A DNA stretch of 64,000 bases from assembly GCF_016865485.1 (NCBI RefSeq), contig NZ_AP024452.1, positions 4,362,501 to 4,426,500 on the forward strand. Direction: 5' to 3'. The position numbers and the translations under genes were made by a program. Below, piece after piece: positions 1 through 64,000 of this stretch; position 1 is the stretch's first letter; the number at the start of each line of letters is the position of its first letter. This stretch comes from Luteitalea sp. TBR-22. GTDB taxonomy: Bacteria > Acidobacteriota > Vicinamibacteria > Vicinamibacterales > Vicinamibacteraceae. The notes beneath the pieces are model-generated. The model saw only the letters and a list, made by a program, of their open reading frames with translations, searched no databases and was not told the origin of the DNA.

Positions 1-2
1 CG

Positions 3-200
3 CTCGGGTACACGGCCCACGGCCCGGCGACGGCGTACGTGGCGTTCGCGACGGTGCTGGCGTACCTGTTCGCGCTGGTGCTCCTGCCCGGCCAGGAGGT
101 CGCGAACGACCGAGGGCACGCGTCTCGCCATCTCGCGGATGGTGATGACGACGTCGCGGCCCGCGTCGGCCAAGGCCGACGACTACCGCCGGACGTGTAG
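3..200 (+). CDS. C-terminal end of a membrane protein (possibly MFS transporter)
   Basis: The window opens inside a reading frame that ends at the TAG at 198-200; the start lies upstream. The visible 65 residues begin with LGYTAHGPATAYVAFATVLA and continue as one hydrophobic helix ending in LLPGQEVAND, then a short charged, arginine-rich tail. GC-rich third positions support real coding. A last transmembrane helix followed by a short cytoplasmic tail would fit the end of an MFS-type transporter, but too little is visible to be sure of the family. The terminal residues are encoded by a palindrome (164-181) and the stop codon lies inside the first unit of a 23-24 bp tandem repeat, so the present C-terminus may have been created by repeat insertion. 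Confidence 0.55.
   Translation, partial: LGYTAHGPATAYVAFATVLAYLFALVLLPGQEVANDRGHASRHLADGDDDVAARVGQGRRLPPDV
164..181. repeat. 18-bp palindrome, CGTCGGCC-AA-GGCCGACG
   Basis: Perfect 8-bp arms around an AA centre. It is one of five related palindromes in this window (others near 271, 4954, 19154 and 27466). This copy is the only one inside a coding frame, at the end of the partial membrane protein. Confidence 0.6.
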
Positions 201-283
201 CCCGTCCATCGTCCGGACGTGTAGCCGTCCATCATCCGGACGTGTAGCCGGCGATCATCCAGACGTGTAGCCGTCGACCTTGG
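191..283. repeat. Tandem repeat, four units of 23-24 bp
   Basis: Four consecutive units begin at 191, 215, 238 and 261 with GGACGTGTAGCC (AGACGTGTAGCC in the last). The inner units continue with (C)GTCCATCATCC-like sequence, and the fourth runs into the palindrome at 271-290. The TAG in the first unit is the stop codon of the upstream gene. Confidence 0.8.
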
Positions 284-290
284 TCGACGG
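271..290. repeat. 20-bp palindrome, CCGTCGACC-TT-GGTCGACGG
   Basis: Perfect 9-bp inverted arms with TT between them, preceded by GTGTAG. It is the family member at the 3' end of the tandem array, just downstream of the convergent glycerophosphodiesterase gene. No T-tract follows, so it is not a typical intrinsic terminator. Confidence 0.65.
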
Positions 291-302
291 TCCCGGCCAC
301 GC

Positions 303-1115
303 CTATCCGTTCTTCCAGCGAGCCACGAGCGGCACCGCGAGATCCGGCCGATCGGTGATCAGCCCCATCACGCCCCAGCCGAGCAGCCGCTCCATCGCCG
401 CCGGGTCGTCCACGGTCCACACCGCGACCGGCAGCCCGGCGCGGCGCGCGGCGCGCACGAACCGCGGCGACACGACGCGCGTCGCCCCGGACGTCTCCGG
501 CACCTGGAACGCCCGGAACGCCGTCGAGCGTGGCGCCATGCCCAGCCACGAGCGATACAGGAACCAGCGAATCTCCTCCCTGGCCGCGCTCGTCGTCACG
601 TCCGCGCCCGTCCCGCGTGCCGCACGCACGACGTCGTCGGTGAAGCCGCCGAAGCAGACGCGTCCGAGCGCTCCCGCCTGCCGCACCGTGGCGGCCGCGA
701 CGCGGCCGACCTCGGGGTCGGTGCCCTTCAGTTCGATGATGCAGGGACACGCCGGGTAGCGTTGGAGTACCTCCGCGAGGCGGGGAATGCGTGCGCCGCG
801 CCCGCGCCACGACTCGCCGTCGAGCCCCTGGAAGTGGTGGCCGGCGTCGAGGGCCTGGAGCTGGTCGGCGGTCAGGCCGGCCAGCGGTCCGCTGCCGCTC
901 GTCGTGCGGTCGAGGGTCTCGTCGTGGTGCACCATCGGCACGCCGTCTCGCGACAACCGGACGTCGAACTCGAGTCCGTCGGCACCGAGCGCCAGGCCGT
1001 GGTCGAACGCGACGATCGTGTTCTCGGGGCGCAACTTCGATCCACCCCGGTGCGCGAACACGAGGGGCGCGTCGAGGGAGAGCACGGGGTGGGATGTGGG
1101 GTGCGGAGCAACCAT
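303..1115 (-). CDS. Glycerophosphodiester phosphodiesterase (GDPD/UgpQ family)
   Basis: This 270-residue protein should hydrolyse glycerophosphodiesters to glycerol-3-phosphate and an alcohol, in phospholipid turnover. The GDPD hallmarks are all visible: HRGG at residues 22-25, PENT at 30-33, ELEFD-type metal site GLEFD at 47-51 and the second catalytic histidine in VHHDETLDRTT near 62-72. CIIELK follows around the middle, and the C-terminus has VWTVDDPAAMERLLGWGV and LITDRPD, the usual last strands of the TIM barrel. No signal peptide is evident, so a cytoplasmic enzyme is likely. It is transcribed away from the MoxR/VWA genes with about 100 bp between the divergent starts. Substrate range cannot be told from sequence. 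Confidence 0.93.
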   Translation of the reverse strand: MVAPHPTSHPVLSLDAPLVFAHRGGSKLRPENTIVAFDHGLALGADGLEFDVRLSRDGVPMVHHDETLDRTTSGSGPLAGLTADQLQALDAGHHFQGLDGESWRGRGARIPRLAEVLQRYPACPCIIELKGTDPEVGRVAAATVRQAGALGRVCFGGFTDDVVRAARGTGADVTTSAAREEIRWFLYRSWLGMAPRSTAFRAFQVPETSGATRVVSPRFVRAARRAGLPVAVWTVDDPAAMERLLGWGVMGLITDRPDLAVPLVARWKNG

Positions 1116-1216
1116 GCAGGCCGGGCCGGAGTCCTAGGAAGGAGGTCGCCGCCGCATCGAGAGTGCGGCCTCGAGCCATGCCGGCTCGACAGGAATCGAC
1201 CTGATACTATCGCCCC

Positions 1217-2749
1217 ATGTCCCGACCGACAACGCTGGGCGCGCTCAAGCAGGCGATCGCGGCCGGACACGTCGCGCGCCGCCCCGTGCGCACCGAACTC
1301 CGCGAGAACCTGCTGGCACGCCTGAAGTCGGGCGGCCCGATCTTCCCCGGGGTCCTCGGCTACGACGACACCGTCGTGCCGCAGGTGGTCAACGCCATCC
1401 TCGCGCGTCATCACTTCATCCTGCTCGGCCTGCGCGGCCAGGCCAAGAGCCGCCTGCTGCGGGCGCTCACCCTGCTGCTCGACGACGAGATCCCGGTGAT
1501 CCCGGGCTCGGAGATCAACGACGACCCGCTCGCGCCGCTGAGTGCCTTCGGTCGCCAGCAGGTGGCCGAGGCGGGCGACGACCTGCCCATCGCGTGGCTG
1601 CCGCGCGAGCGCCGCTACGTCGAGAAGCTCGCCACGCCCGACGTGACGATCGCCGACATGATCGGCGACATCGACCCGATCAAGGCGGCACGCTCCGGCC
1701 TCGCGCTCGGCGACGAACTGACGATGCACTACGGACTGGTGCCGCGCGCCAACCGCGGCATCTTCGCGATCAACGAGTTGCCCGACCTCGCCGGGCGCAT
1801 CCAGGTGGGCCTGTTCAACATCCTCCAGGAGGGGGATGTGCAGATCAAGGGCTTCCCGGTGCGGCTGCCGCTCGACATCCTGCTGGTGTTCAGCGCCAAC
1901 CCCGAGGACTACACGGCGCGCGGCAAGATCATCACGCCGCTCAAGGACCGCATCGGATCCGAGATCCGGACGCACTACCCCTCGACGCTCGCCGAGGGCG
2001 TGGCGATCACCGAGCAGGAGGCGTGGACCGATCGCGCGTCGGAGGGCAGCCACAAGATCGACGTCCCCCGGTACGTGCGCGAGGTGGTCGAGGAAGTCGC
2101 GTTCCAGGCGCGCAAGGAACCGAAGGTCGACAAGCGTTCCGGCGTGAGCCAGCGCCTGCCGATCACCGTGCTGGAGCACGTCGTGTCGAACGCCGAGCGC
2201 CGGGCCGTGCTCAACGGCGAGGGCATCGCCGTGCCGCGGGTGTCCGACGTCTACGCGGCGCTGCCGGCGATCACCGGCAAGCTGGAACTCGAGTACGAGG
2301 GTGAGCTGAAGGGCGCCGACAAGGTCGCAACCGACATCATCCGCGCGGCTGTCGGCCAGGTCTTCGAGGCCCACCTCGGCTCGGCCAACGTGCGGCAGGT
2401 GGTCGAGTGGTTCGACATGGGCGGGTCGCTGCAGCTCGACGACACCTCCTCGGCGCGGACCCTGCTCGACGCGACGCGCAAGGTGCAGGGGCTGACCGAC
2501 CTGGCCGAACACCTCGGCATCCCGGGCGGCGCGCCGGCGCCGTCGGTCGCCTCGGCGCTCGACTTCATCCTCGAAGGCCTGCACGCCCAGAAGCGCATCA
2601 GCCGGACCGAGGCGGGCAAGTACACGGCAGGCGAGGAACCCGTCCGGCGCAGCGGCAAGGCCGACAAGCGTCGCGAGCGGCAGTTGCGCGAAGACGATGA
2701 CGATGACAGCGGGTTCGGTGGGGGCGGGGGCGGACGGTATTACAACTGA
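1217..2749 (+). CDS. MoxR/magnesium-chelatase-like AAA+ ATPase
   Basis: A 510-residue AAA+ ATPase that probably acts as a chaperone-like remodelling factor with the VWA protein encoded next. The P-loop region, [14 protein letters not shown] near residues 68-81, has A where most P-loops have G before the K. The Walker B segment is [11 protein letters not shown] near 181-191, followed by sensor-1 [11 protein letters not shown]. The N-terminal 60 residues and the Lys/Asp-rich C-terminus, ending in an acidic run and a glycine stretch, are outside the AAA+ core. MoxR ATPases and VWA (MIDAS) proteins commonly occur as pairs that mature metalloenzymes or respond to stress; which target is served here is unknown. 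A TGATACTAT stretch upstream of the ATG could be a -10 region. Confidence 0.9.
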
Positions 2750-2764
2750 CGCAGGCCATTTCGA

Positions 2765-2860
2765 AATTGCAGGAATTGCAGAAGTTCATCACCGGGCATC
2801 GACGACCTGCAACCGCGCGCGAGTGAAATTCTGAAGTTCCTGAAATCCTGCGATTCTCGG
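2765..2860. repeat. Degenerate short repeats (GAAATTC / TTGCAG words)
   Basis: The 152-bp gap between the AAA+ and VWA genes is AT-richer than its surroundings. It contains recurring words: GAAATTGCAGGAATTGCAG, then GAAATTCT, GAAGTTCCT, GAAATCCT and GCGATTCT in a row, with spacing of about 8-9 bp. The copies are imperfect, so this is either a decayed array or a chance compositional run. Confidence 0.4.
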
Positions 2861-2869
2861 GCGGTCACC

Positions 2870-2897
2870 AAGGCCGAAGGCCCCATGACGAAGGCCG
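2870..2897. repeat. Four-heptamer element overlapping the ribosome-binding site of the VWA gene
   Basis: The sequence reads as four 7-bp words: AAGGCCG, AAGGCCC, CATGACG, AAGGCCG. The same arrangement recurs at 4208-4235 and 28487-28514. The GAAGG in the last word lies 7-8 nt upstream of the ATG at 2902 and is the best Shine-Dalgarno candidate. An ATG inside the element (2885) opens a six-codon ORF, MTKAGT, whose TGA overlaps the next start as ATGA. Confidence 0.65.
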
Positions 2898-2901
2898 GGA
2901 C

Positions 2902-4146
2902 ATGAAATACAAGTACACGAAGTTCATCCCGGACGACCTCGAGGGCATCGACCTCGAGCAGCTGCTCTCGAAGCTGTCGGACCTGCTGCTGTCGAGCGGC
3001 TTCGAGAATCCGTACGAGCCGGACCCCAACGCACATGGGCACACGCGCGACGAGTTGCGTGACGCCATCATGGAGGCGCTGCTCACCAACGGGCTGCTTT
3101 CGCCAGAGCAGATGGAGCGACTGCTCGGCGAGCCTGCCGACGGCGACAGCACGTCGGGTCTCGAGCAGTTGCTCGACAAGCTCATCGATCGCATGGGCCA
3201 GCAGGGCTACCTCACCCCGCAGCCCGAGCAGGGCACGCTCAGCGGCGGCCAGCAGGGCAAGGACCTGCCGCCGGTGAAGTTCGAGGTCACCGACAAGGGC
3301 ATCGACTTCCTCGGCTACCGCGCCCTGCGCGACCTGCTCGGCTCACTGGGTCGCAGCAGCGCCGGCCGACACGACACGCGCGACATGGCCACCGGCATCG
3401 ACGCCGGCGGCGCCGTGAAGCCCTACGAGTTCGGCGACACGCTCAACCTCGATCCGGCCGCGACGCTGCTCAGCGCGGTGAGCCGCAACGGCCTGCCCCG
3501 CCCCGGCGAGGGCTTCGACCTCGACTACCAGGACCTGCACGTCACGCAGGGTGAGTACCAGAGTTCCTGCGCCACGGTCGTCATGCTCGACTGCAGCCAC
3601 AGCATGATCCTGTACGGCGAGGACCGGTTCACGCCGGCCAAGCGCGTGGCGCTCGCGCTGGCCAACCTGATTCGGCACCAGTACCCCGGCGACGCGCTCA
3701 ATGCGGTGCTGTTCCACGACTCGGCCGAGGAAGTCCCGGTCGAGCAGCTCGCCCGCGTGCGCGTCGGGCCGTATTACACCAACACGCGCGAGGGCCTGCG
3801 GCTGGCCCGGCGCATCCTCGAGCGGCAGATGAAGGACATGCGGCAGATCGTGATGATCACCGACGGCAAGCCGTCGGCGCTGACGCGTCCCGACGGGCAG
3901 ATCTACCGCAACGCCTTCGGCCTCGATCCCTACATCGTGTCCGAGACGTTTGCCGAGGTCGCCGCCTGCCGCAAGGCCGGCATCATGATCAACACGTTCA
4001 TGCTGGCGCGTGACTACGAGCTGATGGCGTTCGTGCGGCGCGTCGCCCAGATCTGTCATGGCAAGGCGTACTTCACGACGCCGATGACGCTCGGGCAGTA
4101 CGTGCTGACCGACTACATGAACAACAAGACGCGCACCGTCCACTGA
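2902..4146 (+). CDS. VWA-domain protein, partner of the MoxR ATPase
   Basis: A 414-residue cytoplasmic-looking protein with a von Willebrand factor A fold in its C-terminal half. The metal (MIDAS) motif DxSxS is present as DCSHSM near residue 230, followed by VITD-type strand [12 protein letters not shown]. The N-terminal 130 residues are acidic and helical ([24 protein letters not shown]), with no signal peptide. It lies 150 bp downstream of the AAA+ gene in the same direction, the normal order for MoxR-VWA pairs, in which the VWA protein binds substrate and the ATPase remodels it. The start is chosen because [12 protein letters not shown] follows a repeat-borne GAAGG and overlaps a tiny upstream ORF. 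Confidence 0.88.
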
Positions 4147-4150
4147 CCGG

Positions 4151-4176
4151 CGGTGGGGCGCGGTGTCCCACCGCGC
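4151..4176. repeat. Half-copy of the GGTAGGGC small repeat
   Basis: GGTGGGGCGCGG-TGTC-CCACCGCGCC resembles the left arm of the complete elements at 4870 and 31476. It sits 5 bp after the VWA stop codon and can fold into a GC-rich hairpin. Confidence 0.45.
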
Positions 4177-4207
4177 CGTCGGCGGCCGGGTCGGGTGATG
4201 GAGTCTC

Positions 4208-4235
4208 GAAGGCCCAAGGCCGCATGACGAAGGCC
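4208..4235. repeat. Four-heptamer element overlapping the ribosome-binding site of the LON-domain gene
   Basis: Four 7-bp words: GAAGGCC, CAAGGCC, GCATGAC, GAAGGCC. As at 2870, GAAGG lies about 7 nt before the start codon (GTG 4241). The internal ATG at 4224 opens the six-codon ORF MTKAVP, whose stop overlaps the next start as GTGA. Confidence 0.65.
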
Positions 4236-4240
4236 GTCCC

Positions 4241-4864
4241 GTGACGCTTCCAGATCAACTCCCGCTCTTCCCGCTCTCCAACGTCGTCCTCTTCCCGGAC
4301 GTGTTCCTGCCGCTGCACATCTTCGAGGAGCGGTACCGGGCCATGACGCGCGATGCCCTGGCCGGGCAGGCGCTGATCGGGATGACCGTACTGCGCGAGG
4401 GCTGGCAGCGCGACTACGAAGGGACACCGCCGATCTACGCCACCGGCTGCGCCGGCACGATCGTCCACCACGAGCGCCTGCAGGACGGGCGCTACAACAT
4501 CGTGCTGAAGGGCGTCGCGCGCTTCGAGGTGGAGCGGGAGCTCGAGACCGGGGCGCCGTATCGCGTCGCGCAGGTACGCTGGCACGCCGAGACCGACGCG
4601 GAGGGCACACGGCCCGCGGTCACACGCGTGCGGCGGCAGGTCGAGACCTTGCTGTTGCCGGCCGTGGCGCGTGGCGAGGTGCGCCTGCCGACGGAACTGA
4701 GCGACCAGGCGCTGGTCAACGCCGTGTGCCAGGCGATCGACGTGCCGATCGTGGAGAAGCTCGCCCTGCTCGAGAAGCCCGACGTGGTGACGCGCGGGCT
4801 CGCGTTGCTGCCGATTCTGGAGCGCCTGCTGATCCGGCTGTCCGGATCAGGACAGGTCCATTAG
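4241..4864 (+). CDS. LON substrate-binding-domain protein
   Basis: A 207-residue stand-alone LON N-domain protein. It begins LPLFPLSNVVLFPDVFLPLH and continues FEERYRAM, the signature of the Lon protease substrate-binding region, then GCAGTI and a DGRYNIVLKGVARF segment typical of the family. There is no AAA+ or protease domain, so it is not Lon itself; such proteins are thought to recognise unfolded or modified polypeptides, but the biochemical role is not established. Translation starts at GTG 4241, immediately after a repeat-borne GAAGG. It follows the VWA gene by about 95 bp and may be co-transcribed. A 69-bp inverted-end repeat lies just beyond the stop codon. Confidence 0.88.
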   Translation: MTLPDQLPLFPLSNVVLFPDVFLPLHIFEERYRAMTRDALAGQALIGMTVLREGWQRDYEGTPPIYATGCAGTIVHHERLQDGRYNIVLKGVARFEVERELETGAPYRVAQVRWHAETDAEGTRPAVTRVRRQVETLLLPAVARGEVRLPTELSDQALVNAVCQAIDVPIVEKLALLEKPDVVTRGLALLPILERLLIRLSGSGQVH

Positions 4865-4869
4865 GCCAG

Positions 4870-4938
4870 GGTAGGGCGCGGTCTCCGACCGCGCCGTCAT
4901 TCCCTAACCAACGGCGGGGTGGGACACCCCGCCCTACC
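4870..4938. repeat. Complete small repeat with GGTAGGGCG / CGCCCTACC ends
   Basis: A 69-bp element. The outermost 9 bp at each end are inverted copies. Inside are two hairpins, GGCGCGGTCTCCGACCGCGCC and GGCGGGGTGGGACACCCCGCC (partly overlapping the ends), separated by about 17 bp. A second near-complete copy lies at 31476-31539. It is intergenic, between the LON-domain gene and folE, which converge here. Confidence 0.75.
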
Positions 4939-4953
4939 TGGTACCGGGTGTAG

Positions 4954-4973
4954 GCGTCGGCCTTGGCCGACGC
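4954..4973. repeat. 20-bp palindrome, GCGTCGGCC-TT-GGCCGACGC
   Basis: Perfect 9-bp arms with a TT centre, preceded by GTGTAG as in the copy at 271. It is located 6 bp beyond the folE stop codon, so it may also act as a 3' RNA hairpin for folE, though it lacks a T-run. Confidence 0.6.
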
Positions 4974-4979
4974 AGGCCG

Positions 4980-5525
4980 CTACGTGCGCTGAATGAGCTG
5001 CAGGAACTCGGCGCGGGTCCGCGCGTCGCTGCGGAAGGTGCCGAGCATGGCGCTGGTGACCGTTGCCGAGTTCTGCTTCTCGACGCCCCGCATCGCCATG
5101 CACAGGTGCGTCCCCTGCATGACGACGGCCACGCCGAGCGGGTCGATGGCCTCGCGGATGCACTCGGCGATCTCGTTGGTGAGCCGCTCCTGCACCTGCA
5201 GGCGACGGCTGAACACGTCCACCAGGCGGGGGATCTTGCTGAGCCCGATCACCCGCGTGCGCGGCACGTAGGCGACGTGGCACTTGCCGAAGAACGGCAG
5301 CAGGTGGTGCTCGCAGAGGCTGTAGAAGTCGATGTCCCGGACGATCACCATCTCGCTGTAGTCGACGGTGAACAGCGCGCCGTTGAGGATCTGCTCGACG
5401 TCGGCCGAGTAGCCGCTCGTCAGGAACTTCATCGACTTCTCGACGCGTTCCGGCGTCTTCAGCAACCCCTCCCTGCTAGGATCTTCTCCCAGTTGCTCCA
5501 GCAGGGATCGGATGAGAGTCTGCAT
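4980..5525 (-). CDS. folE: GTP cyclohydrolase I
   Basis: This 181-residue enzyme converts GTP to 7,8-dihydroneopterin triphosphate, the first step of folate and pterin synthesis. Family features seen: [18 protein letters not shown] at the N-terminus, the zinc/active-site segment [36 protein letters not shown], and the second zinc cysteine in [11 protein letters not shown]. Length matches the standard catalytic core with only a short N-terminal extension. The start codon overlaps the divergent TPR gene by 14 bp, so the two 5' ends share a very compact promoter region. Confidence 0.97.
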
Positions 5526-6255
5526 CAGGTCAGTCTACCTTACGGCCGTCATGGCCCTGTGTGTGGACGCCGCGCTCGCGGCGCAGGTTCCTGCGTCGGC
5601 CGACGCGCTGTTCGCGCGACGCGAGGATCCGGTGGCGGCGCGACAGGCGGCCGACCAGTATCTGTCGCACCACCGCGCGTCGCCACAGGACTTCGTGGGC
5701 GCGTGGAAGCTGGCGCGCGTCAGCTACTTCATGGGCACGCAAGGCCCTGCCGGCGACCGCCGCATGTGGCTGGAGACCGGGCTGGCGGCGGCCAACGACG
5801 CGATCGCGCTGAACCAGGCTCGCCCGGAGGGCCACTTCTGGCTGGCGGCCAACATGGGCGCGCTCGCCGAGTCGTACGGATTGCGCCAGGGCCTCAAGTA
5901 CCGCACTCGTATCAGGCAGGCCCTGGAGCGCGTGCTGGCGATCGATCCGGCCTTCATGGAGGGATCTGCCGACCGCGCGCTCGGCCGCTGGTACCACAAG
6001 GTGCCCGGCCTGTTCGGCGGCAGCGCGGCCAAGGCGGAGCAGCACCTGCGCAAGAGCCTCACGTACAACCCGCAGTCGACGGTGAGCCTCTTCTTCCTCG
6101 CCGAGTTGTATGCCGACGAGGGCCGTCCCGAGGAAGCGCGCCGGCTGCTGCAGCAGGTGCTCGAGACGCCGGTGCACAAGGAATGGGCGGCCGAGGACCG
6201 CGCGTACAAGGCCCAGGCGCTCGAACGCCTCCGCTCGCTCAGCTCACGACGATGA
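5512..6255 (+). CDS. Exported TPR-type protein, TatT-like
   Basis: A 247-residue helical-repeat protein with a signal peptide: [16 protein letters not shown] followed by AQ, consistent with cleavage near residue 24. The repeats carry a [18 protein letters not shown] segment, [40 protein letters not shown] and a terminal TPR-like ALERLRSL region. This pattern resembles TatT, the periplasmic helical partner of some TRAP transporters, but no TRAP permease genes are near. The ATG at 5512 gives the best signal peptide; ATG 5551 would truncate it. The 3' end overlaps the convergent arsR gene by 12 bp. Confidence 0.7.
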
Positions 6256-6615
6256 GGGGCCGGGTTCGGGCTGCCACAACTGCCGGACTTCCTCGATTGC
6301 CGAGCGGCGGCGCTGCTCGTGTTCCAGGTCGGCCTCGATGAAGCGCAGGCCCTCGAGCACCCACCGGGCCATGTCGGGGTTCACGAGCCGGTAGTAGACG
6401 TGCCGGCCCTCGCGTCGCTCGGACACGAGGCGGTGGGCGCGCAGGATGGCCAGGTTCTGCGAGGCGCGGGAGTGGGTGGTCGAGAGGGCGGCCTGCAGCG
6501 CGTTGACGTCGCGCTCTCCGCCGCGGAGTTCCTCGACGATGCGGATGCGGTCGGGGTGGCTGAAGACGGCGAACAGCTGTCCCAGTTCCTTGGCGACCAG
6601 TTGGCGATGGGGCAT
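6244..6615 (-). CDS. ArsR/SmtB-family transcriptional repressor
   Basis: A 123-residue winged-helix regulator: HPDRIRIVEELRGGERDV, then the recognition helix region STTHSRASQNLAILRAHRLV and the wing SERREGRHVYYRLV. No ELCVCDL-type metal-binding cysteines are present, so an inducer other than the classical arsenite/cadmium sites is likely. It is divergent from a type I secretion operon. The 230-bp gap holds two palindromes with shared TGTGCA half-sites: one 15 bp before this gene's own start and one 10 bp before the ABC gene. The simplest reading is that it represses both itself and the export operon. Confidence 0.9.
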   Translation of the reverse strand: MPHRQLVAKELGQLFAVFSHPDRIRIVEELRGGERDVNALQAALSTTHSRASQNLAILRAHRLVSERREGRHVYYRLVNPDMARWVLEGLRFIEADLEHEQRRRSAIEEVRQLWQPEPGPSSS

Positions 6616-6629
6616 GGCTCAGATTTGCT

Positions 6630-6651
6630 CACATGCAGATATGTGCATGTG
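6630..6651. promoter_or_regulatory. Palindromic operator candidate upstream of arsR
   Basis: CACATGCA-N6-TGCATGTG is a perfect 8-bp inverted repeat, 15 bp from the arsR start codon. It shares TGTGCA/TGCACA-type half-sites with the larger palindrome at 6818-6837, suggesting recognition by the same dimer. Confidence 0.6.
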
Positions 6652-6784
6652 ACGACAGGATTGAGGCTACGCCCCTCCTTTCCCGCCGTCAAGCGAGAGA
6701 GGCCGCGACTCATGCAGCCAATGCTTCAGGTAGGGCGTCCTACAGCCAGTCCCGGATGGCAGCAGGAATGGCGACCAATTTGGG

Positions 6785-6837
6785 TTGACATGCGTCGTAT
6801 CTCTCACGTATGTCTGTATGTGCAAATGTTTGCACAT
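6785..6837 (+). promoter_or_regulatory. Promoter and 20-bp operator of the type I secretion operon
   Basis: A consensus -35 box TTGACA (6785-6790) is followed after a normal spacing by a weaker TATGTC-like -10 near 6809. Immediately downstream is the 20-bp palindrome ATGTGCAAATGTTTGCACAT (6818-6837), in which only the central TG breaks symmetry. ArsR-family operators typically show this 12-2-12 form. Binding here would block initiation or early elongation. Confidence 0.65.
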
Positions 6838-6848
6838 TATGACGAGCC

Positions 6849-9014
6849 ATGAGTGACCCCATGTCCACCTCATCTACCTTCGATCCGGCCGCGTGGCGCG
6901 CGCTCGTCCGCTGGATGGCCGGCACTCACCATGTCGAGGTCTCGCAGGACGCCCTCGACGCCGCCATCCGCCGCCTCGAAGTCCGCCACACCGACGCGCC
7001 CGTGGACCAGTTGGTGTGGGTGCTGCAGCAGGTCGGCCTCGACGGCATCCTGGTCGACCGGCCCTTCGACGAGGTCGTCCGCGACGCCGAGCCTGCCCAT
7101 CCCTGGGTGACCTTCGGCGCCAGGCACGACCGCCTGTCCCCCGTCGCGGTGCTCGGCGCCGCCCGCCGGGGTCACGTGACGGTGGTCGACCCCATGAACT
7201 CGCCACGGCCGCGGACGGTGCGCCTGCGCGACCTCGCCGAGCAGCTCGGCCTGCCCGACACCAGCGCCCACGTCCGCTGGATGGTGGCCGAGTCGGTGGC
7301 GCCCCTCGCGGCCATGCGCTCCCGCGGCGACGAGCCGATGGACCCCATCGCCCGGCTCAAGGCCCTCCTGCAGGGGGAGCGCCAGACGCTGTGGGTGGCC
7401 GTCGTCTACTCGGTGGTCATCGGGCTGCTGTCGCTGGTCGTGCCGATCGCGGTGCAGTCGCTGGTGAACACCATCGCGTTCGGCTCGGCGACGCAGCCAC
7501 TCGTGGTGCTCACGCTGCTGGTCGCGGTCGGCCTCGGCTTCTCGGCGGCGATCAACGCCCTGCGGGCCGGCGTGGTCGAGATCATCCAGCGGAGCCTGTT
7601 CGCGCGGACGGCCATCGACGTCACGCACCGCCTCCTGCGCGTGCGCGCCGAGGCGTTCGACCGCTATCACGGGCCCGAGCTCGTCAACCGCTTCTTCGAC
7701 GTCGTCACGGTGCAGAAGTCGGCGGCGCTGCTGCTCATCGACGGCCTGAGCGTGGTGATGCAGACGATCATCGGGATGGTCCTGCTCGCGCTGTACCACC
7801 CGTGGCTGCTCGCCTTCGACGTGCTGATGGTGGCGGCGATGCTGGTCATCGTGTTCGTGCTCGGACGCGGCGCCATCTACACCAGCATCGGCGAGTCGAA
7901 GGCCAAGTACGCGCTCGAAGCCTGGCTGGAGCAGATTGCCTCGCACCTGGTGACGTTCAAGTCCAAGGGCGGCGCCGAGTACGCCACGCGCCGGTCGCAG
8001 GCGCTGCTCGAGGACTACCTCACCTATCGCGCCAAGCACTTCAAGATCCTGCTGCGGCAGATCATCGGCTCGTTCGCGCTGCAGGCGGTGGCGAGTTCGG
8101 CGCTGCTCGGCATCGGCGGGTGGCTGGTCATCGAGCGCCAGCTGACGCTCGGCCAGCTGGTGGCCAGCGAGCTCATCGTCGCGCTGATGGTCAGCGCGTT
8201 CACCAAGTTCGGCAAGCAGCTCGAGGTGTTCTACGACCTGGCGGCCGCGATCGACAAGCTCGGCGCCCTGGTCGACCTGCCGCTGGAGCCTGCCGGCGGC
8301 GAGGCGATCCTCACGCCGGCGGGTCCGGCGGCGGTCAGCGTGCAGGGCGTGCAGGTGCGCTACCCTGATGGCGAGGACGCGGCGCTGAGCGTCGCCCGGC
8401 TCGACATCGCCGCGGGCGAGCGCCTCGGCGTGTCGGGGCCCATCGGCTCCGGCAAGAGCACGCTGGCCGACATCCTGTTCGGCCTGCGCGCCCCGTCGCG
8501 AGGCACGCTGGTCCTCGACGGCTTCGACACGCGCGACATCCCGCTGGCCGATTTGCGGCAGTGCGTGTCGCTGGTGCGCAGCATCGAGGTGTTCCCCGGC
8601 ACGGTGATCGACAACGTCCGGCTCGGGCGCGACGATCTCGGCCTGACCGAGGTGAACGAGGCGCTGCGCCGGGTGGGCCTGCTCGACGAACTGCAGGCGC
8701 TGCCCGACGGGCTCTCGACGAAGCTGCACCCGACGGCGCGCCCGCTGTCGTCGCGCCAGGCATGGCGGCTGATGGTGGCGCGCGCCATCGCCGGCCGCCC
8801 GCGACTGCTGGTGGTCGACGGCGTGCTGGACCAGATCGACTACTCCGAGGACCGCGAGCGACTGATGCAGCTGCTGTTCGGCGCCGACGCGCCATGGACG
8901 CTGGTCTGCATCACCGATGATCCCGACCTGCTCGCCCGCTGCTCGCGCGTGGTCACGCTGCAGGACGGCCAGGTGCGCGAGGGTGGGTTCGGCGCCAGGG
9001 AGGTGGAGGCATGA
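6849..9014 (+). CDS. Type I secretion-like ABC transporter with degenerate ATPase domain
   Basis: A 721-residue fused protein. The first ~150 residues resemble the C39-peptidase-like domain of bacteriocin/RTX exporters but have no catalytic Cys in the usual place. A six-helix membrane domain follows (from about residue 176, VAVVYSVVIGLLSLVVPIAV), then an ATPase domain. Walker A is intact (GPIGSGKST, ~530). The signature LSGGQ is LSSRQ (~632), Walker B reads LLVVDGVLDQID so the catalytic Glu is Gly, and the H-loop His is replaced (CITDDPD). Hydrolysis by this domain is therefore doubtful. It is the first gene of an operon with HlyD and TolC genes (ATGA overlap). No substrate gene is evident. 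Confidence 0.88.
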   Translation: MSDPMSTSSTFDPAAWRALVRWMAGTHHVEVSQDALDAAIRRLEVRHTDAPVDQLVWVLQQVGLDGILVDRPFDEVVRDAEPAHPWVTFGARHDRLSPVAVLGAARRGHVTVVDPMNSPRPRTVRLRDLAEQLGLPDTSAHVRWMVAESVAPLAAMRSRGDEPMDPIARLKALLQGERQTLWVAVVYSVVIGLLSLVVPIAVQSLVNTIAFGSATQPLVVLTLLVAVGLGFSAAINALRAGVVEIIQRSLFARTAIDVTHRLLRVRAEAFDRYHGPELVNRFFDVVTVQKSAALLLIDGLSVVMQTIIGMVLLALYHPWLLAFDVLMVAAMLVIVFVLGRGAIYTSIGESKAKYALEAWLEQIASHLVTFKSKGGAEYATRRSQALLEDYLTYRAKHFKILLRQIIGSFALQAVASSALLGIGGWLVIERQLTLGQLVASELIVALMVSAFTKFGKQLEVFYDLAAAIDKLGALVDLPLEPAGGEAILTPAGPAAVSVQGVQVRYPDGEDAALSVARLDIAAGERLGVSGPIGSGKSTLADILFGLRAPSRGTLVLDGFDTRDIPLADLRQCVSLVRSIEVFPGTVIDNVRLGRDDLGLTEVNEALRRVGLLDELQALPDGLSTKLHPTARPLSSRQAWRLMVARAIAGRPRLLVVDGVLDQIDYSEDRERLMQLLFGADAPWTLVCITDDPDLLARCSRVVTLQDGQVREGGFGAREVEA

Positions 9015-10363
9015 AGCCCGTGACGACCTCGAACCAGTGGCGAACCGAAGGACGCGTGGCGCTGCAGGCGCTGCACGCGCCGCGCGCCTCGCGCGTGCTG
9101 GCCCGCCTCTTGCTGCTCCTGCTGGGCCTGACCGCCGTGCTGCTGGTGGTGACGCCGTGGCAGCAGAACATCCCGGGCACCGGGCGGGTGATCGCCTACA
9201 GCCCGGAGGAGCGGCCGCAGAACGTGCAGACGCCCATCGACGGGCGGATCGCGCAGTGGTACGTCGTCGAGGGCTCGCCCGTGAAGAAGGGCGATCCCAT
9301 CGTCGACCTCACCGACAACGACCCGTCGATCATGCAGCGCCTCGCCGAGGAGCGCGAGTCGCTGGTCCGCAGCATCACCGAAACCGAGCGCCGCATGCGC
9401 GCGATCGAGCAGCGCGTCGCCGGCCTCAAGGACACGCAGGTCACCGGCGTCGAGGCAGCGGACCTGCGCGTCCGCATGGCGCGCGAGCGCGTCTCGGCCG
9501 CCGATCAGGCGCTGTCGGCGGCCAAGGCCGCCAAGTACACGGCCGACCTGAACCTCGAACGGCAGCGCGCGCTCGAGAAGAAGGGCCTGACCTCGACCCG
9601 CTTCGTCGAACTCGCGGAACTCGAGGCGGCGACGCGCGTCGCCGACGTGGACCGCGCCGTCGCCGCGCTGAACGCCGCCCGTGCCGAGCAGAGCTCGCTC
9701 GACCAGGAGCGCCTGCGCACCGGCGCCGACGCCGGCACCCGCATCGACGAGGCCTGGGCGGCCCACGCCTCGGCGGCAAGTGACCTGGCCAAGGCCCGCG
9801 CCGACCTCACGCGGCTGGACGTGCGCGTGGCGCGCCAGGCCACCCAGAAGGTCCACGCGCCGGTCGACGGCACCGTCTGGCGCGTCGTCGCGCGCCAGAA
9901 CGGCGAGTACCTCAAGGCCGGCGCCACCCTCGTGGTCATCGTGCCGACGACGAGCCGGACGGTGGTGGAGTTGTACCTGAACGGCAACGACGTCCCGATG
10001 GTGCGCCAGGGCCGCACCGTGCGGCTGCAGTTCGAGGGCTGGCCCGCGCTGCAGTTCAGTGGGTGGCCGTCGGTGGCGGTCGGCACGTTCGGCGGGCGGG
10101 TGCTGCTGGTCGACGCGACCGACGACGGCAAGGGCAAGTTCCGGGTGCTGGTGGAGCCGGATCCTAACGACGAGCCATGGCCGGCGGCCCAGTACCTGCG
10201 TCAGGGCGTCCGCGCCAACGGCTGGGTGCTCCTCGACGTGGTCTCGCTCGGCTACGAGCTGTGGCGCCAGTTCAACGGCTTCCCGCCGGTCGTCGCGATG
10301 GAGGATCCCGACGGCGGCAAGGACGCCGACGGCAACGTCGTCAAGGTCAAGGGCGCCAAGTGA
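9011..10363 (+). CDS. HlyD-family periplasmic adaptor of type I secretion system
   Basis: A 450-residue membrane fusion protein linking the inner-membrane ABC component to the outer-membrane channel. A single transmembrane helix (ARLLLLLLGLTAVLLVVTPW, ~residues 34-53) is followed by a lipoyl-type segment, PEERPQNVQTPIDGRIAQWYV. A long coiled-coil hairpin (ERESLVRSITETERRMRAIE through EQSSLDQERLR) comes next, and the second lipoyl half is KVHAPVDGTVWRVVARQNGEY. The C-terminal beta-barrel region is longer than in classical HlyD. Its start overlaps the ABC stop by four bases and its stop overlaps the TolC start by one, so the three proteins are translationally coupled. Confidence 0.92.
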   Translation: MKPVTTSNQWRTEGRVALQALHAPRASRVLARLLLLLLGLTAVLLVVTPWQQNIPGTGRVIAYSPEERPQNVQTPIDGRIAQWYVVEGSPVKKGDPIVDLTDNDPSIMQRLAEERESLVRSITETERRMRAIEQRVAGLKDTQVTGVEAADLRVRMARERVSAADQALSAAKAAKYTADLNLERQRALEKKGLTSTRFVELAELEAATRVADVDRAVAALNAARAEQSSLDQERLRTGADAGTRIDEAWAAHASAASDLAKARADLTRLDVRVARQATQKVHAPVDGTVWRVVARQNGEYLKAGATLVVIVPTTSRTVVELYLNGNDVPMVRQGRTVRLQFEGWPALQFSGWPSVAVGTFGGRVLLVDATDDGKGKFRVLVEPDPNDEPWPAAQYLRQGVRANGWVLLDVVSLGYELWRQFNGFPPVVAMEDPDGGKDADGNVVKVKGAK

Positions 10364-11778
10364 TGCGCGCACTCGTGATGGCCGCCGCGCTGGCGGCCCT
10401 GGCGGGCGCGGCGCGCCCCGCGGGGGCGCAGTCCCCCCTGACGGTCGACGAGGTGTTGGCGGCGGTGGACCGGGCGTACCCGTTGCTCGACGCCGCGCGG
10501 CAGGAACAGGAGGCCGCCGCCGGTGAGGCGACGGCCGCGCAGGGGGCGTTCGACCTGCGGTTGCTGGGCAGCGCCGACGTGTTCCGCGGCAACGTGTACG
10601 ACAACGAGGGCGCCTCGGTGAGCCTCTACCAGCCGCTCACGTTCGCGGGCGCCAACGTGTTCGGCGGCTACCGCATCGGGCGCGGCACCTACGCTCCCTA
10701 CGACGGTAAGGCGCAGACGCTCACCGACGGTGAGTGGAAGGCGGGCCTGTCGCTGCCGCTGCTGCGCAATCGGGCCCTCGACAGCCGGCGTGGCGCGCTC
10801 GAGCGGACCGCGATCGGCCGTGAACTGGCCGACCAGCGCGTCGCGGCGTCGCGGCTGCGCTTCCTCGGCGAAGCGGCGGTGCGGTACTGGGACTGGGTGG
10901 CGGCCGGCAGCCAGCAGGGGGTGGCCGCGCAGTTGCTGCAGATCGCGGAAGCGCGCGACCGGGACCTCGCCGACGCGATCGGCCTCGGGTCGATCGCGCC
11001 CGTCGAGCGGGTAGACAACCGGCGCGCCATCCTGCAGCGGCAGGGCGGCGTGGTCACGGCGCGCCGCAACACGGAGCGCCAGGCGATCAACGTGTCGCTC
11101 TACTACCGCGCCACGGACGGCACGATGCTGCGCCCCGTCGAGGGGCAGTTGCCGGGCACGATGCCGCCGCCCCCGCCCCGCCTGACGCGCGCCCAGGTCG
11201 ACGCCGACATCCAGCAGGCGCTCGACGCCCGCCCCGACGTACGGGCGATCGTCCTGAGCCGACAGCAGCAGGAGGTGGCGCTCGAACTGGCCAGGAACGA
11301 GCTGCTGCCCACTTTCGACCTGTTCGCCGAGGTGTCGCGCGACGTCGGCGACGGCTCGCGGACCCTGCAGGGCACGGAACTGGACGCCGGCGCGACGTTC
11401 CAGCTGCCGGTGCAGCGTCGGCAGGGCAAGGGCCAGGCCCGGGTGGCGCTGGCGGCGCTGTCGCGGCTCGACGCCGAGCTCCGGATCGCGCGCGACCGGG
11501 TGCGGGCTGAAATCGAGGATGCGGCCAGTGCGCTGACCGCCGCGCTCGACGTGCTCGAGGTGGTGCGGTCGGAGGTGGCGGTGGCCCGCGAACTCGAGCA
11601 GGCAGAGCGGGACAAGTTCTCGCTGGGCGACTCGACGCAGTTCCTGGTGAACCTGCGGGAGCTGGCGACGGCCGACGCGGCGTTCCGGGAGATCAGCGCG
11701 ACGGCGGAGGCGCACAAGGCGAGGGTCGCCTACGACGTGGCGACGGCGCGCCTGGGGGCACTGGCGGCCCGCCCCTGA
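10363..11778 (+). CDS. TolC-family outer-membrane efflux protein
   Basis: A 471-residue outer-membrane channel subunit. It has a signal peptide (MRALVMAAALAALAGAARPAGA, then QSPLTVDEVLAAV) and the two long helical repeats characteristic of TolC, seen as ARQEQEAAAGEATAAQGAF and ARDRVRAEIEDAASALTAALD. The start chosen is the ATG whose A overlaps the HlyD stop codon (TGATG). It completes the ABC-HlyD-TolC export machine. A proline run PPPPPR in the mid-region probably marks the linker between the two repeats. No cargo gene follows; the next gene is a TonB receptor with its own leader. Confidence 0.92.
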   Translation: MRALVMAAALAALAGAARPAGAQSPLTVDEVLAAVDRAYPLLDAARQEQEAAAGEATAAQGAFDLRLLGSADVFRGNVYDNEGASVSLYQPLTFAGANVFGGYRIGRGTYAPYDGKAQTLTDGEWKAGLSLPLLRNRALDSRRGALERTAIGRELADQRVAASRLRFLGEAAVRYWDWVAAGSQQGVAAQLLQIAEARDRDLADAIGLGSIAPVERVDNRRAILQRQGGVVTARRNTERQAINVSLYYRATDGTMLRPVEGQLPGTMPPPPPRLTRAQVDADIQQALDARPDVRAIVLSRQQQEVALELARNELLPTFDLFAEVSRDVGDGSRTLQGTELDAGATFQLPVQRRQGKGQARVALAALSRLDAELRIARDRVRAEIEDAASALTAALDVLEVVRSEVAVARELEQAERDKFSLGDSTQFLVNLRELATADAAFREISATAEAHKARVAYDVATARLGALAARP

Positions 11779-11826
11779 TCGACCGCGTCTCGTCCCGGAA
11801 TCCCGGCACCCTGCCCCTGGTTATGG

Positions 11827-11840
11827 TTCAATAAATTGAA
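11827..11840. promoter_or_regulatory. 14-bp AT-rich palindrome in the leader of the TonB receptor gene
   Basis: TTCAAT-AA-ATTGAA is a perfect inverted repeat in the only distinctly AT-rich stretch of the 281-bp gap before the receptor gene. It may be an operator or part of the promoter. The rest of the gap shows a run of CATCAT words and, at 12047-12053, a strong AGGAGGG ribosome-binding site. Confidence 0.4.
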
Positions 11841-12059
11841 TAGTCATCATCCATCATCATGGATCCGATGAGCCCTTGCCGCCGGAATCTCGCAAATAGT
11901 CACGATTCCATCACGCCAGAGATCCGGTACACACCGTGCAATTGCCGCTCTGTCCCGCTGGTGGGGCGAGCTGGCAGGTAAGTTCATCAGCCAGTTGCCC
12001 TCCTTCGCGGGTCTCGGTTCCACATTACGTGGGGACCTGGAAATTCAGGAGGGTAGGAC

Positions 12060-15212
<3,153 letters not shown>

Positions 15213-15254
15213 TGCACCTCCGCCCGCAGCCGCGGGCTCGGTGCACGACGCTCA

Positions 15255-15284
15255 CTGCCGAACGTCCTCAGGGACGTTCGGCAG
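15255..15284 (+). terminator. Long hairpin after the TonB receptor gene
   Basis: CTGCCGAACGTCC-TCAG-GGACGTTCGGCAG is a perfect 13-bp stem with a 4-nt loop, 43 bp past the stop codon. No T-run follows directly, so it may stabilise the mRNA 3' end ahead of the terminator at 15318. Confidence 0.6.
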
Positions 15285-15317
15285 AGTTCTAAGCTGACGC
15301 CAGCCTGAACACACGAA

Positions 15318-15355
15318 GGGCCCGGTGGGAATCTCCCGCCGGGCCCTTTGTCTTT
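15318..15355 (+). terminator. Rho-independent terminator of the TonB receptor gene
   Basis: A 13-bp stem, GGGCCCGGTGGGA paired with TCCCGCCGGGCCC (one G-T pair), a 3-nt loop, then TTTGTCTTT. Confidence 0.85.
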
Positions 15356-15424
15356 CACGTTCGGCCTTCCGCCTTCGCCCTCACCTTTTCGCCTGAGGGC
15401 TTCGGCGGTCTAGTCGCGTCCGGT

Positions 15425-15538
15425 CAACGTCAAGCTTCAAGCTTCAAGCGTTCGATGCGTTAAACGTCAAACGTCAAACGTTAAACGTCAAACGTTAGAC
15501 GTTAAACGTCAGACGTTAGACGTTAAACGTCAGACGTG
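15425..15538. repeat. Period-7 tandem array, AAACGTC/AAACGTT/AGACGTT class
   Basis: More than 110 bp of back-to-back 7-bp words: first TCAAGCT twice, an irregular stretch, then about eleven copies of GTTAAAC, GTCAAAC, GTTAGAC and GTCAGAC. Substitutions are nearly all transitions at two positions, and the 7-bp register is kept. It fills most of the 353-bp gap between the receptor terminator and the aldehyde dehydrogenase 3' end. The remaining part of that gap (15356-15424) shows only a weaker CGGCCTT/CCGCCTT run. No coding potential is seen. Confidence 0.9.
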
Positions 15539-15565
15539 TGTGACGCAGGACGCACGCGTCCTGCG

Positions 15566-17059
15566 TCACACCTGCTCCGTGTCCATCTGCGCGCGCTGCA
15601 GCTTGCCGCTGAAGTCGACGTAGATCGACTTCCACTCGCTGAACACGTCGAGTGCCGCGATGCCCGCCTCGCGGTGGCCGTTGCCAGTGGCCTTGACGCC
15701 GCCGAACGGCAGGTGGACCTCCGCGCCGATCGTCGGCGCGTTGACGTAGAACAGCCCCGTGTACACGTCGCGCATCGCCGTGAAGGCGTTGTTGATGTCC
15801 TGCGTGTAGATGGCCGCCGACAGGCCGTACGCGACGTCGTTGGCCACCGCGATCGCCTCGTCGAGCGAGCCCACCTTGATCACCGACACGACGGGCCCGA
15901 AGATCTCTTCCTTCGCGATGCGCATCGACGGCGTGACGTCGGCAAAGATCGTCGGCTCGTGGAAGCAGCCGCGGGCGTGCGCGCCTTCCTGCAGGCGTGA
16001 GCCTCCGAGCACCAGCCGCGCGCCCTCGGCCTTGCCGATCGCCACGTACTCCATCACCTTCGCGAGCTGGTCCTCGTGGATCGACGGCCCCATCTGCACG
16101 CCGTCCTTGCGGCCGTCGCCCACCACGAGCTGACGCGCCCGAGCCACGAAGCGCTCGAGGAACTGGTCGTACACCTTCTCGTGCACCACCACCCGGCTGG
16201 CCGCCGTGCAGCGCTGCCCGGTCGTGCCGAAGCCGCCCCACACCGCGCCATCCACCGCCAACTCCAGCTTCGCGTCGTCCATCACCAGGATGACGTTCTT
16301 GCCGCCCATCTCCAGGTGCACCTTCTTGAACGTGCGCGCGCAGGTCTCGTTGATGCGACGGCCGGTCTCGGTAGAGCCCGTGAACGACACGACGGACACG
16401 TCGGGATGCTCGACGATGGGCGCCGCCGCGCCGGGGCCGTCGCCCATCACGAGGTTGACCACGCCCGGGGGCAGGCCCGCGTCGATGAGCGTCTGCACGA
16501 AGTTGATGGCGGTGAGCGGCGCTTCCTCGGCTGGCTTGAACACCACCGTGTTGCCACAGACCAGCGCCGGCAGGATCTTCCAGGACGGCACCGCCATCGG
16601 GAAGTTCCAGGCCGTGATCATCCCGCACACGCCGATCGGCTGGCGCACCGACATCGCGAACTTGTTGCGCAATTCCGAGGGTGTGGTCTGGCCGAACAGC
16701 CGCCGCCCCTCCCCCGCCATGAGATAGCTCATGTCGATGGCTTCCTGGACGTCGCCAGCCGTCTCGGCGAGGACCTTCCCCATCTCACGGGTCATGTCGT
16801 CCGAGAAGCGGTCCTTCCGCTCCTTGAACAGCTGCGCGGCCCGGTAGAGGATCTCCGCCCGCCCCGGCGCCGGCACCAGGCGCCACGTCTGGAATGCCCG
16901 CTTCGCCGCGGCGACCGCCGCCGCCACGTCCTCCGCCCCCGACTGGGGGAAGAGGCCGATCAGGTCCTCGCGGTCGGCAGGATTACGGTTCTCGTAGGTC
17001 GCTCCCGACCGGGCCGGGACCCACTGGCCATCGATGTAGTTGTCGTAGGTGTGCGCCAC
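15566..17059 (-). CDS. NAD(P)+-dependent aldehyde dehydrogenase
   Basis: A 497-residue ALDH-superfamily enzyme oxidising an aldehyde to a carboxylic acid. Conserved elements: YIDGQWV at the N-terminus, the catalytic Asn in [13 protein letters not shown] (~152), cofactor-binding FTGSTETGR, the general-base Glu in HLEMGGKN (~250), the nucleophilic Cys in [13 protein letters not shown] (~284) and the C-terminal [10 protein letters not shown] and [12 protein letters not shown]. Length is normal. The substrate is uncertain; the GHREAG...DVFSEWKS ending suggests a semialdehyde-type ALDH rather than a betaine-aldehyde type, but this is only an impression. It stands alone, divergent from the PilZ gene, with a period-7 array beyond its 3' end. 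Confidence 0.93.
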
Positions 17060-17146
17060 GGCGCTATTCTAGGCCTGCAGTCCGGGCACCCGCCTGCCGA
17101 TTCCCGACAATGAGCGTGTGCCCCCGGCCGCCGCCACCGACGCCAC

Positions 17147-17509
17147 ATGTCCATCGAACAGCGCCAGCGCCCCCGCATCCCCCTCCCGAACGGCCTCAGC
17201 GGCGAAGTGACCGTCTACCGGCCGCTGTCGGTGAGCGACCTGTCGGCGTTCGGCGCCCGCGTCGAGACTCCCGAGCCGCTCCGCGTCAACTCGGTGCGCG
17301 CGTTCCGCCTCAACCTCGGCGAGCAGACCGTCGTGCTCAAGGGCCGGGTGTGCCACGCCAGCGTCCGGGCGCTCGACGACCACCTCGTCGTCTACACCTC
17401 GGGCATCGAGTTCCTCGACGTCCCGCCGATGGCCCGCATGGCCATCGAGCGCTTCCTCGAGCGCGTCGGCGGCCAGGTCATCACCGCCGAGCACGGGGAG
17501 ATTCACTAG
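17147..17509 (+). CDS. PilZ-domain c-di-GMP-binding protein
   Basis: A 120-residue single-domain PilZ protein. Both ligand motifs are visible: RxxxR as RQRPR (residues 6-10) and D/NxSxxG as DLSAFG (~29-34). A C-terminal helix, ARMAIERFLERVGG, completes the domain. It should bind cyclic di-GMP and pass the signal to an unknown partner. There is no adjacent motility or polysaccharide gene; the window's only visible diguanylate cyclase is at 58.6-59.7 kb. Its TAG stop is followed within about 6 bp by a GGGAGTC heptamer array. Confidence 0.85.
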   Translation: MSIEQRQRPRIPLPNGLSGEVTVYRPLSVSDLSAFGARVETPEPLRVNSVRAFRLNLGEQTVVLKGRVCHASVRALDDHLVVYTSGIEFLDVPPMARMAIERFLERVGGQVITAEHGEIH

Positions 17510-17514
17510 GCGCG

Positions 17515-17541
17515 GGAGTCGGGAGTCGGGAGTCGGGAGTC
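17515..17541. repeat. GGGAGTC heptamer array, left half of an inverted pair
   Basis: About four direct copies of GGGAGTC, starting just after the PilZ stop codon. An inverted array (17621-17653) faces it across an ~80-bp core, so the whole 17515-17653 gap could form one long hairpin. Confidence 0.85.
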
Positions 17542-17620
17542 GGAAACAACCCCGCCCACGGCGTCCTTTCGGCAAACGGCGCTGGACTCCGTGTCACGAG
17601 AGCAGCAGGGTCTGCCTGCG

Positions 17621-17653
17621 GACCGACTCCCCATTCCCGACTCCCGACTCCCG
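17621..17653. repeat. GGGAGTC heptamer array, inverted half
   Basis: On the + strand it reads GACTCCC-CATTCCC-GACTCCC-GACTCCCG. It ends at the base immediately before the (minus-strand) stop codon of the M28 peptidase gene. Confidence 0.85.
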
Positions 17654-19018
17654 TTACTTCGTCTTGACCTCCACCTTCCCTCGCGGCGGGTTCACGTACG
17701 CCGACACCAGACTCTCGTGGCCGCCCGGGCCGATCGCGGCCACACCGAAGACGTGGTCGTCGATCGACACATCGGGCAACACGATCTCGGTCACGTTGCC
17801 GACATGGCGCTCGAACTGCCAGTCGGTCGCCCACGAGTCACGCCAGAAGATGCGGTAGCCGACGGCTCCGGGTGACGCCTTCCAGCGCAGGCGCGCGTCG
17901 TAGCCAGTGGGGTTGCGGTCGAGCATCGGCGCGCCACGCTCCGTGGTCACGTCAGGCGCAGCGGGCGCGAGTGCCAGGGTCGCCACGCCGGCGACGTTCA
18001 CGCGCGTGTTCCGCGCCAGGTACACCGGATCGACGCCGTCGGGCGTGTCAGCCACGAGGTGCTGGCGTGAGTAGTCCTCGTTGGCCTCGCTGAATCGCAC
18101 GCCGGCGTACCCGCGCTGGTTGAACGCCGTGTGGTCCCCGCCGCGCCCGAACCGATCGTGCCGCGCGATCAACTGCACGCGATGGGACGGCACGTACCGC
18201 GCCGCGGCCCGCTTGATGAAGCGCGCCAACTGCCGCGACCCCGAATCCTCCGGTCCCTCCGCGAACACCCGCACCGTCTCCGCGTCGACGATCCCGTTGC
18301 CGCCGCGCGAGTTGCCGACGATGTCGTTGTTGAAGACGGCGTCGATCTCCGCCTTCTCTGCGAGTGCCTTCTGCGCGTGCAGGTGCGCCCCGACCAGGCC
18401 CTGCTCCTCGCCCGCGAACGCCACGAACACGAGCGTCGCGTCGAACTCCAGCCCGCTCTGCGCCAGCACCCGCGCCGCCTCCATCGTCAACGCGGTGCCG
18501 CTGCCATCGTCGTTGGCGCCGGGGGCCGGCAGGTCGCCGTTGGCCCAGTCGAAGCCGCCGTTGGCCGACGCCGGCCGGGGGCCGGTCGCGCCCGGCGCGG
18601 CCGCGGCTGGCGCCTCGGGACGCGCGACGGTGTCGTAGTGCCCGCTCACGTAGATCCGACGCGAGGTCTTGCCGGGCAGCACGGCGACGACGTTACGGAT
18701 GCGCACGTCGCGCAGGATGCGCTCGCCCTGCGCGGGGATCTCGTAGTCGTCGAAGCTGACCTTGAGCCGTGGACTGGCGGCGACGAGCTGGTCGTGGATC
18801 CATTGGGCCGCGGCGCCGATGCCCCGGTTGGGGTCGGTCTGGCTCGAGAGGGTGTGCCGGGTGCCGAACGCGGCGAGCTTCTCGACCGTGGCCTTCAGGC
18901 GCTCGGCGGAGACCTGCGCGAGCGCGCGTTCGATGCGAGGGTCGGCGTCCTGCGCGGCGGCAGGCAGGGCGAAGGCCAGCGTCAGGCACGACGCGGCCAG
19001 GGCGATGGGGAGACGCAT
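17654..19018 (-). CDS. Secreted M28-family metallopeptidase with C-terminal Fn3-like domain
   Basis: A 454-residue exported zinc aminopeptidase-like enzyme. The start is set at MRLPIALAASCLTLAFALPA, giving a clean signal peptide (cut after AAAQ); an upstream in-frame ATG would add a non-signal stretch encoded by a heptamer repeat. Zinc-site motifs are in order: SGHYDTVARP, GANDDGSGTAL, FAGEEQGLVGA, NNDIVGN and a final His in QHLVADTPDGVD. The last ~100 residues (ARLRWKASPGAVGYRIFWRD ...) look like a fibronectin-III fold. It probably degrades peptides outside the cytoplasm. Unusually long Ala/Pro-rich insertion follows SGHYD. Confidence 0.92.
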   Translation of the reverse strand: MRLPIALAASCLTLAFALPAAAQDADPRIERALAQVSAERLKATVEKLAAFGTRHTLSSQTDPNRGIGAAAQWIHDQLVAASPRLKVSFDDYEIPAQGERILRDVRIRNVVAVLPGKTSRRIYVSGHYDTVARPEAPAAAAPGATGPRPASANGGFDWANGDLPAPGANDDGSGTALTMEAARVLAQSGLEFDATLVFVAFAGEEQGLVGAHLHAQKALAEKAEIDAVFNNDIVGNSRGGNGIVDAETVRVFAEGPEDSGSRQLARFIKRAAARYVPSHRVQLIARHDRFGRGGDHTAFNQRGYAGVRFSEANEDYSRQHLVADTPDGVDPVYLARNTRVNVAGVATLALAPAAPDVTTERGAPMLDRNPTGYDARLRWKASPGAVGYRIFWRDSWATDWQFERHVGNVTEIVLPDVSIDDHVFGVAAIGPGGHESLVSAYVNPPRGKVEVKTK

Positions 19019-19036
19019 GGAGGCAAGCTTATCGTG

Positions 19037-19090
19037 ACCGGTTACCGGGCACCGGGCAGCGGGCAGCGGGCACCGGGCACCGGGCACCGG
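19037..19090. repeat. Heptamer array, ACCGGGC class
   Basis: About seven copies of ACCGGGC (two read AGCGGGC) in strict 7-bp register, upstream of the M28 peptidase start. Confidence 0.85.
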
Positions 19091-19153
19091 GTCGCCAGCA
19101 TCACCGAGCGTCGACATGAATGTCGACGCCCACGACTCGCGGTCGGGGCGTAG

Positions 19154-19173
19154 CCGTCGCCCTTGGGCGACGG
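19154..19173. repeat. 20-bp palindrome, CCGTCGCCC-TT-GGGCGACGG
   Basis: Perfect 9-bp arms with TT centre, preceded by GCGTAG. It is followed by a few loose GGTCAGC words and then the gamma-glutamylcyclotransferase-like gene's 3' end. Confidence 0.6.
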
Positions 19174-19202
19174 TCAGCGATGGCGCGCGGTCAGGTCAGC
19201 GG

Positions 19203-19604
19203 TCAGCGTGCGCGGACGTGCTGGAGGTAGTCGCCCGAGGCGACGCGCTGCGCGCCGCCGAGCGGCGCGTTGTAGAAGTACACCCAGGCGTCGAGGGTTT
19301 CCCCCGTCTCGAGTTGCACGGGCGACAGGTGACGGGTGTAGAGGCTCTGCTCGGGGTGCCCCTCGCGATAGCCCTCGATCTCGTCGAGCGCCGCCAGGAC
19401 GCCCGCGGGGTCGTCCATGTCGTACACCTCGCCCCAGACGCAGCCGTCAGGATCGGGGATGGCGGCGGGATAGATGCCGAGGTCGTACAGGGAGGCACGA
19501 ATCCATCCGCGCCGACGGTGGCGCAGCTTGCCCTCGATGCCTGCCCGGCGACGCCGGTCGAAGCCCGTCATGAGGGTGCCGTAGAAGAACGCAGCCGAGC
19601 TCAC
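19203..19604 (-). CDS. Gamma-glutamylcyclotransferase-like (AIG2/GGCT fold) protein
   Basis: A 133-residue protein of the GGCT-like fold. The substrate-loop motif FFYGTLMTGFD is at the N-terminus, and the catalytic-type Glu is in LAALDEIEGYREG. WVYFYNAP near the C-terminus is also typical. Members cleave gamma-glutamyl amine bonds, or cyclise gamma-glutamyl amino acids to 5-oxoproline; the exact substrate here is not predictable. It appears to be a single-gene unit, bordered on one side by heptamer and palindrome repeats. Confidence 0.85.
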   Translation of the reverse strand: MSSAAFFYGTLMTGFDRRRRAGIEGKLRHRRRGWIRASLYDLGIYPAAIPDPDGCVWGEVYDMDDPAGVLAALDEIEGYREGHPEQSLYTRHLSPVQLETGETLDAWVYFYNAPLGGAQRVASGDYLQHVRAR

Positions 19605-19759
19605 GATACCTGGTTCCGGACAGGGATACGAGCGTAGGGAGGCCGCTTGCAGCCGCGCGCGGCATGTCCGGGAAACTCGAAGTCTAGCAGAAATGAATCG
19701 GGCCGGCCGAGGCTGCCCTCGTGCCGGCCCGTGTGGGTCGCGTGCGGGTTGCGCGCGCG

Positions 19760-20800
19760 TCAGTTCTCGGCGTTGCGGTGCATCTCGTGCAGCTGCTTCA
19801 TGTGGTCGCCGTGCACCGCTGAGGCCTGCTTGACGATGACGTCGAGCATCTCGGCGGGGAGCGTCATGTGGACGGCGACGCCACTACCGGTGCCCTCGAC
19901 GGTGACCGAGTTGAGCAGCGGCTTGAGCTCGGGCTTGGCCTCGAGCTGGAGGCGGGCCAGCGCGAGCACGCCCTGGACGACCTCGCGCATGTTCTTGCCG
20001 GCTTCCGCGTCCTTGCCCTCGGCGCGGACCGTGGCCGTGAGGCCGCCGTTGAGGTGGCCCGACGCGGCGAACCACCTGACCTCGGGGAGCTGCTGGCCGA
20101 GCACCTGGGCGCCGTCGCCGGTCGCCGCCACGCCGAGCACCTTCGGGCGACCGATGGCCCACACCGTGGAGTTCTGGTCGACGCTCTCGAGCATGCGGAC
20201 GAACTCGCCGTCGCTGGTGATGCTCGCGGTGCCGTCGCCGGCGTTGCGGTCGATGGCGGCCTTGACGGCGGCCTCGGAGCCGACGATCACGAGGCCGGCG
20301 TTGACCAGCGCGATGCGCGGCGACTCGCCCTCCTCCTCGTGCGCCACGAGCAGGCGGGCGCCCTTGTAGTCGGTGAGCTGGCCGCCCTTGCTGGTCACCA
20401 GGGCCTCGATCTTGGCGATGTCGAAGCGACCGCGCAGGGCCACGAAGCCGCTGCCGTGGTTGGCCGTGCCGTCGGCGGCCGGGCTCATGGCGGCGATGAC
20501 GGCGTCGATGTCGCGCTCGACGTCGATGCCGGTCTGCTCCTGGAACTCCTGTCGGCCCTTGCCCTCGTTGTCCATGAGGGTGTTCAGGCGCTGCCGGAAC
20601 TCCGACGTCATCACCCCCTGCACGTTGGCGTAGGCCACCACGGCCGCGCCGGCAGGGACGAGCGACAGTTCGTCGGGTCCGGTGTTGCTGGCCAGGGCGC
20701 GGGGCATGCCGCCCATGTAGGCGACGGTGCCGGCCGCGAGGCCCGCAGTGAGGATGGCGGCCGAACCGAAGAGGAAGTAGCGGGTCTTTGCGGTGCTCAT
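19760..20800 (-). CDS. Membrane-anchored protein of unknown function
   Basis: A 346-residue protein with one N-terminal transmembrane/signal segment (YFLFGSAAILTAGLAAGTVA, ~residues 8-27), the rest presumably periplasmic. The ectodomain begins PDELSLVPAGAAVVAYANVQ and contains alternating sheets and helices with a His-rich tail, HGDHMKQLHEMHRNAEN. I do not recognise the family with confidence; the PAGAAVVAYANV start recalls DUF3352-type proteins that test their own variables for zero or threshold values, but this is weak. The ATG at 20800 is preferred (GGAGG-like site a few bases upstream). It lies downstream of, and in the same direction as, the interrupted ABC-2 operon. Confidence 0.6.
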   Translation of the reverse strand: MSTAKTRYFLFGSAAILTAGLAAGTVAYMGGMPRALASNTGPDELSLVPAGAAVVAYANVQGVMTSEFRQRLNTLMDNEGKGRQEFQEQTGIDVERDIDAVIAAMSPAADGTANHGSGFVALRGRFDIAKIEALVTSKGGQLTDYKGARLLVAHEEEGESPRIALVNAGLVIVGSEAAVKAAIDRNAGDGTASITSDGEFVRMLESVDQNSTVWAIGRPKVLGVAATGDGAQVLGQQLPEVRWFAASGHLNGGLTATVRAEGKDAEAGKNMREVVQGVLALARLQLEAKPELKPLLNSVTVEGTGSGVAVHMTLPAEMLDVIVKQASAVHGDHMKQLHEMHRNAEN

Positions 20801-20881
20801 CGGAGGATCAACTCCCGGTATAGCCACTGTAACGTACCCGGCCCCGGGAAGGTTCCACGGCCGGGCTTGAAGGGGTGGGAT

Positions 20882-20950
20882 GAATTGCGGGCACCGGGCA
20901 CCGGAAACCGGGCACCGATATCCGGGCACCCGGGCGCCCGTACCCGGATC
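20882..20950. repeat. Heptamer array, GGGCACC class, degenerate
   Basis: Copies of GGGCACC, GGAAACC, GATATCC and a final CCCGGGCGCCCG in approximate 7-bp register. It lies between the unknown membrane protein and the ABC-2 permease 3' end. Confidence 0.75.
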
Positions 20951-20962
20951 CCCATGCCCGTT

Positions 20963-21892
20963 CTACTGTTCGAGCACGTACTCCCGCCGCGCCACGGTCC
21001 GCATGGCCAGGGTGAGGCCGACTGCCACGATCACGGCCAGCCAGAACAGGCTGGTGCCGACGGCCGGGAACTCCCGGAAGAGCGACGTGAGGAGGCTGAC
21101 GGTGCTGTCGTCGGCCGGCATCGCCTGCGGCACGAGGCCCTGCAGGTAATAGGCAACCGTGAACCGGCGCAGGTAGCCCGGGATGACCAGGATGGCCGGC
21201 TCCCAGGCGAACACGAAGGCCAGGCCGGTGAGCAGGGGCCGCTTGAAGCGGGCGCCGACCCAGGCGAACAGCGCCCCGTAGGTGGCCAGCCCGAGGGCGA
21301 TCACCACGAGGTCCTTGACCAGGTCGAGGAAGCCGCCGGCGAGCGACCCGCCGGGCCGCGACATGATGAGCAGGTACACCAGCACGACCGACGGCAGCAC
21401 CACGGCGATGGTGCACACCAGGTACGCCAGGTACTTGCCGAGCAGCACCGCGCCGCGCGGGATGGGCCGCGAGAACAGGTAGGTGATCGTCTTGTCCTCG
21501 ACCTCGTCGGCCATCAGCGACGTGCCGTAGAACACCGCGAGCACGGGGACGGCGAAGCGCAGGTAGAACACCCACACCATCAGGCCGAAGATGGCGCCGC
21601 TGCCCACCCGCACGCCGTCGATCTGCACGCCGCCGCTGCCGGCCGAGAACATGTCGATGACGCGCACCATCAGCGCGATCAGCAGCGGCCCGCCGACCAC
21701 CAGCGCCATGAACACCGTCCGCCGCGACCAGAGCATCTGGTCGAGGGAGAGGTCGAAGATGCGGGCGGCAGCGCGGGGGAGGGAGAGGCTCGCCTCAGCG
21801 CGGCTCGCAGGCACGGCGGGAGTCGGGAGTCGGGAGTCGGGAGTCGCCGAAGGGCCAGTCGACACAGGCAGCGCGTCAGTAGGCATGAGCAT
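20963..21892 (-). CDS. ABC-2 type permease
   Basis: A 309-residue membrane subunit with about six transmembrane helices, starting FMALVVGGPLLIALMVRVI and ending FWLAVIVAVGLTLAM. The ADEVEDKTITYLFSRPI loop is a hallmark of ABC-2 exporter permeases. It would pair with one of the ATPases encoded at 22.4-25.2 kb, from which it is now separated by an inverted gene. The N-terminal ~40 residues include PDSRLPTP, which is the translation of a GGGAGTC heptamer array, so the true or ancestral start may be further in, near the SLSLPRAAARIFDLSLDQML segment. Confidence 0.87.
   Translation of the reverse strand: MLMPTDALPVSTGPSATPDSRLPTPAVPASRAEASLSLPRAAARIFDLSLDQMLWSRRTVFMALVVGGPLLIALMVRVIDMFSAGSGGVQIDGVRVGSGAIFGLMVWVFYLRFAVPVLAVFYGTSLMADEVEDKTITYLFSRPIPRGAVLLGKYLAYLVCTIAVVLPSVVLVYLLIMSRPGGSLAGGFLDLVKDLVVIALGLATYGALFAWVGARFKRPLLTGLAFVFAWEPAILVIPGYLRRFTVAYYLQGLVPQAMPADDSTVSLLTSLFREFPAVGTSLFWLAVIVAVGLTLAMRTVARREYVLEQ
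21818..21848. repeat. GGGAGTC heptamer array inside the permease N-terminus
   Basis: Four copies of GGGAGTC, followed by the 17-base string GGGAGTCGCCGAAGGGC (21839-21855). That string recurs in inverted orientation at 57523-57539. With the inverted array at 22344-22410 it brackets the four-helix-bundle gene. Confidence 0.85.
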
Positions 21893-21909
21893 TGCTCCGA
21901 ACGTTGGGC

Positions 21910-22275
21910 ATGGGCATCGTACGTACCTATCAGGATCTCGAGGTGTGGCAGACGTCGATCGAACTCGCCGTCGACATCACACGACTGGCCAACCAGTTGC
22001 CACAGAGCGAGTTGTACGCGCTGGGGCTGCAGTTGCGCAGAGCGGCGATTTCGGTCCCCAGCAACATCGCCGAGGGATACGGCCGCTCGACACGGCCGGA
22101 ATATGTGCGCTTTCTGCGCATAGCCCGAGGTTCCAATGCTGAAGTCTCCTCACTGCTCATCATCGCCACCCGGCTGGGCTACCTCAGTGAGGCACGAGCT
22201 GCACGCACCCGCGAAACCAACGATCGCATTGCCGCCATGCTGACTCGCCTGCTTCAGACGCTCGAAGGGCGTTGA
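21910..22275 (+). CDS. Four-helix-bundle protein (23S rRNA intervening-sequence protein family)
   Basis: A 121-residue protein of the family first known from intervening sequences in 23S rRNA. Typical segments: YQDLEVWQTSIELAVDI, then LYALGLQLRRAAISVPSNIA, EGYGRSTRPEYVRFLRIARG and SNAEVSSLLIIATRLGYL. Its molecular role is not known. It is oriented against the ABC-2 operon that surrounds it, looks less GC-rich than its neighbours, and is bracketed by inverted GGGAGTC heptamer arrays, all of which suggest insertion. The start is either ATG 21910 or an upstream ATG at 21892 that would overlap the permease start. Confidence 0.9.
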   Translation: MGIVRTYQDLEVWQTSIELAVDITRLANQLPQSELYALGLQLRRAAISVPSNIAEGYGRSTRPEYVRFLRIARGSNAEVSSLLIIATRLGYLSEARAARTRETNDRIAAMLTRLLQTLEGR

Positions 22276-22343
22276 CTTGTCGACTGCCAGCGTTCCTTAA
22301 GGTGCAGTGACCCTGTATCTGTCATCCGCCGTGTGCGGGCCTT

Positions 22344-22410
22344 CCCCACTCCCCACTCCCGACTCCCGACTCCCGATTCCCGACTCCCGACTCCCGACTC
22401 CCGATTCCCG
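22344..22410. repeat. GGGAGTC heptamer array, inverted orientation
   Basis: On the + strand about nine words reading CACTCCC, GACTCCC or GATTCCC. The array ends at 22410, directly against the minus-strand stop codon of the ABC ATPase gene. Confidence 0.9.
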
Positions 22411-23378
<968 letters not shown>

Positions 23379-23382
<4 letters not shown>

Positions 23383-24221
23383 GCCACCACCTCCACGCCG
23401 CGCACGCGGCGCTCGAGCACCGAGGCGGCCACCGCCACCACCGCGACGAGCACGATGAACGACACGGCGACCGGCGTCTGGTGGCGCGGCGCCTGCCTGA
23501 AGATCACGTCACCCACCTGGTCGAGGCTCGCCTGGATCGAGACCCAGGACACCGCGGTGCTGCCGGTGATGAAGCGGAGGGCGTTGAACATCGCATCCGA
23601 GAAGATGAGCACGCCCGCGAAGAGGATGCCGACGAACCGGCTGCTGCGCGACAGCGACGAGAGCGCCGTCATCCCGAAGGTGATCACCAGGGTGAGCACG
23701 AGGCAGTAGAGCGTGATCGAGGCCACCAGCGAGGAGTTGGCCTTGAGGAACGTGAAGCTGCCCGAGAAGGCGATCTGCAGCACCAGGAGCAGGATGGCCG
23801 GTAGCCAGGTGATGGCGAGCAGGAACGTGGCGAGCACGGTCATCTTGCCGAGGATGTACTCGGCGCGGGTGACCGGCTTGGACAGGTACAACTGCAGCGC
23901 GTTGGCGCGTCGGTCGTTGGCGATGAGCCCGGCGCCGACGTACACGGTGACCAGGAACACGAAGATCTGCTGCTGGCCGAGGAAGTCGCGGAACGTCTGC
24001 GGCGTCGGCGCCAGGAACGTCGCCGCCTGCGAGAAGTTCGACGCCAGGAACAGCTGGCTGGCCCGGACGACGAACGGGATCCACGCGGCCAGCAGCAGGC
24101 CCAGGAAGGCCCGCTTCACGATGAACCCCATGAGACCGGCGCGGGCGATGACGGTCCAGGCGCTGCGCACCGGCCGGCGCTCGCCGGAGTAGCGCCGGTA
24201 CGACTGGTCATGAATGGGCAC
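23379..24221 (-). CDS. ABC-2 type permease
   Basis: A 280-residue membrane subunit with about six helices, e.g. AFLGLLLAAWIPFVVRASQL and FLVTVYVGAGLIANDRRANA. LQLYLSKPVTRAEYILGKM is the typical ABC-2 cytoplasmic loop. It lies between two ATPase genes: overlapping the upstream one by 14 bp and the downstream one by 4 bp. This ATPase-permease-ATPase-permease arrangement implies either one heteromeric exporter or two related ones. The substrate is unknown; no lipid, antibiotic or polysaccharide gene is next to it. Confidence 0.9.
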
Positions 24222-25152
24222 GGCCGCCTCCTTCGATGGCGTCGATGAAGACGTCCTCGAGCGTCGGCACGCTCGGGCGCAGGTGACGCACCTGCATGTC
24301 CTGCGCCGCGGCGAGGGCGAACACGTCGCGCGCCGACCGGCCGGCCGGCACCAGCACCCGCATCACGTCCTCGTCGGTGCCGTGCGCCTCGAGCCCCTGC
24401 CCGCGCAGCACCTCGATGAAGCGCGGCAGGTCGCCCTTGATCCGCAGCTCGAACACGCTGCCGCCGGTGCCCTTCAGCGTCGCGATCGGCCCCTGCGTCG
24501 CCACCCGGCCCTTGTCCATCACGATGACGTGGTCGCAGGTGTGCTCGACGTCGGGCAGCAGGTGCGACGACAGGATCAGGTTGACCCGCTTGTTGTGCCC
24601 GAGGTCGTGGATGAGCGCGAGCATCTCGTCGCGGCCCTTCGGGTCCATGCCGTTGGTCGGCTCGTCGAGGAACAGCAGGTCGGGGTCGTGCACCAGCGCC
24701 TGCGCGAGCTTGATGCGCTGCTTCATGCCCGTCGAGTAGGTCTCGATGTTGCGGTAGCGCGCCTCGCCGAGGCCGACGTAGTACAGCACCTCGTGGGCGC
24801 GCTGCATCGCGTCCACCGGCGGCAACCCCGAGAGCTGCCCGCAGTAGGCGACGAAGGTCACCGCGTTCATCCCGGGGATGTGCGCGTCGTTCTCCGGCAT
24901 GTAGCCGATGCGCGCCCGGATGTCCTGGGCCTTGTGGCGCACGTCGAGGCCGAGCACGGTCATCCGGCCCTGTGTCGGCACCACGAAGCCGAGCAGCGCC
25001 TTGATCATCGTGCTCTTGCCGGCGCCGTTCGGCCCGAGCAGGCCGACGGCCCCCGGCGGAAAGTGCGCCGCCACGCCGGCAAGCGCCTGATTCTTCCCAT
25101 AGACGACGGTCACGTCGTCGAGGGCCACCACGGAAGAGGGATCGGGAGTCAC
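24208..25152 (-). CDS. ABC transporter ATP-binding protein (ABC-2 export type)
   Basis: A 314-residue ATPase that opens the exporter operon. Motifs: Walker A GPNGAGKST, Q-loop IGYMPENDAHIPG, signature YSTGMKQRIKLAQAL, Walker B LLFLDEPTNGMD, H-loop SSHLLPDVE. A C-terminal tail, PSVPTLEDVFIDAIEGG, is the classical end of this subfamily. It pairs with the permease at 23379-24221, whose start overlaps its 3' end. A period-7 array lies directly upstream, in the likely promoter region, and extends toward the HD gene. Confidence 0.93.
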   Translation of the reverse strand: MTPDPSSVVALDDVTVVYGKNQALAGVAAHFPPGAVGLLGPNGAGKSTMIKALLGFVVPTQGRMTVLGLDVRHKAQDIRARIGYMPENDAHIPGMNAVTFVAYCGQLSGLPPVDAMQRAHEVLYYVGLGEARYRNIETYSTGMKQRIKLAQALVHDPDLLFLDEPTNGMDPKGRDEMLALIHDLGHNKRVNLILSSHLLPDVEHTCDHVIVMDKGRVATQGPIATLKGTGGSVFELRIKGDLPRFIEVLRGQGLEAHGTDEDVMRVLVPAGRSARDVFALAAAQDMQVRHLRPSVPTLEDVFIDAIEGGGRAHS

Positions 25153-25169
25153 GGGAGGTCGCGGGCGGT

Positions 25170-25232
25170 CGGGAATCGGGAATCGGGAATCGGGAATCGG
25201 GAGTCGGGAATCGGGAGTCGGGAGTCGGCTGC
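25170..25232. repeat. GGGAATC/GGGAGTC heptamer array
   Basis: About eight consecutive copies, the first ones GGGAATC and the last mostly GGGAGTC. It sits 18 bp upstream of the ABC ATPase start. No inverted partner is evident before the HD gene 3' end; the remaining ~90 bp (25233-25323) show nothing I can name. Confidence 0.9.
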
Positions 25233-25323
25233 GGCCAGCCCTGAAGCCTGTCGCTTGTCGCCTGCTCTGCCTACATACGGACGGGGACGAACGGGAGTTC
25301 AGGAAAAGGCTACAGGCTCCGGC

Positions 25324-25911
25324 TCAGGGATCAGGGCGCGCGCTCCCCCGCAGCCCGAGGTCGTCGGCCACCTCACGCAACGACTCGATGACGTTGGCGA
25401 TGTGGACCTCGAGCGGCAGCCCGAGCGACTCGGCGCCGGCGATCAGGTCCTCGCGGGGCACGGCCCGGGCGAAGGCCTTGTCCTTCATCCGCTTTTTCAC
25501 CGAGGCCGCCTCGAGATCCATCACGCTCCTCGAGGGACGGACGAGCGCCGCGGCGGTGACGAAGCCCGACATCTCGTCGCAGGCGTACAGGACCTTCTCG
25601 AGCAGGCTGTCCCGGGTGACGCCGCTGTAGTCGGCGTGCGACAGGATGGCCCGCGTCACGACCTCCGGGTAACCGTGCTGCTTGAGGATCTCGACGCCCT
25701 TGTACGGATGCTCCTCCTGCGACGGCCAGCGCTCGTAGTCGAAGTCGTGCAGCAGGGCCGTCACGCTCCACAGCGCCTCGTCCTCGCCGAGGCGCCGCGC
25801 GTAGCCGCGCACCGCCGCCTCGACCGCGTAGGCGTGTCGCCGGAGGCTCTCGCCAGTGGTGTACTCGTGGAGCAGCGCCAACGCTGCGTCGCGATCCGGC
25901 GTCCAGCTCAT
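25324..25911 (-). CDS. HD-domain hydrolase (HDIG type)
   Basis: A 195-residue metal-dependent phosphohydrolase-like protein. The HD signature is in order: LRRHAYAVEAAV (first His), VTALLHDFDYERWP (HD pair), EEHPYKGVEILKQHGYP and ILSHADYSG. A later YACDEMSGF carries the final Asp. It probably acts on a nucleotide or phosphate ester; the family is too broad for a substrate. The start codon at 25911 overlaps the stop of the amino-acid permease by four bases (ATGA), so the two are coupled. Confidence 0.85.
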   Translation of the reverse strand: MSWTPDRDAALALLHEYTTGESLRRHAYAVEAAVRGYARRLGEDEALWSVTALLHDFDYERWPSQEEHPYKGVEILKQHGYPEVVTRAILSHADYSGVTRDSLLEKVLYACDEMSGFVTAAALVRPSRSVMDLEAASVKKRMKDKAFARAVPREDLIAGAESLGLPLEVHIANVIESLREVADDLGLRGSARPDP

Positions 25912-27398
25912 GACCGGCTCCCCCGCGCCACCAGGTAGACCGGCACACCCGCCAGCACGATGGCCAGCCCCGGCCAGGTCGTCGCCGGGCGATAGGCGAA
26001 AAGGACGAACAGGATCGCGAGCGCCCCGAGGATGTAGAGCCCCGGCACGACGGGGTAGCCGAAGGCGCGATAGGGCCGGTGGGCGTCGGGCCGCGTGATC
26101 CGCAGCCGGAACAGGCCCGCGACGGTGAGCGCGTAGAAGATCAGCGCCGCCGAGATGACGTAGTCGAGCAGGTTCGAATAGAGGTTGCCGTACCGGCCGG
26201 TGGTCGCGTCGAAGGTGCGCGGCAGCACCAGCAGGACGGCCCACAGGCCCTGCAGCACCAGGCCGAAGGCGGGCACCCGGGCCGCGTTCAACTCCCCCGC
26301 CTGCCGGAAGAACAGGCCGTCCCTGGCCATCGCGTAGTACGCCCGGGCGCCGGCCAGCACCAGGCCGTTCACGCAACCGAAGGTCGAGACCATGATTGCC
26401 ACCGCCATCGCCGCGGCGCCGACGCCCGGGAACACGGTGTTGAGCAGCAGCGTGGCCACCCGGTCGGACGGCGCCGACTGGATCGACTCGAGCGGCAGCG
26501 CCACCAGGTACGCGATGTTGGAGAGGATGTAGAGGCCGGTGACGATGGCCGTGCCGAGCACCATCGACAGCGGCAGCGTGCGCCGCGGATCCTTGACCTC
26601 GCCGGCGGTGAAACAGATGTTGTTCCACGCGTCCGACGAGAACAGCGACCCGGTCTGCGAGATGCCGATCGCGACGAACAGCCCGAACGCGGTCACGGCC
26701 GTCAGCCCGGGAGCCAGTTCCACCACGCCGCGCGGCTGCCAGAAGTTGCCGAAGTTGGCGGCGACCGCATCGGCGTTCCACCCGAGCAGCAGGCCGGCGG
26801 CGATGAGCGCCACCAGCGCGCCGGTCTTCGCGGTGGTGAAGACGTTCTGCACGATCTTGCCGTATTCGAGGCCGCGGGTGTTGGTCCAGGTGAGCAACGC
26901 GATCAGCAGCACGCCGAGCAACTGCGCCGTCGAGAGGGAGAGCGCGTAGCCCGACGTGACGTGGATCGGCGCGATGAGGTAGTGGTCCTCGGCGACCCAC
27001 GGGAACAGCACGCCGGTGAACCGCGCGAACGCCACCGCAACGGCCGCGATCGTGCCCGTCTGGATGACCGTGAACAGCGTCCAGCCGTACAGGAAGCCCC
27101 ACAGCGGCGAGAACGCCTCGCGCAGGAACACGTACTGCCCACCGGCCCGCGGCATCATCGCCGCGAGCTCGCCGTACGCGAGCGCGGCGCCGACGGTGAG
27201 CACGCCAGTGAGCAACCACGCCGCCAGCAACCAGCCAGGGCTGCCGATCAGCCGCGCCATGTCGGCCGAGACGATGAAGATGCCCGAGCCGATCATCGAG
27301 CCGACCACGACCATGGTGGCGTCGTAGAGGCCGAGCCCGCGCGTGAACTCGCTGTCGAGCCCGGCGTCCCGCGTCTCCGCGGGCGAGTTGGTCTGCAT
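25908..27398 (-). CDS. APC-superfamily amino acid permease
   Basis: A 496-residue integral membrane transporter with about twelve helices. The first has the APC substrate motif, VGSMIGSGIFIVSADMARLI, followed by GELAAMMPRAGGQYVFLREA and KTGALVALIAAGLL. The C-terminal part ends AIVLAGVPVYLVARGSRS. It should import amino acids or related compounds by proton symport or exchange; the specific substrate is not clear. It overlaps the HD-domain gene at its 3' end. A GGGCCGG/GCACCGG heptamer array starts about 20 bp upstream. Confidence 0.92.
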   Translation of the reverse strand: MQTNSPAETRDAGLDSEFTRGLGLYDATMVVVGSMIGSGIFIVSADMARLIGSPGWLLAAWLLTGVLTVGAALAYGELAAMMPRAGGQYVFLREAFSPLWGFLYGWTLFTVIQTGTIAAVAVAFARFTGVLFPWVAEDHYLIAPIHVTSGYALSLSTAQLLGVLLIALLTWTNTRGLEYGKIVQNVFTTAKTGALVALIAAGLLLGWNADAVAANFGNFWQPRGVVELAPGLTAVTAFGLFVAIGISQTGSLFSSDAWNNICFTAGEVKDPRRTLPLSMVLGTAIVTGLYILSNIAYLVALPLESIQSAPSDRVATLLLNTVFPGVGAAAMAVAIMVSTFGCVNGLVLAGARAYYAMARDGLFFRQAGELNAARVPAFGLVLQGLWAVLLVLPRTFDATTGRYGNLYSNLLDYVISAALIFYALTVAGLFRLRITRPDAHRPYRAFGYPVVPGLYILGALAILFVLFAYRPATTWPGLAIVLAGVPVYLVARGSRS

Positions 27399-27417
27399 GG
27401 GTTGGGGAATATATCAG

Positions 27418-27455
27418 GGGCCGGGGATCGAGGGCCGGGCACCGGGCACCGGCGA
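27418..27455. repeat. Heptamer array, GGGCCGG/GCACCGG class
   Basis: GGGCCGG, GGATCGA, GGGCCGG, GCACCGG, GCACCGG in 7-bp register, 20 bp upstream of the permease start. Confidence 0.8.
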
Positions 27456-27465
27456 CAGATGTTGC

Positions 27466-27483
27466 CGTCGCGCTGGCGCGACG
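27466..27483. repeat. 18-bp palindrome, CGTCGCGC-TG-GCGCGACG
   Basis: Perfect 8-bp arms, the most divergent of the five related palindromes (centre TG, GCGC core). It lies between the APC permease start and the Nudix 3' end. Confidence 0.5.
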
Positions 27484-27499
27484 TGGCCGGCCACCGGCC

Positions 27500-27955
27500 T
27501 CACCAGTCGTGACGAAGGTCCATGGCCTTGCGGATCACGGAAGTGGCCTTGTCGGTCAGCTCATACGGCTCGAGCCCGCCGAACGGCGCCCACTCGGCCT
27601 CCGACACGTCGTCGCCCGCCTGCAGCGCCCCACCGACCGGCAGGCACAGGTAGTCGACCAGCACGAAGTGGTACTTCACGCGCCCGTCCTCGTCGCGCAG
27701 GATGCGGTCGAAGACCTCGATGACCGGGCCGACCCGGACAACCAGCCCGGTCTCCTCCACGAGTTCGCGCGCGACGCCCTCCTCGAGCCCCTCGCCGACC
27801 TCGAGGGTGCCCCCCGGGATGCTCCACCGGTTGGCGAGCGGTTCGTACCGGCGCTTGATCAGCACGACCCGATCCCCGTCGACGATCACGCCGCCGACGC
27901 CGACGATGGGACGGGTGGGATAGAGGCGTTGGGACACGAGGGGAGAGTAGCTCAT
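27500..27955 (-). CDS. Nudix hydrolase
   Basis: A 151-residue Nudix-fold pyrophosphohydrolase. The Nudix box GTLEVGEGLEEGVARELVEE, followed by TGL, matches the consensus Gx5Ex7REUxEExGU. Before it come VGVGGVIVDGDRVVLIKRRY and RWSIPGG, the usual first strands. The length is that of a single-domain member such as MutT- or ADP-ribose-type enzymes; the substrate cannot be told. It begins inside a small CATGAGT heptamer run that spans its start codon. Confidence 0.9.
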   Translation of the reverse strand: MSYSPLVSQRLYPTRPIVGVGGVIVDGDRVVLIKRRYEPLANRWSIPGGTLEVGEGLEEGVARELVEETGLVVRVGPVIEVFDRILRDEDGRVKYHFVLVDYLCLPVGGALQAGDDVSEAEWAPFGGLEPYELTDKATSVIRKAMDLRHDW

Positions 27956-27975
27956 GAGTCATGGGTCATGAGTGA
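27950..27975. repeat. Short heptamer array, CATGAGT class
   Basis: CATGAGT, CATGGGT, CATGAGT in 7-bp register, overlapping the Nudix start codon (complement of CAT at 27953-27955). Confidence 0.6.
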
Positions 27976-28079
27976 CGGAAGGACTGCGGGGAGAAGCAGG
28001 ACAGGCAGCTCGGCTGTGCCGAAAAGTCGCGACGGCCAGTCGGTTCGCTCGTATGCTTGCGGCGACGCAAGGAGGCCCG

Positions 28080-28457
28080 GTGAAGCGTGTGCTCGTGGTG
28101 GACGACAACGTGGACTCGGCCGACAGCCTGTCGCTGCTGCTCGGGTTGATGGGGCATACCGTGTGCACGGCGCACGATGGTGCCGAGGCGCTGCAGAAGG
28201 CCGAGGCGTTCCGGCCCGAGCTGGTGCTGATGGACATCGGCATGCCGGTGATGGACGGGTGCGAGGCGGCGCGCCGGCTGCGCCAGGAGGATTGGGGCGG
28301 CGAGATGGTGCTGGTGGCCCTGACCGGCTGGGGACAGGACGAGGACCGGCGTCGCACCGAGGATGCCGGCTTCAATCACCACCTGATCAAGCCGATCGAC
28401 CCGGTCGCGCTCGAGAAACTGCTCGACGAGACCGCCCCTCGGACGCAGTCACAGTAA
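28080..28457 (+). CDS. Single-domain response regulator (receiver only)
   Basis: A 125-residue CheY-like receiver domain with no output domain. Acidic pocket DDN at residues 7-9, phospho-acceptor Asp in LVLMDIGMPVMDG, switch Thr in VALTGWG and Lys in HHLIKPIDP. The start is set at GTG 28080, preceded at 5 bp by AAGGAGG, giving VKRVLVVDDN; a longer frame upstream lacks similarity. No kinase gene is near. It is probably a phosphotransfer or CheY/SpoOF-type signalling component. It ends ~90 bp before the dehydrogenase gene. Confidence 0.88.
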   Translation: MKRVLVVDDNVDSADSLSLLLGLMGHTVCTAHDGAEALQKAEAFRPELVLMDIGMPVMDGCEAARRLRQEDWGGEMVLVALTGWGQDEDRRRTEDAGFNHHLIKPIDPVALEKLLDETAPRTQSQ

Positions 28458-28486
28458 GGCTGCGACGCGGTGATGCCGGCCAGGGT

Positions 28487-28514
28487 GAAGGCCGGCGGCC
28501 CAATGACGAAGGCC
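28487..28514. repeat. Four-heptamer element, third copy
   Basis: GAAGGCC, GGCGGCC, CAATGAC, GAAGGCC: the same arrangement as at 2870 and 4208. Here the element is 34 bp before the predicted dehydrogenase start, and the inner ATG is in frame with it rather than in a coupled mini-ORF. Confidence 0.65.
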
Positions 28515-28547
28515 GCGCCGTCCTCCCTTGTCGTACGATCGCCGGAC

Positions 28548-30509
28548 ATGCGGTCGAGGCTGATTCTGGTGGTGGGCGCGGTGGCGCTCGCGATGGGCGT
28601 GGCGCCTGCCGGGGCGCAGTCGCCTCGCGGCAAGCGCGTCTTCGAGGCGCGCTGTGCGCTGTGTCACGGTGGCGATGGCAACGGCGGCGAGCGCGGCCCC
28701 GCCATCACGACGAGGCTGCCCGCACTGTCCGACGGCGACATCACCACTCTCGTGCGGCTCGGACGAGCGGCGCGGGGCATGCCCGCGCAAGCGGTGCCGC
28801 CGGCCGACATGGCGGCCCTGCTCCGCCACCTCCGCTCGATCGAACAGGCCGAGCCGCCCCTGCCCCGCCGGGTCGTGCAGACCGTCTCGGGTGATCGACT
28901 CGAGGGCGACATCCTCGGCGAAGGTCGTCAGGATCTGCAGTTGCGCACCGCCGACGGCACGATCCGCCTCTTGCGCAAGGCCGGCGGCGAGCGCGTGCGC
29001 GAGGTGACCTCCGACGTGGACTGGCCCGGCTACAACGGCGGGCCCGGCGGCAACCGCTTCACCACCCTCGACGGCATCACGCCCGCCAACGTGTCCCGCC
29101 TCGCGCCGCAGTGGATGACCACCATCGGCGAGGCGGGCTCACTGCAGGTCACCCCCGTGGTGGTGGGCGGCATCATGTACGTCGCCGCGCCGAACGAATG
29201 CGTGGCGCTCGACGCGGGCACGGGCCGTCGCCTGTGGCGGTACAAGCGGCCCCGCACCAAGGGCGTGTCCGGGGGCTGGGCCAACCGCGGCGTGGCCGTG
29301 GCCGGCCGGCGCGTCTTCATGATGACCGACCACGCCCACGTGATCGCGCTCGACCGCTTCACCGGCGCGCTGCTCTGGGACACGGCCCTGGCCGACTTCC
29401 GGCAGAACTACTCGGCGACCTCGGCTCCCCTCGTCGCCGGCGACCACGTGATCACCGGCGTGGCGGGCGGCGAGTTCGGCGCCAACGGCTTCCTGGTGGC
29501 CGTCGACCAGGCCACGGGCAAGGAGGCCTGGCGCTTCCACACCGTGCCGCGCCCCGGCGAGCCCGGCTCGGAGACCTGGCAGGGCAAGGACATCACGCAC
29601 GGCGGCGCGCCCACGTGGTTCACCGGCAGCTACGACCCCGAACTGGACGTGGTCTACTGGCCGACCGGCAACCCGTCGAAGGAATACGACGGCTCGGACC
29701 GCAAGGGCGACAACCTGTACGCCTCGTGCATCCTCGCGCTCGATCGCCGGACCGGCCGTCTGCGCTGGCACTACCAGTTCACGCCCCACGACCTGTGGGA
29801 CTGGGACGCGACGCAGACGTCGGTGATCGCCGACCTCGACTGGAACGGCCAGCCACGCAAGGTGCTGATCCACGCCGACCGCAACGGCTTCTTCTACGTG
29901 TTCGACCGCGTCACCGGCGAGCGCCTGCTCTCGACGCCCTTCGTCAAGAACCTCACCTGGGCCACCGGCATCGGCCCCGACGGCCGGCCGCAGCGCGTCG
30001 CCGGCCAGGAGCCCTCGCCCGCCGGCACGCGCGTCTGCCCCTCGCAGGACGGCGCCACCAACTGGTTCTCGCCGTCGTTCGATCCGGCCTCGGGCCTGTA
30101 CTTCGTCCAGGTCTTCGAGAAGTGCAGCATCTACACGACGCGCCCGCAGGGCCCCTGGCGGCCCGGCAAGACGTACCTCGGCGGAAGCCAGCGCACCTCG
30201 CCCGACCCGGTGCCGCAGCGACTGCTGCGCGCCCTCGACGTCCGCACCGGCGCGATTCGCTGGGAGATGCCGCAGGTCGGCCCCGGCGAGTCATGGGGCG
30301 GCACCCTCGCCACGGCCACGGGACTGGTGTTCGTGGCCGAGGAGGGCGGAGCCTTCACGGCCGTCGACGGCAGGACGGGCACGCGCCTCTGGAGCTTCGA
30401 CACCAACCAGGGCTGGAAGGCGTCGCCGATGACCTATCGCTTCGACGGGCGCCAGTACGTCGCCATCGCCGCCGGCTCGGTCGTGATGGCCTTCGCGGTC
30501 CAGGAGTGA
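28548..30509 (+). CDS. Cytochrome c-PQQ dehydrogenase fusion (quinoprotein family)
   Basis: A 653-residue exported protein. The signal peptide is MRSRLILVVGAVALAMGVAPAGA, then a small cytochrome c domain (heme motif CALCH, ~residues 36-40) and a further linker with the ERVREVTSDVDWPGYNGG region. The C-terminal ~500 residues form the eight-bladed PQQ propeller, with blades such as CVALDAGTGRRLWRYK, VIALDRFTGALLWDTA and HDLWDWDATQTSV. It probably oxidises an alcohol, aldose or similar substrate in the periplasm, passing electrons through its own heme. Cytochrome-first order is the reverse of most quinohemoprotein alcohol dehydrogenases. The longer frame upstream is rejected because the signal peptide starts here. 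Confidence 0.9.
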   Translation: MRSRLILVVGAVALAMGVAPAGAQSPRGKRVFEARCALCHGGDGNGGERGPAITTRLPALSDGDITTLVRLGRAARGMPAQAVPPADMAALLRHLRSIEQAEPPLPRRVVQTVSGDRLEGDILGEGRQDLQLRTADGTIRLLRKAGGERVREVTSDVDWPGYNGGPGGNRFTTLDGITPANVSRLAPQWMTTIGEAGSLQVTPVVVGGIMYVAAPNECVALDAGTGRRLWRYKRPRTKGVSGGWANRGVAVAGRRVFMMTDHAHVIALDRFTGALLWDTALADFRQNYSATSAPLVAGDHVITGVAGGEFGANGFLVAVDQATGKEAWRFHTVPRPGEPGSETWQGKDITHGGAPTWFTGSYDPELDVVYWPTGNPSKEYDGSDRKGDNLYASCILALDRRTGRLRWHYQFTPHDLWDWDATQTSVIADLDWNGQPRKVLIHADRNGFFYVFDRVTGERLLSTPFVKNLTWATGIGPDGRPQRVAGQEPSPAGTRVCPSQDGATNWFSPSFDPASGLYFVQVFEKCSIYTTRPQGPWRPGKTYLGGSQRTSPDPVPQRLLRALDVRTGAIRWEMPQVGPGESWGGTLATATGLVFVAEEGGAFTAVDGRTGTRLWSFDTNQGWKASPMTYRFDGRQYVAIAAGSVVMAFAVQE

Positions 30510-30520
30510 GACACCACGCC

Positions 30521-31480
30521 ATGTTCTGGGTGACGATGCTGATGATGCTGTTCGCGCAGGACGTGCCCGCCTCGTTCCCGCAGGCGACGATCACCAACGG
30601 CCGGGTGCGGGCCGTCGTCCTGCTGCCCGACGCCGGCGCCGGGTACTACCGCGGCACGCGCTTCGACTGGTCCGGTGCCGTCGCGAGCCTGCGGGCCGGC
30701 GACCACGAGTACTTCGGGCCGTGGTTCGAGACGCACGACCCGACGGGGCATGACGGCATCACCGGCCCCGTGGAGGAGTTCCAGGCCGGCGAGTCGTCGG
30801 TGGGCTACGCCGAGGCCGCGGCCGGCGGCACGTTCGTGCGCATCGGCGTGGGCCACGTCCGCAAGCCGGAGGAACCCGCATACCGGCGCTTCGGGACCTA
30901 CCAGATCGTCGACCCCGGCACGTGGACGGTCGCCAGGGCAGCCGACCGCATCACCTTCACTCACGTGCTGGGCGAGGCCGGCGGCTACGCCTACGAGTAC
31001 GTCAAGACCCTGCGCCTCGACGGCGACGCGCTCGTCATCGATCACGTGCTGCGCAACACGGGCCGCAAGCGGATCGAGACGCTGGTCTACGACCACAACT
31101 TCTTCACGCTCGACCGCCAGCCCACCGCCCCACCCGTCATCGTCCGCTTCCCCTTCGACCCGAAGCCGCTGCGCCCCGTCGAGCCGTTCGGCGAGATGGC
31201 CGGCCGCGAGCTGCGGTTCAGGAAGGCACTCGGGAAGGGCGAGCACGTGTTCACCGAGTTCGAGGGATTCGGCCCGACGGCGGCCGACTACGACTTCCGC
31301 CTCGAACATGCGGAGACGGGCGCGGGCGTCCGCATCCGGGGCGACCGACCGATCGCGAAGCTGATCTTCTGGTCGGCCTCGCGCACCGCCTGCCCCGAAC
31401 CGTACGTCGACGCCAGCGTCGACCCGGGCCAGCAGACGACGTGGCAGATTCGGTACGACTTCTACGAGGTCAAGCGGTAG
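30521..31480 (+). CDS. Exported galactose-mutarotase-fold-like protein
   Basis: A 319-residue protein with a short N-terminal hydrophobic segment (MFWVTMLMMLFAQDVPA). The body is beta-rich and resembles the galactose-mutarotase/glycoside-hydrolase super-sandwich: NGRVRAVVLLPDAGAGYYRG, ETLVYDHNFFTLDRQ, RELRFRKALG. Function not established; it may bind or process a sugar. It follows the PQQ dehydrogenase by 11 bp and is probably co-transcribed with it, so a joint role in periplasmic sugar oxidation is plausible but unproven. The stop codon TAG is the one inside the GGTAGGGC end of a small repeat. Confidence 0.65.
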   Translation: MFWVTMLMMLFAQDVPASFPQATITNGRVRAVVLLPDAGAGYYRGTRFDWSGAVASLRAGDHEYFGPWFETHDPTGHDGITGPVEEFQAGESSVGYAEAAAGGTFVRIGVGHVRKPEEPAYRRFGTYQIVDPGTWTVARAADRITFTHVLGEAGGYAYEYVKTLRLDGDALVIDHVLRNTGRKRIETLVYDHNFFTLDRQPTAPPVIVRFPFDPKPLRPVEPFGEMAGRELRFRKALGKGEHVFTEFEGFGPTAADYDFRLEHAETGAGVRIRGDRPIAKLIFWSASRTACPEPYVDASVDPGQQTTWQIRYDFYEVKR

Positions 31481-31539
31481 GGCGCGGTCTCCGACCGCGC
31501 CGCTGTCGATGGCGGCCGGGTGGGACACCCGGCCCTACC
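31476..31539. repeat. Near-complete small repeat with GGTAGGGC / GCCCTACC ends
   Basis: A 64-bp copy of the element at 4870, with the same GGTAGGGCGCGGTCTCCGAC left part and GGTGGGACACC right part, and a shorter spacer. Its left end supplies the stop codon of the upstream gene. Confidence 0.75.
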
Positions 31540-31547
31540 TGTGTGGC

Positions 31548-32636
31548 CTAGAGGCTCAGACTCGGGTCGGCGTTGAAGTCGAGGACCGCCCCGCGCGTCC
31601 CCGACTCCCACCGGCGAAGACCGGCGGCGGCGATCATCGCGGCGTTGTCGGTGGCCAGGGCGACGCTCGGCACGAACACCGGCAGGCCGACCGCGGCACC
31701 CCGCCTCTCCGCCTCGGCGCGCAGGCCGGCGTTTGCCGCCACGCCGCCGGCGATGCCGATCGCCCGTGCGTCGAACCACTCCGCCGCGCGGAACGTCCGG
31801 TCGAGCAACGTCTGCACGACGACGCGCTGGAAGCTGGCGCAGATGTCGTCCACGTCGGCATCGGTCAGCGGGCGCGCGCCGCCGTCGGTCGCCAGTTCGA
31901 CATGCCGGCGCACCGCCGTCTTGAGGCCACTGAAGCTGAAGTCGGTCCGCCGCTTCAGCACCGACTCGAAGCCCGCCGGCAGGTGCGTGGCCGGCCCGGG
32001 TTCGCGCGCGTCGTGCGTCAGCTTGGGAATCGGGAACGCGATGGCGTGCGGATTGCCCTGCCGCGCCCGCCTGTCGACGATCGGCCCGCCCGGGTAGCCG
32101 AGCCCCACCAGCTTGGCCACCTTGTCGTATGCCTCACCGGCCGCGTCATCGCGCGTGCGCCCCACCAGTTGGTACACGCCGGCTGACGGCAGGTGGTACA
32201 GGCTGGTGTGCCCACCGGACACGACGAGCACGATGGCCGGATACGGCAACTCGCCGTTGTGCAGGACGAGCGACTCGATGTGGCCGGCCAGGTGATGGAC
32301 CGGCACGACGGGGATGTTGCGCGCCGCGCCGACGGCCTTGGCAAAGCTCACGCCGACGAGCAGCGACCCCACAAGGCCCGGGCCCTGCGTCACGGCGATC
32401 GCGTCGATGCCGGCCCACGTCGCCTGCGCCTGGTCGAGTGCCTGCCCGACGACGCCGACGATGTCGCGCAGGTGCTGGCGGGCGGCCAGCTCGGGGACGA
32501 CCCCGCCCCACTCCCGATGGATCGCCACCTGCGAGGCGACCACGCTCGATCGCAGCTGCCACGCCCCCGGCCCGGTGGCTTCGACCACCGCCGCGGCGGT
32601 TTCGTCGCAGCTGCTCTCGATGCCGAGCACGCGCAT
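31548..32636 (-). CDS. tsaD: tRNA N6-adenosine threonylcarbamoyltransferase TsaD
   Basis: A 362-residue ASKHA-fold enzyme that transfers threonylcarbamoyl to A37 of tRNAs reading ANN codons. The start motif [19 protein letters not shown], metal site HHLAGHIES and SGGHTSLYHL are diagnostic. GEAYDKVAKLVGLGYPGG and GGVAANAGLR complete the family pattern. Its start codon overlaps the mtnA stop by one base (TGATG), so it is the last gene of the salvage operon in this direction. A GGTAGGGC element sits 9 bp past its end. Confidence 0.97.
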   Translation of the reverse strand: MRVLGIESSCDETAAAVVEATGPGAWQLRSSVVASQVAIHREWGGVVPELAARQHLRDIVGVVGQALDQAQATWAGIDAIAVTQGPGLVGSLLVGVSFAKAVGAARNIPVVPVHHLAGHIESLVLHNGELPYPAIVLVVSGGHTSLYHLPSAGVYQLVGRTRDDAAGEAYDKVAKLVGLGYPGGPIVDRRARQGNPHAIAFPIPKLTHDAREPGPATHLPAGFESVLKRRTDFSFSGLKTAVRRHVELATDGGARPLTDADVDDICASFQRVVVQTLLDRTFRAAEWFDARAIGIAGGVAANAGLRAEAERRGAAVGLPVFVPSVALATDNAAMIAAAGLRRWESGTRGAVLDFNADPSLSL

Positions 32637-33700
32637 CAGCGTGCCGCGGCTGCCACGGGCTCGCCGAACATCGCCGCGAGCGACTCGGTGTACGGGGCGC
32701 GCGCCACGCCCTTCTCGGTGATGATGCCGGCGATGAAGCGGTGCGGGGTCACGTCGAACGACGGGTTGAACACCTTGGCGCCGACCGGCGCGATCTGCGT
32801 CGTCCCCACGTGCGTCACCTCCCTGGCGTGGCGTTCCTCGATGGGAATCGCGCTGCCGGCGGGGGTCCTCATGTCGACGGTCGACAGCGGCGCCGCGACG
32901 TAGAACGGAATGCCGTGCTCACGCGCCAGGACGGCCACCGAGTACGTGCCGATCTTGTTGGCCGCATCCCCGTTGGCGGCGATGCGATCGGCGCCGACGA
33001 CGATGAAGTTGATGCGCCCGTCGCGCATCAGCACGCCCGCCATGTTGTCGGAGATGACGGTCGTGTCGATGCCGTCGCGCACGAGCTCCCACGCCGTCAG
33101 GCGCGCGCCCTGCAGCACCGGCCGGGTCTCGTCGGCGAACACCCGCACGTGGCGTCCCTGCTCGATCGCGCCGCGGATGACCCCGAGTGCCGTGCCGTAG
33201 CCCGCCGTCGCCAACGCGCCGGCATTGCAGTGCGTGAGGATACCCGCCTCGGCCGGCACGAGGGCGCCGCCATGGCGGCCGATGGCGCGGCAGCTCTCGA
33301 GATCCTCGTCGTGGATGGCCTGCGCCTCGGCCAGCATGATGGCGCGCAGGTCGTCGACGCTCGCGCCCGCGAGGACCCGCTCGGAGAACACGCGCTTCAT
33401 GCGGTCGATGGCCCAGAACAGGTTGACCGCCGTGGGCCGCGTGCCCGCGAGCAGGTCGCAGTCCTTGAGGAACTCGGTCGTCAGCTGCTTGGTGCCGGCC
33501 GCCTTGCTGCGGCGCACCGACAGCGCCAGGCCGAACGCGGCCGAGACGCCGATCGCCGGGGCGCCACGGATGACCATCGTCTTGATGGCCCTGGCGACTT
33601 CAGCGGGGGTCTTGCAGGTGACGTAGATTTCGCGAGTCGGCAGCTTGCGCTGGTCCACCATGACCACCGCGTCGTCCTGCCAGGCGATTGTCGGAAGCAT
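32636..33700 (-). CDS. mtnA: S-methyl-5-thioribose-1-phosphate isomerase
   Basis: A 354-residue enzyme of the methionine salvage pathway, converting methylthioribose-1-phosphate to the ribulose form. Visible elements: [37 protein letters not shown], the active-site Cys within it, and [12 protein letters not shown]...[12 protein letters not shown]. The C-terminus has the [21 protein letters not shown] signature. Its stop overlaps tsaD. It lies 40 bp after the cytidine deaminase gene in the same direction; the purine nucleoside phosphorylase further upstream may supply methylthioribose-1-phosphate from methylthioadenosine. Confidence 0.96.
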
Positions 33701-33740
33701 CCGACGATGATACCGACGGAAAGGGGAGAAGAGTAGAAGG

Positions 33741-34178
33741 CTACCCTTCCTTTTTCGCCGTTCCCAGGATCCGTCGGTCGAACGGCCATGGGAGGAGGGC
33801 GGCGAGGCCGAGGACGGCCTTCACCTCGGCCGGGGTCGCCATCACCACCGGGACATCGCCGCAGAATTCCCACAGGATCTGGCGGCAGGCCCCGCAGGGC
33901 GGGGTCGGCTCCTCGGTGTCGGCCACGACGACGACGGCGGTGAACTCGTCGGGGCGCATGCCCTCGGAAATCGCCTTGAACACGGCCACGCGCTCGGCGC
34001 ACACGGTGAGGCCATAGGTGGCGTTCTCGACGTTGCAGCCCGTCACGATCCGCCCGTCGCGGTGGCGCAGCGCGGCGCCGACCGCGAAGTGCGAGTACGG
34101 CGCCCAGGCGTGCTGGCGGACGGCGCGGGCCGCCGCCACGAGCTCGTCGTCGCGGAAGTCGACCGCCTTGTCCGTCAC
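33741..34178 (-). CDS. cdd: Cytidine deaminase
   Basis: A 145-residue homotetramer-type cytidine/deoxycytidine deaminase giving uridine. The zinc site is complete: [20 protein letters not shown] (CAE) and [14 protein letters not shown] (PCGAC). The N-terminus is read as [14 protein letters not shown] from GTG 34178, whose GTG overlaps the purine nucleoside phosphorylase stop by four bases. The C-terminus ends in LLPWPFD, typical of the family. It works in pyrimidine salvage with the nearby thymidine phosphorylase. Confidence 0.95.
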
Positions 34179-35008
34179 GCCTTCACCATGCGCGCGATGA
34201 AGGCATCGAGCAGCGCGATGAACTGGCCGCGCACCCGCGCCGCGGTCTCCATCACCTCGTCGTGCTGCAGCGGCTGGTCCACCACCCCGGCCGCGGGGTT
34301 GGTGATGCACGAGATGCCGGCGACGCGGGCGCCCATGTGCCGCGCCGCGATGGCCTCGGGTACGGTGGACATGCCGACGGCGTCGGCACCCAGCGCCCGG
34401 AACGCACGAATCTCGGCCGGCGTCTCGTAGCTCGGTCCCATCGTGGCCAGGTACACGCCCTGCTGCAGTGGCACGCCGACGGCGGCCGCCGCCTCTACCG
34501 CCATCGCGCGGAGCTCGCGGTCGTACACGTAGGTCATGTCCGGGAAGCGCACGCCGAGCGCATCGACGTTCGGCCCGACCAGCGGATTGGCGCCGAGCAG
34601 GTTGATGTGGTCCTCGATCAGCATCAGCGCGCCCTGCGTGAACGCGGTGTTGATGCCCCCCGCTGCGTTGGTGAGCAGGATGCGCGGCACCCCCCAGCGC
34701 GCCATGGCGCGGACGCCGAAGACCGCCCGCGACACGTGATGCCCCTCGTACAGGTGCGCCCGGCCAGAGAGCGCCGCGACACGCGCGCCGGAGGCGTGCG
34801 TCCCGACCACCAGCTTGCCGGCGTGGCCCACCACGGCCGACGAGGGCCATTCGGGAATGGCGGCGTAGGGCAGCACCGTGGCATCGGCCAGGGTCTCGGC
34901 GAAGGCACCGAGGCCGGAGCCGAGCACCACGGCGACGTCCGGCGCGGCGCCGGCGCGCTGGCGCAGGACGGAAACGGCGTTGTCGAGGGACGAAAGCAGG
35001 TCGGACAT
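34175..35008 (-). CDS. Purine nucleoside phosphorylase, trimeric type
   Basis: A 277-residue phosphorylase of the trimeric PNP/MTAP class, splitting inosine/guanosine (or methylthioadenosine) to base and ribose-1-phosphate. Phosphate-binding GSGLGAF near residue 33, VVGHAGKLVVG, then RAHLYEGHHV with the His-Tyr pair, and the base-site NAAGGINTAF and YETPAEIRAF are seen. The base-specificity segment GADAVGMSTVPEAIAARHMG resembles the guanosine/inosine enzymes. Its stop codon is inside the deaminase start (GTGA). Because mtnA is also here, it might instead serve methylthioadenosine; the motifs do not settle this. Confidence 0.93.
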   Translation of the reverse strand: MSDLLSSLDNAVSVLRQRAGAAPDVAVVLGSGLGAFAETLADATVLPYAAIPEWPSSAVVGHAGKLVVGTHASGARVAALSGRAHLYEGHHVSRAVFGVRAMARWGVPRILLTNAAGGINTAFTQGALMLIEDHINLLGANPLVGPNVDALGVRFPDMTYVYDRELRAMAVEAAAAVGVPLQQGVYLATMGPSYETPAEIRAFRALGADAVGMSTVPEAIAARHMGARVAGISCITNPAAGVVDQPLQHDEVMETAARVRGQFIALLDAFIARMVKA

Positions 35009-35045
35009 GGCAACGACTCGAGGCTCGGGACTCAGGGTTCAGGGC

Positions 35046-35055
<10 letters not shown>
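34998..35055. repeat. Heptamer array, GGGCTCA class
   Basis: CGACTCG, AGGCTCG, GGACTCA, GGGTTCA, GGGCTCA, GGGCGCA in 7-bp register between the thymidine phosphorylase and PNP genes. It starts near the PNP start codon and touches the phosphorylase stop. Confidence 0.8.
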
Positions 35056-36383
<1,328 letters not shown>

Positions 36384-36412
36384 GAGGGGCGTCAGTATAC
36401 TGGCTCGCCTCC

Positions 36413-38095
36413 ATGCCCCGAATCCTGTCGTTGCTCCTGGCCCTGGCCGTCGCCGGCGCCGCCACGGTCGCGCGCGAGGCGCAGCCGCCCGCCGCGCCCG
36501 CCGACCTGATCGTCACCAACGCGCGCGTCTACACCGTCGACCAGGCGCGCCCCGAGGCGCAGGCGGTCGCCGTCCGCGGGAACCGGATCGTGGCCGTCGG
36601 CACGACGACCGAGGCGCTCGCGCTGAAGGGCCCCGCAACGCAGGTGATCGACGCCGTCGGACGCGCCGTCATCCCCGGCCTGCACGACGCGCACGGGCAC
36701 GTGCTCGGGCTCGGCCAGGGCCTGCAGGATCTCGACCTCCGCGGCACGACGAGCGCCGCGGCCATCGCCGAGAAGGTCCGCGCCAGGGCCGCGACCCTGC
36801 CCAGGGGCCAGTGGATCCAGGGCCGGGGCTGGGACCAGAACGACTGGGCCGATACGGCGTGGCCGACCGCCGCGGTGCTCGACGCGGCGGCGCCCGACCA
36901 TCCCGTGTTCCTGTCGCGGGTGGACGGACACGCCGCCTGGGTGAACCACGCAGCCCTCGCGGCTGCCGGGGTGACGGCGAGCGTCGCCGACCCGGAGGGC
37001 GGTCGTGTCATCCGGAACGCCGCCGGCGCGCCCACCGGGGTGCTCGTCGACACCGCGCAGGCGCTGGTGTCGCGCCGCATCCCGGCGCCGACGCGCGCCA
37101 CGCTGCGCGAGCGACTCCGGCTCGCCGACGACCTGCTCGCGCGCCTCGGGGTCACGATGGTCCACGACGCGGGCGTGGCCTGGGACGACGCCGCGATGTA
37201 CCGGGCGGTGGCCGACGAGGAGCGACTGAAGACGCGGCTGTACGTGATGCTGCGCCCGCCACGCCAGGGTGAGACGCTGCCCCGCCCGCTGATCGGCCAC
37301 GCCGCGCACCTGCTCACCGTCCGTGCGGTGAAGCTGGTGGCCGACGGCGCGCTCGGATCGCGCGGCGCGGCGCTGCACGATCCCTACACCGACGAGCCCT
37401 CGACGCGGGGCCTGCTGGTGACCTCACCCGAGCAGTTGCACGCGCAGGCGCTGGCGGCGGTCAGGGCCGGCTACCAGCCGTGCATCCACGCGATCGGCGA
37501 TCGGGCCAACACCGCGGTGCTCGACCTGTTCGAGCAGCTGCAGCGCGAGGTGCCGGGCAGCCGCGCCCTGCGCATGCGCAACGAGCACGCGCAGATCCTG
37601 CGCCCCGCCGACATCCCGCGGTTCGCCGCGCTCGACGTGATCGCCTCGATCCAGACGACGCACGCGACGTCGGACATGCCGTGGGCGGCGCGACGGCTCG
37701 GTGAGGCGCGCACGCGGGCCGGCGGCTACGTGTGGCAGGCGCTGAAGCAGTCGGGGGCCCGGCTGGCCAATGGGTCCGACTTCCCCGTCGAGGAGCCCAA
37801 TCCGATGTTCGGGTTCTACGCGGCCGTCACACGCCAGGACCGGCAGGGTCAGCCGCCCGACGGCTGGATGCCCGACCAGCGGCTGTCGCGCGCCGAGGCC
37901 CTGCACGCCGCCACGGCGGGCGCAGCGTATGCCGCGCACCTCGAACGGGACCTCGGCGTTCTCCGGCCGGGCATGCTGGCCGACCTGTTGGTGCTGTCGG
38001 ACGACATCATGCAGGTGCCGGCCCCGCGCATCCTGGAGGCGCGACCGCTGGTGACCATCCGAGGCGGCCGGGTGACCTTCCGAGATGGCCTCTGA
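36413..38095 (+). CDS. Exported amidohydrolase (YtcJ-like, amidohydrolase 3)
   Basis: A 560-residue zinc-dependent hydrolase of the amidohydrolase superfamily. The first ~22 residues form a signal peptide (LSLLLALAVAGAATVAREAQ). The metal ligands start in GLHDAHGHVLGLG, then a Lys/His pair around VKLVADGALGSRGAAL, CIHAIGDRANTAVLDL and NGSDFPVEEPNP. It probably hydrolyses a cyclic amide, hydantoin-like or related substrate outside the cytoplasm; the exact substrate is unclear for this family. The gene overlaps the next, small membrane protein by 11 bp. Confidence 0.9.
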   Translation: MPRILSLLLALAVAGAATVAREAQPPAAPADLIVTNARVYTVDQARPEAQAVAVRGNRIVAVGTTTEALALKGPATQVIDAVGRAVIPGLHDAHGHVLGLGQGLQDLDLRGTTSAAAIAEKVRARAATLPRGQWIQGRGWDQNDWADTAWPTAAVLDAAAPDHPVFLSRVDGHAAWVNHAALAAAGVTASVADPEGGRVIRNAAGAPTGVLVDTAQALVSRRIPAPTRATLRERLRLADDLLARLGVTMVHDAGVAWDDAAMYRAVADEERLKTRLYVMLRPPRQGETLPRPLIGHAAHLLTVRAVKLVADGALGSRGAALHDPYTDEPSTRGLLVTSPEQLHAQALAAVRAGYQPCIHAIGDRANTAVLDLFEQLQREVPGSRALRMRNEHAQILRPADIPRFAALDVIASIQTTHATSDMPWAARRLGEARTRAGGYVWQALKQSGARLANGSDFPVEEPNPMFGFYAAVTRQDRQGQPPDGWMPDQRLSRAEALHAATAGAAYAAHLERDLGVLRPGMLADLLVLSDDIMQVPAPRILEARPLVTIRGGRVTFRDGL

Positions 38096-38546
38096 AGCGA
38101 CGCGCGCGTTGCTGGCCGGGGCCGCGACCCTGGTCCTGGCGCTGGCGGCCCTGACGATCCAGACCCTCCGGATCCCGGGACACGCGCCGCACCGCGTCGT
38201 GGCGGAATTGCGCCTGGCGCAGGCCGCGGCGGTCCTCCTGGCCTTCTCCGCCGCGTTCCTCGCCGGCATGGGCGCGTCGGCGGCGGGTCCGGTGGCGGCC
38301 CTGGACATGGCCTGCGCGGTGCTGGCCTGTGGCCTGGCCCTGATGACGCTCGTGCGCGATCCACGCGCCGCGCTGGCCTGGTTGGGCGCCGCGTTCCTTG
38401 GGCGCGCCGTCCTCGACCTCGGGCACGCGCTCGGCTGGCTCCCGCCGGTGGCCGCGCCCCGCGGCGTCCTGGCCGGCAGCCTCGTGGCCAACCTGTGCGC
38501 GGCCGCCTGCTGCGCCCTGCCGTTGCTGAGGACTCCTCTCAGGTAG
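38085..38546 (+). CDS. Small membrane protein of unknown function
   Basis: A 153-residue protein with about four to five transmembrane helices (LLAGAATLVLALAALTIQTL; LAQAAAVLLAFSAAFLAG; VAALDMACAVLACGLALM; AALAWLGAAFLGRAVLDL; VANLCAAACCALPLLRT). No family is recognised and there are no charged active-site motifs. It overlaps the amidohydrolase stop by 11 bp, so co-expression is likely. Its stop codon TAG is the one within the GGTAGAGC end of a degenerate small repeat. Confidence 0.65.
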   Translation: MASEATRALLAGAATLVLALAALTIQTLRIPGHAPHRVVAELRLAQAAAVLLAFSAAFLAGMGASAAGPVAALDMACAVLACGLALMTLVRDPRAALAWLGAAFLGRAVLDLGHALGWLPPVAAPRGVLAGSLVANLCAAACCALPLLRTPLR

Positions 38547-38603
38547 AGCGCGGTCTTCGAGACCGGTGGGTTCATGGCAGACGCCGGCGCGGGACACGCC
38601 GCC
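38541..38603. repeat. Degenerate GGTAGGGC-type repeat
   Basis: Begins AGGTAGAGCGCGGTCTTCGA and ends GGGACACGCCGCCCTGG: both halves resemble the complete elements at 4870 and 31476 but are mutated. It supplies the stop codon of the small membrane protein. Confidence 0.55.
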
Positions 38604-38676
38604 CTGGCTCGAACGCCGTAGACTAGGAGGCCGGGCCGCGCCGGTGCGGCCCTCCCCTCCCGGAGGATCGTTGCCG

Positions 38677-40002
38677 ATGTCGTCTTCCCTCAGCCGCCGC
38701 CGTTTCCTGCACGAACTCGCCGCCGCCTCGGCCGCCGTCCCGCTGGCCGCCCGGCTGGCGCAGGCGCAGGCGGGGCGCAAGGTGCGCCATGCCAGTTTCG
38801 GGGCCTCGGGCATGGCCTTTGCCGACATCCGCAGCTTCTCGAGTCACCCGGCGTTCGACCTCGTGGCGGTCGCCGACGCCGACCTGTCGCGCACCGAACA
38901 GGTGAAGAAGCTGTTCCCCAACGTCAAGGTCTACCAGGACTGGCGCGAACTGCTCCGCAAGGAGCACGACAACCTCGACTCGGTGAACGTGTCGACGCCT
39001 GACCACATGCACGCGCCGATCGCGATGGCGGCGATGTCGTACGGCAAGCACGTGTACGTGCAGAAGCCGCTGGCCACGACGGTCCACGAGACCCGCATGC
39101 TGGCGCAGACGGCGCGCCAGCGACGGCTCGTGTCGCAGATGGGCATCCAGATCTCGTCGCACCCGACGCAGTTGGCCACCGAGGCGATGATCCGCAGCGG
39201 CGTGATCGGCAAGATCACCGAGGTCCACACCTTCTGCGACAAGACGTGGGGCGACATGAACCCCATCCCGGCCGGCTCCGATCCGATTCCCGAGTCGCTG
39301 AACTGGGACTTCTGGCTGGGCGTGAGCGAGAAGCGCCCGTACAAGAAGGACGTCTACCACCCGGGCAACTGGCGCAAGCGCGTCGGCTTCGGCACCGGCA
39401 CCCTCGGCGACATGGGCTGCCACATCTTCAGCACGCCAATCCGCGGCGTGAACCTGTACCTGCCGACGTCGGTCACCTCGTACGGCCCCGGCTCGGTGCA
39501 CGGCAACTGGCCGATCGACGCGAAGATCAAGTTCGTGTTCCCGGGCACCACGCTCACCGCCGGCAGCACGCTGGACTTCTGGTGGTACGACGGCGCGACG
39601 CGGCCACCGCAGAACGTCGCCGATGCGGTCGGCGGCAAGGTGCCGGGCTCGGGCGCGGTGATCATCGGCACCGAGGGGGCGATCCTGCTGCCCCACATCG
39701 GCGCGCCGACCCTGCACCCGGCCGAGAAGTTCGCGGGCCGCGCGGTGCCGCAGGTGGTGGAGCGCAACCACTACCACGAGTTCCTCGACGCGGTGCTCAA
39801 GGGCCCCGGCACCACCTGCTCGGCGGGCTTCGATTACGCCTCGCTGGTCACCGAGGCCGTGCTGCTGGGCAGCGTGGCCGAACACTTCCCGAACGAGACG
39901 CTGGCGTACGACCCGGCCGCCATGCGCGTCACCAGCCACAAGGCGCCGAACGCCCTCCTGCGTCGGTCGTTCCGCAAGCAGTTCCTGCTCGAGCGGCTGT
40001 AA
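38677..40002 (+). CDS. Tat-exported Gfo/Idh/MocA-family oxidoreductase
   Basis: A 441-residue NAD(P)-binding oxidoreductase with a twin-arginine signal: SRRRFLHELAAASAAVPLAA. The Rossmann start is diverged (HASFGASGMAFADIRSF), followed by VSTPDHMHAPIAMAAMSYGKHVYVQKPLA, the EKP-like catalytic motif reading QKP. The substrate part contains NWDFWLGVSEKRPY and GTLGDMGCHIFSTP, as in secreted sugar/inositol-type members. Cofactor is likely held tightly, since export through Tat implies folding first. The start is ATG 38677 with CGGAGGA upstream; it is followed by a phosphatase gene 11 bp later. Confidence 0.9.
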   Translation: MSSSLSRRRFLHELAAASAAVPLAARLAQAQAGRKVRHASFGASGMAFADIRSFSSHPAFDLVAVADADLSRTEQVKKLFPNVKVYQDWRELLRKEHDNLDSVNVSTPDHMHAPIAMAAMSYGKHVYVQKPLATTVHETRMLAQTARQRRLVSQMGIQISSHPTQLATEAMIRSGVIGKITEVHTFCDKTWGDMNPIPAGSDPIPESLNWDFWLGVSEKRPYKKDVYHPGNWRKRVGFGTGTLGDMGCHIFSTPIRGVNLYLPTSVTSYGPGSVHGNWPIDAKIKFVFPGTTLTAGSTLDFWWYDGATRPPQNVADAVGGKVPGSGAVIIGTEGAILLPHIGAPTLHPAEKFAGRAVPQVVERNHYHEFLDAVLKGPGTTCSAGFDYASLVTEAVLLGSVAEHFPNETLAYDPAAMRVTSHKAPNALLRRSFRKQFLLERL

Positions 40003-40013
40003 GGCGGGCGGTC

Positions 40014-41738
40014 GTGACCACGCACCTGCGCCGGCTGCTCGGCGCGTTCCTCTCCTGTTGCACCCTGGCGCTCGCGGCCTCACCGGCCGCGGCGCAGGAG
40101 ACCGCGCCGCCGCCGGCGCCCCGCCCGACACGCCCGAAGCTGGTCGTCGTCCTGGTCATCGACCAGTTCCGCGGCGACTACGTGGACAAGTACGGCCACC
40201 AGTGGCGCCACGGCCTGCGTCGCCTCTTCGACGAGGGCGCGTACTATACCGAGGCCGCGTACCGCTACGCGAGCACGATGACCTGCGCCGGGCACGCCAC
40301 CATCGGCACCGGCGCCACGCCGCAGATCCACGGCATGATCTCGAACGTCTGGTACGACCGCGGCGTCGGCCACGACGTGGCCTGCACCGACGACCGGACG
40401 GTCACCAACGTGACCTACGGTGCCTTGCCGGCACGGAGCGGCGACAGCGGCGCGCAGATGGCCACCCCGACGCTGGCCGACGAGATGCGGGCGCAGCTCG
40501 GTCCGTCGACGCGCGTCGTGACGTTCTCCATGAAGGCACGCGCGGCCATCACGCTGGCCGGGCACCGCTCCACGCTCTCGGCGTGGTACGACGGCGCGCG
40601 CGGTTTCGTCAGCTCGCCGGCCCTGAACGGGCCGGAGCGGCACCCGTTCCTTGCCTCCTACCTGCCGGCGCACCCCGTCGAGCGCGACGCCAACGAGGTG
40701 TGGACCCGCCTGCTGCCGGAGCAGGCGTATTCGTATACGGACGACGGCGCCGGCGAGGCCGGCACGGGCGCGCTCTTCCCGCATCGGCTGTCGACGCCGA
40801 CCGGCGACGGATCCATCGACCCGGCCTTCTACGCCAACTGGCAGATGAGCCCGTTTTCCGATGCCTTCCTCGGCAGGATGGCGGCGGCGGCGGTGACCGA
40901 CATGCGCCTCGGGCGAGGGCCGGGCACCGACTTCCTCGCCGTGAGCTTCTCGGCCCTCGACACGGTGGGCCACGCCTACGGCCCTCGCAGCCATGAGGTG
41001 CAGGACGTGCTGGCGCGGCTCGACCTGACGATCGGGCATCTGCTCGAGTCGCTGGATGCGCAGGTCGGGCGCGAGCACTACGCGCTCGCGCTGACGGCCG
41101 ACCACGGCGTCAGCCCGATCCCCGAGCAGATGCGCGAACTCGGCCTCGGCGGTGGCGTGGTCGATCGCAAGGCCATCGCCACGGTGCTGGCCGCGAGCCT
41201 GGGCGGCAGCCTGCTCGACAGCCTGACGGGCTCGGAGCTGTACCTGTCGCGCGACGCGGCCTCGCGATTGACGACGCTGGACAATCGTGACTGGGAGTCG
41301 CTGCGCAGCACGCTCGAGCAGATCCCGGGCATCTCCCGCGTGTGGCGCACCAGCGACCTGCTGGCGGGGCGCTACGAGGCAGAGTCCGATCCGCTGGCCC
41401 ATGCCGCCCGCCTGAGCGCCTATCCCAACAGGTCCGGTGACCTGATCTACATCACCGACCCGTACTGGTTCCCTTACCAGATCACCGCCACGCACGGCAC
41501 GCCGTACCAGTACGACCAGCACGTGCCGATGGTGTTCCTGGGGCCACAGTTCCGGCGTGGGCGCTACACGGCCACCGCGAGCCCGGCCGACGTGGCGCCG
41601 ACCCTGGGCCGGCTGGTCGGCGTGACGCTCCCCGCTGCCGACGGCGCCGTTCGCGCCGATGCCTTCGCGACGCCACCCGGGCTGCCCGCACCGACGGCCA
41701 CGGCGGGCGGCGCCGGCACCGGTCACGACGAACCTTGA
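40014..41738 (+). CDS. PafA-like alkaline phosphatase
   Basis: A 574-residue secreted phosphatase of the alkaline-phosphatase superfamily. It begins at GTG 40014 with a signal peptide (FLSCCTLALAASPAAAQ). Metal and nucleophile motifs: LVIDQFRGDYV, the Thr nucleophile in TMTCAGHATIGTGATP, an Asn in SNVWYDRG, SALDTVGHAYGP, and TADHGVSPIPEQ. The K-x-R pair in SMKARAAITLAGH is the mark of PafA, the monoesterase branch that is not repressed by phosphate. It would release phosphate from organic esters in the periplasm. Neighbours are the oxidoreductase upstream and a subtilase downstream, with a hairpin between. Confidence 0.88.
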   Translation: MTTHLRRLLGAFLSCCTLALAASPAAAQETAPPPAPRPTRPKLVVVLVIDQFRGDYVDKYGHQWRHGLRRLFDEGAYYTEAAYRYASTMTCAGHATIGTGATPQIHGMISNVWYDRGVGHDVACTDDRTVTNVTYGALPARSGDSGAQMATPTLADEMRAQLGPSTRVVTFSMKARAAITLAGHRSTLSAWYDGARGFVSSPALNGPERHPFLASYLPAHPVERDANEVWTRLLPEQAYSYTDDGAGEAGTGALFPHRLSTPTGDGSIDPAFYANWQMSPFSDAFLGRMAAAAVTDMRLGRGPGTDFLAVSFSALDTVGHAYGPRSHEVQDVLARLDLTIGHLLESLDAQVGREHYALALTADHGVSPIPEQMRELGLGGGVVDRKAIATVLAASLGGSLLDSLTGSELYLSRDAASRLTTLDNRDWESLRSTLEQIPGISRVWRTSDLLAGRYEAESDPLAHAARLSAYPNRSGDLIYITDPYWFPYQITATHGTPYQYDQHVPMVFLGPQFRRGRYTATASPADVAPTLGRLVGVTLPAADGAVRADAFATPPGLPAPTATAGGAGTGHDEP

Positions 41739-41745
41739 CCCCGTC

Positions 41746-41797
41746 GGGGGCGACACCCACAATGCAGGGGTCGGCCCCTGCCGGGTGCGTCTCCCCC
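41746..41797 (+). promoter_or_regulatory. Large GC hairpin before the subtilase gene
   Basis: An inner stem GCAGGGG-TCGG-CCCCTGC (41764-41781) lies inside an outer imperfect stem (GGGGGCGACACCC with GGGTGCGTCTCCCCC). It is between the phosphatase stop and the GTG start of the subtilase. It could be a terminator for the first, an RNA element for the second, or a repeat; no T-run is present. Confidence 0.5.
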
Positions 41798-41832
41798 TTC
41801 CACGCGCCGGGCGTCACACGAAAGAGAGTCCC

Positions 41833-43302
41833 GTGCGTCGATCCGTGTCCCTTCTGGGGCTGGTGCTGGTCGCCGGCCTCGGCCTCGCGCTCTCGGCCCA
41901 GGAACCGGTCGCCACGCGCAGCCCGCGCGCCGAGCTTTCGGCGCGGCTGCGCGCCGCCGCCAGCCTCGGCACCGATTACGTCCCCGGCCGCGTCCTGGTG
42001 AAGTTCCGCCCGGGGCTGCCCACCCAGGCACAGACGTCGGCCATCACCATGGCGCTGCCGGGCATGGCCACGCAGTTGCGGCCCGGGGCGGCGTGGGCCG
42101 ACTTCGACGTGCTCGAGGTGCCGCTCGACGCCGACGTGCCCGCCGTGGCGGAGGCCCTGGCGGCACGGCCGGAGATCGAGTTCGCGGAGCCCGACGGCCT
42201 GCACCGCCCTGAGGTGACGCCCACCGATCCGTCGTACTCGCGGCAGTGGCACATGAAGGCCATGAACCTCGAGCGCGCCTGGGACATCAACCCCGGCGCC
42301 CGCGACGTCGTCGTGGCGGTCATCGACAGCGGCCTGGCGATGGCCAACGACGTGCTGCGGTTCCCGCGCTACTTCAACGGGCGGCTGCAGATCGTCGACG
42401 TGCCGTTCGCGCGCGCCACCGACATCGCCCCTGCCGGGCGCCTCGTGTCGCCCTACGACTTCATGTACGAGGACGACCTGCCCTACGACATGGACGGGCA
42501 CGGGACGCACGTGGCCGGCACCGTGGGCCAGCAGGCCAACAGCGAGAGCGGCGTCGGCGTGGCCTACAACGCGCGGCTGATGCCGCTGAAGGTCTGCCTC
42601 GGCGAGTGGGAGGTGCTCTTTGCGCTGGCCGAGGACGGCGTCTCGACGCTGCCGTCGCAGTTCCTCGGCGGCGTGTGCTTCGCGTCGGACGAGGCCCGCG
42701 CCCTCCGGTACGCCGCCGACAACGGCGCGAAGGTGGCCAACCTCAGTATCGGGGGCACGTCGCCGTCGGCGGCGGTGCAGAGCGCGCTGCAGTACGCCGT
42801 CTCGCGGGGCATGTTCGTGGCCGTGTCGGGGGGCAACCGCTTCGAGGAAGGCAACCAGCGCGGCTACCCGGCGTCGTACGCCAAGGACATCGCGGGCGTG
42901 ATGGCCGTGGCGGCCGTGGGCCAGGATCTCAATCGCGCCTACTACTCGTCGACGGGCGACTACATCGAGATCGCTGCGCCGGGCGGCAACACGCGCGTCG
43001 GCGGTGCCGCGGGCCGCATCTGGCAACAGACGTACCGCGCGTCGGGCTATGCGCTCAACCAGCTCGCGCCGCGCTTCGACCTGATCGAGGACGACGCCTA
43101 CCAGGGCACGTCGATGGCCTCGCCGCACGTCGCCGGCCTGGCGGCGCTGCTGTACGCACAGGGCATCCGCAACCCGGCGGCCATCGAGAGCGCGATCAGG
43201 CAGTTCGCGACCGATCGCGGCGCGACCGGTCGCGACGACGAGTACGGCAGCGGCCTGGCGGACGCACGCGCCACGCTGCGCGGATTGGGGATTGCCAAGT
43301 GA
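41833..43302 (+). CDS. Secreted subtilisin-like (S8) serine peptidase
   Basis: A 489-residue subtilase. The signal peptide is RRSVSLLGLVLVAGLGLALSA from GTG 41833. An inhibitor-I9-like propeptide (YVPGRVLVKFRPGLPTQAQ ... FAEPDG) precedes the catalytic domain. The triad is Asp in VVVAVIDSGLA, His in MDGHGTHVAGTV and Ser in YQGTSMASPHVAGL; the oxyanion Asn is in VSGGNRFEEGN. It is likely autocatalytically activated outside the cell. The next gene starts within its stop codon (GTGA), so the beta-barrel protein downstream is co-translated. Confidence 0.95.
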   Translation: MRRSVSLLGLVLVAGLGLALSAQEPVATRSPRAELSARLRAAASLGTDYVPGRVLVKFRPGLPTQAQTSAITMALPGMATQLRPGAAWADFDVLEVPLDADVPAVAEALAARPEIEFAEPDGLHRPEVTPTDPSYSRQWHMKAMNLERAWDINPGARDVVVAVIDSGLAMANDVLRFPRYFNGRLQIVDVPFARATDIAPAGRLVSPYDFMYEDDLPYDMDGHGTHVAGTVGQQANSESGVGVAYNARLMPLKVCLGEWEVLFALAEDGVSTLPSQFLGGVCFASDEARALRYAADNGAKVANLSIGGTSPSAAVQSALQYAVSRGMFVAVSGGNRFEEGNQRGYPASYAKDIAGVMAVAAVGQDLNRAYYSSTGDYIEIAAPGGNTRVGGAAGRIWQQTYRASGYALNQLAPRFDLIEDDAYQGTSMASPHVAGLAALLYAQGIRNPAAIESAIRQFATDRGATGRDDEYGSGLADARATLRGLGIAK

Positions 43303-44105
43303 GCGCCCTGTTCAGGTCGTCCCTGCCTCTGGTGGTCCTCGCGGTTGCACTGGTCGCGGCGCCGGCGCGCGCACAGGAACCCTCGCCACCGCCCGCCGCG
43401 CCGGCCTCCCCCGTCGACGCCCCCGCGCGCTCGCCGGAAGACGAAGCGGCGGCGCCAGCGCCTGGGGATCCGCAGCCAGCCGACGAGGCCCCAGCGCCGA
43501 AGAAGCGCGGCGTGCAGGTCCGCGCCCGCGTGTTCGGGCTGGTCGGCTTCCAGTCGTTCACGGCGGCCGACAGCTTCGCCGCCGTGCTCGACACCTCGAG
43601 CGGACCGGTGTTCGGCGGCGGTGGTGGCATGCTGCTCGGTCGCAACCTCTTCGTCGACGTCAGCGTGTCGCGCTTCTCCGCCGACGGGACGCGCGTCTTC
43701 GTGACCGACAGCGGCGAGGTGCTCGACCTCGGCATCGCGACGCAGGTGACGGTGACGCCGATGGACGTGTCCATCGGCTGGCGGTTCGCCGGCGCTCCGA
43801 AGCCCGGTCCGACGGGCAAGCCACGGTTCAGGCCCGTGCCCTTCGCCGGCGGCGGGTTCGGGCTCCAGAACTACGAGGAGACATCCGAGTTCGCCTCGTC
43901 GGGCGACGACACGTCGGACTCGCACGGCAGCTACCACGTCCTCGGCGGCATGGAGTTGCCGTTCAGCCGGCGGCTCGGGGTGTCGGCAGACGTGATCTAC
44001 CGCTGGGTGCCCGATGCCATCGGCAGCGGCGGCGTGTCGGCGTACTACAAGGAAACCGACCTGGGCGGCGCGCAGGTGCGGGTCCGGGTGCTGTTCACCT
44101 TCTGA
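43299..44105 (+). CDS. Outer-membrane beta-barrel protein
   Basis: A 268-residue exported protein. Signal peptide SSLPLVVLAVALVAAPARA, then a Pro/Ala-rich, acidic linker, then a small barrel: VRARVFGLVGFQSFTAADS, GGGGGMLLGRNLFVDVSVSRF, PVPFAGGGFGLQNYEE and a C-terminal VRVRVLFTF with the terminal Phe of outer-membrane proteins. It resembles OmpA-like/porin-family small barrels of unknown function. The start is GTG 43299, overlapping the subtilase stop by four bases. Co-expression with the peptidase suggests surface localisation or substrate access, which is an inference. Confidence 0.8.
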   Translation: MSALFRSSLPLVVLAVALVAAPARAQEPSPPPAAPASPVDAPARSPEDEAAAPAPGDPQPADEAPAPKKRGVQVRARVFGLVGFQSFTAADSFAAVLDTSSGPVFGGGGGMLLGRNLFVDVSVSRFSADGTRVFVTDSGEVLDLGIATQVTVTPMDVSIGWRFAGAPKPGPTGKPRFRPVPFAGGGFGLQNYEETSEFASSGDDTSDSHGSYHVLGGMELPFSRRLGVSADVIYRWVPDAIGSGGVSAYYKETDLGGAQVRVRVLFTF

Positions 44106-44142
44106 TCACGCCGGAGGACCCGATGACCGACGCGGGGGACAC

Positions 44143-44514
44143 GTGCCGAGAGGTCTAGGTGCCGCCCCTGACCGGCGCGCAGGACGGCGGCAGGCGCCCC
44201 CTGCCGCGGTCGGCGACAAGTCGTTCGCGGCCCGGGTCCACGACGCGGTGCGCGCCATCCCGCCGGGGCGCGTGGCGACGTATGGCGACGTGGCCGCGGC
44301 GGCCGGCCGGCCACGAGCCGCACGGGCCGTCGGCACCCTGATGGCCAACGGCACGCCGCGCCAGCTCCCCGCCCACCGGGTCGTCGCCGCCGGCGGCGCC
44401 CTGGGTGGCTACGGCGGCCACGAATCGGAGAAGGCTGCCCTCCTCCGCGCCGAAGGCATCATCGTCGTCGGCCGACGCATCAGGAACTTCACAGCCGTCC
44501 GCTGGGAACCGTAG
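44143..44514 (+). CDS. Alkyltransferase-like (ATL) DNA-repair protein
   Basis: A 123-residue protein of the MGMT DNA-binding domain family: FAARVHDAVRAIPPGRVATYGDVAAAAGRPRAARAVGTLM, then a PAHRVVAAGGALGGYGG motif. The MGMT active-site Cys of PCHR is replaced by Ala, so it cannot remove the alkyl group itself; ATL proteins instead flag O6-alkylguanine for nucleotide-excision repair. The start is uncertain: GTG 44143 has a G-rich site just upstream, but a nearby ATG at 44123 (after GGAGGA) opens only an 11-codon ORF in another frame. It has its own position between the barrel gene and the ECF sigma factor. Confidence 0.8.
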   Translation: MPRGLGAAPDRRAGRRQAPPAAVGDKSFAARVHDAVRAIPPGRVATYGDVAAAAGRPRAARAVGTLMANGTPRQLPAHRVVAAGGALGGYGGHESEKAALLRAEGIIVVGRRIRNFTAVRWEP

Positions 44515-44601
44515 CCGACCGGCGCGGCGCGAACCCGTCCCGCGCGCCGCACGTACCATGAGCGACGCCGGGCAACGCCGGCGCACACCCTGCCGTCAAA
44601 G

Positions 44602-45183
44602 ATGCCAGTGACGAGTCATGCCGCCGACGTGCGGCTCGCCGCCCGATGCCGCGCCGGAGATCTCGCGGCGTTCGAGGAGTTGTACCGGGCCCACAGCCCG
44701 CGACTCTACGCGGTGGCGTATCGCATGCTCGGCCATGCCCAGGATGCGGAAGACCTGCTCCAGGAGATATTCCTGCTGGCCTTCCGCAAGATGGACTCGT
44801 ACAAGGGCGACGCGTCGCTCGGCACCTGGTTGTACCGCCTCGGGGTGAACGCCTGCCTCGACAGGCTGCGCAGCCGGGCGCGGCGCAACGAGCAGCAGAC
44901 CGAGTGGCTCGACGACGAACTGCCGCCGGTGGCGGCGACCTCGGACGGCGGTCCGGGGCTGCTGCACCGGCTGGACCTCGAGCGGGCCTTGCGGGAGTTG
45001 CCGCCGGGGTGTCGCGCGGCCTTCCTGCTGCACGACGTGGAAGGGTTCGAGCATCGTGAAGTGGCGTCGATGCTGGGGATTGCCGAGGGGACATCGAAGT
45101 CGCAGGTGCACAAGGCGCGGGCGCGCCTGAGGCGCTTGCTGGGAGACGGGGCGGCCGCGGCGAGCCGCTCCATCCAGGGATGA
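44602..45183 (+). CDS. ECF-family RNA polymerase sigma factor
   Basis: A 193-residue sigma-70-type extracytoplasmic-function factor with region 2 (FEELYRAHSPRLYAVAYRML, AEDLLQEIFLLAFRKMDSYK) and region 4 (LRELPPGCRAAFLLHDVEGF, HREVASMLGIAEGTSKSQVH). A linker between them is acidic and Pro-rich. It should direct transcription of its own operon once released. The next gene, overlapping by four bases (ATGA), encodes a zinc-finger anti-sigma factor, and the third has a DUF4097 domain, as often found in such operons. Confidence 0.93.
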   Translation: MPVTSHAADVRLAARCRAGDLAAFEELYRAHSPRLYAVAYRMLGHAQDAEDLLQEIFLLAFRKMDSYKGDASLGTWLYRLGVNACLDRLRSRARRNEQQTEWLDDELPPVAATSDGGPGLLHRLDLERALRELPPGCRAAFLLHDVEGFEHREVASMLGIAEGTSKSQVHKARARLRRLLGDGAAAASRSIQG

Positions 45184-45962
45184 CCGACGGGGAGAACACA
45201 CGCGTGACCTGCCAGGACGTGCCTCGGGCGCTCGACGCGCAGCTGACGGGCACGCTCGATCGGGCGGGGGCCGAGGCGCTGGACGCCCACCTCGCGACGT
45301 GCGGCGCCTGCCGGGCGGAGGTTGCCGCCGCGCGGCGGCTGCAGGCGGAGCTGCGGCTGCTGGGAGCGGAGGGCCCGTCGCCTCGGGCCTGGGAACGCAT
45401 CGCCGAGCGGCTGGAAGCCGATCCCGAGTTCCAGCGACGGGCTGGCGCGGCGCTCGACGAGGCGCAGGCCCGTCGCGGATTCGACTGGCGGTGGGTCGCC
45501 CTGGCCGCGACGTTGGTGCTGGTGATCGCGGGGTCGCTGTTCATGATGCGCCGATCGCTCGGGCCGGCCCCGGCGCCGGCCGTGGCCACCGCGCCCTCGC
45601 CCGGCGGGGCGTCCGCGGCCGACCCGATGGCCACCATCGAGGGCGAGCTGGACCTGGCCGCCAAGCACTACGAGAACGCCATTGCCGGCCTCGAGAAGGT
45701 GGCGGCCGAGAGCGAGACGCCCCTGGATCCGACGCTCATGGCCACCGTGAAGGAGAACCTGGACGTGATCGACCGGGCCATCGACGACAGCCGGCAGGCG
45801 CTCCGGGCCGACCCGCAGAGCCAGCTGGCGCAGGAGAGCCTGTTCGACGCCTTCCGTCGCAAGGTGGCGCTGCTGCAGGACACCATCGCGCTGATGAACG
45901 AGATGCGCAAGGGCAACCCGTCGCGTGCGACGGAGATCGCCTCGGGACTGAACAAGGGATGA
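45180..45962 (+). CDS. Zinc-finger anti-sigma factor with long periplasmic tail
   Basis: A 260-residue single-pass membrane protein. The N-terminal cytoplasmic part carries HLATCGACR (HxxxCxxC) and CQDVPRAL, the anti-sigma zinc-finger site that binds the sigma factor. One transmembrane helix (WVALAATLVLVIAGSLFMM, ~residues 103-121) follows, then a Pro/Ala linker and a helical periplasmic region (DLAAKHYENAIAGLEKVAAE). It lies between the sigma gene and the DUF4097 gene, with four-base overlaps on both sides. Signal-dependent release of the sigma factor is expected. Confidence 0.88.
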   Translation: MTDGENTRVTCQDVPRALDAQLTGTLDRAGAEALDAHLATCGACRAEVAAARRLQAELRLLGAEGPSPRAWERIAERLEADPEFQRRAGAALDEAQARRGFDWRWVALAATLVLVIAGSLFMMRRSLGPAPAPAVATAPSPGGASAADPMATIEGELDLAAKHYENAIAGLEKVAAESETPLDPTLMATVKENLDVIDRAIDDSRQALRADPQSQLAQESLFDAFRRKVALLQDTIALMNEMRKGNPSRATEIASGLNKG

Positions 45963-47089
45963 CCACGATGACCGGGATCTGGCGAGGACTGATGTATGCG
46001 GGGGTGCTGGCGGCGAGCCAGCTGGGCCCCATCGGGGCGGTCAGCGCCCTCGAGGCGGCGCCGCTGCTGACCAGCGCCGGGCCCGAGCAGCCGGCCCCTC
46101 CGCCCCCGCCACCGCCCGCCCACCCGACGCCACGGTCGCGGGTCGAGGCTCGCGAGGCCCACGCCGCGCGTCAGGCGGCCGAGCGGGCGAGTTGGGTGGA
46201 GGCCGAGGCGCCGATCGTGCGCGCGTTCCGCGGCGGCGAGGGCGTCACCCTCGACCTGATGAACATGATCGGCGACGTGGTGGTGGTCGGCGGCGGCAAG
46301 GGACGCGAGGGCAAGCTGTCGATCGTCCGCCGGGTGCAGGGGCGGGGGCCGGACACCGAGGCGCTGCTGAAGTCGCTCGAGATCGACGTCAACGAGCACG
46401 CCAACCGGGTCGAGGTGCGCACGCGGCTGCCGCGAACCGAGTCCGAAGGCCGCTGGCGCGCCCGGGTGCGGACCGATTACGAGGTGGCGCTGCCCGCGGG
46501 CACGGCCCTCGAGCTCAAGAACATGAAGGGGAACGTGAAGGTCACCAACGTCGCCGGTGACGTGCGGGTGGAAGCCTATGCGGGCGACGTGGTGGCCGAG
46601 GCGCTGTCGCGCGTCCGCCTGCTGCGCAGCATGTCGGGCAGCGTGATGCTGTCGCGCAGCATCGTGGACGGCGAGGCCACCCTGCAGACCGTGAGCGGGG
46701 ATGTGCTCGCGTCCGGCGTGAAGGCCTCCTCGCTCACGCTCGGCTCGGTGAGCGGCAACGTCGAGGTTCGGGATTCCTCATCGGATCGCACGCTGGTCCG
46801 GACCGTCAGCGGCGACATCGAGTTTGCCGGCGCGCCCCGCCGGGCCGGGCGATACGAGTTCAAGACCCACGGCGGCGACATCCTGGTGGTGGCACCGTCG
46901 TCGTCGGGCTTCGAATTCGAGGCGAGCACCTTCCGCGGCGACGTGCGGTCGGATCTGGCCAGCGTGCCGGCCGACGCCTCGGAGGGAGCGCGGCAGGTGC
47001 GGGGGACCGTGGGCGACGGTTCGGCCTTCTTCGAGCTCACCAGCTTCACCGGCGACATCCGCGTCATGAAGAAGGCGCCCGTCCGCTGA
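45959..47089 (+). CDS. DUF4097-domain exported protein
   Basis: A 376-residue protein with a signal-like N-terminus (YAGVLAASQLGPIGAVSALEA), a Pro-rich stretch, and a DUF4097 beta-helix: NMIGDVVVVGGGKGREGKL, MKGNVKVTNVAGDVRVEAYA, MSGSVMLSRSIVDGEATL, GDVLASGVKASSLTL, GDIEFAGAPRRA. Short repeated G-D-V/I turns define parallel rungs. Such proteins often act as the envelope sensor or target of an ECF operon; the molecular function is unknown. The start overlaps the anti-sigma stop (ATGA). Confidence 0.85.
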   Translation: MTTMTGIWRGLMYAGVLAASQLGPIGAVSALEAAPLLTSAGPEQPAPPPPPPPAHPTPRSRVEAREAHAARQAAERASWVEAEAPIVRAFRGGEGVTLDLMNMIGDVVVVGGGKGREGKLSIVRRVQGRGPDTEALLKSLEIDVNEHANRVEVRTRLPRTESEGRWRARVRTDYEVALPAGTALELKNMKGNVKVTNVAGDVRVEAYAGDVVAEALSRVRLLRSMSGSVMLSRSIVDGEATLQTVSGDVLASGVKASSLTLGSVSGNVEVRDSSSDRTLVRTVSGDIEFAGAPRRAGRYEFKTHGGDILVVAPSSSGFEFEASTFRGDVRSDLASVPADASEGARQVRGTVGDGSAFFELTSFTGDIRVMKKAPVR

Positions 47090-47141
47090 AGCCGGCATGG
47101 GGCCCGATGGCCGGATTACCCCCTTGGGTGGCCCCTGTGCG

Positions 47142-47147
47142 TATAAT
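47142..47147 (+). promoter_or_regulatory. Consensus -10 box TATAAT
   Basis: TATAAT is preceded by GTGCG and followed by TTGGGG; no clear -35 box is seen at normal spacing. Very similar contexts occur before the foldase gene (59783) and tRNA-Leu (63786). It lies 27 bp before the start of the small secreted protein, preceded there by an AGGAGGCA ribosome-binding site. Confidence 0.65.
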
Positions 47148-47173
47148 TGGGGCCGGACTTTCAGGAGGCACGG

Positions 47174-47668
47174 ATGACGCGTAGAACGATGGCTGGTCTG
47201 ACCGGTGTGTGCGCGGCGGGTGTGTTCGCCCTGCTGGCCACCACGGCTCCCTTGGCGGCCCAGCACAAGGCGCCGAACGCGCAGCCCGCGACGGCGGCGG
47301 CCGACACGGCGGCGCTGCCCACCGGGACGGTGTCGCTCGGCTCGGTCCGCCTGAGCCGTGCGGTCAAGGCCAACGGCGAGGCCCTGCCGGCCGGCAGCTA
47401 TCAGGTTCGCCTGACAGGCGAGGAGCCGCCGGCTCCCACGGGCGCCACCAAGCCGTACGAGCGGTGGGTGGAGTTCGTGAAGGGCGGCAAGGTCGTCGGC
47501 CGCGAGGTCGTCAGCGTGGTCCCGCAGAGCGAGATCAAGAACGTCGCCAAGGGCGCCGGGCCTGCCTCGGGCGGCAGCAAGGTCGAACTGCTGCGCGGCA
47601 ACGAGTACCTGCGGGTGTGGATCAACCGCGGCGGCACGCACTACCTGGTGCATCTGGTCGCGGCGTAG
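47174..47668 (+). CDS. Small exported protein of unknown function
   Basis: A 164-residue protein with a signal peptide (MAGLTGVCAAGVFALLATTAPLAA then QHKAPN). The mature part is beta-rich: VSLGSVRLSRAVKANGEALPAGSYQVRL, YERWVEFVKGGKVVGREVVSVV, LLRGNEYLRVWINRGGTHYLVHL. It is not recognised with certainty. The start is the ATG after AGGAGGCA rather than an upstream one. It has its own promoter and a strong bidirectional terminator, so it is expressed separately from the ECF operon. Confidence 0.75.
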   Translation: MTRRTMAGLTGVCAAGVFALLATTAPLAAQHKAPNAQPATAAADTAALPTGTVSLGSVRLSRAVKANGEALPAGSYQVRLTGEEPPAPTGATKPYERWVEFVKGGKVVGREVVSVVPQSEIKNVAKGAGPASGGSKVELLRGNEYLRVWINRGGTHYLVHLVAA

Positions 47669-47690
47669 AACCCACGCCAGCCGAGATACC

Positions 47691-47720
47691 AAAGGCCGCT
47701 CCCTCGGGAGCGGCCTTTTT
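47691..47720. terminator. Bidirectional rho-independent terminator
   Basis: AAAGGCCGCTCC-CTCG-GGAGCGGCCTTTTT: a 9-bp GC stem flanked by AAA and TTTTT, between convergent genes ending at 47668 (+) and 47731 (-). Confidence 0.9.
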
Positions 47721-47730
47721 CGTTTCCGTT

Positions 47731-48234
47731 TCAGAACACCATCGCGTCGCGTCGGGCCTTCAGGGCGTCCACAGGAACGCCTGGCGCGGCGATCAGCGCC
47801 TCGAAGTCCGCGAACTTCCCCGCCGCCTTCCGCGCGGCGACGATGGCATCGGCGTCGGCGGGCGGCAGGTGGAGCACCTCGGCCAGTTCTGCTGCCGACG
47901 CGGAGTTCACGTTCACCCGCCCGAACTCGCCCACCAGGTAGCCGATGACGACGTCGTAGTCCTCGTCGGCGACGACGGCGCCACGCGCGATCATCTGCTC
48001 GATGAGCTCTTCCCACTGATTGCGGAAGCGACGGCCCTGCACCACGCGGTCCGAGGTGTGGCACTTGATGCACGTGCGCTTGAACTGCTCCGGAGGATCG
48101 GCGGGTTGCGTGACCTGGCCGACGGCGGTCATCGTCGCGGGCGCGGCGGCGGGCGCCGACGTCCACGCCACCGAGACCGTCCAGGCCAGACCCAGCATCA
48201 CGGCCGCCCTGTGCACCGGCTGGCCGCTCTTCAT
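47731..48234 (-). CDS. Monoheme cytochrome c with helix-hairpin-helix tail
   Basis: A 167-residue exported protein. After a signal segment (VMLGLAWTVSVAWTSAPAAA) there is one c-type heme site, CIKCH, near residue 55, and then a ComEA-like HhH region, VNVNSASAAELAEVLHLPPA...DADAIVAARKAAGKFADF. Fusion of a heme site to an HhH repeat is uncommon; the HhH here may be structural rather than DNA-binding. An alternative ATG at 48249 overlaps the PQQ gene's stop (TGATG). It is the last gene of a three-gene periplasmic electron-transfer cluster. Confidence 0.82.
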   Translation of the reverse strand: MKSGQPVHRAAVMLGLAWTVSVAWTSAPAAAPATMTAVGQVTQPADPPEQFKRTCIKCHTSDRVVQGRRFRNQWEELIEQMIARGAVVADEDYDVVIGYLVGEFGRVNVNSASAAELAEVLHLPPADADAIVAARKAAGKFADFEALIAAPGVPVDALKARRDAMVF

Positions 48235-48248
48235 GTGCCGTCCCCCCA

Positions 48249-49820
48249 TCACGGGTTCATCACGAAGGCCGCCAGTCGGCTGCCCGCCCCGGCGACCACG
48301 TACTGACGTCCGTCGAGTTCGTAGGTGATCGGGCCGTTGGTCACGTTGCCGATGCGCGAATCCCACAGCGCCTGCCCGGTGGTCGCGTTGAAGGCCGCCA
48401 GGCCGTTGGCGCCGGACCCGAAGACGACGTTGCCTGCCGTCGACAGGAGCCCGGAATTGCCCCCGTAGCGGGGCACGCTCCAGCGGACCTTGCCGGTCTT
48501 GTAGTCGATCGCCTTCAACTGTCCCTGCTCGGCGTAGCCGCCGCGGTCGGTACCGCCCCACCCCATCGGGTTGTCGCTCGCGTCGTAGACGTACCAGACG
48601 CTGAAGGCACGCGAGGCGTTGACGTAGAAGAGGCCGGTCTGCGGGCTGAAGCTCGGCGAGAACCAGTTGGTGGCGCCGCCCTGGTTCGGCGTCACCAGGG
48701 CGCCTGCCACCTGTGGACGCTTGTCGGGGTTCGGGATCGGCTGGCCCTTCGCGTCGTAGCCCTTCGACCAGTTGGTCTTCACGTACTCGGCCGACACCAG
48801 GTTCTTGCCCGTCAGGCGGTCGAGGACGAAGAAGTGGCCGTTGCGCGCGGCGAGGGCCACGAGCTTGCGCGGCGCGCCGTTCACCGTGCCGTCGATCAGC
48901 ACCGGCGTCTGGGTGGCGTCCCAGTCGTGCGTGTCGTGCGGCGAGGCCTGGAAGTACCACTTCATCTTGCCGGTGTCGGCGTCCAGTGCCACGAGCGACG
49001 CGGTGTACAGGTTCGCGCCCTCGCGGTTCTTGTAGGCCACCACCGGCTGCGGGTTGCCGGTGGTCACGTAGATCGTGTTCGTGTCGGGGTCGTAGGTGAT
49101 CGGCTGCCAGGTCATGCCGCCGCCGTGCTGCGCCATGTCGAGGTTCGGCCAGGTGTCCAGGCCTGGGTCGCCCTCCTTCTGCGGCGTCACGTACCAGCGC
49201 CAGATCAGCGATCCGTCCGCGGGACTGCGCGCGTCGAGGTATGCCGGCTGGTCGAGGTCGTCGCCGCTGACGCCGACGATCAGCTTGTCCTTCACGACGA
49301 CTGGCGCGACCGAGCCGTAGTAGACCATCTCGGTCGAGCAGTACTCGGTGAACCAGCGCTCCTTGCCCGTGGCGATGTCCAGCGCCACGAGGTTGCAGTC
49401 GGGCGTCACGAAGTACACCGAGTCGCCGAGGACGGCGACGCCGCGGTTGCCGATGTGGATGCCGCCGCGGTTGCGCGTCCAGGTGTAGTGCCAGATCTCG
49501 CGGCCGGTACGGGCCTCGACCGCATACGCGTGGTCGGGGATCGTGAAGTAGAGCACGCCGTCGACCTGCACCGGGGTGGCCTTGATGGTGCCGCCAGGGG
49601 ACGGCAGGTCGTACAGCCACGCCAGGCTGAGGTGCTGCACGTTGCTGTCGGTGATCGACGTGAGCGTGCTGAACCGGCGGCCCGAGTAGTCGCCGTTGTA
49701 GGTCGGCCACGACGAGGTCGAGGGCTTCAGGATCTGCGCGACGGTGAGGCCGCCTTGCTGCGCGACCACGGTCGTGACCAGGCACGCGGCCGCGAGGAGC
49801 ACGAGGACGAGGCGCTTCAC
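48249..49820 (-). CDS. Periplasmic PQQ-dependent dehydrogenase (propeller only)
   Basis: A 523-residue eight-bladed PQQ propeller protein with a signal peptide (LVLVLLAAACLVTTVVA) but no heme domain. Blade repeats such as YAVEARTGREIWHYTW, LVALDIATGKERWFTEY and LVALDADTGKMKWYFQ are clear, and HDTHDWDATQTPV carries the active-site Asp. ANLYTASLVALD and GGMTWQPITYDPDTNT are further marks of the methanol/alcohol dehydrogenase-like group. Electrons presumably pass to the cytochromes encoded on either side. Start GTG 49820 overlaps the upstream cytochrome stop by four bases. Substrate unknown. Confidence 0.9.
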   Translation of the reverse strand: MKRLVLVLLAAACLVTTVVAQQGGLTVAQILKPSTSSWPTYNGDYSGRRFSTLTSITDSNVQHLSLAWLYDLPSPGGTIKATPVQVDGVLYFTIPDHAYAVEARTGREIWHYTWTRNRGGIHIGNRGVAVLGDSVYFVTPDCNLVALDIATGKERWFTEYCSTEMVYYGSVAPVVVKDKLIVGVSGDDLDQPAYLDARSPADGSLIWRWYVTPQKEGDPGLDTWPNLDMAQHGGGMTWQPITYDPDTNTIYVTTGNPQPVVAYKNREGANLYTASLVALDADTGKMKWYFQASPHDTHDWDATQTPVLIDGTVNGAPRKLVALAARNGHFFVLDRLTGKNLVSAEYVKTNWSKGYDAKGQPIPNPDKRPQVAGALVTPNQGGATNWFSPSFSPQTGLFYVNASRAFSVWYVYDASDNPMGWGGTDRGGYAEQGQLKAIDYKTGKVRWSVPRYGGNSGLLSTAGNVVFGSGANGLAAFNATTGQALWDSRIGNVTNGPITYELDGRQYVVAGAGSRLAAFVMNP

Positions 49821-50737
49821 TTGAGGGACTCCAGGTAGGCCACCAGATCGTGGATCTGGGTGTCGGTGATCACGTCGAGCAGGTCGATGTGTGCCTGCAG
49901 GGGGTTGACCGTCTGCACCGTCGTGCCCGGCACCTTGCGCACGGCGCGGACGCGGCCGTCGGCGAGGCGCAGCGTGACGAAGAAGTCGCTCTGCTCGAGC
50001 AGGACGCCGGAAACCGACTGCCCTCCTGGCGGCGTCACGGTGGCGGTGATCGCGTTCGGGTTCGGCCCGGCACCGGCGGCCGCCGCCCCGCGGCGCTGCG
50101 GCCCGCTGCCGGGGAACAGCATCCGCTGCTGGATGTCGACCGGCGCCGGGAAGCGCTTGCCGATCCCGGCCAGGCTCTTCGAGGTGGCGGTGTGGCAGGT
50201 CGCGCACTTGCCGGCGCCGTTGAAGTAGGCCTCGCCGGCCGCGCGATCGCCGACCAGGATGTCGCCGACGGTGAACACCGCCGACCCGCGCATCGTGTCG
50301 TTGACCCGCTGCCGCAGGAAGTGCGCGAGGGCGACCACATCGGCCTCGGAGAAGCTGGCACTCGGCGTGCCGCTCTGTGTCTTGTGCCCGGCCTTGAGGA
50401 AGGGTCCGAGTACGCTTCCTGCGACCGGCGCAGAGCGGTCGTAGTTCACCGTCTTCGTGCGGATGATGTTCGGCCCGCCGCCGTCGCCCCCACGCGCCTG
50501 CGTGCCGTGGCAGTCGACGCACTCGCGGGCCCAGATGGCGCGCCCGCGGTCGTGCGCCTCCTGGTCGACGACGGGCGTGCGCGGAATCTGCACCACCGGA
50601 CCGTCGGCCCGGGGCATGGTGACCCGGATCTCCTGTGGCTGCTGGCCCGCGGGTGGCCCCTGCCGGGCCGAGACCGTCAGGCCCAGGCCGAGGGTGGCCA
50701 CGACCGCCGCCACCATCAACGAACGCACGTTTCGCAT
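49817..50737 (-). CDS. Diheme c-type cytochrome
   Basis: A 306-residue exported protein with two c-type heme sites: CVDCH (~residue 78) and CATCH (~residue 160). The N-terminus is a signal/anchor (SLMVAAVVATLGLGLTVSA). The C-terminal part (GVLLEQSDFFVTLRLADGRV, ending HDLVAYLESLK) is a beta-rich segment common in PVC/Acidobacteria cytochromes. It begins the dehydrogenase cluster and should be the electron acceptor. The start, MRNVRSLMV at 50737, is preceded by a repeat-like region (50765-50835) on the other side of its promoter. Confidence 0.88.
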   Translation of the reverse strand: MRNVRSLMVAAVVATLGLGLTVSARQGPPAGQQPQEIRVTMPRADGPVVQIPRTPVVDQEAHDRGRAIWARECVDCHGTQARGGDGGGPNIIRTKTVNYDRSAPVAGSVLGPFLKAGHKTQSGTPSASFSEADVVALAHFLRQRVNDTMRGSAVFTVGDILVGDRAAGEAYFNGAGKCATCHTATSKSLAGIGKRFPAPVDIQQRMLFPGSGPQRRGAAAAGAGPNPNAITATVTPPGGQSVSGVLLEQSDFFVTLRLADGRVRAVRKVPGTTVQTVNPLQAHIDLLDVITDTQIHDLVAYLESLK

Positions 50738-50764
50738 GCACGCTCCCGAGAAGTTCACGTGACC

Positions 50765-50835
50765 TGTCCCTCGTCCCTCGAGACCCCTGTCCCTCGTCCC
50801 TTGCAGCCCTCGTGACTCCTCGCTCGTCCCTGGTC
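50765..50835. repeat. Heptamer array, GTCCCTC class, degenerate
   Basis: GTCCCTC twice, then a looser run including TCGTCCC and CTGTCCC, in approximately 7-bp register. It lies between the rng 3' end and the diheme cytochrome start and ends within about 7 bp of the rng stop codon (50842). Confidence 0.6.
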
Positions 50836-50841
50836 GCCTGT

Positions 50842-52458
50842 TCAGAGGCTCATCACGTCGAACTGCTCGTGGTGCAGGTGCGCGTCGGGCCGCACGGTCA
50901 CGCGACGGCCGACCACCTGTTCCACCTCGCGCAGCACGCCGCGTTCCTCGCCCTGCAACGCGTCGGCGATCTCGGGGTTCACGCGCAGCAGCACGCCGTT
51001 GCCGTCCATGTCGTGGCCCACCTTGCGCATCTCGTTGAGGATCTCCTGGCACACCGTCGCGCTCGACTTGATCGTGCCGCTGCCCGAGCAGTACGGGCAC
51101 GTGTCGGTCATCAGGCGCTCCAGGCTCTGCTTGACGCGCTTGCGCGTGATGATGATGAGCCCGAAGTCGGAGACCTGGATCGCCTTGCTCGGCGCGCGGT
51201 CGCGGCGCAGCTCCTGCTCGAGCGTCTGGAAGACCTTCTGACGGTTCTTCTTGTCCTCCATGTCGATGAAGTCGAGGACGACGATGCCGCCCATGTCGCG
51301 CAGGCGCAGCTGCCGCACGATCTCCTTCACCGCCTCGAGGTTGGTCTTGAGGATCGTGTCCTCGAGCCGACCGGTGGTCTTCTTGCCGACGTAGCGGCCG
51401 GTGTTGACGTCGATGGCGACGAGCGCCTCGGTCTGGTTGATGACGATGTAGCCGCCCGACTTGAGCCACACCTTGCTGCGCAGCGCCTTGTCGATCTCGG
51501 TGCGGACGCCGTATTCCTCGAAGATCGGGAAGTCGCGCGTGTACAGCTTCACGCGCGGCAGCATCGCCGGCATGATCCGCTCGATGAGCGACGTGACGCG
51601 GCGGTGTTCCTCGGGCGAGTCGATGCGGATGACGCTGAACTCGTCGGTCAACAGGTCGCGCAGCAGCTTGGCGACCAGGCTCTGCTCGCGGTAGATGACG
51701 GCCGGCGAGCGCTGCGTCTCCGACTTGTGCTTGATCTCCTTCCACACCTGGTGGAAGTACTCGAGATCGCCGAGGATGTCGGCGTCGGGGCGGCTGGCGG
51801 CCGCCGTGCGGATGATGACGCCGCCGTTGAAGCCGTGCGCCTCGCGGAACTGCTTGACGATGCCGCGCAGGCGGGCCCGCTCCTCGCGCGACTCGATCTT
51901 GCGCGACACGCCGATGTGATCGACGGTCGGCATGAACACCAGGAACCGCCCGGGGATGGTGACGTGCGAGGTGATGCGGGCGCCCTTGGTGCCGATGGGC
52001 TCCTTGACCACCTGCACGAGGACGTCCTGCCCTTCCTTCAGCAGGTCCTCGATGTTGGGCTGCGCGGCACGTTCGAGCCGCTGCCGGCGGTCGCCGCCCT
52101 TTTGCGCGGCCTGCGCGCTGGCCTCGGCGCTGACCTCGCCGGCCGCCTCGATGCCGTCCTCGGCGGCATCCGCCGCGGCGTGGTCGGCGGCCGTCGTCGG
52201 CTCGTCGGGGTCGTCCTCGAGCGCCTCGGCCGGCGTGATCACGTCCGAGACGTAGAGGAACCCGTCACGCTCGAGGCCGAGGTCGATGAACGACGACTGC
52301 ATGCCGGGCAGTACCTTCGACACCCGGCCCTTGTAGACGTTGCCGACGACGCCCTGCTGGCGCTCCCGCTCGATGAAGAACTCGACGACCTGGTCGTCCT
52401 CGAGAATCGCGACCGCGGTTTCGCGGTCGTTCGCGGAGACGATCATCTCCTTGGTCAT
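50842..52458 (-). CDS. rng: Ribonuclease G/E family endoribonuclease
   Basis: A 538-residue endoribonuclease processing rRNA and mRNA. The S1-like N-terminal domain (VVGNVYKGRVSKVLPGMQSS) is split by an acidic Ala-rich insertion (about residues 75-125; AADHAAADAAEDGIEAAGEV). The catalytic part has the DNase I-like EALVAIDVNTGRYVGKK and GIVVLDFIDMEDKKNR, with the two Asp ligands, and the zinc link TCPYCSGSGTIKS. The C-terminal end is short, so it is RNase G- rather than RNase E-like. It ends the mre/PBP2/rodA operon, an arrangement seen in several phyla. Confidence 0.95.
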   Translation of the reverse strand: MTKEMIVSANDRETAVAILEDDQVVEFFIERERQQGVVGNVYKGRVSKVLPGMQSSFIDLGLERDGFLYVSDVITPAEALEDDPDEPTTAADHAAADAAEDGIEAAGEVSAEASAQAAQKGGDRRQRLERAAQPNIEDLLKEGQDVLVQVVKEPIGTKGARITSHVTIPGRFLVFMPTVDHIGVSRKIESREERARLRGIVKQFREAHGFNGGVIIRTAAASRPDADILGDLEYFHQVWKEIKHKSETQRSPAVIYREQSLVAKLLRDLLTDEFSVIRIDSPEEHRRVTSLIERIMPAMLPRVKLYTRDFPIFEEYGVRTEIDKALRSKVWLKSGGYIVINQTEALVAIDVNTGRYVGKKTTGRLEDTILKTNLEAVKEIVRQLRLRDMGGIVVLDFIDMEDKKNRQKVFQTLEQELRRDRAPSKAIQVSDFGLIIITRKRVKQSLERLMTDTCPYCSGSGTIKSSATVCQEILNEMRKVGHDMDGNGVLLRVNPEIADALQGEERGVLREVEQVVGRRVTVRPDAHLHHEQFDVMSL

Positions 52459-52608
52459 GCACGGAACTCCCGGTGCCGGCCGCCGGCCTGGCGTGTGCCC
52501 GCGCGCGCCATCGGCGCGTCGGGGCCTGGTGCGCCGCCCGCGACCCGGAGGTCACGCCGAGCAGCCGCAGCACCAGGTGCCACACGATCAGGAAGGAGGA
52601 GGTCACCA

Positions 52609-53709
52609 TCAATTGGCGAACCGCCGCATCCTCACGTTGAGGATGAAGCCGAAGCTCATGAGCGTGGCGATCATCGACGAGCCGCCGTAGCTCATCAGGG
52701 GCAAGGTGAGGCCCTTGACCGGCGCGAGGCCGGCCGACATCGCGATGTTGTAAATCACCTGGAAGGCAAAGCACGAGGCCAGGCCTACCACCAGGTAGGC
52801 CCCGATGCGGTCTCGGGCGAGCCGCGCCGCCTCCAGCGAGCGGAGCAGCACGAACAGGTACAGCCCGAGGGTGCCCAGCACCCCCAGGAAGCCGTGCTCC
52901 TCGGCGAGCACGGAGTAGACGAAGTCGTTGTGGGCGACCGGCAGGAACTTGTACTGGCCCTGTGTGCCGTTGAGGAACCCCTTGCCCGTGAGGCCGCCCG
53001 ACCCCACGGTGATGCGGGCCTGGATCTGCTGGTAGCCCGCGCCGCGGGCATCCTGCGAGGGATCCAGGAACGTGACGACGCGCGATCGCTGGTAGTCCTT
53101 CAGGCCGTACGCCCAGGTGACGGGCGCGAGCAGGATGAACACCAGGACGGCGTAACCGACCAGGCGCATGCGCAGGCCCGCCGCGTAGGCGATGCCGCCG
53201 AGGACCGGCAGCAGCGTCACCGCGGATCCGAGGTCGGGCTGGCGTGCGATGAGGAGGAAGGGCAGGAGGAGCAACCCGCCGGCGATCGCGAGGTCGCCGG
53301 TGCGGAGCGCCGACAGCTTCTCCTGGCCGAACCACGTGGCCAGCAGGAGCGCCAGCGCCGCCTTGGCGAACTCCGACGGCTGCAGGTTGAAGACGACCAG
53401 CGAGATCCAGCGTCGCGACCCGCCCGCCACGACACCGAAGAAGAGCACGTAGAGCAGCAGCACGGCGACGCCGACGTAGAACACCGGCGCGTACTCCGAC
53501 AGCGTGCGGTAGTCGATCAGCAGCACCAGCGCCATCGCCACCAGGCCGATGCCGCAGGCCGACAACTGCGTGTAGAACTCGCGGCCGACCCGCTCGCGGA
53601 TCGGATCGTAGGTGGTGCTGTAGATCATCAGCAGCCCGACCGCGCACAGCAGAAGCACCGCGCCGAACAGGAACCAGTCGAGGTGCTTGTAGAGGCGTTG
53701 TTCGAACAT
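52609..53709 (-). CDS. rodA: Rod-shape-determining peptidoglycan glycosyltransferase RodA
   Basis: A 366-residue SEDS-family polymerase with about ten membrane helices. The signature runs GGSRRWISLVVFNLQPSEFAK, then PDLGSA, HNDFVYSVLAEEHGF and the C-terminal GLTLPLMSYGGSSMI. It builds glycan strands with PBP2 for cell elongation. The start is set at MFEQRLYKHLDW (53709); the longer frame upstream is only heptamer-derived (RLPSPDSRLPS). It is next to the PBP2 gene, with a 125-bp mixed heptamer array between them. Confidence 0.95.
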   Translation of the reverse strand: MFEQRLYKHLDWFLFGAVLLLCAVGLLMIYSTTYDPIRERVGREFYTQLSACGIGLVAMALVLLIDYRTLSEYAPVFYVGVAVLLLYVLFFGVVAGGSRRWISLVVFNLQPSEFAKAALALLLATWFGQEKLSALRTGDLAIAGGLLLLPFLLIARQPDLGSAVTLLPVLGGIAYAAGLRMRLVGYAVLVFILLAPVTWAYGLKDYQRSRVVTFLDPSQDARGAGYQQIQARITVGSGGLTGKGFLNGTQGQYKFLPVAHNDFVYSVLAEEHGFLGVLGTLGLYLFVLLRSLEAARLARDRIGAYLVVGLASCFAFQVIYNIAMSAGLAPVKGLTLPLMSYGGSSMIATLMSFGFILNVRMRRFAN

Positions 53710-53725
53710 CAGGCACGCCTCCGGG

Positions 53726-53850
53726 GAAGGGAGTCGGGAGTCGGGACTCGGGAGTCGGGAGTCGGGAGCCGGGACTCGGGAGCCGGAACTCGGGAGTCGG
53801 GCAGCCCGCACCGGGCACCGGGCACCGGGCGCCGGGCGCCGGGCAGGGCG
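53726..53850. repeat. Composite heptamer array, GGGAGTC then GCACCGG
   Basis: About ten GGGAGTC-like words (variants GGGACTC, GGGAGCC, GGAACTC) pass directly into five GCACCGG/GCGCCGG words in unbroken 7-bp steps, with one short join. It is the only place where two heptamer classes are fused. Confidence 0.9.
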
Positions 53851-53887
53851 CGGATTGCGGAACGCTGCTCGCCGATCCGGACGAGCC

Positions 53888-55846
53888 TCATCGCGCGCCT
53901 CCCGTCGAGGCGTGCGTGGGGGTGCTCGGCGTCGCGGCCACGGGTGCAGCCGGAGTCCGCGGCGGGGCGGGGCGCTGCGCCACCACGGTGGTGCCGGCAG
54001 CGCCGGGCGTGCCGGCCGGTGGTGGGCCGAGGGTGGGCAGCGGGCGGCCCTCCTCCTTGGCGAACCACGTCTCCATCATGAACTTGGCGATCGGCGCGGC
54101 GTTGAAGCCGTGCTCGGAGTGCTCGGCGAAGACCACGCCGGCAATCGTCGGGTTCTTCGCCGGGGCGAAGAACACGAACCAGCCATGGTCGCGCAGGTCG
54201 CGGTCGCCCTTGGCGCGCGCCTTCCCCTGGTTCGAGATCACCTGCGCGGTCCCCGTCTTGCCGCCCACGTCGTAGCCGACGATCCGGCCGCGGCCGCCGG
54301 TGCCCGCGCCGTTGACGACCATCCACAGGCCTTCGCGGACGACGTCGACGTTGGCCGGCTCCATCCCCAGTTCGTGCTGGCCTTCCGGGGCGGGCAACTG
54401 CTCCCAGCCCTTCCCGTTGTCGACCGCGCGCACCAGGTGCGGCACGATGCGCGTGCCGCCGTTGGCCACCGAGGCCATCATCACGGCCAGCGAGATCGGC
54501 GTCACCGACACCTGCCCCTGCCCGATCGACACCGAGATCGTCTCGCCCGCGTACCACTTCTCGCCGGTGCGCTGCTTCTTCCACGCCGTCGACGGGATGA
54601 TGCCCCGGGTCTCGTGCGGCAGGTCGATGCCGCTCATCTCGCCGAGGCCGAGCGCGGTCGCCCACTTGTGGATCCGGTCGACGCCGAGGATGTTGCCCAG
54701 CGTGTAGAAGTACACGTTGCAGGACTTCTCGATCGCCTCCCGCATCGCGACCGACCCGTGACCACCGGCCTTGTGGCACTTGAAGAACCGTCCGTAGAAC
54801 GAGGCGCCACCGCCGCAGAAGATCCGCGTGTCGGGAGTGATCACGTGTTCCTGCAACCCGGCCACCGCGACGGCGATCTTGAAGGTCGACCCGGGCGAGT
54901 ACCGGCCCTGGATCGCCCGGTTGTTCAGCGGGCGCAGCGGGTCGGTGAGCAGGCCGTTCCACTCGGCGCGGCCGATGCCGGCCGCGAAGGCGTTCGGGTC
55001 GTAGGCCGGCAGGCTCGAGAGCGCGAGGACCTCGCCGGACCTGGGCGCCAGGGCGATCGCGGCGCCGCGGAACCCGTAGTGACGGAAGGCCTCCTCGGCG
55101 GCGCGCTGCACGTCGGCGTCGATGGTCAGTTGCAGGCGACGGCCTTCGACCGGCTCCTCTTCGCCGAGCACGTCGATCTCGCGGCCGCGGCTGTTGACGA
55201 CCACGTGACGCGCGCCGTCGCTGCCCATCAGCAACGGGTTGTAGGTCTGCTCGACGCCGGCCTGCCCGACGATGGCGCCGCCCGGGATCTCGCGATACTC
55301 GGGGCGCGCCAGTTGCGCGTCGGTGACCTCGCCGACGTACCCGATCAGGTGCGCGGCCATCGACTCGGACGGGTAGCGGCGGGTCGGCGTCTTCTCGACG
55401 ATCACGCCGGGCAACTCGAGGCGGTGGGCGGCGACGGCGGCAATCTGCGCCTCGGTGACGTTGCGAATCACCACCGTCGGCCGGTAGGTCGGCAGCCGCT
55501 TGCTGCGCTCGAGGGCCTCGCTGATCGACTCGATGGGCGTGCCGGTCAACTGCGCGACCAGGCGGGTGGTGCGCGCCAGGTCGGACACCTGCTCGCGGAC
55601 GATGGAGATGTTGAAGGCGTAGCGGTTCTCGACGAGGACGGCGCCGCGCCGGTCGAAGAGCACCCCACGCGGCGCCTGCAGGGGCAGCGCGCGCTGGTGG
55701 TTGTTCTCCGCCATCTCGAGGAACTGCTGGTGCCGGGCGACCTGGAAGTACCAGAACGCGATCGCCAGCACGAGGAACACCGCGGCGAGGCTCCACTGGA
55801 GCACGCGCAGGCGCAACGGCAGGTTCAGGCGTTCCTCGGCGATCAT
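53888..55846 (-). CDS. mrdA: Penicillin-binding protein 2 (elongation transpeptidase)
   Basis: A 652-residue class B PBP that cross-links peptidoglycan in the elongasome. One N-terminal membrane helix (WSLAAVFLVLAIAFWYFQVA) is followed by the pedestal domain (PLQAPRGVLFDRRGAVLVEN) and the transpeptidase with the catalytic Ser in YSPGSTFKIAV (~317), the SxN motif in KSCNVYFY and the KTGT motif in GGKTGTAQV. A Pro/Ala/Thr-rich C-terminal tail is unusual and probably unstructured. It works with RodA, MreC and MreD, all encoded alongside. Confidence 0.95.
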   Translation of the reverse strand: MIAEERLNLPLRLRVLQWSLAAVFLVLAIAFWYFQVARHQQFLEMAENNHQRALPLQAPRGVLFDRRGAVLVENRYAFNISIVREQVSDLARTTRLVAQLTGTPIESISEALERSKRLPTYRPTVVIRNVTEAQIAAVAAHRLELPGVIVEKTPTRRYPSESMAAHLIGYVGEVTDAQLARPEYREIPGGAIVGQAGVEQTYNPLLMGSDGARHVVVNSRGREIDVLGEEEPVEGRRLQLTIDADVQRAAEEAFRHYGFRGAAIALAPRSGEVLALSSLPAYDPNAFAAGIGRAEWNGLLTDPLRPLNNRAIQGRYSPGSTFKIAVAVAGLQEHVITPDTRIFCGGGASFYGRFFKCHKAGGHGSVAMREAIEKSCNVYFYTLGNILGVDRIHKWATALGLGEMSGIDLPHETRGIIPSTAWKKQRTGEKWYAGETISVSIGQGQVSVTPISLAVMMASVANGGTRIVPHLVRAVDNGKGWEQLPAPEGQHELGMEPANVDVVREGLWMVVNGAGTGGRGRIVGYDVGGKTGTAQVISNQGKARAKGDRDLRDHGWFVFFAPAKNPTIAGVVFAEHSEHGFNAAPIAKFMMETWFAKEEGRPLPTLGPPPAGTPGAAGTTVVAQRPAPPRTPAAPVAATPSTPTHASTGGAR

Positions 55847-55870
55847 GCTCGACCCGTCTTCACGGCGCGC

Positions 55871-56398
55871 TCAGCGCGCCAGCCTTCGTCGTCCCTCGTG
55901 GCGCCGCGTGTACTGGCGCCGGCGCCACCACTCGGGTCCTCGCTCGATGGCCTGGGTGGCGACCACGCCGACCAGCGCATTGAGCAGGCTCTGCACCAGG
56001 ATCTGCCGCCAGGGCCGCCCGATGCCGTGTCTCTCTATCATCGCGTAGAGCCCGAGGAAACACACCCCGTGCAGCCACGTCATGGCGAAGAACACCACGC
56101 CACGGGGGATGATCCCGCTCACGATGAACTGCGTGGCCACCACCCCGGCCACGAAGCCGGCCAGCGTCTTGGCCAGCCCGGCCACGCCCAGCACGCCGCC
56201 CGACAGCGCGTCCTGACAGAGCCCGGCGACCGTGCCGGCCACCAGGCCGGCGGTGGGGCCGAAGAAGATCGCGGTGCCGACCACCACCACCAGCACCAGG
56301 TCCATCGCGATCAGGCGGCCGAACAGCTGGTAGCCGACCACCGTCTGCAGCATCAGCGCGGCGAGCAGCGCTGCCCCCACCGACAGCAGGCGCGTCAT
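55871..56398 (-). CDS. mreD: Rod-shape-determining protein MreD
   Basis: A 175-residue polytopic membrane protein of the elongasome. About five helices are visible (LLAALMLQTVVGYQLFGRLI; LVLVVVVGTAIFFGPTAGLV; LAGLVAGTVAGLCQDALSGG and so on). The G-LCQDALSGGVLGV segment is the typical MreD motif. It starts within the mreC stop region (4-bp overlap) and precedes the PBP2 gene by about 25 bp. Confidence 0.92.
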   Translation of the reverse strand: MTRLLSVGAALLAALMLQTVVGYQLFGRLIAMDLVLVVVVGTAIFFGPTAGLVAGTVAGLCQDALSGGVLGVAGLAKTLAGFVAGVVATQFIVSGIIPRGVVFFAMTWLHGVCFLGLYAMIERHGIGRPWRQILVQSLLNALVGVVATQAIERGPEWWRRRQYTRRHEGRRRLAR

Positions 56399-57432
56399 GG
56401 GACGGGCCCGGCCGGCGTCGCCGGCACGCTGGGGGCACCGACGGTCCCGGCCGGTCCCACCGGTGCCGCCTGGGTCTGGGGTGGCGCCACGGTGGGCGAC
56501 GCCCCGCCGCTGGCCTCACCGCGCCCCTCTCGGGCCCCGGCGCCGGGCGCGTTGGACGCGGGCGCCGTGCCGGCATCGGGACGGGCCGGCTGCGGCCCGG
56601 TGACCAGCAACACCGTGTCCAGCGAGGAGAAGTCCACCGACGGCCGGATAGCGATCAGGCGGTACAGGCCCGACCCGCGCTCGGCACGCTCGACCCGCCC
56701 CAGCACGAAGCCGCGGGGATAGATGCCGTCCAGGCCCGACGTCATGACCAGGTCGCCCGGCGTGACGTCGGCCAGGTTGGACACGTACTCCATCCGCAGC
56801 GGCAGGTCGGTGTCGGCGCTGGCGCCGACCACGACGCCACCGGCGCCGTTGCGCTCGATCACGCCGCCGGCGCCCGCGTTGCGGTCGATGATCAGCTGCA
56901 CCTTGGCGGCATGCGCCGCCGGTTCGTCGATCACCCGTCCGACGACGCCGAGCGGCGAGAGCACCGCCATGTCGCGCCGGACGCCGTCGGAGGCGCCCTT
57001 GTCGATGGTCACGGTGCGGAATGCCGCGGCGGGGTCGGCCGCGATCACCCGCGCCGCCATCGTCGCGGGCAGCTCGGTGCGCTGCAGCTGCAGCAGGCGC
57101 TCGAGCTGCTCGGTGCGACGGGCCTGGGCAGTGGCGTGCTGCAGCTGGACACCGAGCCGATCGAGCTGCAGCTGCAGGGCGTCGGCGCGGGCGCGGTGCC
57201 CGCGCAGCGCCACGTAGTTCCCCCAGGCGCCGGTGATCCCCTGCGTCACCCACGACGTCAGCGCCTGCACCCGCGACAGGGCGCCGAACATCGTCGTCTC
57301 GAGCACGCTGGCGCCCGTCTGCGAGCTCACCTGCGCCGAGATCAGCAACAGGTGCCCGAGCAGCGCCGCCACCAGCAGGTAGCCGGTGCGCTTCTGGAAC
57401 TCGAGGACGGGACCGCGGTCGTTGGTCAGCAC
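56395..57432 (-). CDS. mreC: Rod-shape-determining protein MreC
   Basis: A 345-residue bitopic protein. A single helix (TGYLLVAALLGHLLLISAQV) is followed by a coiled coil (RADALQLQLDRLGVQLQHAT) and the beta-barrel repeats: AARVIAADPAAAFRTVTIDK, then GVVGRVIDEPAAHAAKVQL, FVLGRVERAERGSGLY. The final ~70 residues are Pro/Ala/Gly-rich and probably disordered, longer than usual. MreC links MreB filaments to PBP2. The mreB-mreC gap holds an inverted heptamer element. Confidence 0.94.
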   Translation of the reverse strand: MLTNDRGPVLEFQKRTGYLLVAALLGHLLLISAQVSSQTGASVLETTMFGALSRVQALTSWVTQGITGAWGNYVALRGHRARADALQLQLDRLGVQLQHATAQARRTEQLERLLQLQRTELPATMAARVIAADPAAAFRTVTIDKGASDGVRRDMAVLSPLGVVGRVIDEPAAHAAKVQLIIDRNAGAGGVIERNGAGGVVVGASADTDLPLRMEYVSNLADVTPGDLVMTSGLDGIYPRGFVLGRVERAERGSGLYRLIAIRPSVDFSSLDTVLLVTGPQPARPDAGTAPASNAPGAGAREGRGEASGGASPTVAPPQTQAAPVGPAGTVGAPSVPATPAGPVP

Positions 57433-57445
57433 GACTGCACAGGGA

Positions 57446-57476
57446 CGGGAGTCGGGAGTCGGGAGTCGGGAGTCGG
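57446..57476. repeat. GGGAGTC heptamer array between mreB and mreC
   Basis: Four copies of GGGAGTC, starting 14 bp from the mreC start. It faces an inverted array at 57523-57563 across an ~45-bp core, so this gap repeats the design seen at 17515-17653. Confidence 0.88.
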
Positions 57477-57522
57477 CATACGGGATGCGTCAGGTGCACC
57501 GGGACAGAGCCCGCTGCACGCC

Positions 57523-57563
57523 GCCCTTCGGCGACTCCCGATTCCCGCTTCCCGATTCCCGAG
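57523..57563. repeat. Inverted GGGAGTC heptamer array
   Basis: Contains GCCCTTCGGCGACTCCC, the exact inverse of the 17-base string at 21839-21855, followed by GATTCCC, GCTTCCC, GATTCCC. It ends 8 bp before the mreB stop codon. Confidence 0.85.
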
Positions 57564-57571
57564 GTCTGTCA

Positions 57572-58593
<1,022 letters not shown>

Positions 58594-58597
<4 letters not shown>

Positions 58598-59691
58598 TCG
58601 GTGGTACTCCTCTTGGGACGGCCGGCTGCAGCAGCCGGCCCTGTCATCGTGTCGGGCCGTGCTGCCCTGCCGAGCAGCACGGCCCTGATGCCGTTGCGGC
58701 CGTGACGCTTGACCCAGTACATCGCCTCGTCGGCGGTCCTGATCAGGTCGGCGGCCGTGAATGTCGGGCGCCTCAGGGTGGCCACGCCGACCGAGACGGT
58801 CAGGCGCAGGTCCAGCCCGTGGGCGGCCAGGAACTTCTCCGCGGCGACGCGCTGCTGGATGCGGCGGGCGACGCCACCAGCGTCGCGGGCGCCGGTGTCG
58901 GGCAGCACCACCACGAACTCGTCGCCGCCGTAACGCACGGCGGTATCGGTCTGGCGGACGCAGGCCCGCAGCAGGTGCCCCACGTCCACGAGCGCTCGGC
59001 TGCCCATCAGGTGGCCATGGCGATCGTTGACCCGCTTGAAGGCGTCGAGATCCAGGAACACCAGCGACAGCGGGCGCCTCGTGCGCGCCAACCGCGAGAG
59101 TTCGCGCTCGACCGTCTGCTGCAGGTGCCGGGCGTTGTACAGGCCCGTCAAATCGTCGATGGCCGCCAGTTCCCGCAGGCGGTCGAGTTGGCGCACGCGC
59201 GCCAGCGCCAGCCCGACGGGTCCGAGCACGTCCTCCTCGAGCATCGTCGCCACGGTGCCCACGTCGGGCGGGCGGGGCGCCGGCGCGTCGTCAATCCCGA
59301 CGATCACTCCTGCCACTTCTTCTCGGCCGCGGACGACCCACGCGACAGCCGCCGCGTCGGGCCCGGTGCCGAGCGCGGCCCGGATGGACCCGGCGCTCCA
59401 GTGGCCGTCGGGGGTCTTCAGGGCGGCGTCGGCGATGGCCAGGGCGGCCTGTCCCGGGCGACGGCGAGGAGCCGGACCTGCCACCAGCTCGAGCCCATGG
59501 CGCCCCGGAACGACGATGGCCCAGGCCTGCAGCGGCAGCCATTCCGACACCCTGTCGACGACAAACCGTGCAAGAGCTGGCGCCGTTTCGGGCTGCTGAA
59601 GCGCCAGCCACCAGGCGTGCAGGGCCTCGCGGGACGCGAGCGCACGACGTGCGGCGCGGGGCAGGCGAGGCAGACCAAGGGCCAGGTTCAC
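58594..59691 (-). CDS. GAF-like/GGDEF diguanylate cyclase
   Basis: A 365-residue cytoplasmic cyclase. The N-terminal ~180 residues have no membrane helix and look like a GAF-type sensor domain (WLPLQAWAIVVPGRHGLELV). The GGDEF domain follows: LTGLYNARHLQQTVERELSR, LVFLDLDAFKRVNDRHGHLM, then the active site RYGGDEFVVVLP. The product-inhibition site RxxD is present as RQTD, five residues before GGDEF, so feedback control by c-di-GMP is expected. It heads the mre operon with a four-base overlap to mreB, linking c-di-GMP to cell shape. A PilZ protein at 17 kb could be one receiver. Confidence 0.92.
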
Positions 59692-59782
59692 GGGGTCGAT
59701 ACTCGGGGCGTCTGGAGGGGCAGGCGGGTGTCTCGAAAGATCACGAACCGGCCACCATCATAGCCTTGCACATCCAGTGCCG

Positions 59783-59788
59783 TATAAT
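59783..59788 (+). promoter_or_regulatory. Consensus -10 box TATAAT for the foldase gene
   Basis: GTGCCG-TATAAT-GGCGG, 48 bp before the start codon. As at 47142, it follows a GTGC-G word and lacks an obvious -35 at 17 bp. Confidence 0.6.
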
Positions 59789-59835
59789 GGCGGGTCTTTG
59801 TGCTGACGTCGGTCAGCCCCCCGGAGAACGACTGT

Positions 59836-61761
59836 ATGACCATGCTCGACCGGATGCGTCGCCACCAGGGGTGGCTCAAGTGGAGCCTCGGACTCGTGGT
59901 GCTCACATTCGTGTTCTTCTACGTGCCCGATTTCCTGGGCACCCGGAACAGTGGCGCCACGGGAACCCCGGGTGACGCGGTGGCCACCGTCCAGGGGCGT
60001 CCCATCACCGTGGCCGACTTCACGCGGGCGTACAACGCGCAGATGGCGCAGTTCCGCAACGCGTACGGCGGCAACATGAGCACCGCGATGCTGCGGCAGC
60101 TCGGCCTCGACCGCCAGGTGCTGCAGCAGATGATCGACCAGGAGGCCGTGCTGGCCGAAGCGACGCGCCTGGGCATCACCGCGAGCGACGCCGAGGTCCG
60201 CGAGCGGATCATGAGCATCCCGGCCTTCCAGGAGAACGGGCAGTTCATCGGCGAGCAGCGCTACCGCCAGTTGCTGCGCCTGCAACGGCCGCCGATCACG
60301 GCCGCGCAGTTCGAGGACGAGATTCGCAACAGCGTCATCCTCGACAAGATGCGCGCGACGCTGACCGAGTGGATCACCGTCTCGGACGCCGATGCCGACG
60401 CCGAGTACAAGCGCCGCACCGAGAAGGTGACGCTGGAGCTGGTGTCATTCCCCACGGTCTCGTTCCTCGACCAGGTGCAGGTGACCGACGCCGACGTGAG
60501 CGCCTGGTTCGACAAGAACAAGGAGACCTACCGGATCGGCGAGCGCCGGAAGGTGAAGTACCTGCTGCTCGACGTGCAGGCGATTCGCCAGAACATCACC
60601 GTGCCCGAGCAGGACATCCAGCGCGCGTACCGCCAGAACATCGACCAGTACACGCAGACCGAGCAGGTCCGCGCCAGCCACATCCTGCTGAGCACGGAAG
60701 GCAAGGACGAGGCCGCAGTCAAGGCGAAGGCCGAGGACCTGCTGAAGCAGCTCAAGGGCGGCGCCGACTTCGCGACGCTGGCCAAGGCGAACTCGAACGA
60801 CCCGGCCAGCGCCTCCAAGGGCGGCGACCTCGACTACTTCGGCAAGGGCCGCATGGTGCCCGAGTTCGAGGCCGTGGCGTTCACGCTGCCGGTCGGCCAG
60901 TTGAGCGAACTGGTCCGGACCCAGTACGGGTTCCACATCATCAAGGTGATTGACAGGAAGGCCGCCGAGGTGCAGCCGCTCGACGCGGTGCGGCCGCAGA
61001 TCACCGAGCAGCTCAAGTTCGAACGCGCCCAGACGCGCGTGCAGGACCTCGCCACGGCCATCGCGGCCGAGGTCAAGACGCCAGCGGACCTCGACAAGGC
61101 GGCCCGCACGCGTGGTCTGAAGGTGCAGGAATCGCCGCTGTTCACGCGCACCGAGCCGATCCCCGGGCTCGGCGCCTCGCCCGAGGTGTCGGAGGCCGCG
61201 TTCGCGCTCGAGCAGGGCAAGGTGAGCGGGCCGCTGCGCACCGGTACCGGCGTGGCGTTCCTGACGGTGACCGGCAGCGAGGCCGCCCGCGTGCCGGCGC
61301 TGTCGGAGGTCAAGGACCGCGCGACCAACGACCTGAAGCGCAAGAAGGCGCAGGATCTGGCCAAGGCCAAGGCGCAGGCCACCGCGACCGCGCTGAAGGC
61401 GGCAGCCGATTTCGGCGCCGCGGCGAAGGCGGCGGGCCTCACGGTGCGCAACGCCGACGGCATCGTGCGCGGCGCGGCGATTCCCGAGGTGGGACCGAGC
61501 CCGGCGGTCGACCAGGTGGCCTTCTCGGCCCCCGTGGGCAGCGTGAGCGACCCGATTCCGACGCCCAACGGCGCGGTGGTGGTGAAGGTGGTGAGCCGGG
61601 CCGACGTGCCGGCCGCCGACCTGGCCAAGAACCGCGACGCGATCCGGCGTGAGCTCGCCTCGCAGAAGCGGGCGCAGTTCTTCGCCAGCTACATGACCAA
61701 GGCCAAGCAGGGCATGGGCATCAACATCGACCAGGCCGTGCTGCAGCGCTTGACCACGTAG
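59836..61761 (+). CDS. PpiD-like periplasmic peptidyl-prolyl isomerase/chaperone
   Basis: A 641-residue inner-membrane-anchored foldase. One helix (SLGLVVLTFVFFYVPDFLG, ~residues 17-35) is followed by a SurA_N-like chaperone region (MAQFRNAYGGNMSTAMLRQL, LDRQVLQQMIDQEAVLAEA) and a parvulin domain near residues 275-375, with VRASHILLST, FATLAKANSNDPASASKGGD, YFGKGRMVPEFEAVAF and YGFHIIKV. A second, diverged parvulin-like half follows. It should assist folding of exported proteins leaving Sec. The start, MTMLDRMRRHQG at 59836, has CCGGAGAAC upstream. A strong terminator ends the unit. Confidence 0.92.
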   Translation: MTMLDRMRRHQGWLKWSLGLVVLTFVFFYVPDFLGTRNSGATGTPGDAVATVQGRPITVADFTRAYNAQMAQFRNAYGGNMSTAMLRQLGLDRQVLQQMIDQEAVLAEATRLGITASDAEVRERIMSIPAFQENGQFIGEQRYRQLLRLQRPPITAAQFEDEIRNSVILDKMRATLTEWITVSDADADAEYKRRTEKVTLELVSFPTVSFLDQVQVTDADVSAWFDKNKETYRIGERRKVKYLLLDVQAIRQNITVPEQDIQRAYRQNIDQYTQTEQVRASHILLSTEGKDEAAVKAKAEDLLKQLKGGADFATLAKANSNDPASASKGGDLDYFGKGRMVPEFEAVAFTLPVGQLSELVRTQYGFHIIKVIDRKAAEVQPLDAVRPQITEQLKFERAQTRVQDLATAIAAEVKTPADLDKAARTRGLKVQESPLFTRTEPIPGLGASPEVSEAAFALEQGKVSGPLRTGTGVAFLTVTGSEAARVPALSEVKDRATNDLKRKKAQDLAKAKAQATATALKAAADFGAAAKAAGLTVRNADGIVRGAAIPEVGPSPAVDQVAFSAPVGSVSDPIPTPNGAVVVKVVSRADVPAADLAKNRDAIRRELASQKRAQFFASYMTKAKQGMGINIDQAVLQRLTT

Positions 61762-61798
61762 GGAGCGCGGATCGGGATTCGCGCAACGCGGATCGGAA

Positions 61799-61838
61799 AA
61801 GGGGCGGGAGCCTGACGGCTCACCGCCCCCTTTTTTTG
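61799..61838 (+). terminator. Rho-independent terminator of the foldase gene
   Basis: GGGGCGG-GAGCC-TGAC-GGCTC-A-CCGCCCC with one bulged A, then C and seven Ts. Confidence 0.92.
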
Positions 61839-61923
61839 TACGGCGTCCGGGGAACGCCTTCGGACCGTCGACCTGGCCCGTTACTGTCGATCTCGGATGC
61901 CCAACCCGATCCGCGATCCCCGA

Positions 61924-63666
61924 TTACCGCACGAACACCCACGGCAACAGCGCGAGCGCCTCGCCGCGGCGGAGCATCTTCAGCGGGCGGCGCACGGCGG
62001 CGAGGGTCTCGCGGTCCTGCTGGCTCAGGAGCGCCTCGCCCAGGCTGGCGCGCATCGACTGGGTGCCGCCCAGCGTCGCCGACAGCGCCTCGATCACCGA
62101 CGGACGCGGCGGGTAGGTCACCAATTGCACGGCGACGTCCTTGCCGATGCCGGCGCGCTGCTGCGCGATGGCGATGGCCCGCGGCAGCCCCCCGAGTTCG
62201 TCGACCAGCCCGCGCTCCCGCGCCTGCCGCCCGGTCCACACGCGGCCCTGCGCGATTGCGTCGATCTTCTCGGGCGTCGAGGAGCGGGACTCGGCGACCT
62301 TCTCCACGAACTGGTCGTAGAAGGCCTGCATCTGCTCCTCGACCTTGACCCGTTCCTCGGGGGTGAACGGGCGGGCGCCCGAGTACATCTCGGCGTACTT
62401 GCCCTCGCTCACCGATTCGATGTTCATCCCCAGCTTGTTGTACGTGCCGCCGACGACGAACTTGCCCGAGAAGATGCCGATCGAGCCGGTGAGCGTGCCC
62501 GGTTGGGCGACGATCACGTGTCCGGGCATCGCGATGTAGTACCCCCCCGAGGCTGCCAGGTCCGACATCGAGACGACCAGCGGCTTGCGGGCCCGCAACA
62601 GCATCAGCTCGCGCCAGATCACGTCGGAGGCCACCGTCGACCCGCCAGGGCTGTCGATCCGCAGGACCGCCGCCTTGATGCTGTCGTCGTTGCGCACCTC
62701 GCGGATGTATTCGGTGAGCTTGTCGGAGCCGACCTCGGTCCCCGTCGCCCCCGTGCCGCCCGCCCCCGTCACGATCGTGCCCACCGCATACAGGACGGCC
62801 ACCTTGGGCGCCGTCAGCGCGGCGCGCGTCGCGGGCATCACGGTGAGGTACTGCTCCAGCGGCAGTTCCTTGAAGCGATCGCCGAGGCCGCTGGTCTTGC
62901 CGATCTCGTCGAAGTACGCCACGTCGTCGACAAGCCCGTGCGAGAGCGCGGCCTCGGGCAGCATCGGGCCCTCGTCGATCAGCGTGCGCACCTCGTCGAC
63001 GGTCTTCTTGCGGGCGCTGGCGACGACCCCGATCAACTGCTCGAAGGCGTCATGGTTGAGCGACTCGGTCATCTCGCGGTGCGCCGGCGTGAAGCCCTTC
63101 TCCGTGAAGGTGTTGACCGCGGTCTTGTAATCGCCGATGTGCAGCAGGTCGGGCTTGGCCCCGACCATGTCGAAGGTGCCGCGGAGGAAGACCTGGTAGC
63201 TCGCCAGGCCCGTGAGGTTGAGCTGCCCCGGCGGCACCAGGACGACGCGGGTGGCCGCCGACGCCAGCACGTACTCGCGGTCCCCCGCCGACTCGAGGAA
63301 CGCCACGAGCGGCTTGCCGGAGGAGCGGAAATCGACCAGGGCGTCGCGCAGTTCCTGCACCTTGCCCCAGAGGGCCGGGGCGTCGATCGGCCTGAGCAGC
63401 ACGCCGGTGACCCGCGGGTCGGTCTTGGCCGCGCGCAGGGCGTCGGTGATGCTCCGGACCGTCACTGGCTCGTGCATCAGCGCGTCGAACGGATTGGTCG
63501 AAATCTCGTCGAGGTCGCCCTGTATCTTCAGCACCAGGACGCCCTTGTCGGGCACCCCCGGGGGCCGGCTGAACGCGACCCAGGAGAACGCCACCAGCGC
63601 GGCCGACAGGAGCACGGCACACACCAGCAGGAAGACCACCACCCAGATGCCTCGTCGCACAGCCAC
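61924..63666 (-). CDS. sppA: Signal peptide peptidase SppA (67-kDa type)
   Basis: A 580-residue membrane-bound Ser/Lys protease of the S49 family, degrading cleaved signal peptides. One N-terminal helix (GIWVVVFLLVCAVLLSAALV) anchors it. The first half has the general-base Lys in IGDYKTAVNTFTEKGFTPAH, and the second half has the Ser nucleophile in DLAASGGYYIAMPG, with IDSPGGS and GTLTGSIGIF nearby, as in the double-domain enzyme of Gram-negatives. The start is taken at GTG 63666 (CGAGGA upstream; gives MAVRRGIWVVV); ATG 63750 would add 28 residues and also has a plausible site. Confidence 0.93.
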   Translation of the reverse strand: MAVRRGIWVVVFLLVCAVLLSAALVAFSWVAFSRPPGVPDKGVLVLKIQGDLDEISTNPFDALMHEPVTVRSITDALRAAKTDPRVTGVLLRPIDAPALWGKVQELRDALVDFRSSGKPLVAFLESAGDREYVLASAATRVVLVPPGQLNLTGLASYQVFLRGTFDMVGAKPDLLHIGDYKTAVNTFTEKGFTPAHREMTESLNHDAFEQLIGVVASARKKTVDEVRTLIDEGPMLPEAALSHGLVDDVAYFDEIGKTSGLGDRFKELPLEQYLTVMPATRAALTAPKVAVLYAVGTIVTGAGGTGATGTEVGSDKLTEYIREVRNDDSIKAAVLRIDSPGGSTVASDVIWRELMLLRARKPLVVSMSDLAASGGYYIAMPGHVIVAQPGTLTGSIGIFSGKFVVGGTYNKLGMNIESVSEGKYAEMYSGARPFTPEERVKVEEQMQAFYDQFVEKVAESRSSTPEKIDAIAQGRVWTGRQARERGLVDELGGLPRAIAIAQQRAGIGKDVAVQLVTYPPRPSVIEALSATLGGTQSMRASLGEALLSQQDRETLAAVRRPLKMLRRGEALALLPWVFVR

Positions 63667-63785
63667 GCGTCGTTCCTCGCCGGAAAGCGGCGCCCACCAC
63701 GAAGGCGCCTGATGTCTCGGGGTCCCTGGCAAGGAGCATAGCACCCGCATTTCGCTTCCCTCTTCCGCTGCGACGCGAGGTGCGT

Positions 63786-63817
63786 TATACTCCGGCGTCT
63801 GTGACCGGCCCGGTCAC
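63786..63817 (+). promoter_or_regulatory. tRNA-Leu promoter -10 region and leader hairpin
   Basis: GTGCGT-TATACT, then the hairpin GTGACCG-GCC-CGGTCAC (63801-63817) in the short leader before the tRNA. The -10 context matches those at 47142 and 59783. Confidence 0.5.
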
Positions 63818-63826
63818 ACGCCCCTT

Positions 63827-63913
63827 GCGGAAGTGGCGGAATTGGCAGACGCGCAGGTCTCAGGAACCTGTCGGGGCAACTCGGTGAGGGTTCAAGTCCC
63901 TCCTTCCGCACCA
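63827..63913 (+). tRNA. tRNA-Leu (anticodon CAG)
   Basis: An 87-nt gene including encoded CCA. The acceptor stem GCGGAAG/CTTCCGC encloses a D arm, an anticodon stem CAGGT/ACCTG with the 7-nt loop CTCAGGA (anticodon CAG at 63861-63863), a long variable arm typical of leucine tRNAs, and the T arm GAGGGTTCAAGTCCCTC. It reads CUG, the most used leucine codon in this GC-rich genome. Confidence 0.97.
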
Positions 63914-63934
63914 ACACCACAGCAGTAGCGAGTC

Positions 63935-63958
63935 AAGGTGCCCACCGGCACCTTTTTT
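63935..63958 (+). terminator. Terminator after tRNA-Leu
   Basis: AAGGTGCC-CACC-GGCACCTT with TTTTTT overlapping the 3' side. The final 42 bp of the window show nothing else. Confidence 0.85.
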
Positions 63959-64000
63959 CGTCTTGTTTCCTTACAGCGATTTGCAAAGGCTGACACGGCG

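Follow-up and report, generated by a model that had tools for sequence, protein, structure and literature searches.

The DNA analyzed here, hereafter called the window, comprises 64,000 nucleotides from the genome of Luteitalea sp. TBR-22 (G000; one contig, 6.47 Mb) and contains a plus-strand gene (21910..22275; ATG start, with an alternative in-frame TTG at 21892) for a four-helix-bundle protein with profile matches to the family named S23, 23S_rRNA_IVP or TIGR02436. An earlier note on this DNA had placed the gene on the strand opposite to an ATPase-permease-ATPase-permease run, and this is the case: the four ABC ORFs, namely a permease of the ABC-2 type (20963..21892), an ATPase (22411..23382), a second ABC-2 permease (23379..24221) and a second ATPase (24208..25152), are all on the minus strand. 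The same note had described the family as a passenger of intervening sequences (IVSs) in 23S rRNA, an identification borne out by matches over cut-off to both PF05635 in Pfam (E 1.6e-35, 122 bits vs. a cut-off of 33.8) and TIGR02436 in NCBIfam (E 7.9e-34, 116.2 bits vs. 24). These were the only profiles over cut-off in the two databases, and neither a nuclease nor a transposase domain was found among them. Solved relatives in the PDB are 2gsc (XCC0516), the closest structure to the window protein (E 7.1e-24), and 2rld.

The gene is bracketed by heptamer arrays in opposite orientations, as the earlier note had also reported. The left array, (GGGAGTC)4 at 21815..21847 on the plus strand, has its purine-rich strand reading toward the gene, and the inverted right array (22343..22410, minus strand), with approximately nine units of the GGGAGTC/GGGAATC type, ends at the stop codon of the adjoining ATPase; the whole element (array, gene, inverted array) thus spans 21815..22410. 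The ORF of the first permease passes through the left array, which indeed encodes permease residues in its present N-terminus (PDSRLPTP, within ...TPDSRLPTP...). The 30-nt arms of the two arrays are 97% complementary, and the element as RNA is predicted to form a terminal stem of 32 bp from both arrays (MFE -276.4 kcal/mol, z -7.1 over 20 shuffles). The window has 33 copies of GGGAGTC vs. 14.2 ± 4.0 in shuffled sequence (0 of 100 shuffles reach 33), and period-7 arrays are present at 12 places. A restriction of GGGAGTC arrays to the window gene is ruled out by the 598 GGGARTC dimers of the genome. The window locus (L001), situated between ABC genes, gave no blastn match to a query of LSU rRNA.

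The ABC Site in Relatives

We compared 30 ABC loci, that of the window and those of 29 relatives, two of which end before the site. Flanks were scored by the best local match between the 400 bp to the left of the S23 gene and the reverse complement of the 400 bp to its right, with a strict threshold of at least 34 and a looser one of at least 30. S23 is present in three of the 30 loci, those of G000 and its congeners G001 and G004, with inverted flanks in all three (scores 55, 38 and 60, respectively); relatives with the gene at this place and no arrays, which the earlier note had considered, were not encountered. Three other loci (L039, L043 and L056) have inverted repeats but no S23, and none of the remaining 22 full-length loci scores above 30. 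The neighboring ATPase of G001 is 93% identical to that of the window, and that of G004 91%. G001 carries a different S23 with GGGTACC/GGGTCAC arrays at this site, G002 has CGGCAAC arrays and no gene, and G006 has a short insert of the AGGTGCG type. In G005 (L057), which has neither gene nor arrays, inspection by eye shows the ATG of the permease overlapping the stop codon of the ATPase, the junctions being too diverged for calling a target-site duplication in this way.

The earlier note had proposed a mobile cassette with the arrays as its ends. In favor of this, the alignment of host DNA between G000 and G001 stops at or in the arrays, the interiors of their elements do not align at the DNA level, and the view that the arrays are the probable ends of a unit containing the S23 gene is thereby supported. 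The mobility of the gene stands less well, since it appears to move rarely, with five sites in common between the two genomes (see below). The note's further suggestion that the arrays mark insertion sites is not supported in that form, the array sequence being neither a fixed terminus nor a mark of insertion in view of the other arrays and other S23 of G001 and the gene-less CGGCAAC arrays of G002.

Inverted Cognate Flanks across S23 Loci

To see whether array ends and gene occur together elsewhere, as the earlier note had advised, we scored S23 loci that ranked best by profile match in each search, hence a non-random sample of a total that far exceeds the loci fetched. L279-L282 were left out of the analyzed loci. 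The 187 loci were reduced to 170 by dropping eight that had a 40-mer in common with an earlier locus and nine with short flanks; five of the eight were the same locus fetched twice, and the other three (L272, L290 and L298) are similar to genes from further records, the kept copy (L104, L133) scoring lower for two of them. The co-occurrence is common: in the pooled sample, cognate inverted flanks are present in 129 of 170 loci by the strict threshold and in 149 by the looser one, with 21 scoring below 30. Mismatched flanks reached the strict threshold in 48 of 3380 cases (1.4%) and the looser one in 2.8%. Flanks shifted outward by 600 bp did so in two and eight of 157 loci, respectively, and those shifted by 900 bp in none and three of 149. 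Among the 129 matched loci, the best arm period is 7 in 106, 8 in 14 and 9 in four, and the gene-ward strand is purine-rich in 109.

The sample sets, whose accepted flank lengths vary slightly so that their counts are not additive, give the same picture. The window's own genome and near relatives provided 35 loci, 34 with both flanks, of which 30 reach 34 (none of 29 with flanks 600 bp outward), and PIN genes from the same 60 genomes, taken as controls, reached this score in 1/30 near and 1/27 outward. Both flanks were available for 73 of 80 named loci from many phyla, with 49 at 34 or above and 61 at 30 or above. Five named genomes together with the order of Dyella gave 42 loci (40 with flanks, 32 reaching 34), and eight of 11 plasmid loci reach 34, as read in 11 of 29 plasmid records. 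The mismatched-flank, outward-flank and PIN controls rule out that the arrays around S23 are a chance product of repeat-rich genomes. The window locus is one member of a widespread class, in which an S23 gene lies within inverted arrays of a private, usually seven-base repeat. Named genomes from many phyla show this anatomy, as do plasmid loci and, in one case, the interior of a 23S rRNA gene.

The repeats of these loci have a loose common skeleton. After alignment by rotation, 85 loci yield the consensus [TC][AC]G[GT][GT][AG]N with 4.29 bits, vs. 3.21 ± 0.12 bits (maximum 3.57) in 100 controls with letter-shuffled heptamers. The Mantel correlation between protein and repeat across the 85 loci is weak (r -0.12, p 0.003).

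Five S23 Sites Shared by Congeners

G000 has six matches to PF05635, of which five are over the cut-off. All five genes have inverted cognate flanks, each built from a different repeat (CGGGAGT, CGGCAGT, GGGCTCA/AGGCTCA, ATTTGAA and TCATGAC, sites 1 to 5), and the sixth copy, below the cut-off (L006), has no such flanks (score 23). All five sites carry S23 in G001 too; by blastn, both sides match at sites 1, 2, 4 and 5 and only the upstream side at site 3, whereas sites 1-4 match G004. The gene therefore appears to move rarely, and the repeat is what differs and spreads. The repeats of G001 are CGGGTAC/CGGGTCA at site 1 (cf. CGGGAGT in G000), CGGCCTT at site 2 (CGGCAGT), AGGCTGC/AGGCTAC at site 3 (AGGCTCA), the 8-mer AATTTCAG at site 4 (ATTTGAA) and TCATTGG at site 5 (TCATGAC). 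Although the repeats thus differ between the genomes, the two arrays of each site match each other, with scores in G000/G001 of 55/38, 46/56, 36/34, 52/40 and 70/72 for sites 1 to 5. G004 has repeats of the G000 type at sites 1 and 3 (scores 60 and 43), an ATTTGAA-like repeat at site 4 (37) and, at site 2, the repeat of G001 with a weak right array (score 30).

Such differences might mean that the whole cassette was exchanged for a different element by recombination at the arrays and did not change in place. The break of DNA alignment at the arrays would fit such replacement, as would the proteins of site 1, which score 275 with each other vs. 270 with proteins of other phyla (a very small margin), and the G001 protein of site 3, for which a protein of another family scores as high as the same-site match (232 and 232). 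However, the top protein match is the gene of the same site at all five sites for both G000 and G001, with a clear margin at sites 2, 4 and 5, and the exchanged repeats have bases in common (CGGGAGT/CGGGTAC, CGGCAGT/CGGCCTT, AGGCTCA/AGGCTGC and TCATGAC/TCATTGG). We regard replacement as a possible but somewhat doubtful source of the differences.

At sites 1-4, the S23 proteins appear to have changed more where the repeats differ. Pairs with like repeats have dN/dS values of 0.12, 0.17, 0.18 and 0.12 at sites 1 to 4, compared with 0.47 and 0.30 (site 1), 0.32, 0.28 and 0.29 (sites 2-4) for pairs with unlike repeats; since dS is near saturation (1.0-2.1), the contrast is supportive of larger amino acid change in unlike-repeat pairs at these four comparable sites and not proof of it. 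The unlike pair of site 5, which has no like pair for comparison, has a dN/dS of only 0.18. A further like-repeat pair, away from the five sites, has a value of 0.11.

Dispersed Arrays and the Repeats of S23 Loci

Further arrays of the window lie apart from the S23 gene. An inverted CGGGAGT pair at 17512..17653 has 87 bp and no gene between its arrays, and G001 has a CGGGTAC array at the same place; a second gene-less inverted pair (CGGGAGT/GGGAATC, 57444..57562, 63 bp between arrays) corresponds to CGGCCTT and CGGCGTT repeats in G001. Solo arrays on the plus strand lie at 25168..25228 (GGGAATC/GGGAGTC) and at 53729..53774 (CGGGAGT, the repeat found there in G001 too). In the comparison of array sites between the two genomes (25 rows, 10 of which count neither way, the G001 flank being missing), G001 thus carries other repeats at 17512, at 57444 and at a third site (L254:423), the same repeat at 53729, and no array at the places corresponding to 19044 and 35032. 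Cognate arrays within 1500 bp of each other form 10 inverted and 12 direct pairs in 1.26 Mb of the two genomes, as counted by a strict array finder that missed the S23 locus of G001 itself. Eight inverted pairs have interiors of 53-210 bp, one contains S23 and one a DoxX-like ORF that is not S23. With 10 inverted vs. 12 direct pairs, inversion is therefore the rule around S23 and not for gene-less arrays.

We then related the repeat of each S23 locus to the dispersed repeats of the same genome, counted as dimers in 400-kb samples of G000 and G001, the repeat assignment in G001 being based on seven of its 10 S23 matches. Site 1 repeats gave 28 dimers in G000 and nine in G001 for CGGGAGT, none and 27 for CGGGTAC, and none in either for CGGGTCA. 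The corresponding counts are 10 and 0 for CGGCAGT and 3 and 4 for CGGCCTT (site 2); 6 and 0 for AGGCTCA, 10 and 4 for GGGCTCA, 0 and 4 for AGGCTGC and 0 and 0 for AGGCTAC (site 3); and 2 and 0 for ATTTGAA and 0 and 4 for AATTTCAG (site 4). ATTTGAG had no dimers in either sample, nor did the site 5 repeats TCATGAC and TCATTGG. Genome-wide, CGGCAGT forms 111 dimers in G000 (five for the control with reversed pattern), one in G001 and none in G002-G006. GGGCTCA and CGGCCTT fail to separate G000 from G001, GGGCTCA by its sample counts and CGGCCTT also by those of the whole genomes, with 34, 49, 1, 1, 13, 0 and 0 dimers in G000 to G006. The equivalent numbers for CGGGAGT are 379, 142, 0, 13, 120, 0 and 2; this repeat thus persists in G001 with 142 dimers, yet it is on none of the seven S23 loci read there (of 10). 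None of the S23 loci read in G000 and G001 carries CGGGCAC (12 dimers per 400 kb in G000, one in G001), CGGCGTT, CGGGGAT, AAACGTC or certain other dispersed repeats. An S23 locus read in the same genome has exactly the repeat of 17 of the 40 arrays sampled in G000 and of 16 of the 70 sampled in G001. By these counts, the dispersed repeats of each genome correspond partly to those at its own S23 loci for sites 1-4, CGGGAGT, CGGCCTT and GGGCTCA being present in both genomes.

Genomes from the order of Dyella point in the same direction. At least 10 GGGAWTC dimers are present in eight of 38 genomes with S23 and in two of 63 without it (101 genomes; Fisher 0.0055), the two S23-negative genomes having 92 (G131) and 49 (G155). 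Five genomes in which GGGAWTC arrays were recognized by eye at S23 contain 4, 274, 123, 230 and 85 dimers, vs. a median of 0 in the other 33 S23-bearing genomes (p 2.5e-4); these 33 include G078 with 111, where the S23 read has arrays of the GGGACCG type, and G076 with 29. Altogether, the repeat of the S23 locus and the dispersed repeats of the same genome match in part.

S23 in rRNA Intervening Sequences

The arrangement of array, S23 gene and inverted array is also found within an rRNA gene. A plasmid locus of Azospirillum lipoferum (L102) has inverted GAGGACG/GATGACA arrays around S23 within bacterial LSU rRNA, the only locus among 145 S23 loci that was matched with the LSU rRNA query by blastn. 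In the IVS of Coxiella, tandem GACAGAT heptamers are reported to precede the start of S23 and to vary in number among strains (PMC4990558). On the basis of the anatomy of L102 and these heptamers, S23-bearing rRNA IVSs therefore look like the array element residing in an rRNA gene. IVSs with an S23 ORF have the protein family in common with the window element, and also the position of the ORF within stem-forming inverted repeats (PMC4990558), the terminal repeats of the window element giving the 32-bp stem predicted above. The window element differs in being intergenic rather than in an rRNA gene, and its repeat is dispersed, whereas dispersed copies are not mentioned in the accessible portion of the IVS report (PMC4990558).

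A Protein-Repeat Pair and Its Possible Meaning

The closest known systems are the REP/REPIN sequences and their RAYT genes, a low-copy gene with inverted repeat copies on either side and a repeat family dispersed in the genome. RAYT is a transposase of the Y1/HUH type (TnpA_REP), REPs are palindromes, and RAYT transposases are thought to spread REPs in trans. The S23 gene is likewise bracketed by inverted copies of a repeat that is dispersed, partly as short inverted pairs, with direct cognate pairs as frequent as inverted ones. Unlike RAYT, however, the window protein is a four-helix bundle with no transposase match in Pfam or NCBIfam and, unlike REPs, its repeat consists of direct tandem heptamers, palindromy arising between opposed arrays. 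The element is thus not a REP/RAYT member, lacking both transposase and REP palindrome, and is nonetheless most usefully approached by this analogy. Repeat families with a dedicated gene are thus known, and the element here differs in its unrelated protein and in the form of its repeat.

By this analogy, S23 would confer specificity in a REP/RAYT-like system and spread its heptamer in trans, and S23-bearing rRNA IVSs would be a special case of that system; to this interpretation we give a probability of about 0.5. The data support a protein-repeat pair in which the repeat spreads and turns over and the gene stays put. From the observed anatomy and co-variation we infer mobilization, in which S23, a relative of which in Xanthomonas is pentameric, would bind the array or its hairpin as specificity factor and would enable enzymes of the host to copy arrays in trans to further intergenic sites. 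The gene would mostly keep its place, and its repeat would turn over concertedly at the two flanks and at other sites of the genome; residence in a 23S rRNA hairpin would produce an S23-bearing IVS. The Avd protein of diversity-generating retroelements, reportedly similar to PF05635, is described as essential for retrohoming (PMC10053308), and an RNA intermediate in the spread of arrays is therefore possible by analogy.

A more ambitious formulation, in which each S23 recognizes the heptamer array that belongs to it and spreads this array in trans, with arms-race-like co-evolution of repeat and protein, and in which the intergenic arrays of cyanobacteria, xanthomonads and others form one pan-bacterial class with the S23-bearing rRNA IVSs, is put forward tentatively. 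Against a full account of the arrays by such protein-repeat pairs, also in the narrower form given first, are the majority of sampled arrays without an exact S23 partner, the weak Mantel correlation and the lack of dispersed dimers for site 5.

S23 could instead be a regulator that binds RNA or DNA, with the dispersed arrays as its sites near gene ends, its own arrays serving autoregulation, and the arrays spreading by slippage, recombination and selection. This would agree with the intergenic location of Xanthomonas arrays near the upstream gene (PMC4692102), with the strong stem predicted for the element and with the purifying selection on S23 (dN/dS 0.11-0.47). However, congeners differ in repeat at several shared dispersed sites, and the same anatomy is found inside an rRNA gene, both of which fit a spreading element better than a regulon and render a regulatory role unlikely. 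Less probable still is a selfish element acting only in cis, S23 and arrays moving or persisting as a unit and the dispersed arrays being decayed or slippage-made leftovers. One gene lies within inverted termini, sites devoid of gene and arrays exist and interiors differ at the ABC site, as such an element would have it, but the dispersed arrays far exceed the S23 genes (CGGCAGT has 111 dimers and a single S23 locus) and G000 and G001 have all five S23 sites in common. That heptamers arise by replication slippage for unrelated reasons, S23 genes merely landing or being tolerated in such hot spots, accords with the abundance of period-7 arrays (40 in the 400-kb sample of G000, most without an exact S23 partner) but is very improbable in view of flanks that match inverted far more often than mismatched controls, of the 1/30 found for PIN genes of the same genomes and of the partial prediction of the dispersed repeat by that of the S23 locus.

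Returning to the protein-repeat pair, a link between each S23 and its repeat would connect two questions, namely the function of S23 and the source of heptamer arrays, and would give S23-bearing rRNA IVSs an origin. Such a link would further mean a genome parasite of the REP/RAYT-like kind based on an unrelated protein without known transposase domain, and would offer a pair directly testable by binding and deletion. Among the literature matches listed, none links S23 with heptamer arrays beyond the remark on Coxiella repeats (PMC4990558). Heptamer arrays of the GGGAATC type are intergenic in Xanthomonas and Nostoc and were described in Xanthomonas as G-quadruplex arrays, with 70 convergent pairs in Xcc and 75 in Xac (PMC4692102). 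The TAACTGA repeats of Beggiatoaceae form the same kind of intergenic heptamer array (PMC4679880). The main text of these two reports does not contain the terms S23, four helix or intervening (PMC4692102; PMC4679880). XCC0516-like (2gsc) genes in the order of Dyella (L298 and L305) are accompanied by GGGATTC/GGGAATC arrays, the same repeat type as the GGGAATC arrays of Xanthomonas (PMC4692102).

Variation among S23 copies and their repeats

An S23-like protein of reduced length is encoded in Luteitalea sp. TBR-22 (L006, G000:C1:504659-504889) and in its congeners G001 (L192) and G004 (L198). These three proteins are mutual best matches, and blastn found no flanking DNA in common among their loci. 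The copies of G001 and G004 have inverted arrays, with scores of 62 and 61, respectively, for the best match of the left 400-bp flank to the reverse complement of the right, while the TBR-22 copy is without them (score 23).

The repeat period is 8 or 9, instead of 7, in some arrays (L043, L016, L018 and L190); at S23 site 4, common to TBR-22 and G001, it is 7 in the former and 8 in the latter. Beyond the five sites common to these two genomes, the repeats are also unlike between genomes at two more S23 sites (L007/L025 and L012/L015), which look orthologous when their sequences are judged by eye. On cyanobacterial plasmids, S23 genes are placed between operon genes, namely cas6 and cas4 (L098), cas10 and cmr3 (L103), or ribonucleotide reductase genes on both sides (L100).

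Arrays for which no S23 partner was found

Arrays of CGGGCAC, CGGCGTT, CGGGGAT and AAACGTC, present in a random sample from TBR-22 (L206-L225), have no S23 gene with the same repeat among the S23 loci examined in this genome. These orphan classes may be leftovers of lost S23 genes, or part of another system. GGGATTC units number 39 or more in the array at G131:C1:130033-130305, in a genome from the order of Dyella that contains no PF05635 match; this genome holds 92 GGGAWTC dimers (two adjacent units) in total, in this array and at other places.

In the examined parts of TBR-22 and G001, only one inverted pair besides the S23 unit is of gene size, namely that at L253:6766-7450 (TBR-22), where AGGGACC/AGGGACA arrays enclose a 133-aa ORF that is not S23 and, from visual inspection of its sequence, looks DoxX-like.
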